From Desulfurococcaceae archaeon (GTDB taxonomy: Archaea; Thermoproteota; Thermoprotei_A; Sulfolobales; Desulfurococcaceae), in assembly GCA_020833245.1 (NCBI GenBank), contig JAJHQQ010000007.1, positions 1 through 33,447 of the forward strand: a DNA stretch of 33,447 nucleotides, in the 5' to 3' direction. A program made the position numbers and the translations under genes. Numbering within the stretch: position 1 is the first letter of the stretch; each line of letters opens with the position of its first letter. Under the pieces are notes generated by a model. The model ran no database searches, was not told where the DNA came from, and saw only the letters and a program-made list of their open reading frames with translations. Shown here piece after piece: positions 1-33,447 of the stretch.

Positions 1-527
1 CTATTTCTGAAGAGAGTGAGCTCAGTATTGTTGTTGCACGTGTTTGAGTAAATACACTTAGAGCACGAGTTCTTTAATGGAAGCAGGGCATCTCTTGGTA
101 GTGTGCCGTACTCGGCTGAGACCTCTACTACGTCATCTGCAATACTGCATATTAGTTCAACTAATTTCACTGTTTTCTGCTTATTCTCAGCTGTCACGAT
201 AATCATGACTTCTCTCGTTCCATTAACCTCAATATAGGAGACAACCCGGTTGCACCGTCTAGCAAACTCTTCTATTTTCGCTAGGCTTGCAGGGCTATTA
301 CTCTTAACTCTAATCACAGCTGCCTCTCTACCCAAAATACTCGTCGACGCCGCTAACGCTGGAACGAGCTGCTTCTTTGAGAACAGCCTCTTTAAGAGTC
401 TTCTAACATAGTTGTATTCGAGATTTAATTGCGTAGCTAATTGCCTAATGCTGGCTCTAGGGTTCTGCATTAAGGCCTCTATGAGACTACTCGCTTGATC
501 GTCGATATTTCTGGGGATATTGACCAC
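1..527 (-). CDS. Lrp/AsnC-like HTH transcriptional regulator with C-terminal Cys motif (partial, runs off the window edge)
   Basis: Manual minus-strand translation from GTG at 527: VNIPRNIDDQASSLIEALMQNPRASIRQLATQLNLEYNYVRRLLKRLFSKKQLVPAL...CSKCIYSNTCNNNTELTLFRN; open to the window edge. Absent from the ORF track, presumably because it has no stop inside the window. Confidence 0.75.
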   Translation of the reverse strand, partial: MVNIPRNIDDQASSLIEALMQNPRASIRQLATQLNLEYNYVRRLLKRLFSKKQLVPALAASTSILGREAAVIRVKSNSPASLAKIEEFARRCNRVVSYIEVNGTREVMIIVTAENKQKTVKLVELICSIADDVVEVSAEYGTLPRDALLPLKNSCSKCIYSNTCNNNTELTLFRN

Positions 528-622
528 CTGGAATTTGGAGATCGAAAAAGCCCCTTAATACCTTCTTCTTTCCAGCTCTTACGTGGAGTACGAGGTAATT
601 AGACGCTCTTACAGTAGTACTA

Positions 623-1756
623 ATGGTGCTGGTTTTGGGTACATGTAGATTCTGCGGCAAGACGAGTCTTGTTGTAAGCAATGTGTTAGGGGTGTGTGTT
701 GATTGTTTAAGAAAAGGATTTGAGCCTCTAAGTGAGCCCCGCGCATACTCCCGCGTAAAGTTCAACCTACCAGTAGCGCGGAGTAGCGGTGAGGGTTTAA
801 GGTGTAGTGTATGTGGCAGAGGCTGTGTTCTCAGTGCTTCTGGAAATAGGGGGTTCTGCGCGTATAGAGTGCTAGTTTCTGGTTTACTGAGGACCTCTAC
901 GGGTAGCCCGGAGAACGCTGTAGGATTCTACTACTACGATCCACACCCAACAAACTGCGTAGCTCTACCAGTGTGCCCAGCCGCCACTGGTCTAGGATAC
1001 CCCGAGTACGCTCTCACACCTATCGGCGAGCACGGATACTACAACATCGCCGTATTCTACGGAGGCTGCAATCTTGACTGCTTATACTGCCAGAACTGGG
1101 AGTACCGTGAAATGGCTGTTAAAGCCGAGCCTACTCTGAGTATTAAGAGTCTCGTTGACGCGGTTAACGCTAAGACTACTTGTGTGTGTTACTTCGGGGG
1201 TGACCCTGGGCCGTTCGCCCCGCACGCAATAATCGCGTCTAGGAGAATGCTTGAAAAGGCCAAGTACATTGGACTCGGAGTCTTCAGGGTCTGCTGGGAG
1301 ACCAACGGCCTCTGGAACCCTACTCTACTAGAAAAAGCCACTATGCTAAGCTTAGAGACTGGTGGAATAGTGAAAATAGACTTTAAAGCGTGGAGCCCAG
1401 AGGTCTACAGGGCGCTTTGCGGTGTAGAGGAGAAACATGTGAGGATCATTAGGGAGAATATCAGGCTTGTATCGCGCTATATTAGTAAGAGGCTTAAACC
1501 ACCACTACTCGTAGTGTCAACACTCCTCGTTCCAGGCTATATTGACGAATACGAAGTGGATCAGGCAACTAGGTTTATAGCGCAGTTGAGCCCTGAAATA
1601 CCATACATATTCCTGGGATTTCACCCAGACTACGTACTACTAGACCTCCCAACTACTAGTAGAAGGCACGCTGAGAAAGCGGTAAAAATAGCCCGTGAAA
1701 ACGGCCTTGTAAATGTGTGGGTTGAAAACGTCTTCCTGCTTGGAGACGCTTACTAG
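623..1756 (+). CDS. Radical SAM protein (PFL-activase-like) with N-terminal zinc-ribbon-like segment
   Basis: CxxxCxxC motif in GGCNLDCLYCQNW; N-terminal CRFC...CVDC and CSVCGRGC pairs. Confidence 0.85.
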   Translation: MVLVLGTCRFCGKTSLVVSNVLGVCVDCLRKGFEPLSEPRAYSRVKFNLPVARSSGEGLRCSVCGRGCVLSASGNRGFCAYRVLVSGLLRTSTGSPENAVGFYYYDPHPTNCVALPVCPAATGLGYPEYALTPIGEHGYYNIAVFYGGCNLDCLYCQNWEYREMAVKAEPTLSIKSLVDAVNAKTTCVCYFGGDPGPFAPHAIIASRRMLEKAKYIGLGVFRVCWETNGLWNPTLLEKATMLSLETGGIVKIDFKAWSPEVYRALCGVEEKHVRIIRENIRLVSRYISKRLKPPLLVVSTLLVPGYIDEYEVDQATRFIAQLSPEIPYIFLGFHPDYVLLDLPTTSRRHAEKAVKIARENGLVNVWVENVFLLGDAY

Positions 1757-1757
1757 T

Positions 1758-2603
1758 TTAAGCGTACTTCTTAATGTACTCTAAGTCCTCTACTTTAAGC
1801 CTCCAGCCCGCTGAGCTCAAAATCTCCTGGACGTGGTTAATGTTCTCGCTCTTAGGTATAGCAACTACACTCTTGTGGCTAATTAAGTAGTTTAGTGCAA
1901 CCTGTATAGGTGTCTTACTGTACTTCCTGGCTACTTTGACAATAATGGGGTTTACTACAACGCTGCCTCTCTCCAGCGGTGTATATGCTTGAAGAGTTAT
2001 CCCCTTCTCTACACAGTACGGTAGTAGCTCTTTCTCAACGTAGTGTCTCGTGAGAACACTATAGTGAACCTGATTTACTACTATTTCAGCCTTTCTAGTA
2101 GCCTCAATAGCCTCTCTGAGCTGAGCGAGGTCGAAGTTACTGACACCAATATACCTGGCCAATCCATACTCGTACACAACCTCGAAGTTCCTCACTTGCT
2201 CAGTGATACTCATATTTTCATTAGGCCAGTGTATTAGTATGAGGTCTACACTGGAAACTCCCAGTCTCCGCAGGGACTCGTGAGCGGCTTTTAAAACCTG
2301 GTCTCTATCTACAAGTCTACTCGGAAGAATCTTCGTAGTTATGAACACGGAGCTTCTACCTACATGTTTGACAATTTGGCCTACAAACTCCTCGGCGCGC
2401 CCACTATCATACATTTCAGCGGTATCAATGAGATTTACTCCTTGAGTAATAGCGTAGATAAAGGCGTCAAAGGCTTTATCATAGGACTTGATATTGTATG
2501 TTCCGAGACCAATCGCGAAGACCCTGTCTGAGCCTATGTACTTGTAGTCGCTCAGATCATATAGCGACAAGAGCCGCCCCCATAATACTTCACCAATGTA
2601 CAC
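1758..2603 (-). CDS. Aldo/keto reductase family oxidoreductase (true start probably TTG near 2570)
   Basis: GLGTYNI, NLIDTAEMYDSGRAEEFVG, VDLILIHWPN, YIGVSNF and VVAIPKS motifs. A TATA-like CTTATATA (minus strand) abuts the 2603 GTG, so a start further downstream is likely. Confidence 0.9.
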   Translation of the reverse strand: MYIGEVLWGRLLSLYDLSDYKYIGSDRVFAIGLGTYNIKSYDKAFDAFIYAITQGVNLIDTAEMYDSGRAEEFVGQIVKHVGRSSVFITTKILPSRLVDRDQVLKAAHESLRRLGVSSVDLILIHWPNENMSITEQVRNFEVVYEYGLARYIGVSNFDLAQLREAIEATRKAEIVVNQVHYSVLTRHYVEKELLPYCVEKGITLQAYTPLERGSVVVNPIIVKVARKYSKTPIQVALNYLISHKSVVAIPKSENINHVQEILSSAGWRLKVEDLEYIKKYA

Positions 2604-2666
2604 GTATATAAGGAGATATTAAGCAAACTGTGAACTAGTACACTTAGAGCAAGCGGTGTAGTACAC

Positions 2667-2831
2667 GTGGCTAAGACTAGTAAGGTTAAGAAGCATAGTA
2701 ATTCAGGAGTTCTTATATTGACGAATAGCGGGGTTATTGTAGACGGTGAAAACAGCTGCAGATACTACGAAGGCATTTACAGTCTATGTAGTAAGTGTCC
2801 TCTTAGAGGCCTCTGCGGGTTTAAGCAATGA
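2667..2831 (+). CDS. Small Cys-rich protein (54 aa), translationally coupled to the downstream YkgJ-like gene
   Basis: Manual translation from GTG at 2667: VAKTSKVKKHSNSGVLILTNSGVIVDGENSCRYYEGIYSLCSKCPLRGLCGFKQ*; its TGA overlaps the next ATG (ATGA, 2828-2831). Not in the ORF track. Confidence 0.65.
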   Translation: MAKTSKVKKHSNSGVLILTNSGVIVDGENSCRYYEGIYSLCSKCPLRGLCGFKQ

Positions 2832-3364
2832 TTACTAGTAGGGGGTTAAAGGTTAGATTTACGTGTTTACGGTGTGGTAGGTGTTGTAGTAGTGGACCTA
2901 ACGTCTCTCTAACTGTACATGACGTCTGTAGAATAGCTAGTTACCTTGGAGTGAGCTGGAGAGAACTCGTGGGGAAATACATCTACGCTATGATAGCGGA
3001 CTATGTGCCTGTTGTAGTTATAAGGGGCATAAACAGCAAGTGTGTTTTTCTAAAATACGTCAATAACACTCCAACATGCACTATTTACCCGGCAAGACCT
3101 ATGAGGTGTAGGTTATACCCATTTCTCCCCATAGCGCCTGGTGAGACCAGTAGACTCGAAATATCGTCTAAGTGTCCTGGCGTTGGGAGAGGTGAGTACG
3201 AAGACCCTCCGTGGAGCGATCTCGAGGCGTATCTAGGGGAAGTCAAAGATCACTACAGAAAGCTCTACGACCTCATATTCACTAGGAACTTAGAACCAGT
3301 AAAAGCACTAGAGAGAGCTCTCGATGAAGCCTGCTTTGAAAAGCAGGTGACTAAACTCAGCTAG
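2828..3364 (+). CDS. YkgJ-family cysteine cluster protein (putative Fe/Zn-binding)
   Basis: FTCLRCGRCCSSGPNVSLTVHDVCRIASYLG ... CVFL...TPTCTIYPARPMRCRLYPFLP. Confidence 0.9.
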   Translation: MITSRGLKVRFTCLRCGRCCSSGPNVSLTVHDVCRIASYLGVSWRELVGKYIYAMIADYVPVVVIRGINSKCVFLKYVNNTPTCTIYPARPMRCRLYPFLPIAPGETSRLEISSKCPGVGRGEYEDPPWSDLEAYLGEVKDHYRKLYDLIFTRNLEPVKALERALDEACFEKQVTKLS

Positions 3365-3990
3365 TCTACTACTACTACGTGTCTCAGCGGCGTATTATCT
3401 GGTACTACTCTCAGGTATCTATCTCCTTCAAGTCTCTCCCTTGTTATTCTTAGAACACCTAAGTCAGTTGTGATGGTACAAGACTCTCCGCCACTACTGT
3501 AGCGTGAGAGACTTCTACACGAACTTACTAGTAGCGGTAATTCCCCAGATCTAAGGGCAGCTTGAAAGATAATCCAGTCCTCGAGGCGACCACTAGTTGT
3601 AGTCTCAAGGTGCATATTTGAGTTGATTTCGAGGTAGAAGAAGAACTTATCTGTGTCTACGAAGTCCACAGCCACTGGTATAAGCTCATCTTTGTAGACT
3701 ATATAGCTGCCTACTCCCCCATAGAACATTGAGTAGACCTTTGCCTGGTCGACTTTGTTTAAAGAGCTTACTTGATTACTAGCAATGGAGGTGCATAGTT
3801 TTACTGTGTGTTCTCGCCAGTGGCTAATAGGTATGTTAGAGTACACTTTGACTTCTCCACTCCTAGTAGTGAGGAGGTTTACTCTGAGATTTAAAATAGG
3901 CATTATCACATATCCTTTTAAATCACTATACTCGAAAACACCGAGGAGTAGTGTTAGTGGACAACTATAGAGCTCTCTGTAACTCCACAA
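3361..3990 (-). CDS. Hypothetical protein
   Basis: 209-aa ORF filling the space between neighbours; no recognised family. Confidence 0.6.
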   Translation of the reverse strand: MWSYRELYSCPLTLLLGVFEYSDLKGYVIMPILNLRVNLLTTRSGEVKVYSNIPISHWREHTVKLCTSIASNQVSSLNKVDQAKVYSMFYGGVGSYIVYKDELIPVAVDFVDTDKFFFYLEINSNMHLETTTSGRLEDWIIFQAALRSGELPLLVSSCRSLSRYSSGGESCTITTDLGVLRITRERLEGDRYLRVVPDNTPLRHVVVVD

Positions 3991-4112
3991 CTAGACTTCA
4001 CACCTCTATAACTAGCTTAAGACTAAATAGATGTAATTCTCATTTTACTCTTTAATTAAAATACAGTTATTACAGAGAACTCAAATAGGTAGCGAGTAGT
4101 AGGGGTTGGTTA

Positions 4113-5081
4113 TTGAGACAGGCGTATACAGCTATATGTGTTTTATTGCTTATTGTTACGAGTAGGATATTACACGTGTCATTGTCAACGGCATCCTCCA
4201 TTAGTAGTCTCTACTACTACGCAGTATATGACCCCGTGGAAAATAGTGGAATACTAGAGATCACGGCTACAATTAGCGCAGAGATCCCCGTTTATGTAGA
4301 GATACCACTAGGTATTTTTAATGAATACGCAGAGTTCACACTCATAAACTACACTTACTCAGGAGACCTCTATGTTTCAGGAGTTAATGTGAGTAATAGT
4401 GAAGCAGTAGTCTTTCTCTATGGTAATGGTGAGTTGAAACTTGTGTTATTTGCTAGAAACCTAGTTGAGGTGACTGGTGTAGTAGCTTACTTATTTACGG
4501 TAAACACGGATGAGCTCCGCGACATTACTCAGAGTGTTAATGTAACCATTATCTTCATAGGTATTTACAGCGTTGAAGGCGCAGTTGTCAGACTAAACTG
4601 GAGTACTAGGAGCCTGGATAATGCCACACAGATAGTCCTCAATGGATTTGGACTAGGCACACTAGTTCTCATTCCAAGTGTTAAAGAAATTACAGAGATA
4701 CCTACACCTGGACCATTTGAGTGGGAATTTTCGTGGAGTGTGATTGTAGCTGCTATTAGCTTACTAGCTGTGGTTGGGTTTGGAGCATATTTCTTTAAGA
4801 AAAAGAGAGAAGAGCTCTTAGTTGGGAGGGTTGATTACCTGGCTGATAGTAGTTACAGGGCTATTATAAAGGCGCTAGGGGACAGTGGTAACAAGGGGCT
4901 TTTGCAGAGCGAAGTGGTGAGTAAAACTGGTTTATCTAAGTCTACTGTTAGTAGGAAGTTGAAGAGGCTTGAAGAAGAGGGCTTTATTGTAATTAAGAGG
5001 TCCGGTAAGTACAATTACGTTTTCTTAACTGATAAGGGGCTTGAGGCCTACAGGAGAATCATTAAGGAGGGTGCTCGCTGA
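4113..5081 (+). CDS. Membrane-anchored protein: N-terminal signal/anchor, extracytoplasmic beta-rich domain, TM helix, cytoplasmic winged-HTH (MarR-like)
   Basis: Hydrophobic N-terminus; TM segment WSVIVAAISLLAVVGFGAYFF followed by KKKRE; HTH GLLQSEVVSKTGLSKSTVSRKLKRLEEEGFIVIKRSGKYNYVFLTDKG. Confidence 0.8.
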   Translation: MRQAYTAICVLLLIVTSRILHVSLSTASSISSLYYYAVYDPVENSGILEITATISAEIPVYVEIPLGIFNEYAEFTLINYTYSGDLYVSGVNVSNSEAVVFLYGNGELKLVLFARNLVEVTGVVAYLFTVNTDELRDITQSVNVTIIFIGIYSVEGAVVRLNWSTRSLDNATQIVLNGFGLGTLVLIPSVKEITEIPTPGPFEWEFSWSVIVAAISLLAVVGFGAYFFKKKREELLVGRVDYLADSSYRAIIKALGDSGNKGLLQSEVVSKTGLSKSTVSRKLKRLEEEGFIVIKRSGKYNYVFLTDKGLEAYRRIIKEGAR

Positions 5082-5082
5082 G

Positions 5083-5610
5083 TTGAGAGACCTTCTACCC
5101 ACGTACGCTATGGGTATTTTCTATGTAAGAGAGTCGGGTCTTGTGGAGCAGCTAGTAATCTTTAATTACTATGACGAGGAGGAGGAGTATAGGAGTATTG
5201 TAGGAAACGAGGAGAGGGTGAGAGAGGAAAAAGATCTTCTCGTTAAAAACATGCAGTTCTACTTAGATCAGGAGGAGGTGTACATAAATAGCGAGAGAGT
5301 ATACCCTAGAGTAGTAGACGTAGAGCTGGGGTTCCAGGGTGACTACAAGCACCCCTACATACTGTACTTTATAGTGTTTCGGGGTAGTCTAAGAAAAGGT
5401 GTTAATATCTACGAGGACAGCTACGAGCCGGAAGTAGCAGAGTACGATTACAGAGTCTACTGGATTTTCCCACCTAACGCAAGAGTTCTCAGCGCCCACG
5501 TAGGCACATCATACAGGATCCTTAATAAGTGTAGAGTTCTAGTCTTCGATGTCAAGGCCGGCTTTCAAACTAGTGGCTATGAGAAAATAGAATTTGAGCT
5601 TTTAAATTAG
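5083..5610 (+). CDS. Hypothetical protein; start probably TTG at 5083, just after an SD-like GGAGGGTG
   Basis: ORF 5041..5610; in-frame TTG at 5083 with an SD-like run upstream, immediately following the stop of the preceding gene. Confidence 0.6.
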   Translation: MRDLLPTYAMGIFYVRESGLVEQLVIFNYYDEEEEYRSIVGNEERVREEKDLLVKNMQFYLDQEEVYINSERVYPRVVDVELGFQGDYKHPYILYFIVFRGSLRKGVNIYEDSYEPEVAEYDYRVYWIFPPNARVLSAHVGTSYRILNKCRVLVFDVKAGFQTSGYEKIEFELLN

Positions 5611-5652
5611 GGTACGCTGTTTTTAAGCAACTCTAAGTAAAAATACTACTAG

Positions 5653-5710
5653 ATGATGTGGGGGGACCTCGAGAGAGCACTGAATGCGTGATGTGGGGCC
5701 AAAGCGCTGA
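5653..5710 (+). ncRNA. Candidate C/D-box sRNA
   Basis: C-like box ATGATGT 5653-5659, D' CTGA 5680-5683, 4-nt spacer, C'-like GTGATGT 5688-5694, 12-nt guide, D CTGA 5707-5710; AT-rich TATA-like TTTTTAAG about 30 nt upstream. Confidence 0.55.
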
Positions 5711-5719
5711 CAACTCCAC

Positions 5720-5808
5720 ACCCCTCATGGTACAGTAGAGATGATTGCTCAATGAGGAATATGCCATCGTCGGATCACGGTGAAGAGGGCTCGATCACTC
5801 CGAGGGGT
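5720..5808 (+). promoter_or_regulatory. Candidate structured RNA / 5' leader of priL (three-way junction)
   Basis: Complementary segments read by eye: ACCCC 5720-5724 / GGGGT 5804-5808; ATGGTA 5727-5732 / TGCCAT 5762-5767 (one G-U); TCGGA 5770-5774 / TCCGA 5799-5803 plus inner GTGA 5780-5783 / TCAC 5795-5798. Confidence 0.35.
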
Positions 5809-5813
5809 TTTGG

Positions 5814-6968
5814 TTGGCTCAGTATATAGACTATACTAAGTACCCGTTTATTCTCTCGCCCGGGGAATTACCGCGTCTAGGTGTGGAGAGGCCTGTTGTC
5901 ATTGTTCTCCGAGATAGTGGTTTACGTGAAAGGCTAATTAACCTTGTGAGAAGTATTGTAGAGAGAGCTGAGCTCTCTGAGGACTCCTGCTCTAGTATTG
6001 AGGAGTGCGTTTTACTCTACTACGCGGTTTTAGACTTAGCTAAAGCCACTGGAGACAAGTGGTTCCAGAACAGAATAGCCTTAGTTTACTCTAAACACGC
6101 CTCTCGTAGTTTAGACCGCGAGAGCCCCGAGAAACTCGTGATACTGGGGAGAAAGCTGGGATTAGACGTCTCTATTTTCACTGGGGAACCAAATATACCA
6201 AAACTACTACTCGTCTCTAAGAGTAGAGAGGTTGAGTTCACTCCATGCGAGTTTGCTATTACAGTGACTAGTTACCTCAGAGTAGTGTCTAGGAGGCTTA
6301 TACACGATCAAACCTACAGTCTAGTTAACAATATCGTAAGTAATGGCTACGTGTTCTTAGATCGCAGGACTTTTCAGAGAATACTAGAAGAGACAGTATT
6401 TAACAGAGTTCTCGAGAAAATAGAAGAAGCTACTCCACCATTAGATAGTGAGGATTTTAAAGTGCTCTTAGCTGAGATTGAAAAAACGCTGTCAGAAGCT
6501 AGAAGAGATCAGTACGCGAGATCTAAGCGAGAAGAAGCCCCCAAAGAGGATAGGAGTACAGGGCTAGAGAGGGGAGAGCTACTAGTTGACGAGGAGCTTT
6601 TCCCACCATGCATGAAGAGAATAGTTGACACGATTAGATCCGGCGGTAATCCAAGCCACGTTGAAAGATTCAACTTGGCAGCTTTCCTCGGGAGTATAGG
6701 TCTAGACGCTGAAGAGGTCCTCGATTACTTTAAATCAACAACAGACTTTAACGAGAAGATTGCGAGATATCAAGTCGAGCACATACTTGGTCTTCGCGGA
6801 GGGAAAAAGAAGTACTTGCCATATAGCTGCGAGAAAATGAGAGCATCTGGGCTGTGCCCCGTTCAAGAACAGTGTAAAGGCGGAAAAAACCCACTAGCCG
6901 TCTACAAGTATGTATTAAGGAGACTAGAAAGAGCTAGGAGGGAGGGTCAGGACAACCGTGGTAGTTAA
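5814..6968 (+). CDS. priL: DNA primase large subunit PriL
   Basis: Fe-S region FPPCMKRIVDTIRSGGNPSHVERFNLAAFLGSIGLDAEEVLDYFKSTTDFNEKIARYQVEHI...YLPYSCEKMRASGLCPVQEQC typical of archaeal PriL. Confidence 0.93.
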   Translation: MAQYIDYTKYPFILSPGELPRLGVERPVVIVLRDSGLRERLINLVRSIVERAELSEDSCSSIEECVLLYYAVLDLAKATGDKWFQNRIALVYSKHASRSLDRESPEKLVILGRKLGLDVSIFTGEPNIPKLLLVSKSREVEFTPCEFAITVTSYLRVVSRRLIHDQTYSLVNNIVSNGYVFLDRRTFQRILEETVFNRVLEKIEEATPPLDSEDFKVLLAEIEKTLSEARRDQYARSKREEAPKEDRSTGLERGELLVDEELFPPCMKRIVDTIRSGGNPSHVERFNLAAFLGSIGLDAEEVLDYFKSTTDFNEKIARYQVEHILGLRGGKKKYLPYSCEKMRASGLCPVQEQCKGGKNPLAVYKYVLRRLERARREGQDNRGS

Positions 6969-6973
6969 GATCA

Positions 6974-7077
6974 AGCCGCCGGCGGGATTTGAACCCGCGA
7001 CCACCGGCTCTCTCAACGGGCCTCTTAGTAAACCCTGCTTACAAGGCCGGCGCTCTACCGGGCTGAGCTACGGCGGC
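6974..7077 (-). tRNA. tRNA-Thr(UGU) with a ~30-nt intron (about 7010-7039)
   Basis: Minus strand: GCCGCCG TA GCTCAGCCCGGTAGAGC G CCGGC CTTGTA [intron] A GCCGG TGGTC GCGGGTTCAAATCCCGC CGGCGGC T; removing the insert gives the canonical arm CCGGC-CTTGTAA-GCCGG. CCA is not encoded. Confidence 0.93.
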
Positions 7078-7116
7078 TTCTCCACTAATTATAGTTAAAG
7101 AGTGGGTTTTTAATGC

Positions 7117-7392
7117 TCAACCTCCGGATACCGGGGGCATGAATACTACTTCATCTCCATCTCTGAGAGGTGTTTCTAAGCTTCGAGGCGTCTTAGAGTT
7201 CACGAGAATAATTATTTCTGACGCTCCAACGAGCATGTTCTCGATGACGCTTCCTAGTTTGGGCTTGAGTTTACTCAGCTCTACTAGGAGTTCACGTAGT
7301 GTAATAGAGTCTCTCCCTTCGAAGTTTAACTCCTCGAACCCTGCTCCAGCCTTGTCTGAGAGCCACAGTAAGAACTTTATTTTCAGCTTCAT
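7117..7392 (-). CDS. MoaD/ThiS (ubiquitin-like, SAMP-like) family protein
   Basis: Beta-grasp-like sequence with C-terminal ...PLRDGDEVVFMPPVSGG (diglycine end). Confidence 0.9.
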   Translation of the reverse strand: MKLKIKFLLWLSDKAGAGFEELNFEGRDSITLRELLVELSKLKPKLGSVIENMLVGASEIIILVNSKTPRSLETPLRDGDEVVFMPPVSGG

Positions 7393-7401
7393 GATTAATC
7401 C

Positions 7402-7779
7402 TTAGTTCTTTGTGTTTTCACGCCTCTTAGCCTCTTCAAGTAGCTCTTTCCACTCCGCTTCACTCAAATTTTTGTATTTCTCTGTGAGTATAAACCTGTA
7501 CTCGGGGTTCTTCATAAAGAAATGCACTGTGTAACTACAAATAGGCTCTATTAGCCAGTTATTAAATTGTGCGAGGTTAATTGCGTATTTAACCAGTTCA
7601 GAAGCCAGACCTTTACCTCTGTGTTGAGGAGGAGTATACGTCTCTATTAGCTTCATGACTCCGTTTTCAACCTCGTACTTTAAAAAAGCCTTACTTTTAT
7701 CACTTAAAACAGCATATATAACCTGACTAGTGTGTTTAATCTCGACTTTACTACTATTACCTCGGCTCAAAGTAAGCAC
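7402..7779 (-). CDS. GNAT-family N-acetyltransferase (short, YidJ/PF14542-like)
   Basis: LIETYTPPQHRGKGLASELVKYAINLA acetyl-CoA binding motif; PICSYTVHFFMKNPEY. Confidence 0.8.
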   Translation of the reverse strand: MLTLSRGNSSKVEIKHTSQVIYAVLSDKSKAFLKYEVENGVMKLIETYTPPQHRGKGLASELVKYAINLAQFNNWLIEPICSYTVHFFMKNPEYRFILTEKYKNLSEAEWKELLEEAKRRENTKN

Positions 7780-7892
7780 CAGGTTATTTACTATTAACCT
7801 TACTACTTATATAGTCCCGGGACTTTAAAACTGAATTTTAAACGCTGCGTGGTTGCTTCTAAAATTAAGAGTTAAATACCTGGTTTAATCTA

Positions 7893-9125
7893 ATGACTTA
7901 CAGACTAAAACGCGGTGTTTTAATGCCCTTAAGGTTGTCTCAAATAACTCTGCTATTACTGCTTGTATTTATGATGCTAATACAGTGTATAAGTATTATT
8001 GGGAGTACTAGTGAGTTAAATGAACAGGGCAACATCGCGTTGAATCTGATCTACGAAGCCGAAGTCGTATTAACAGTTGAGGGGTCCCTTATAGAAGAAA
8101 TTCTGGGACTAAACCCGCAAATCATAAACTCTATAACAATTATAGTAGACTACACAGTATATGTTAATATAACGCTAAACACGTACTTAGAAGTAGAAGG
8201 CTGCGATCTCGCGTTAAATATTGAGAGAGTTTCAGTAGCACCAAGTAGTGAAATTCCCAGTGATTTTATACAGAGTATTAAGAATATCGAGAAGTCAACT
8301 ATAAACGTGGAAAACGCGTGTAATACTAAAGATCACTCATTTCAAGCCTTACCGTTACTCATTACTTTCAATCGTGGTAATATAACAATTGAGAGAACAC
8401 CCGAAGAGCTTTACTTTAAAGGTCTATTAAGACTCGACATAGATATTGCACAAAGCATATTAGAAACCAGTGTAGAGACAGGTGAAACGACAAATTTAAC
8501 TGTAAAAATCCTAAACTATGAACCGCTATCCGGGATTCCGCTACTCTACTCGGAGACAACTGTATACTCTAATTCACTTGAAAATAAAAAATATACATAT
8601 TACGCGTATATTAAACTAGATCGTTCCTCTTTTAGTACAATCGCGGATTACTTAGCGAGATCCGTAAGTCAATTTGAGTTTCAAGGAAACACGACGTACC
8701 CTCCAATATCAGTCATAGTCCTATACCCAGCAAATAGCATCATCCCTGATATAAGTACTGTGGGAAGCACTATAACGGTGTCTTTTAGTAATTTTACAAG
8801 GTGTTTCATACAAATAGGGCCCATTCCTCTGGAACTAGAAGTGAACAGTGACATTACCTTAAAATATTATGTGATAATGGGTGGGAGGGTCTTCTATACC
8901 CCCAAACCAGTAAACTGCTCGCAGGTAAATATACATCTATCTAATCCTGTAAAACAACTACCAGTAAACGACCATCCCGAGCTAGGGCTACCTCCTCAGC
9001 GCCCACCTCCCTCGAGCACAGAGATTATGGGGTCTTTCTCAGTAATCTTCTTAGCCATGGTGATCAGTTACCTTATTATAGATAAATTAGTCAATATCTT
9101 CACTAAGCACTTAGCGGTAATTTAG
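7893..9125 (+). CDS. Hypothetical exported/membrane protein (N-terminal signal, C-terminal TM)
   Basis: 410-aa ORF; hydrophobic ITLLLLLVFMMLIQCISIIG near the N-terminus and FSVIFLAMVISYLIIDKL near the C-terminus; many N-x-S/T sites. Confidence 0.7.
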   Translation: MTYRLKRGVLMPLRLSQITLLLLLVFMMLIQCISIIGSTSELNEQGNIALNLIYEAEVVLTVEGSLIEEILGLNPQIINSITIIVDYTVYVNITLNTYLEVEGCDLALNIERVSVAPSSEIPSDFIQSIKNIEKSTINVENACNTKDHSFQALPLLITFNRGNITIERTPEELYFKGLLRLDIDIAQSILETSVETGETTNLTVKILNYEPLSGIPLLYSETTVYSNSLENKKYTYYAYIKLDRSSFSTIADYLARSVSQFEFQGNTTYPPISVIVLYPANSIIPDISTVGSTITVSFSNFTRCFIQIGPIPLELEVNSDITLKYYVIMGGRVFYTPKPVNCSQVNIHLSNPVKQLPVNDHPELGLPPQRPPPSSTEIMGSFSVIFLAMVISYLIIDKLVNIFTKHLAVI

Positions 9126-9143
9126 AGTTCTCTGCATGTACTA

Positions 9144-9305
9144 CTATTTGATTGAACCAGAAGTATTTCCTTCAGTAGTAATTTCTATTTGGGTCTCTCC
9201 GAGGCGATCATCTGTGAATAGTTCCAAGTACTTTGCTTTTTTGCCTCGTGGTTTTTCAGGCTCTGCACCGGTTTTCACCGCATAATTGCCCTGGCTATTA
9301 GGACT
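9144..9305 (-). pseudogene. Remnant of a protein-coding gene (possibly mobile-element derived)
   Basis: Minus-strand open fragment ...NSQGNYAVKTGAEPEKPRGKKAKYLELFTDDRLGETQIEITTEGNTSGSIK* with a neighbouring open frame CFQCRHGVLELREVLIARAIMR* just upstream in another frame. Confidence 0.35.
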
Positions 9306-9685
9306 TCACGTAACTCGAGAACCCCGTGTCTGCATTGAAAACATCAATTTAAACTCCAAAACTCACCATTAATAAGTAAAAAGCACGCAAAGAAGCCAAT
9401 AAAAAGTCAATAGATCACAGCTACTTACAACTAATTAAAGATCGATCGCAGGCTGTAGCTGTTTTGCCCCGCGTCTTCCTAGACTTGACATGGTTTTCGG
9501 CTACTTCACAGTTGGATTATAAGAATTGCGGGTACATGCGAAACCCTTATTCGAGCTAAGGAGCTGGTTGAGACGCTAAGACTAGTCGCTAACTAATAAC
9601 CTCCATCAAAACTAATAAACTCAAAGTAGGTAAATCACAAGAGATTAATTTGTAGTCTAAATTAACTTGTCGTAGGCTGTGAAAA

Positions 9686-10732
9686 TTGAAGGGGAGACTC
9701 AATAAGGGGGTGTCGATAAGAGCACAGGGTGATGTGCTTTCTCTGTGGAAACCTCTAAGTGAGATATTAGGGAGTTATAATTCTAAGGCAACTATTACAT
9801 TAAATCTCCACAATAGGAGAGCTAGGAGGGTCTCTCACAGTGTTCTAGAAGTCCTAGTTGAAACTACGAGTACACATGTAGACTGGAAGCTTAAACTTAA
9901 CGGTGTAAATATAACACGTGAGTTTAAGCCTCCTTACACATTAGAGCTACCTGATCATAACAAGTATCTCTGTAAATTCGTCTATGATATCACAGAGTTA
10001 CTAAATACAGATGAGGCTACTAGTAGAGAGTGGGTTAATGTGGCAATTAGACACGAGGGGGGAAACCCTCTAAGTCTTAAAGGTATATTACTCAATGCTA
10101 TATACGAAGACTACGAGGCTACATCCACATATAGTCACTTTACAGGGCTTCTCCTACTAGAAAGGGGTGACGAGTACTCACACAGTATAGATCAGCTCTC
10201 GGGAGCCGACGCGCACGCTAAGTTAATAATGTACACTCCTAGAGCGAGTAGAGTACTCATATCATCTGGAAGCTGGTCAGAACTCGTTACTCTATTACAA
10301 GGTCAAGTAGAAGAGCGCGTATTTACAGTGAGCAATTCCACTAGTTTTATCAAAGTCTCACCTCAAGTAAGCGAAAACCAGCAAGGCTACTTAGTTCTCT
10401 CTAGCTTTACTGTTTATAGTACTAACTTGAAGACTCCCCACCTAGACCTAGAGAGCATTGAGGCATCTAGACAGGGATCGGAAGTCAGAGTTAAAGTGAG
10501 AATAGTTAACACCGGCGAGTCTAAACCAGATAGAGTAATTATTAGTGTATTTGACAGAGGTACTCTACTCGGAATGTACAGGTATGATGGCTCAAACTAC
10601 GAGCCGGGTAGAATAGTTGAAGAAGTACTCTCACTCAAAGCCTCTCCACAAACAGCTGAGTTAACACTGCGAGTAGCGTGGTCTAAGTTAACGAAGACCA
10701 TGTTTACTGATCGAAAGATAATTCTGAGCTAA
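9686..10732 (+). CDS. Hypothetical protein with CARDB-like C-terminal segment
   Basis: 348-aa ORF; VRVKVRIVNTGESKPDRVIISVFDRGTLLGMYRYDG resembles CARDB/Ig-like repeats. Confidence 0.6.
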   Translation: MKGRLNKGVSIRAQGDVLSLWKPLSEILGSYNSKATITLNLHNRRARRVSHSVLEVLVETTSTHVDWKLKLNGVNITREFKPPYTLELPDHNKYLCKFVYDITELLNTDEATSREWVNVAIRHEGGNPLSLKGILLNAIYEDYEATSTYSHFTGLLLLERGDEYSHSIDQLSGADAHAKLIMYTPRASRVLISSGSWSELVTLLQGQVEERVFTVSNSTSFIKVSPQVSENQQGYLVLSSFTVYSTNLKTPHLDLESIEASRQGSEVRVKVRIVNTGESKPDRVIISVFDRGTLLGMYRYDGSNYEPGRIVEEVLSLKASPQTAELTLRVAWSKLTKTMFTDRKIILS

Positions 10733-10735
10733 GTA

Positions 10736-11563
10736 TTAGACGTATTTAAGTACTAGTTTTCTCCTCTTAGCGTACTCCTCTACGAGCTCTCTGTGTTCAC
10801 GCCTAGTGCTCTTCTTCTCCACGATGATCTGCGTGGGAGCAACCGCTGATCTGGAGGTCATCATGTCTAGTATTTCAAAGTCCAGGTACGTCAGCGCGTA
10901 CTTGGGTAATATATGTCCAAAGCACACACTCTCACTTAATGCGAGATCAGTGAACTTTCTAGGGTAGTGTCCACCGCCAATCCCCGCCGAGACTACGCAC
11001 TCGGGTAGAGTGGGGTACTCTTCCAGGAATTCAAGTAAAGTATCGCCGATGACCACGTGGTTAACTGGATCGCTCCACTCGGTATTGCTACTTCCTATCT
11101 CTATGAAAACCAGTGGTTTACTGAGACTAGTAGGGCCGTGGTGAGTAGCCTCGTAGCTAACCTCATACTCTGATCGACCAAGCCTCGTAGCAGAGCTCTT
11201 GAGGCCTCTCAGTAATCTAAACGCCACAGTGGGGTGGGATATGCCAAGTTCTCTTGGGCGACCACCATATAGGGCTTCCCCTGAGAAATTGCCTGTGGCG
11301 TGAACAGTGTAGCTTTTAACACCGGCTTCGCTGGAGTGTCTCGATATAATAATATAGAACTCTACATTAACGGGCATAGTATCATCTAGGAAATCGAAGT
11401 GTAATACGTCCTCGCTGAAACCTGCGAGAACAGCGTTTTTCGCTTCATAGCACTCAACAGAGTGTTTGCACGCTGAGCTCCTGTCTAGTTTAATTCTACT
11501 TGCAATGTAATTTACTACGCCACTTCCAGCTGGGTCCATTGTGCTATACGCGAGCCCAATCAT
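10736..11563 (-). CDS. dtdA: D-aminoacyl-tRNA deacylase (DTD2/GEK1 type); start likely ATG at 11563 (longest ORF begins at 11593)
   Basis: MIGLAYSTMDPAGSGVVNYI, THHGPTSLSKPLVFIEIGSSNTEWSD, AGIGGGHYPRKFTDLALSESVCFGHILPKYAL. Confidence 0.93.
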   Translation of the reverse strand: MIGLAYSTMDPAGSGVVNYIASRIKLDRSSACKHSVECYEAKNAVLAGFSEDVLHFDFLDDTMPVNVEFYIIISRHSSEAGVKSYTVHATGNFSGEALYGGRPRELGISHPTVAFRLLRGLKSSATRLGRSEYEVSYEATHHGPTSLSKPLVFIEIGSSNTEWSDPVNHVVIGDTLLEFLEEYPTLPECVVSAGIGGGHYPRKFTDLALSESVCFGHILPKYALTYLDFEILDMMTSRSAVAPTQIIVEKKSTRREHRELVEEYAKRRKLVLKYV

Positions 11564-11668
11564 GGTGCTCTCCAGGCGACCTATAAAACTCAATACTCAG
11601 TATAGAAGTGATTACTACTTTAGTTAAAGAGCTCTCTTCACTATGCTTTTAACTCGGGATATTGAGAT

Positions 11669-12388
11669 ATGCGCATTAACTATGAGAAGTGGAGTCTCCG
11701 GAAAAAGTACTTTTGGCGCAGAGTGTGGGAGGATTATGAGATAGGGTACTTAGACAGGGACTTAATTCCCCTAATAGCCCTCCTCAACAGGGATAGAGAC
11801 ATCTACACTACTAGTAGTTGTAGTGGTAGAATCGTGGTCGTAGACGGCGTTGTGCCGTGGATTAGAGAAGAGGCGAGCGTAGTATTTAAGTCACACACGC
11901 CTGCTACTTTGAGCGATGTGGACTTTATGTACAGAACCGCTCCCCACAAGAGCTACTGGCTAGTAGTCACAGGACCTATATTACACTTCTCAACTACGAG
12001 TATCAAAAAAGCCGTAGGCCTCTTAAAGAAGGCGAGAACTGCTGGTTTTAAACACAGTGGAATAATACATACTAGTTCAACGAGGGGGGTTTTCGTAGAG
12101 CTAGTTACAGGCATCTACATGACTCAAATGATTAAAACACGCGAATTAAGCATTGTTTCACAGCGCGATATCGAAGAGGTTTTAAACATATTTAACAAAG
12201 CCCTTATTGAGGGTAAACAGAGACTCCAGAGGCTTTACGAGGTCTTCGAGAATAGTTTACCAGAAAACCCTGATTTAGAAGTTGAGAGAGAACTCAGTAG
12301 TAGAAGAGTAGAGATCGCTACGCGCAAACCAATAGAGGTCTTCTACGAGATCTGTGGAGACTTATGTAGGGAGTTTTTAAGGACTTAG
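11669..12388 (+). CDS. taw3: Taw3/TYW3-like wybutosine-pathway tRNA methyltransferase
   Basis: YTTSSCSGRIVV, THTSSTRG-type motif IIHTSSTRGVFVELVTG, LLKKARTAGFKHSGI. Confidence 0.9.
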   Translation: MRINYEKWSLRKKYFWRRVWEDYEIGYLDRDLIPLIALLNRDRDIYTTSSCSGRIVVVDGVVPWIREEASVVFKSHTPATLSDVDFMYRTAPHKSYWLVVTGPILHFSTTSIKKAVGLLKKARTAGFKHSGIIHTSSTRGVFVELVTGIYMTQMIKTRELSIVSQRDIEEVLNIFNKALIEGKQRLQRLYEVFENSLPENPDLEVERELSSRRVEIATRKPIEVFYEICGDLCREFLRT

Positions 12389-12458
12389 TTTAGTACTGCT
12401 TGTAGTTTATTAACTAGTACTAGTCATCACTGAGTAATTGTGACTGAGGTGAAACTCT

Positions 12459-12788
12459 GTGAGTGAGCTCATAGATATAGAGGAATTTAAGAAAATAGAC
12501 TTGAGAATCGGCTTAGTTAAAAGCGCTGAGAGAGTTAAGGGAACAGAGAAGCTCATTAAGCTCATAGTTGACCTCGGAGAGCTTGGTGAGAGGCAGATCA
12601 TTGCTGGACTAGGCAAGTGGTATAATCCCGAGTACTTTGTGGGCAAGTACATAGTTGTCGTAGTTAACTTAAAGCCCAAGAAAATCATGAGTATAGAGAG
12701 TCAGGGAATGCTCCTAGCTACCGACACAGATCCTCCTGTACTAGTGACCACAGCGTCGGATGTCAAGCCGGGTGCAAAGCTAATCTAA
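12459..12788 (+). CDS. Methionyl-tRNA synthetase beta subunit / tRNA-binding OB-fold protein
   Basis: IDIEEFKKIDLRIGLVKSAERVKGTEKLIKLIVDLGELGERQIIAGLGKWY...VVVVNLKPKKIMSIESQGMLLA. Confidence 0.93.
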   Translation: MSELIDIEEFKKIDLRIGLVKSAERVKGTEKLIKLIVDLGELGERQIIAGLGKWYNPEYFVGKYIVVVVNLKPKKIMSIESQGMLLATDTDPPVLVTTASDVKPGAKLI

Positions 12789-14184
12789 CAGCTTCTACTT
12801 CCTGCTTTTTTAAGCGGGATTCAAGGTACTTCTTATACCACAGCATTTTACCGAGTGCTGCTACAGCCTCCTCAGGTGTTGGGTATGCCGGTATACTACT
12901 CCTGTTCAGGTACCTTATCGCCTCGTAGACTTCTACTCCGCCTATAAACGCTATTACAGTAGTCTTTGACACGTTGTTTTCGCGGTAAAACTCGGCAATG
13001 GCTTTAGCGAGGTCTCTCGGGTCTAGAATAGCTGTTCTACAGTACAAGATCACGATGTTGTCTACCTCCGGCGACTCCACGGCTACTTTTAAAGCCTTAA
13101 TGTAGTTATCCACTACTGCCTGCCCAGTTAAGTCAACAGGGTTCTTGGGGCTACCAAACCACGGCATTGTCTCCTTGAACTTTTCTACTAGTTGCTGACT
13201 GGGCTCGAGTAGTGGAACGTTATTTAGCTCAGCGGCGTCTGTAGCTAAGACACCCGCGCCTCCCCCATTCGTAATTACAACGGTGTTTACGCCTCTGGGT
13301 ATTGGTTGTTGCGCAAAAGCCCTGGCGATATTAAAGAGCTCTGTTATTGTGCGCGCTCTAATAATACCTGCTTGTTTAAACGCGGCTTCGTATAGTGCGT
13401 CACTACCTGCTAAGCTCCCGGTGTGGCTGGCGACGGCTTTCATTCCTCTCTTTGTTACACCGGCCTTTATGACTACGACGGGCTTTCTGAGAGTTACACG
13501 AGACATTCTCTCAATGAACTCTCTGCCCCGACCCGGCTTTAAGCCCTCTAGGTATACTGTTATAACTCGCGTACTGGGATCATCTGCTAGTAGCTCTGAG
13601 AGCTCAACGACATCTATATCCGCCATGTTGCCAATACTAAAGAGGCCTGAGAGGCCTATTTCGTTCATTATTGTCCACCCCATTAGCGCTATTCCAAGTG
13701 CCCCGCTCTGAGTGATGAAGGCTATATTGCCTTTAGCTACTTCGAGTGGGCCGAACGTGGCGTTTATGTTTCGCGGTGTGTAAGCGTAGCCGAAGATGTT
13801 TGGTCCTAGTATTCTCACACCATACTCTCTGGCTATTTTAACAATGCGCTCTTCCAGCTCTGTGTTCCCCACCTCGGAGAAGCCTGAAGATATGACAACG
13901 GCTATTTTAACCCCCTTCTTACCGCACTCTTCAATTACCTTAGGGGTTTCTGGTGCTGGTATAACTACTACTGCGACGTCGACTTCGCCTGGAATAGCGG
14001 TAATAGACGGGTATGCCCGGTATCCGAGGATCTCTGTTGCATTGGGGTTTACAGGGTATAATTCTCCTTTAAAACCATACTCAATAATATTTCGTAGTAT
14101 CGTATAGCCTATTTTACCCGGGCTTCTACTAGCACCTACTACCGCGATACTCCTCGGCTCTAATAGGGCTTTAAGCACGCTCAT
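12763..14184 (-). CDS. Acyl-CoA synthetase (ADP-forming), alpha-subunit type
   Basis: LLEPRSIAVVGASRSPGKIGYTILRNII, VISSGFSEVG, GPNIFGY, FITQSGALG, ASHTGSLAGSD. Confidence 0.93.
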   Translation of the reverse strand: MSVLKALLEPRSIAVVGASRSPGKIGYTILRNIIEYGFKGELYPVNPNATEILGYRAYPSITAIPGEVDVAVVVIPAPETPKVIEECGKKGVKIAVVISSGFSEVGNTELEERIVKIAREYGVRILGPNIFGYAYTPRNINATFGPLEVAKGNIAFITQSGALGIALMGWTIMNEIGLSGLFSIGNMADIDVVELSELLADDPSTRVITVYLEGLKPGRGREFIERMSRVTLRKPVVVIKAGVTKRGMKAVASHTGSLAGSDALYEAAFKQAGIIRARTITELFNIARAFAQQPIPRGVNTVVITNGGGAGVLATDAAELNNVPLLEPSQQLVEKFKETMPWFGSPKNPVDLTGQAVVDNYIKALKVAVESPEVDNIVILYCRTAILDPRDLAKAIAEFYRENNVSKTTVIAFIGGVEVYEAIRYLNRSSIPAYPTPEEAVAALGKMLWYKKYLESRLKKQEVEAVRLALHPA

Positions 14185-14233
14185 TTAAACCCTCCACGTG
14201 GAGCTCCAGTGGTTTATAAGACTAAAAGACATT

Positions 14234-14836
14234 TTAAACAAAATTCCCGGGTTGTCTCCTTAGCAGGTTAAATAGAATCTCCTCGATATTGTAGTAACGC
14301 TGAGAGAGACCAGTGTCCTCCGTGTACTCCACCACGCCTATAAAACCTAGCCTCACGGTACCTGGGGAGAAAATACGCTTATTTAAATTAAGGCACGGTC
14401 TCTCACAGCCACCTATAATAACTAGTTTTGGCTTAACGCGCTCAATAACACGGTCTACCCAGTCCCAGCCTGAGTGGCAACACGTGTACTGAAAGCCTGG
14501 TTGACTCGTGAAAACTACGTCTACACTCCTCTCAGGGAGATCATGACAACCCGATAACCCCACACCTATTAGAGATAGGCCTCCGTACTCTGTGTATTTA
14601 CACTCTAGTAGCTCACCACTCCTACTTAAAGCTACAGCTAGAGCCGGTGAGTCGCACTCTCCGAGAACGCCCAGAGTGCGCAGTCTACAATTAGAGCTTA
14701 GCCACTCAACTATAGTAGGAGACGCGGTGTTACCGAGGAGGACAATTCCACTAGCTCTAATATACTTAGCAGTAAAGCAGAGAATTCTAGAGAGACTCTT
14801 ATAACCCATTAAGTCGTAGACGACAATTAATCTCAC
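14234..14836 (-). CDS. Metallophosphoesterase-fold protein with degenerate active site
   Basis: Block alignment with YfcE-type MPEs: YDLM for D-x-H, LLGNT for GD, GVLGECD for GNxD, IIGGCER for GHTH, FSPGTV for NPGS. Confidence 0.6.
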   Translation of the reverse strand: MRLIVVYDLMGYKSLSRILCFTAKYIRASGIVLLGNTASPTIVEWLSSNCRLRTLGVLGECDSPALAVALSRSGELLECKYTEYGGLSLIGVGLSGCHDLPERSVDVVFTSQPGFQYTCCHSGWDWVDRVIERVKPKLVIIGGCERPCLNLNKRIFSPGTVRLGFIGVVEYTEDTGLSQRYYNIEEILFNLLRRQPGNFV

Positions 14837-15840
14837 TACTCTAAGTACCTCATATAGCCCTGGTGCTCGAGGACTCCGATTAAAACTCTACACTCACCTA
14901 TAACATCACTACACTGTAGTAGCCCTTTAACCTCAAATAAGCCTCCCTCGTAGAGTCCCGTAGTGTACAGGGCCTCATAGCTAACTACTCTTGTAATGTC
15001 ATGTGGTATAATAGTAGAGGAGGACTCGGTTACCTTGTACCTTAGAATTCTCCCCGTAGAGGGGTAGTTGAGGGCCTCCACTCCCCCGCTAATTTCGACT
15101 TCAAGGTTAACTAAACCTAGGGTTTTAAAGCTGGGGAGTAGTGTTACCTCCCTGTAGACGCCGTCGTTGTACACTACAGAGTACTCTCTGCCCTCGTAGA
15201 CGCCTCTACGCCAATTCCTGTAGAATTTAGCGACGTCTCTCGGCATTAACCCCGTGATCTTAGCGAGATTTTCACTCCAAGTGTGCAGCCTACTCTCTGA
15301 GAACGGCTTAAAGAGCTCTCTATTAGATTCAATAAACTCAACAACTCTCATGGACTCCCTAGTGCCGTAGACCACGACGTCGATGTCACTGATCTCCACG
15401 TTGTGAATACAGGGTAATAGTGAGCCAGTTATACCCACTAAAATACCTGTATTTGAGCTTATAGTACTAATAAAACTCAGTGATAGTTTCTCGAGGCTGT
15501 CACTCACTCTCGAGTATAGTTCCCTAGCGCGTTCTATTGGGTAGTATAGTCTTTTCACTGCACTTAGAGGTATGAAGGGCACTGAGGCGTTGAAAAACGG
15601 TGTGTAAACACGCCACTCTGTGTAACTGTACACTTCTCTAGCAGTGTAGTATTTTACTACCCTCTCGTAGAAAACTCCTCGTCTACGCCACGGTGTTAAG
15701 CGTAGTGTAGGCCTGTACTTGACGTAGCCTATAAGCCCGCTCTGAAAGTGCGTATTACCTGTAACTACTCCTATAGATCCGTCTACGAGCTCGAAGTAGT
15801 AGTGATCTAGTGGTTTACGATACTCCGAGTTGAGTGTCAC
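14836..15840 (-). CDS. Predicted nucleotidyltransferase-fold protein (COG2413-like)
   Basis: LVGITGSLLPCIHNVEISDIDVVVYG: GS...DxD polymerase-beta-like nucleotidyltransferase motif. Confidence 0.75.
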   Translation of the reverse strand: MTLNSEYRKPLDHYYFELVDGSIGVVTGNTHFQSGLIGYVKYRPTLRLTPWRRRGVFYERVVKYYTAREVYSYTEWRVYTPFFNASVPFIPLSAVKRLYYPIERARELYSRVSDSLEKLSLSFISTISSNTGILVGITGSLLPCIHNVEISDIDVVVYGTRESMRVVEFIESNRELFKPFSESRLHTWSENLAKITGLMPRDVAKFYRNWRRGVYEGREYSVVYNDGVYREVTLLPSFKTLGLVNLEVEISGGVEALNYPSTGRILRYKVTESSSTIIPHDITRVVSYEALYTTGLYEGGLFEVKGLLQCSDVIGECRVLIGVLEHQGYMRYLE

Positions 15841-15842
15841 TT

Positions 15843-17027
15843 CTACTCTACTCTCGGCTCTGGTACTTCTCTCAACTGTTCAAGAACGTAGTTTCTAATA
15901 GTATTAATATCTGGCAGTTCCTCGACTAGTTTACCGTTATCTATGTACTTTCTAAGTAGAGGAGTATAGCCCTCGGGTACTTCGCCCGGTCTATCTAGTA
16001 GTGTGATCACGTCATTTAAACCAGGCCTCCTCCTGTACACCTGCTTAGCTCCGGGGAGTTTACCTCTCTTAGTTAGCGGCTTCCACGCGCCGTTCTCGAA
16101 GACCTCTACTATGTCAGCACTAATATCAACGCTTAACGGCATAGCTATACTCGTCCCTACACCGAAGGCGTCGACTATATCTCTGAGTTCTATGATTTCT
16201 CTCTCGTCAACTCCCCCGCTCACAACTATTTTAACGTTTTTATAGCCGTGAATATCGAGTGTCCAGCGGACCTCCTCGACTATTAGGCGCATATTACCCC
16301 TCCTGCTACTAGGAGTGTCGAGCCTCACACCGTGTAGTCTATCACCAAGTAGCTCAGCGGCCATTAGTGCCTCTACTCTCTCATCGTATAGTGTATCCAC
16401 TAGCATTATTCTCGGCACACTCGGCTCTACAACCTCGTCAAACGCCTTCCAGGCTTTAACCTGATCCCCAAACACCAGTATGAGAGCGTGTGGCATTGTA
16501 CCCTGAGGTTTTAGACCTAGGTACTTCCAGCTAGCTACGCCCGACACAGCGTCTACCCCCCCAATATATGCCGCTCGATCCATCATTGGCGCAATAGCTG
16601 GGTGAACAGCTCTAAGACCGAAGAAGAGGAGAGTCTTATTCATAGCGAGCCTCTTTAAGCGAGCAGCCTTAGTCGCCACGCTCGAGTAGTGTCTCAGAAT
16701 ACCCAGCAGGGGGGTCTCGTAGACAGCGAAGTCGTCGTAATACCCCTCAATAATCATGAGGGGCTCTCCGGGCTTAAAGAGCGTGCCCTCGGGCATGGCG
16801 TAGACTGTTACGGGCCTATCTCTCAGCAGGTAGAGTGCCTCTTCGAGGCCCGCAAATACAGCCCACTCGTAATTTCTCGGGAGTTTAACTACGTGAAACT
16901 CCATGCGGACTTTCTTCTTAATGTTCTTTGCTCTCAGTATTTCACGTGTTCTCGTGAAGTACACGTCTGTTACTAAGCCGCCAAGAATATCCTCTTCACT
17001 GGCAATGTACAGTCTCAAGCTACTCAC
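15843..17027 (-). CDS. Nicotinate phosphoribosyltransferase (archaeal type)
   Basis: [90 protein letters not shown]. Confidence 0.92.
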
Positions 17028-17436
17028 CCATAACTAGAACAGTAATTTCTCTCACTGAGCGCGGCCCGTCCATTTCCAGGAAGAATATGTTTTGCCAAGT
17101 ACCCCTCACAACTCTGCCGTTTACCACGGGGAAAATCCTAGTTGAGCCAAATAGCGCAGAGCCTATGTGTGCGTGAGCGTTATCATCGATTCTATTATGC
17201 CTCCACTTTGAGCTCCCAGGCTCAGTAAACTCCTTAACTTTCTCCAATATGTCCTCTAGTAAACCGGGCTCGTGCTCATTAACAATAATACTGGCAGTAG
17301 CGTGAGGTGCGTGGACTACTACTATACCATTACGGATACTTGACCTCTTCACAGTATTCTCAACATCGCCTGTTATATCTAGGAGTTGAAATCTACTAGT
17401 AGTATTTAGTTTAAGCACTTCGTAGTATACTTTCAC
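17020..17436 (-). CDS. YjbQ/UPF0047 family protein
   Basis: [63 protein letters not shown]. Confidence 0.93.
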
Positions 17437-17527
17437 CGCGATAAGTCACCTCTATTACCATGAAAGTAGAAATGCGTATTTTAAGGATTAACTAAAAAGA
17501 GAGTTATAGATAGTAGAGGTGTGTCTT

Positions 17528-18094
17528 GTGAGCGATGAGTGGTGGAGGCGTAGAAGAAGAATCTGGGATGACTTCCCCGGCTTCGAGGAAATAAACAAAA
17601 TGTTCGAGGAAATGGAGAGGTTCATTAGGGAGTTAATGAGAAAAATGGAGACATTTACACCAGAGGACTTAAGAGACATGACTAGAGAGCTGGAGAGAAA
17701 GGGGGCTAGGACATACGTCTATGGATTCAGCATAACTATTGGACCCGATGGAAGGCCAATTATAAGGGAATTCGGAAATGTCCCCAGGAGGAGAGGTGAG
17801 AGAGCGGCTATTGTAGAAGAGCGTGAGCCACTAGTAGACGTCTTCGAGAGAGACGACGAGATAGTAGTTGTAGCGGAAATGCCGGGAGTAGAGAAAGATA
17901 AAATAAATGTCAAAGTAGCCGAGGATGGTAAAACACTCATAATAAGTGGCACTGACAGCGACAGGAGATACTACAAGGAAGTAGACTTACCAGCTAGAGT
18001 AGATCCCTCTTCAGTAAAGACCACGTACAAGAACGGCGTCTTAGAGGTAAGATTAAAGAAATCTGAGAAGGGAGCACTAGGTATAAAGGTGTAA
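17528..18094 (+). CDS. Hsp20/alpha-crystallin small heat shock protein
   Basis: C-terminal ACD: PLVDVFERDDEIVVVAEMPGVEKDKINVKV...YYKEVDLPARVDPSSVKTTYKNGVLEVRLKK; GTG start at 17528. Confidence 0.93.
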   Translation: MSDEWWRRRRRIWDDFPGFEEINKMFEEMERFIRELMRKMETFTPEDLRDMTRELERKGARTYVYGFSITIGPDGRPIIREFGNVPRRRGERAAIVEEREPLVDVFERDDEIVVVAEMPGVEKDKINVKVAEDGKTLIISGTDSDRRYYKEVDLPARVDPSSVKTTYKNGVLEVRLKKSEKGALGIKV

Positions 18095-18125
18095 TTTCAC
18101 TCATAAGGGTCTCGAGGACATATAC

Positions 18126-18641
18126 TTGCTGGTCGGCGTAATTAGTGATAGCCACGATAATTTAGAATTACTCAAAAGGGCTTTAAGAGAAGTAGTGTCT
18201 CGCGGGGTTCAACTAGTATTTCACCTAGGAGACTTCATTAGCCCCTTTACAGTCAAGTTAATGAAAGAGTTACTAGGAGATATCCCCGTTATAGGAATTA
18301 AGGGGAATAACGACGGGGATGTCTACCAGTTACTAAGGCTATTTACACAGTATAACTGGACCCTTAAAATTGAGCCGTCAATTATTAATGTAGGTGGGAG
18401 AAAAATCCTACTAGTTCACGGTTACGGCGGTATTGAGGAGACAACTAGGCTTGTTAACGCGTGGACTACTAGCCTCGACGTAGATGTTGTCCTCTACGGT
18501 CACACCCACAATGTAGACTTGAGGAGGATGGGAGAGAAGCTTATTTTAAATCCAGGAGAGGTCTGTGGCTACATAACTGGTAAGTCCTCCTACGCGGTTT
18601 TAGACCTTAATAAACTCGAGGCCGAAGTATATATACTCTAG
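18126..18641 (+). CDS. YfcE-type metallophosphoesterase (intact motifs)
   Basis: ISDSHDN, HLGDF, KGNNDGD, LVHGYG, LYGHTHN, LNPGEV. Confidence 0.93.
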   Translation: MLVGVISDSHDNLELLKRALREVVSRGVQLVFHLGDFISPFTVKLMKELLGDIPVIGIKGNNDGDVYQLLRLFTQYNWTLKIEPSIINVGGRKILLVHGYGGIEETTRLVNAWTTSLDVDVVLYGHTHNVDLRRMGEKLILNPGEVCGYITGKSSYAVLDLNKLEAEVYIL

Positions 18642-18677
18642 ATTTCACATAGATCTAAGCTAAATGGTGGCTTCTAG

Positions 18678-19520
18678 TTGTCTTCACCCTCAGCTAGACG
18701 TGTCGAGCTAGGTGAGGGCTTACAGTACCACCTGATGATCAAGAGGGGGGATGTAAGCCGCTACGTACTCCTACCAGGAGACCCCGAGAGAGTCCCCGTT
18801 ATAGCGAAGTACTGGGATAAGGCATGGCATGTTGCTACGCACAGGGAGTTTGTGACTTATGGTGGATACTACAAGGGGGTCTTTATATCAGCGACTAGTA
18901 CAGGTATCGGCGCGCCGTCTACGGCTATAGCTATAGAGGAGCTTGCTAGGTGTGGTGCTGACACGTTTATAAGAGTCGGCACTACGGGCGCGCTGAGAAG
19001 AGAGATTAAGCTGGGGGACATAGTGATCTCTACTGGTGCTGTGAGGCTAGAGGGAACTAGTAGACACTACGCGATACCAGAGTACCCGGCAGTAGCGAGC
19101 TTCGAGGTCGTACTCGCACTAATAGAGGCCGCTGAGTCCCTCGGCGTGAACTACCACGTTGGGTTAACAGCTAGTAGTGACAGTTTCTATGTTGGGCAGG
19201 AGAGACCTGGTTTCAGGGACTACTTACCTCCATTTCAGAGAGGCCTAGTTGACTACTTGAAAAGCATGAACGTGTTAAATTTCGAAATGGAAGCGTCAGT
19301 TATATTCGTGTTGTCTAGTATCTACGGGCTTAGAGCTGGAGCCGTCTGCGCGGCTATTGCTAATAGAGAGACAGACGAGTTTAAGCCGGGTGTTGGAGTA
19401 GAAGACGCTATTAGAGTAGCTAATGAGGCCGTTAGGATTCTCAGTGAGTGGGATAGTGAAAAAGAGAAGAGGAGTAAGAAGTACATTACTGTAGACATAG
19501 TTAAGTCTACTAAGAGGTGA
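18678..19520 (+). CDS. Uridine/purine-nucleoside phosphorylase (NP-I family)
   Basis: LLPGDPERVPVIAKYWD, STGIGAPSTAIAIEELARCGADTFIRVGTTGAL, NFEMEASVIFVLSSIYGLRAGAVCA. Confidence 0.93.
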   Translation: MSSPSARRVELGEGLQYHLMIKRGDVSRYVLLPGDPERVPVIAKYWDKAWHVATHREFVTYGGYYKGVFISATSTGIGAPSTAIAIEELARCGADTFIRVGTTGALRREIKLGDIVISTGAVRLEGTSRHYAIPEYPAVASFEVVLALIEAAESLGVNYHVGLTASSDSFYVGQERPGFRDYLPPFQRGLVDYLKSMNVLNFEMEASVIFVLSSIYGLRAGAVCAAIANRETDEFKPGVGVEDAIRVANEAVRILSEWDSEKEKRSKKYITVDIVKSTKR

Positions 19521-19525
19521 AGTAG

Positions 19526-20470
19526 ATAACGTATATTCACGTAGCAGTCGGCAATTTAAACGTCGATATAGCTGTCTACACGGAGACACTACCTAGAATA
19601 GGAGAGACTATTTTCGCCCGTGACCTCCAATTACGACCCGGGGGTGCTGCGCTAAACTACGCTGTGACAGTTTCACAGTATGGTCACAGAGCGCTACTCG
19701 TAGCTAGGGCCTCAACGCACGAGCTTACTCGCCTCGTTCTCGAGGAGGTAAAGCAGTATGGTGTTGAAACAGAGTACGTAAAGCTAGTTGAGGGCCCACC
19801 TGGAGTAGTCCTAGTAATAGTTGATAAGAGCGGTGAGAGGACGATGATTAAGCACCCAGGTGTAAACGAGGATCTGAGCCCAGGCGACATAGACCGTTGT
19901 GTGCTTAAAGACACTCACGTATTTCACGTAGCGAGCGTTAAACCCAGCGTGGCGTTTAGCCTTTTAGAACTCGCGAGTAGAGAGGGTGTTGTAACTACAC
20001 TAGACCCGGGAGGCTACGTTGAAGAGTGGAGTACTGAGAGGCTTCTCCAGGCACTTAGACACGTGCACACACTGTTTCTCAACGAGCAAAACCTCTGTAC
20101 TCACTTTAAAGCACTAGATGCAAGTAAAATGTTTAAACACGGCTTAAGTATTCTCGTAGTTAAGCGTGGTAGTAAAGGTGCAGTAGTACTTACTCAGGGA
20201 GCGTGTTACAGCGGCTACGCTGAGCCAATTAAGAGGCCGGTAGATACAACTGGCGCTGGAGACGCCTTTGACGCGCTATTTAACGCTAAGTACATCGAGT
20301 CTAAAGACCCAGGGTACTCACTAGTATACGGATTAGCCGCGGGCTCGCTGAAAACGGGGTTTAGAGGTAGCTTCATGCAGTGGAATTCCAAGCTCTTTAA
20401 GTTACAGCTTGAAAAAGTAGTCGTTGAGAGAGTAGACTGTAGTGAGGTTGTATTTTGCGAGGAGAGGTAA
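19526..20470 (+). CDS. PfkB/ribokinase-family sugar or nucleoside kinase; start codon non-canonical or disrupted
   Basis: The frame extends upstream of the listed ORF (19664): ITYIHVAVGNLNVDIAVYTETLPRIGETIFARDLQLRPGGAALNYAV...RPVDTTGAGDAFDALF. GTG 19517-AAG-TAG 19523 precedes it. Confidence 0.85.
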   Translation: MTYIHVAVGNLNVDIAVYTETLPRIGETIFARDLQLRPGGAALNYAVTVSQYGHRALLVARASTHELTRLVLEEVKQYGVETEYVKLVEGPPGVVLVIVDKSGERTMIKHPGVNEDLSPGDIDRCVLKDTHVFHVASVKPSVAFSLLELASREGVVTTLDPGGYVEEWSTERLLQALRHVHTLFLNEQNLCTHFKALDASKMFKHGLSILVVKRGSKGAVVLTQGACYSGYAEPIKRPVDTTGAGDAFDALFNAKYIESKDPGYSLVYGLAAGSLKTGFRGSFMQWNSKLFKLQLEKVVVERVDCSEVVFCEER

Positions 20471-21249
20471 AGCAACTACTAGAACTAGTCCTGTCTAGTC
20501 CACTTGGAGACATAGTAGTAACCGTAGACGGCTTAGTAGTTAAGGCTAGATCTAGAATCACGAGTGTAGAGATCTCGGTGAGTAAGAGAACGCCTATTCG
20601 TGTAGCTGCTCTTTTCTTTTACCTATACGAGCTAACCGGTAGTATTTTCAGCAAGTACTTAGACTGCGCGAAGAGACTTAAAGACCTCAGATCCCACTTT
20701 GACGTGGAAGTACACATCTATATAGTTGACTGCGACGTGGACACTAAATTACTCACTAATCTACTAGAAGCGCTACTAGTTGACTTTAAGTACAATCTAG
20801 AAAAAGCAGTTAACACAGCGGCTCTCCTCGTAATGATTAGTAGAGAAGCCGAAGTAGTAAAGAAGCTGAGAACACCAAGTATAAGTAAAGCAGAGTACTC
20901 ACTGTACCAGGAATCACTGAGTAGAGTGGCGAGTTGTTTAAGACAACTAGAAGTTCAAGTTCAGAGTAGCGATGAATTAAGTAGACTAGTAGACCTGGCT
21001 AGTAAGGCGCAGATTACTGGAGAGCAGAGTAAGCACATAGTGGAGCGGGCTCTCCTAGAAGAGGGGTTTACGGGAGTACACTACACGAGTAGAGTACTAA
21101 GTGAGTGCTCTTCCACAATAGCTAGTACTGTAAGAGACCTGTACAGTAGAGTGCTCTCTCAGAGCGGTGTGCTCGTACTGGCTCCTGGTATTATGAGGGC
21201 TCTACTGAGGGGAGTCGTGCCCAGAGAGGGACTCGTCGAGCTACCCTAG
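20455..21249 (+). CDS. Hypothetical protein
   Basis: 264-aa ORF overlapping the end of the pfkB-like gene by 16 nt; no recognised family. Confidence 0.6.
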   Translation: MRGEVKQLLELVLSSPLGDIVVTVDGLVVKARSRITSVEISVSKRTPIRVAALFFYLYELTGSIFSKYLDCAKRLKDLRSHFDVEVHIYIVDCDVDTKLLTNLLEALLVDFKYNLEKAVNTAALLVMISREAEVVKKLRTPSISKAEYSLYQESLSRVASCLRQLEVQVQSSDELSRLVDLASKAQITGEQSKHIVERALLEEGFTGVHYTSRVLSECSSTIASTVRDLYSRVLSQSGVLVLAPGIMRALLRGVVPREGLVELP

Positions 21250-21804
21250 AGTTCTCAAAAAGAAGCCTATATCGTACAAATTAACATACACGTTTTTACG
21301 CTTACTCCACTTCGCGAACCCTATTACCTCTTGGTCTAATTGATCAATTACAGTGTAGACACCTATAGTAGACGGGTATATTTTAATTACGCTTTTAGGT
21401 AAAATGTCGTTTCCGTATAGGAAGGACTTTACAGCCTGCTCGCTTACAATAATAGCTGAGCTCGGGCCGCGCTCTCTAGTAATACTATTTGCTAGCACTG
21501 TGGAGGGTAAAACGTGGTTTCTAGTGTAAACTCCGAGCCAGCCTCCCTCATATAGGACTCTAATACCTGCGAGTCTAAGTTGACTTGCACACGCCTCTTC
21601 ACTGTGTATTATACACAGCCTGTCTATACAGGTAAGTCTCGTGTTTTCGGGAATGTACTTGTCCGGGTTAACACCGTATAGAGCTGATACTGTGTGCTTT
21701 AATCCCTCTACTAGTCTCCGCGGAGTTTTACCTGTTTTGAACTCTACTCTCTTCTTGACAGCAGGCATATAGTGTACCCAAAGAGGCCGTGTATGTGAGG
21801 CCAT
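21241..21804 (-). CDS. NIP7-like PUA-domain protein
   Basis: C-terminal PUA-like segment GPSSAIIVSEQAVKSFLYGNDILPKSVIKI...DQEVIGFAKW; encoded directly after an NSUN-type methyltransferase. Confidence 0.75.
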   Translation of the reverse strand: MASHTRPLWVHYMPAVKKRVEFKTGKTPRRLVEGLKHTVSALYGVNPDKYIPENTRLTCIDRLCIIHSEEACASQLRLAGIRVLYEGGWLGVYTRNHVLPSTVLANSITRERGPSSAIIVSEQAVKSFLYGNDILPKSVIKIYPSTIGVYTVIDQLDQEVIGFAKWSKRKNVYVNLYDIGFFLRTLG

Positions 21805-22769
21805 AGTCTAATACACTTCTCTAAATCCTCGTTGAACTTTAAATTACGGTACTCCACTACGCCTTTCGAGTAGTCGAGTAGCCTCGTGGGAGGGTCTATT
21901 ACTACGAGGTCTCTTCTAGCTCTAGTAACGTAGTTAACTACGTACTCGTTTTCCTCTGGTGCAATACTACATGTTACATAGGCTAGAACACCACCAGGCT
22001 CTAAGAGGTCTACTAGGCTAGCTAAGAGCTCTATTTCGCGCTTAATTAGTATAGCGAGGTCAAGTATACTGGTCTTGTGTTTCCTAGTGGGGTCTACGGA
22101 TATTCTACCCTCTCCACTACACGGTGCATCTAAGAGTATTCTGTGAAATCTCTTTTTAAGTCTCTTATTCAAGATCCTCGCGTCACTCCACAGTACTATA
22201 ATGTTGTCGAGTCTCATTCTCATAGCGTGTCCTATGAGGGCTTTAAGCCTGTAGAGTACGAGGTCATTTGCATACACGACTCCACTGCCACTCTTCCTCA
22301 GTATTTGTGCCATGTAGGTGGCTTTACCGCCAGGTGCGGCACAGGTGTCTAAGACGTCACCGCTGTATTCGTGTAGTAGTAGAAGTACGGGTAGGAGACC
22401 ACTAGCGTCTCTGTGAACGTAGTAGTAACCCTTTAAGTACTCGTGAGTAGCACCTAGTGTCGGGCTCTTTGGCTTCTCAGTAACCCAGAAAGACCCCGGC
22501 GCCCAGGGTATTTCCTCCAGTTTAAACCCCAGGTTCTCAAGCCTAATCTTAAGCTCAGAGCTTTCAACTATAAGCGTGTTTGTCCTCACAACCGGCTTCA
22601 CGGGCTTTTCAAAAGCCCTAATTAACTCTAATGCCCCCTTCTCACCCAGAATATCGAGATACCTCTGTACCATGTAGGGTAAGTATCCGTGTTCAAGAGC
22701 TAGTTCACTCGCTTCACGCGTAGGCTTAACGTAGATGTCTCTGTATATTTCGTAGAGCTCAATTTTCAT
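21744..22769 (-). CDS. NOL1/NOP2/sun family tRNA/rRNA m5C methyltransferase
   Basis: VLDTCAAPGGKATYMAQIL, RILLDAPCSGEGRISVDP, LAYVTCSIAPEENEYVV. Confidence 0.95.
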   Translation of the reverse strand: MKIELYEIYRDIYVKPTREASELALEHGYLPYMVQRYLDILGEKGALELIRAFEKPVKPVVRTNTLIVESSELKIRLENLGFKLEEIPWAPGSFWVTEKPKSPTLGATHEYLKGYYYVHRDASGLLPVLLLLHEYSGDVLDTCAAPGGKATYMAQILRKSGSGVVYANDLVLYRLKALIGHAMRMRLDNIIVLWSDARILNKRLKKRFHRILLDAPCSGEGRISVDPTRKHKTSILDLAILIKREIELLASLVDLLEPGGVLAYVTCSIAPEENEYVVNYVTRARRDLVVIDPPTRLLDYSKGVVEYRNLKFNEDLEKCIRLWPHIHGLFGYTICLLSRRE

Positions 22770-23476
22770 TTAAGAGTCTCCAGGACTCTCTTCATGTACC
22801 TCGCATTGCTCAGCATCCAGTGATTATTGTTGAAGAATACGTATACTCTCTCAGGCTTTAAATCGGCTATTTCTCGCGCCATCTCTTCTAACTCTCTCTC
22901 GCTGTACTCGTAGCCGTACCAGGCTTCTCTCCCGTGCACTCTGAGGTATACTACTCCCCGTGTACTAGTAATCCAGTGGGCTATTGGCGCGTCCACGGAG
23001 ACTACTACTATACCCGCCTTCTCAGCCCAATTTGCAATATTACTGTTAAAACATGACTGGTGTCTAAACTCAACTGCTAGTCTACTACCGAGTTTAGTAG
23101 TGGAGTTGAATAGCTCTATTCTCTCAAGGTTCTCTTCTTTACACGTGAAGTTTGGTGGGAGCTGAAATAAGTAGAAGTCTACTATCTCGTCCATTACTCT
23201 AAATAAATCATAGAACTTAGCCCATATTTCAAGGGCCTTCTCGCTCATTCTCCGAGTGTGAGTAATAGACCTGTGAACTTTAATACTCCACCTGAGCTCA
23301 CGGCCTTTACGAGCCCAGCTACTAACTTGGTTTCTAAAGGGAAATCTGTAGAAGCTGGCATTGAGCTCAACGGAGTTTAAACCACTCTCTTCTACGTACC
23401 AGTCTAAGCTAGCTCCCTCGTTCCAGTCGTAAAGCCAGCCTGAAGTACCCACGTATACTCTCAAAGAAATCCCCAT
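22766..23476 (-). CDS. DUF72 domain protein
   Basis: VYVGTSGWLYDWNEG...ELNASFYRFP...FYLFQLPPNF...AVEFRHQSC...VYLRVHGREAWYGYEYSERELEE...YVFFNNNH. Confidence 0.93.
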   Translation of the reverse strand: MGISLRVYVGTSGWLYDWNEGASLDWYVEESGLNSVELNASFYRFPFRNQVSSWARKGRELRWSIKVHRSITHTRRMSEKALEIWAKFYDLFRVMDEIVDFYLFQLPPNFTCKEENLERIELFNSTTKLGSRLAVEFRHQSCFNSNIANWAEKAGIVVVSVDAPIAHWITSTRGVVYLRVHGREAWYGYEYSERELEEMAREIADLKPERVYVFFNNNHWMLSNARYMKRVLETLK

Positions 23477-23548
23477 TGTGATATCTGTGAGTACTTAGTA
23501 AATATATTTCGTAGACACGTGTACTACTTATTATGGTGTTTAGTGCCC

Positions 23549-24949
23549 GTGAAGTTGTTTGGCACGGCTGGTATTAGACTACGCTACCCAGATCAACTCG
23601 ACCCTGTACTAGCATATAGAATCGGGTTAGCTGTTGGGCAATTGATGCTCTCGCGTAGAGCCTACGTAGTGACTGATACTAGAGTTACGAGGCATGTTTT
23701 AGCCTTATCACTCTCCTCAGGGCTTCTCGCTAGTGGTGTAGACGTTTACTATGGAGGGGTTGCTCCGACACCTGTAGCTGGATATGCTGGTAAAACGGAA
23801 AAGGCCATTGGGGTTAGTGTAACTGCTAGTCATAATCCACCGGAGTACAATGGCTTTAAGTTCTATGATCCAGAGGGCTACGAGTTCACGAGGAACCTGG
23901 AGGAGAGAATTGAAAGCATGGTTTACTCGGAGGCCTCGCTGAGAGAGTGGAGTTCCACAGGGATTTTTGAGGCCTCGAGCGTAGTCTTAAAGAACTACAC
24001 TGAGGATCTCCTGGAGTTTCTGGGTAAGCCTAAAGCCGCGTGGAGACCACGCGTAGTTGTAGATTGCGCTAATGGGGCCTCTTACGATGTTACGCCTAGT
24101 ATTGCTAGAGAGCTGGGAGCTACACCTGTAACCTTAAACTGTAACCCCGACGGCTTCTTCCCCACTAGGCTTCCAGAGCCTAGAAAAGACGTCTTAGAGA
24201 GCCTCTTACCTGTCTACAGGGCCGCGGATCCCGCGCTAGTAATCGCTCACGACGGGGACGCTGATAGAGTGGCTTTCCTAGACCCCGTAGCGGGGTTTAT
24301 TAGGCAGGACAGAGTACTGGCTTTTTTCGCTAAGAGAATACTGAGTGACACTAAAGGGCTCGTGGTTGTCAGTATTGACACTGGCTTTGTGCTAGATGAT
24401 GTCGTGGAGGAGTGTGGTGGTAAAGTCGAGAGGTATGCTCTAGGTAAAACACACGAGAGAGTAAAGGAGCTTGGGGCTTCAAGTGTAGTCATGGCTGGTG
24501 AGCCCTGGAAGCTCATATACACTAAGTGGGGTCCGTGGGTTGACGGCGTACTACAAGTTGGAATAGTAGTAAAGGAGATTATTGAGAGAGGCAAGCCCCT
24601 AACTAGGATACTCGAAGAGGAGAAAATACCCGATTACCCCTGGGATAGGAGGAGCTATTTACTCGAGCCCATTGAAATACGAGACGCGGTGTACACGGAC
24701 CTTGTCGAGGAGCTTAATCAAGTGCTGGGAGAGCCTTTGAGAGTAATGAGTATAGATGGGTACAGATTCGAGTACTCGGATAGATCATGGGTACTCATCC
24801 GCAAGAGCGGGACAGAGCCTAAAATCAGGCTCTACGCTGAGGCGCAGGAGAAGAGTAGACTAGAATATATTGTTAAAACAGTGGAGAACTTGGTGTTAAG
24901 GGCTGTTAAAAAGCGTGGGGGAAGAGTAGTAGAGATCACGATTGGCTAG
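23549..24949 (+). CDS. Phosphohexomutase (phosphomannomutase/phosphoglucosamine mutase family); internal GTG start (KLFGTAGIR) more likely than 23519
   Basis: KLFGTAGIRLRYP, GVSVTASHNPPEYNGFKFY, AHDGDADRVAFLD, RKSGTEPKIRLYAEA. Confidence 0.93.
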   Translation: MKLFGTAGIRLRYPDQLDPVLAYRIGLAVGQLMLSRRAYVVTDTRVTRHVLALSLSSGLLASGVDVYYGGVAPTPVAGYAGKTEKAIGVSVTASHNPPEYNGFKFYDPEGYEFTRNLEERIESMVYSEASLREWSSTGIFEASSVVLKNYTEDLLEFLGKPKAAWRPRVVVDCANGASYDVTPSIARELGATPVTLNCNPDGFFPTRLPEPRKDVLESLLPVYRAADPALVIAHDGDADRVAFLDPVAGFIRQDRVLAFFAKRILSDTKGLVVVSIDTGFVLDDVVEECGGKVERYALGKTHERVKELGASSVVMAGEPWKLIYTKWGPWVDGVLQVGIVVKEIIERGKPLTRILEEEKIPDYPWDRRSYLLEPIEIRDAVYTDLVEELNQVLGEPLRVMSIDGYRFEYSDRSWVLIRKSGTEPKIRLYAEAQEKSRLEYIVKTVENLVLRAVKKRGGRVVEITIG

Positions 24950-25178
24950 TATAAGAGGGGTTTTCTCAGAGAATTCTACGGGGTGTGACTTGGCCCTCTA
25001 CAAGCCCTCTAAGAGTAAGAGAGAGATTATTGAAAACATACTTAGAGACATAGACCCCAGTATAAGGGACTACGCTAGAGCAATACTAGAGAACATGAGC
25101 TTAGAGGAGATTTCAAGTACTAAGAGAGAGGAGTTCTTAAAGCGGATTGAGGAGTTTAAAAAGAAGATTAAATCCTAG
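24942..25178 (+). CDS. Small hypothetical protein, overlapping the mutase stop
   Basis: 78-aa charged, helix-rich ORF between mutase and AMP phosphorylase. Confidence 0.55.
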   Translation: MASIRGVFSENSTGCDLALYKPSKSKREIIENILRDIDPSIRDYARAILENMSLEEISSTKREEFLKRIEEFKKKIKS

Positions 25179-25201
25179 TGGTGGAGTCACTACTCTAAAG
25201 G

Positions 25202-25209
25202 TTTATATA
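25202..25209 (+). promoter_or_regulatory. TATA box candidate for AMP phosphorylase gene
   Basis: TTTATATAA-like stretch about 45 nt upstream of ATG 25252. Confidence 0.55.
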
Positions 25210-25251
25210 ACTCTTAGGAGAAAGAGTATTTGCCACAAGCACGGGGTATTC

Positions 25252-26775
25252 ATGACTGCGAGTAAGGGGACTTATAGAGTTAAAATTGTAGATGCCAATT
25301 TCGATAAGCCCTTAATTATTATACATGAGAGTGATGCTAGAGAACAGGGAATTACTCATGGAGACTCTGTTCTCGTAACTGTAGGTGATAAGTTCCGCTC
25401 AGCTAGTGTGGCTACTTCACTAACTATGACTAGTCCCGGAGAGTGCTTGATTTCGAGAAATCTCGCCGTTGAGCTTGGTTTACGCGAAGGAGACCTGGTG
25501 GGTGTTAAGGCACTGGGGTTGCCTTCAAGCTTTAGTGTTTTAAAGAAGAGAATTAGTGGCGAGAAGTTAACTGAGAGAGAGCTATACGCATTTCTAAAAG
25601 AAGTTGTCGACAGAGTATACGGCGACGCTGAAATAGCTGCATTTCTGCTGAGCCAACTCTATAATCCACTGAGTGACGAGGAGCTATCATATTTAATTAG
25701 AGCCATGGTTGAGACCGGTGTGAAAGTAAAGTTTGAAGAAGTTGCTCACGACATTCACAGTATTGGGGGTGTTCCAGGTAATAGCAAAGTCGCGCTGATC
25801 TCCGTGCCAATAGTCGCCTCAGCAGGCTTGCTCATACCTAAAACTAGTAGTAGAGCTATTACTAGTCCAGCTGGCACAGCCGACACGATGGAGGTCTTAG
25901 CTCGCGTTGACTTCGACGTGAACGAGATTGTGAGTATTGCGAGAAAAGTGAAGGGGCTACTCCTGTGGGGTGGTAAGTTGTTTATGGCTCCAGCTGATGA
26001 CATATTCGTGAATATTGAGAGGAGAATTGCAATAGATCCAGTGCAGCAAATGGTTGCGAGTATATTGTCAAAGAAGCTCGCTATGAGCGTGGAGAAGCTA
26101 GTTATAGACATACCTGTGGGTAGAGGAGCTAAAGTAGCATCTACTGTGGAAGCTGAGAAGCTAGCCTCTATCTTCCTGAGGCAAGCCGGATTGCTTGGCG
26201 TCTCCATTAAAGTCGCACTAACATACGGTGGTCAGCCAATAGGGACAACCGTGGGCCCCGCTCTCGAAGCCTGGGAAGCCTTAACGACACTAATTGAGAG
26301 AAAGGGTAGTAAGAGCTTAGTAGATAAGGCAATTCTACTCGCAGGACTACTGCTAGAACTAGGGGGTAGGGCTCCACCCGGTGCCGGCGAGGGGGCTGCG
26401 CGCGAATTATTCCTAAGCGGGAGAGCCTACGAGAAGTTCAAGGAGATCATCGCGGCGCAAGGCGGCAATCCCGAGGTCAAGCCTAGCGATATACCACTAG
26501 GTAAGTACACTTATACTGTTAAGTCCCCCTTAGAGGGCGCGGTTACGCACATAGATAACGCCGCTATTACGCTAATTGCTAGAGCGTGCGGGGCGCCTCA
26601 CGATAAGGGTGCTGGTGTAAAACTACACGTGAAAGTAGGGTATAGGGTAAATAAAGACGACCCGCTCATGACACTATACAGTAATAGTGAGTCTAGGCTA
26701 GACAGCGCTATCAGGCTCCTCGCTGAGAACCCACCCATAGTAGTTGAGGGTATGCTGTTGAAAACCCTCCCCTAA
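25252..26775 (+). CDS. deoA: AMP phosphorylase (archaeal DeoA-like, pentose bisphosphate pathway); ATG at 25252
   Basis: YAFLKEVVDRVYGDAEIAAFLLS, HDIHSIGGVPGNSKVALISVPIVASAGLLIPKTSSRAITSPAGTADTMEVLARVDF, DIPVGRGAKV, GQPIGTTVGPALEAWEAL; N-terminal double-psi-beta-like extension typical of archaeal AMP phosphorylases. Confidence 0.92.
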   Translation: MTASKGTYRVKIVDANFDKPLIIIHESDAREQGITHGDSVLVTVGDKFRSASVATSLTMTSPGECLISRNLAVELGLREGDLVGVKALGLPSSFSVLKKRISGEKLTERELYAFLKEVVDRVYGDAEIAAFLLSQLYNPLSDEELSYLIRAMVETGVKVKFEEVAHDIHSIGGVPGNSKVALISVPIVASAGLLIPKTSSRAITSPAGTADTMEVLARVDFDVNEIVSIARKVKGLLLWGGKLFMAPADDIFVNIERRIAIDPVQQMVASILSKKLAMSVEKLVIDIPVGRGAKVASTVEAEKLASIFLRQAGLLGVSIKVALTYGGQPIGTTVGPALEAWEALTTLIERKGSKSLVDKAILLAGLLLELGGRAPPGAGEGAARELFLSGRAYEKFKEIIAAQGGNPEVKPSDIPLGKYTYTVKSPLEGAVTHIDNAAITLIARACGAPHDKGAGVKLHVKVGYRVNKDDPLMTLYSNSESRLDSAIRLLAENPPIVVEGMLLKTLP

Positions 26776-26802
26776 TAGTCTTCTAAGCTCAGCTTATTTA
26801 CC

Positions 26803-28227
26803 TTGAAGACCTATTTGACTCCTACTCGTAACAGGGTGGAGTGCGTGGTTGAGAGGCTTAGAGGAGATGTTGCCATAGTTGGCGCAGGTGTTGCCGGGCT
26901 GTACAGCGCCGCGATCCTCGGGTCAATGGGGTGGAGAGTTATATTAGTAGAGAGTAAGTCTGGGAGCGAAATAGGCAATAAAGTGTGTGGTGACGCTATT
27001 GGAGTACACCACTTCAAGGAGTTAAATCTAGAAGTGCCTCCTAGCGTTATAGACCACGAGTACAGCGGAGTAGTAGTCTACGCGCACAGTTTAAAACACA
27101 GTGTTATTGTTCCAGGTGAGGGTGTTAGTGTAAACAGATTGAAGTTTGGTCAGTGGCTACTAAAGCAGGCACTCGACTTGGGTGTTAAGCTCTTAGATAG
27201 GCACAGTCTACTAGACGTGAGAGTTGGAGAGAGGGGTGTTGAGTCTATAAGAGCCCGGGAAGTAGGGGGTAGAGTTGTAGAGATCGAGGCCAAGGCTTTT
27301 ATTGACGCCTCTGGCGCTAAGCCGGCGATAAGGAGTAAAGTACCCCTCGAGTGGCCTGTATCCGAGAGGCCTTATACAACGGACTTCAACTTAGCGTATA
27401 GAGAAGTCGTAGAGCTCAGTAAGCCGGTTGAGTGGCTTGACGTTAACTACGCGGCTATAATACTAGACACTAGAGTAGCGCCTGGAGGCTATTGGTGGGT
27501 TTTCCCCAAGAGTAAAGACGGATTAATCGTGAACACCGGGCTTGGCGTTGTGTGGAGTAGTGGTAATAATCCACGTTTAAACTACGAGAAGTACGTTAAG
27601 CAGGTATTTCAGGGCAGAGTACTCCACGCTGGGGGTGGATTAGTACCGACGAGGAGACCTCTACCAACGCTTGTCTGGAGAAACCTCGTAGTTATCGGAG
27701 ACGCAGCCTACACTGTTAACCCAGTTCACGGGGGAGGCATAGGGTCGTCAATGCTCTCAGCGGCAATAGCCTCTAAGCACTTAAACAGCGCTCTCGAGTC
27801 TGGAGTTGTAGATGAGAACTCGCTGTGGCAGGTTAACGTGGACTACATGAGGGCTTACGGGGCGAAGCAGGCTAGGCTAGATGTGCTTAGAATGTACATG
27901 CAGAAACTCAGCAACGAGGACTATGAGTGGATTATTAGAAATAAAATTGTGAGTGGAGGAGACGTATACGAGCTCGGTACTCGAGGAGACTTAGCCGAGA
28001 GAGTAGTACACTCTCTCTCATCTCTAATAAAGCTACTCGGAAGACCGAGTTTACTTAACGAGCTACGCGTTGTGAGGAGCTACATGAAGAGGATCTCAGA
28101 GCTCTACACAGAGCAGTACCCTCAGACACCACGCGAGTTGAAAGCGTGGATTAGTAGAGTTGAGAGCTTAATTGAAGAGTACGCTCGACAAATCGGATAT
28201 GAGAGGGGAGAAATCGTTAAATGGTAG
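26803..28227 (+). CDS. FAD-dependent oxidoreductase, geranylgeranyl reductase-like
   Basis: DVAIVGAGVAGLYSAAILGSMGWRVILVES, NKVCGDAIG, GGYWWVFPKSKDGLIVNTGLG, LVVIGDAAYTVNPVHGGGIGSSMLSA. Confidence 0.9.
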   Translation: MKTYLTPTRNRVECVVERLRGDVAIVGAGVAGLYSAAILGSMGWRVILVESKSGSEIGNKVCGDAIGVHHFKELNLEVPPSVIDHEYSGVVVYAHSLKHSVIVPGEGVSVNRLKFGQWLLKQALDLGVKLLDRHSLLDVRVGERGVESIRAREVGGRVVEIEAKAFIDASGAKPAIRSKVPLEWPVSERPYTTDFNLAYREVVELSKPVEWLDVNYAAIILDTRVAPGGYWWVFPKSKDGLIVNTGLGVVWSSGNNPRLNYEKYVKQVFQGRVLHAGGGLVPTRRPLPTLVWRNLVVIGDAAYTVNPVHGGGIGSSMLSAAIASKHLNSALESGVVDENSLWQVNVDYMRAYGAKQARLDVLRMYMQKLSNEDYEWIIRNKIVSGGDVYELGTRGDLAERVVHSLSSLIKLLGRPSLLNELRVVRSYMKRISELYTEQYPQTPRELKAWISRVESLIEEYARQIGYERGEIVKW

Positions 28228-28787
28228 TGTGTGGGGGAGTAGACTTAGCGGCGAGGCCGCACAGGCCTACAGGAGTAGCTGTTGTAAAGGCGAGTAGTGA
28301 CTTCAAATTCGAGTTACTACATGCAAGTGAAGTCTACTCTAACGAGGACATAGTTGCCTCTATAGTCAAGTACAGCCCCGTTGCGGTGGCTATAGACTCC
28401 CCTCTATCCACGCCCAAGAGGGGGTGGCTGAGAGAAGTGGACTACGCTCTAATAAGATCAGGTTTCAGGGTCTTGCCACTGGCCTGGAGAGCAATGTCTG
28501 AGTTGACTCTCAGGGCTCAGAGACTCGTCAAGATCTTTGAGAACTACGGTATAGAGGTTATTGAGACTCACCCGCGTAGTAGCGTTTATTCTAGTAGTTG
28601 TAGTACTGTGCAAGAGCTACTCGGAGTACTGGGGCTTAACCCTCCGAGAGAACTAACACGCCACGAGGCAGACTCCGTAGTGGCGTCTCTCGTCTGCGTT
28701 TACTACAAGAGCGGTAAGGCGCTAGTCTTTAAGGCTAGTGACGGGGAAATAGCGCTACTGCCCAGAATTTGCTCCCAGCCGCTCTAA
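28221..28787 (+). CDS. DUF429 family protein (predicted RNase H-fold nuclease)
   Basis: GGVDLAARPHRPTGVAVV, AVAIDSPLSTPKRGWLREVDYALIRSGFRVLPL, IEVIETHPRSS, RHEADSVVASLV. Confidence 0.88.
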   Translation: MVVCGGVDLAARPHRPTGVAVVKASSDFKFELLHASEVYSNEDIVASIVKYSPVAVAIDSPLSTPKRGWLREVDYALIRSGFRVLPLAWRAMSELTLRAQRLVKIFENYGIEVIETHPRSSVYSSSCSTVQELLGVLGLNPPRELTRHEADSVVASLVCVYYKSGKALVFKASDGEIALLPRICSQPL

Positions 28788-29732
28788 TTCCCGTGAAACC
28801 AGGTTAGCCACGTATACTAGGAGTAGATTCCCGCGTAGTCTAGAGAGTAGCCTAATAAACCACGGAATTCGAATTTTTGACCCAGCTGCGTACGGGTGCC
28901 CACCACCTCCAAGCCTAATCGCGAGGTCTCTAATAGCTACTTCTCTACTCCTAAAGCTCAGTTTACCGTCGCTCGAGGCTACTACTACTACGTTGACGCC
29001 GTATCTCCCCATAATGTACGGTGCTATGAAGCTACTGTCAACAGTATTGTCGCCTCTAACCACCGCGATCTTGTAGCTCTTCCCAACACTCTTAGTAAAC
29101 ACGGCTAGACTACTAGACAGTAAACTTAGCTCTCTATCAATGTGCTCCTCGACTCTAGAGTTAAACTCTCTACTCCAGTACTCGCCGCTAGCAATACGCA
29201 CGAGTACTCTCCTCCTCCAGGAGTCCTTGTCTCTACGCCTCACAAGCCTAATGTAGTAGGGGCCGAGCCAGTGGTCGAATCTCCAGAGGTCTCCAGCGCA
29301 CACTCCCCTAGTTAATTGCTCAATAAACACGTAGTCAACGTGACTTCTGAGAGGCGGAGTGTACTTTGCTACTACTCCCGTTGCGCAAGTAGACGTGTCT
29401 ACGTGTAGTTTTACACCGAGCTCACTTACACTGCGAACCCAGTTCTCGTTCCAAACGTGGTGATCGTACCACACAACGTCAACCCCCTTTTCCCGTAGAG
29501 CTCTGAGTTGCTCTAATAGCTCACTGAGAATGCTCGGGTTTACACCGAGGTCTGCTATAACCACTCTCTTGTACTCTGATCGGCTAGCTCGGTTCACAGT
29601 GTAGTGGAGATTATATGGCTCAGTAAAGTACACTGCGGCCTCGGGGTTATCTCTCAAGTAGAGGTAGAGACCCGCTGCAGCTACTCCATCAGCATCTCCG
29701 TGTGTAATAATCGCCTCCACTCTCACCACCAC
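28755..29732 (-). CDS. DHH-family phosphoesterase
   Basis: ITHGDADGVAAAGL, VVIADLGVN, VVWYDHHVW, IRLGGGGHPYAAGSKI. Confidence 0.92.
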   Translation of the reverse strand: MVVRVEAIITHGDADGVAAAGLYLYLRDNPEAAVYFTEPYNLHYTVNRASRSEYKRVVIADLGVNPSILSELLEQLRALREKGVDVVWYDHHVWNENWVRSVSELGVKLHVDTSTCATGVVAKYTPPLRSHVDYVFIEQLTRGVCAGDLWRFDHWLGPYYIRLVRRRDKDSWRRRVLVRIASGEYWSREFNSRVEEHIDRELSLLSSSLAVFTKSVGKSYKIAVVRGDNTVDSSFIAPYIMGRYGVNVVVVASSDGKLSFRSREVAIRDLAIRLGGGGHPYAAGSKIRIPWFIRLLSRLRGNLLLVYVANLVSRELERLGANSGQ

Positions 29733-29795
29733 TATTCTCTACGATTTACTGCTTTTCCCTGTGTACTCTCTTTAATGCACACTGTGGAGTTATAA

Positions 29796-29804
29796 CTTTA
29801 TAAA
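29796..29804 (+). promoter_or_regulatory. TATA box candidate for the small HTH gene
   Basis: CTTTATAAA about 37 nt upstream of the GTG start at 29841. Confidence 0.5.
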
Positions 29805-29840
29805 CCCTTAACCACCGATCTTGTCTCAGGGGGATCAGGT

Positions 29841-30026
29841 GTGAGTGAAGTTAAGACTGTAAAAGAGAGATTACTGGAGTTTCTAAAGACGCAGAGTAAG
29901 CCTCTAATGCCGAAAGAAATAGCTAAGTTAACGGGATTAAACTACAATACTGTGAGAGCTAGGCTTCACGACTTGAGAAAAGAGGGTAAAGTAGAGAGAG
30001 TAGAAGAGGGCTGGAAGGCTAAGTAG
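29841..30026 (+). CDS. Small winged-helix DNA-binding protein (61 aa)
   Basis: ERLLEFLKTQSKPLMPKEIAKLTGLNYNTVRARLHDLRKEGKVERVEEGWKAK. Confidence 0.85.
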   Translation: MSEVKTVKERLLEFLKTQSKPLMPKEIAKLTGLNYNTVRARLHDLRKEGKVERVEEGWKAK

Positions 30027-30048
30027 CAACTCTACTCTCAAATAAAAT

Positions 30049-30060
30049 TTCTCTTTTTAA
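30049..30060 (+). terminator. Pyrimidine/T-rich terminator-like tract after the small HTH gene
   Basis: TTTCTCTTTTTAACTAATTCTCTTCTC stretch following the stop codon at 30026. Confidence 0.35.
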
Positions 30061-30117
30061 CTAATTCTCTTCTCTATAATTCTAGAGTAAAAAGTCATTA
30101 AAGGTGTTTTTAGCGCG

Positions 30118-31650
30118 TTGTACAAGACAGGCTTCACTGCGGATTTCACCTGGAAGATGATTAGTGACCCGCTCTACAGCTACGTTTACTTTAACGTTGA
30201 AGTCGAGGAGCCAATTATTAACACCCTACTCCTCCAGAGACTGAGATACATTATGCAGCTTCAAACAGCGCACTTAGTGTACCCTGGCGCTGTCCACACG
30301 AGGTTTCAGCACAGTATAGGGGTTCTACACTTGAGTGGAGTAGTCGCGGAGGACATGGTCTTCAAGACCACTTCTCTATACGGCACTCAGGCCCTTGAGG
30401 GATACGACCCCGCGACTCTTATTGAGGCGACTCGCCTTGCTGGACTACTACACGATGTAGGTCACGCCGCGTTTAGTCATGCTTTTGAGCAGGCTGTTCT
30501 CTGGAGGAGGAAATTGCCTCTCGAAGTATCTAATCACGAGAGAATAGGTGTTAAGCTAGTTGAACTAGCACTAGGGGATTACGTAGATAAGGCTAGTAGA
30601 AACCTACCTGGCTTACGTGAAGTTCTACTCGCACTACTCGGTGTAAGTGAGCCTCGCGGAGTGCTGAGAGTTTTTAGGTGGATTGTGAGAGATGGGCCAT
30701 ACCCAACCGACGTACTAGACTTCTTGAGGAGAGATAGCTATTACGCCGGCACACCTGAGTATGGCTATGTATCCTATGAGAGGCTTTACAAGAATACTTA
30801 TCCACTAATAAGTGGGGATAGGGTTGCACTAGTACTAGATAGAATAGCGCTCGGCGGCTTTAGACAGTACATGCACGCGAAGATAAGCATGTATGAGCAC
30901 GTCTACTACCACAGTGTGTGCAGGTCCTTTGATAAAATACTCTACAAGGTGCTAGAAGAGCTAGACAGCGAGCTCGACTTAACGGGGCGTGTAATAGGCG
31001 TTCTGAGAGGCGATCTCGAGGGATACTTGGAGTTAACAGACACACTACTATATAGTGTAATGATGCGTAAAGCCCTCTACGAGGCCACGGGTGAGATTGG
31101 TAGGTTGTGTCGGAGAATACTAGTCGAGAGGAAACCAGAGTATAGGCGTGTCGGGAGAGAGGTGATCTTGTCCGCGAGGAGCCCGGAGCTAGTTAAGACT
31201 ACTCTGAAACTAGTAGTTAACTACGAGTATAAGCAGAAAGTGACTAGTGAAATAGAGGAGTACTTAGCTGAGAGGATAAGGGGGCTTGGATTACAGCGCG
31301 AAGACATATGGGTAGACGTGTTAGACGTCACACCCCTGCCGAGATCACTAGTATACCCTGGAGGGGAGTCCCCGGGCTTAACTCAAGTGTTCTACTTGGG
31401 CAAGAAGACAGGTAGGAGTATAGTTGTCAGCGAGGAGTACAATGTCCTGCGTGAGGAGTTCCCACTAGAGGTCATTTTCAGAGCCTACGTTAAGAGAGAG
31501 AAGTATGAAGGTGGCTTAGAGGCGAAGTTCTCGACGCTAATGCTAGACGCAGTGAAGAGCGTTCTAGGAATAGTTGAGAAACCCGAGTCTAAGATACTTG
31601 AGGAAATAATAAGCACTGGGGACGTAGAGAAGTACAGGCTTACAATGTAG
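30118..31650 (+). CDS. HD-domain phosphohydrolase (dGTPase-like family)
   Basis: HTRFQHSIGVLHLSG, GLLHDVGHAAFSHAFEQ, NHERIGVKLVEL, DVLDFLRRDSYYAG. Confidence 0.92.
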   Translation: MYKTGFTADFTWKMISDPLYSYVYFNVEVEEPIINTLLLQRLRYIMQLQTAHLVYPGAVHTRFQHSIGVLHLSGVVAEDMVFKTTSLYGTQALEGYDPATLIEATRLAGLLHDVGHAAFSHAFEQAVLWRRKLPLEVSNHERIGVKLVELALGDYVDKASRNLPGLREVLLALLGVSEPRGVLRVFRWIVRDGPYPTDVLDFLRRDSYYAGTPEYGYVSYERLYKNTYPLISGDRVALVLDRIALGGFRQYMHAKISMYEHVYYHSVCRSFDKILYKVLEELDSELDLTGRVIGVLRGDLEGYLELTDTLLYSVMMRKALYEATGEIGRLCRRILVERKPEYRRVGREVILSARSPELVKTTLKLVVNYEYKQKVTSEIEEYLAERIRGLGLQREDIWVDVLDVTPLPRSLVYPGGESPGLTQVFYLGKKTGRSIVVSEEYNVLREEFPLEVIFRAYVKREKYEGGLEAKFSTLMLDAVKSVLGIVEKPESKILEEIISTGDVEKYRLTM

Positions 31651-31663
31651 TGGTGTACTAGTA

Positions 31664-31918
31664 TTGAAAGCTATACTATACGTTACCCCTAAACCAGAGC
31701 AGTACAAAGTGACAATCTACCTGTATAGTGATGACGGTAAACTAGTTGAGAACAGTGTCTACGATGGAATTAAACACATTGTTATCGAAGAGTGCACCGT
31801 GAGGTTGAGTAGTCAAATAGTTTACGACGAGGTATCGCTCGTAGTAGACGCAGAGAAGATCGCGGTTAACAAGAGAGGAGAGAGTGTACTAGTTATTAGA
31901 GGTGCTGGTAAGGGGTAG
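31664..31918 (+). CDS. Small hypothetical protein
   Basis: 84-aa ORF immediately downstream of the HD gene, beta-rich, tightly spaced. Confidence 0.6.
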   Translation: MKAILYVTPKPEQYKVTIYLYSDDGKLVENSVYDGIKHIVIEECTVRLSSQIVYDEVSLVVDAEKIAVNKRGESVLVIRGAGKG

Positions 31919-31922
31919 TGTC

Positions 31923-32345
31923 TTGAAACTTACACTTGGAGACTTTAAAGTCGAGTCCTCGAAGAGTAGGAGTGGAAAACACGTCTCAATTAGTACTCTA
32001 CTTGTATATAAGAAGAAAGAGGGCCTACTACCCTACACTAAGTGCTTAGTATCCGAAGCCCCCACGAGCCCACTGTACAGGAGGGGTAGTGCTAAGCTCG
32101 TGAAAATAGAGGTTGATCACGGCGACCTCGTAGTCTACGTTCACTTGGTTAAGAATTTTAAGGGCGCAGTTAAAGGTTACTTAAATGTCTACAGTTCAAA
32201 GGGGGAGCTTCTCTACAGAGCTAAGTACTGTGATGGAGTAGTGAGGTTTAGTAAAGGAAACCCCGTATACGCGTGGCTTGTGAGAGTAGTCTTAGACGCT
32301 ACTAAAACCCCTGTTAAAGCAACTTATCTAGGCGATGAAAAGTGA
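31923..32345 (+). CDS. Hypothetical protein (TTG start at 31923 likely)
   Basis: ORF 31902..32345; in-frame TTG at 31923 right after the upstream stop; ends overlapping the next gene. Confidence 0.6.
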   Translation: MKLTLGDFKVESSKSRSGKHVSISTLLVYKKKEGLLPYTKCLVSEAPTSPLYRRGSAKLVKIEVDHGDLVVYVHLVKNFKGAVKGYLNVYSSKGELLYRAKYCDGVVRFSKGNPVYAWLVRVVLDATKTPVKATYLGDEK

Positions 32346-32719
32346 GCGAGCTCGTAGCTCTCGTTGAGAGAATGATCAAGGCGTTTAGGAGCTTCGGGTA
32401 CTTCTTCTTTGAAGACAAGGAGTTACAGCGCGTGAGAGATGTCTTGGTGAAAGCCGAGATAGACAAGCTCGTAGAAGTCAAGCCTGTAGACGATAAGTAC
32501 CCATACATAGTCGCGGTAACAGCGTCACGCAGGAATTTAGAGCACGAGTGTGTTAGTAGAGTTGACTCACTCCTAGCTAAGGGTAGTATATCCCAGGATG
32601 AGTACAAGAGGTATAGGAGAGAGCTAATTGAGCAGTGTATAATTAGCTTAGAAAAAGAGCGTGTTAAAGAAATAGTAAAAATGCTTGAAAACTACTTAAA
32701 TAAGATAAAACAGGGTTAA
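32342..32719 (+). CDS. Hypothetical protein, helix-rich
   Basis: 125-aa ORF with 4-nt stop/start overlap with the upstream gene. Confidence 0.6.
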   Translation: MSELVALVERMIKAFRSFGYFFFEDKELQRVRDVLVKAEIDKLVEVKPVDDKYPYIVAVTASRRNLEHECVSRVDSLLAKGSISQDEYKRYRRELIEQCIISLEKERVKEIVKMLENYLNKIKQG

Positions 32720-32721
32720 GC

Positions 32722-33267
32722 TTAAATCCTTAAGAGAGCTATGCTCCTCAAGACATCAGCGACGTCTTCACACCTATCTGCTGCTTCCTCAACTAGATCT
32801 ACTACCTCCTTTGCGAGCATACAGGTAGATGTCTTAGTTTCATCGCAGTGCCTATATACTTCTCTCAGAGCATTAACTCTCACATCGTCAACCTCTTCTT
32901 CGAGAGCTTCTATTTTATTGCAGAGCTCAAGCACACTCTTCTTGTCCTCATGAATGAGCTTATTAGTAGCCTCTAACACCAGCTTATAAGCTTCTAGAAC
33001 ACTATTAGCCATTTTAGCAACAAATTCAAGTACACTACTCGGAATATTATCATATATTGCGAGCTCTAAGCGCCGAGTCCACCCCTTAGCCTTTGAGGCT
33101 ACATCGTCACTGACTAGTATAAGTCTAATAAGCTCCTCTCTATCCACCGCGTGGAAAACACCTGTGACGAGCTCTGCGAGAATTCTCCTCTTCACATTAT
33201 CCGCCTCTCTTTCTAGTCTAAAAACCTCAGCCCACTCAGCTTCAAGTCTCTGTTTATCACTACTCAT
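32722..33267 (-). CDS. DUF47/PhoU-like protein; N-terminus probably extends upstream to about 33393
   Basis: LEREADNVKRRILAELVTGVFHAVDREELIRLILVSDDVASKAKGW...ALEEEVDDVRVNALREVY; the same frame is open upstream: TSTWLWVSRFKGREALNLYLEHAKLVLGVIDHAYRALQAYM. Confidence 0.8.
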   Translation of the reverse strand: MSSDKQRLEAEWAEVFRLEREADNVKRRILAELVTGVFHAVDREELIRLILVSDDVASKAKGWTRRLELAIYDNIPSSVLEFVAKMANSVLEAYKLVLEATNKLIHEDKKSVLELCNKIEALEEEVDDVRVNALREVYRHCDETKTSTCMLAKEVVDLVEEAADRCEDVADVLRSIALLRI

Positions 33268-33447
33268 ATAGGCTTGTAGAGCTCTATAAGCGTGATCAAT
33301 AACGCCTAAGACGAGCTTTGCGTGCTCTAAGTAGAGGTTTAATGCCTCTCTCCCCTTAAACCTAGAGACCCAGAGCCACGTTGACGTAATAATTTCACCC
33401 CGTAAAGTAGTTGAGCACGGTGTAATATATTATTCCAAGTAGAGCTG

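Follow-up and report, generated by a model that had tools for sequence, protein, structure and literature searches.

How is a kinase gene translated when its frame opens directly behind a stop codon and offers no canonical start ahead of the conserved N-terminus? The gene lies in the window, the whole 33,447-nucleotide stretch of contig JAJHQQ010000007.1 from a Desulfurococcaceae archaeon (genome G000) that was analysed here. It follows a uridine phosphorylase gene (18678-19520, forward strand), and the leader at 19512-19540 reads AAGAGGTGAAGTAGATAACGTATATTCAC. The kinase frame runs GAG-GTG-AAG-TAG-ATA-ACG-TAT-ATT-CAC and is open thereafter until a TAA at 20468-20470. A Shine-Dalgarno (SD) sequence, GAGGTGA, occupies 19514-19520 on the forward strand and contains both the TGA stop of the phosphorylase (19518-19520) and an in-frame GTG (19517-19519). 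AAG (19520-19522) stands directly ahead of a TAG (19523-19525) that closes any frame opened at this GTG, and the TAG is followed immediately, in frame, by ATA (19526-19528). Read from this ATA, the gene (19526-20470, forward strand) encodes a 314 aa PfkB protein, (M)TYIHVAVGNLNVDIAVY...RPGGAALNYAV. From the TAG up to the conserved PfkB N-terminus the kinase frame has no ATG, GTG or TTG; the earliest is the GTG at 19664-19666, which the ORF track chose as the start.

A sequence-only reading of this DNA had reported the same coordinates, the GTG-AAG-TAG-ATA-ACG-TAT frame and the lack of a canonical codon from the TAG to the conserved motif, all of which are borne out by re-reading the window. 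It had also described the upstream GTG as a start coupled to the phosphorylase stop. The overlap of GTG 19517-19519 with TGA 19518-19520 stands, but the GTG is part of the SD and has no SD of its own upstream.

A search of 61 related genomes for orthologues of the kinase gave the best match in the closest relative, the MAG 'Desulfurococcaceae archaeon isolate Bin S21' (JAJHQS010000014.1; G002). Its leader reads GAG-GTG-ATC-TAG-ATA-AAA-TAC-ACC-CAT, so that GAGGTGA-NN-TAG-ATA stands at the same place in both species. The two kinases share 67.5% protein identity with dS > 1.2, and about 40% of fourfold sites are identical, from which it follows that the shared arrangement is old. In the other orthologous kinase loci read (28 of 28), ATG, GTG or TTG stands a few codons ahead of the motif x-H-(V/I/L)-x-(V/I)-G-N. 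Since all of these start canonically just before the same motif, the N-terminus of the kinase in the window is real. The codon at the start, which the sequence-only reading had wanted compared among homologues, is accordingly ATA in G002 and ATG, GTG or TTG in the remaining 28 loci. The change to AUA in the kinase gene probably happened once, as only the G000/G002 pair carries AUA there.

Across eight genomes of the genus, the pattern GGTGANNTAGATA has 12 matches. It occupies the start position at the two kinase loci alone, and the remaining matches lie within coding frames in a different register. Counts of GGTGANNNNNATA do not exceed those of a reversed-pattern control, and the raw pattern by itself therefore proves nothing.

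The distance between SD and start was determined from 335 filtered orthologous gene pairs in stretches of G000 (611 kb) and G002 (744 kb), the orthologue screen having been filtered to remove antisense shadow frames. GGTG is enriched before orthologue-supported starts; counted from its first G, most canonical starts come 9-12 nt downstream. Of the in-frame codons 10 and 11 nt from GGTG, 59-60% are canonical, versus 2-3% within genes. The kinase ATA follows the first G of GGTG by 10 nt in G000 and G002 alike, within the genome mode of 10-11. It thereby combines a strong SD at the spacing of normal starts with conservation between species, the latter in a single pair. The in-frame GTG three codons ahead of the start is explained by the spacing itself, because GGTG at such a distance always creates one. 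Among ordinary genes led by an SD, 9 of 57 have a stop at codon -1. Ordinary genes share 46% of the bases separating SD from start, and at that identity three matching spacer bases would arise by chance in about 10% of cases; the TAG common to both kinase loci needs no special cause.

Several other readings of this start can be weighed against the same data. The sequence-only reading had offered translation that begins at GTG 19517 and passes the UAG at codon 3 by readthrough or by recoding it to an amino acid. Both GTG and TAG are kept in G002, and a genus mate (G005, locus L006) has ATG at the position aligned with GTG 19517, as this reading would expect. The GTG is, however, itself a component of the SD, and the conserved ATA and its spacing would be left unexplained. 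PylS, tied to the pyl genes that had been proposed as a check, does not score above the cut-off in any of the eight genus genomes, whereas one of 14 control genomes does; Methanosarcina, a control, is the kind expected to be positive. A tRNA with a CUA anticodon was not found in the 611 kb of G000 and 744 kb of G002, each a part of its genome. With neither pyrrolysine genes nor CUA tRNAs found, and with TAG closing more genes than any other stop (185 of 346 sampled), readthrough is very unlikely. Initiation at one of the nearby non-canonical codons instead of ATA, namely ACG 19529 or ATT 19535, both earlier candidates, is highly improbable. The ACG, at 13 nt from GGTG, is just at the limit of the spacing range, but both codons lie beyond the optimum and neither is conserved, G002 having AAA and ACC in their places.

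A protein begun at GTG 19664 or at some other internal codon, leaving the upstream stretch untranslated, would have the first canonical start codon in its favour. Such a start, which the sequence-only reading had envisaged as a truncated protein, would drop 46 conserved residues that include GNxNxD and most of GGAALNYA, although ribokinase structures align with the kinase from residue 6-7 onward. Codons 2-46 show 62% amino-acid identity between G000 and G002 and a dN/dS of about 0.19, indicating purifying selection; beyond codon 46, identity is 68% and synonymous sites are saturated. The GTG at 19664 is moreover not kept in G002, where the first GTG is codon 6, and a downstream start is extremely unlikely. 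Least credible of all is a point mutation, a pseudogene or an assembly error. Both assemblies are drafts and G002 is a MAG, but the same odd layout recurs in two assemblies whose proteins differ at about one third of residues, and the kinase frame is open and under purifying selection.

We conclude that the kinase is very probably translated from AUA at 19526, behind GAGGTGA, as one case of a lineage-wide tolerance for near-cognate starts. This agrees with another option of the sequence-only reading, non-canonical initiation by means of GAGGTGA, and the conservation in G002 and modal spacing now point to ATA as the codon. We propose that GAGGTGA, which overlaps the phosphorylase stop, would set the 30S subunit with AUA in the P site. 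Alternatively, a ribosome fresh from termination at TGA 19518-19520 could be positioned on AUA, which would couple kinase translation to that of the uridine phosphorylase. The initiator-type tRNA is the same in G000 and G002 and is ordinary, with A1-U72, G-C pairs in the anticodon stem and a CAU anticodon. Given this anticodon, AUA would pair with a third-position mismatch, and the tRNA would begin with methionine despite the C-A pair. GTG-AAG-TAG would be a by-product that resembles a broken start, the TAG merely closing the GTG frame. A pattern for the 16S 3' end had no match in three genomes, from which the rRNA is possibly missing; we infer the anti-SD from the SD enrichment and general knowledge.

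The comparison of G000 and G002 reveals other genes in which conserved protein sequence extends upstream of the first canonical codon. Two tests address these. One compares the codons found 10 or 11 nt from an SD near orthologue-supported starts with the equivalent context within genes. CTG occurs 10 times at SD-anchored starts versus 0.62 expected (p=2.6e-6), and ATA 7 times versus 2.3, a weak excess (p=0.02). The other test takes 62 genes in which the TGA of GGTGA is the upstream stop in frame, which confines the start to positions after it. The codons at 11 nt are GTG in 17 of these genes, TTG in 8, CTG in 8, ATG in 6, ATC in 2, ATA in 1 and ATT in 1. In 15 of the 62, the first six positions lack a canonical codon, and 12 of these 15 carry CTG (8), ATC (2), ATA (1) or ATT (1) at 11 nt. 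The p-values are 5.6e-8 for CTG at 11 nt versus codons 5-29 and 0.04 for ATH codons in the 15 non-canonical genes; the tests are somewhat generous because orthologues from two or three genomes were counted separately, the CTG cases being eight different genes and the ATH cases two.

The strong general signal is that of CTG, and enrichment specific to ATA is weak. Initiation at near-cognate codons, given a strong SD, looks like a routine event in this lineage, and the tolerance would cover CUG, also AUA, AUC and AUU, and perhaps ACG. On balance, these genome comparisons favour the view that near-cognates (mainly CUG, also AUA, AUC and AUU) are regular starts behind strong SDs in the Desulfurococcaceae lineage, perhaps in between one tenth and one fifth of the genes whose register makes such starts visible, and that current gene finders systematically truncate or miss the proteins concerned.

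Several of the near-cognate candidates align with GTG, TTG or ATG starts of orthologues. Families are named here from Pfam where tested, and names ending in '-like' without a Pfam match are read from sequence. A prolidase-like M24 gene in G002 (L150:17103-18221) has CTG 11 nt after GGTGA and no ATG, GTG or TTG for its first 244 codons. An aldo/keto reductase has CTG in G002 and TTG in G000, an oxidoreductase-like gene CTG in G002 and GTG in G000, and an amidohydrolase-like gene CTG in G000 and TTG one codon later in G002. CTG stands in both genomes in a resolvase-like gene and a metallophosphatase. A third genome, G001, has TTG in a cytidine deaminase gene that carries CTG in G000, and CTG in a gene for a molybdopterin-binding-domain protein that carries GTG in G002. 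ATH codons are found in a gene starting (M)PRK (ATC in G000, ATT in G002) and in a ROK sugar kinase gene (ATA in G000, L133:10781; ATC in G002, L209). The start position of the latter is GTG, ATG or TTG in G005, G003, G004 and G006. ATC also occurs there in two species of another genus, g5, behind GGTGATCAGTT (L226/L227; G011, G023), and this one ROK kinase case is the basis for a spread of near-cognates beyond the genus.

The window itself contains a second candidate. On the reverse strand, a PhoU/DUF47 gene that the ORF track cut to 181 aa has a candidate ACG at 33387-33385, 12 nt after GGTGA (33399-33395), and GTG is aligned with it in G002. The frame lacks ATG, GTG and TTG for 54 codons, and an ATT 9 nt after GGTGA is an alternative start. 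On the reverse strand of L189 in G001, a frame at 10121-11618 has GAGGTGA followed at 11 nt by TCG, with TTG aligned in G000; the TCG is either a start with a second-position mismatch or a sequence error.

Archaeal genes are usually assumed to start at ATG, GTG or TTG, annotation tools build on this assumption, and initiation involves the factors aIF1, aIF1A and aIF2. Escherichia coli infC and pcnB have AUU starts. They resemble the present genes as natural AUH initiation with regulatory consequences but are isolated bacterial regulatory cases. A closer likeness is found in Staphylococcus aureus, where ribosome profiling identified AUA/AUU starts with an extended SD in infC, ccpN, citZ and cvfC1, and AUA/AUU reporters gave about 10-30% of AUG output (PMC13009471). 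There too, AUA lies behind a strong SD at suitable spacing and the codon is conserved between species. That system is bacterial and comprises four genes supported by ribosome profiling, whereas the archaeal case, read from sequence, would involve more genes and has CUG as the commonest near-cognate. Among Thermoproteota, Aeropyrum pernix has 52% TTG starts (Yamazaki 2006, as cited in PMC5911459) and likewise relaxes first-position pairing; the account given there names only ATG, GTG and TTG, to which the present lineage would add CTG and ATA/ATC/ATT. One comparative study allowed annotated AUA/AUU/AUC starts when assembling gene sets, its relevant passages leaving archaeal cases undiscussed (PMC5397173). 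As for aIF1, it is reported to make complexes on non-AUG mRNA less stable (PMC6237735).

We found no report of archaeal AUA or CUG starts in the open-access full-text literature. The kinase gene is ordinary and its start unusual; AUA with an extended SD is known in bacteria, and the archaeal instance would be new. If the proposed reading is true, natural archaeal genes can be initiated at near-cognate codons under a system that owes its fidelity to aIF1, and many annotations in these genomes are truncated. The AUA, AUC and CUG leaders would be ready natural material for testing start-codon fidelity.

The kinase scores 121 bits against Pfam PF00294 (cut-off 25.8) over profile positions 5-291 of 302, which places it in the PfkB family. 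Its best NCBIfam match is NF053626 (ATP-dependent ribose-1-phosphate kinase), at 125.4 bits and below the equivalog cut-off of 330. The upstream gene scores 342.8 bits against TIGR01718 (uridine phosphorylase), above the equivalog cut-off of 280.3, and almost every relative's locus with sufficient flank has this phosphorylase ahead of the kinase. The kinase resembles PfkB ribose-1-phosphate kinases and ribokinases in its domain, its motifs and the adjoining uridine phosphorylase, which yields ribose-1-phosphate, and differs from them in scoring below the NCBIfam equivalog cut-offs. It is probably a ribose-1-phosphate kinase, a putative function that, with a score below the NF053626 cut-off, is suggested only by the operon. 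A weak AUA start could lower the amount of kinase relative to phosphorylase.

The gene after the kinase (20455-21249 of the window, 264 aa) has no Pfam or NCBIfam match. Among the kinase loci read, it has a clear relative only in G002 (44% identity) and a weak match in G001.
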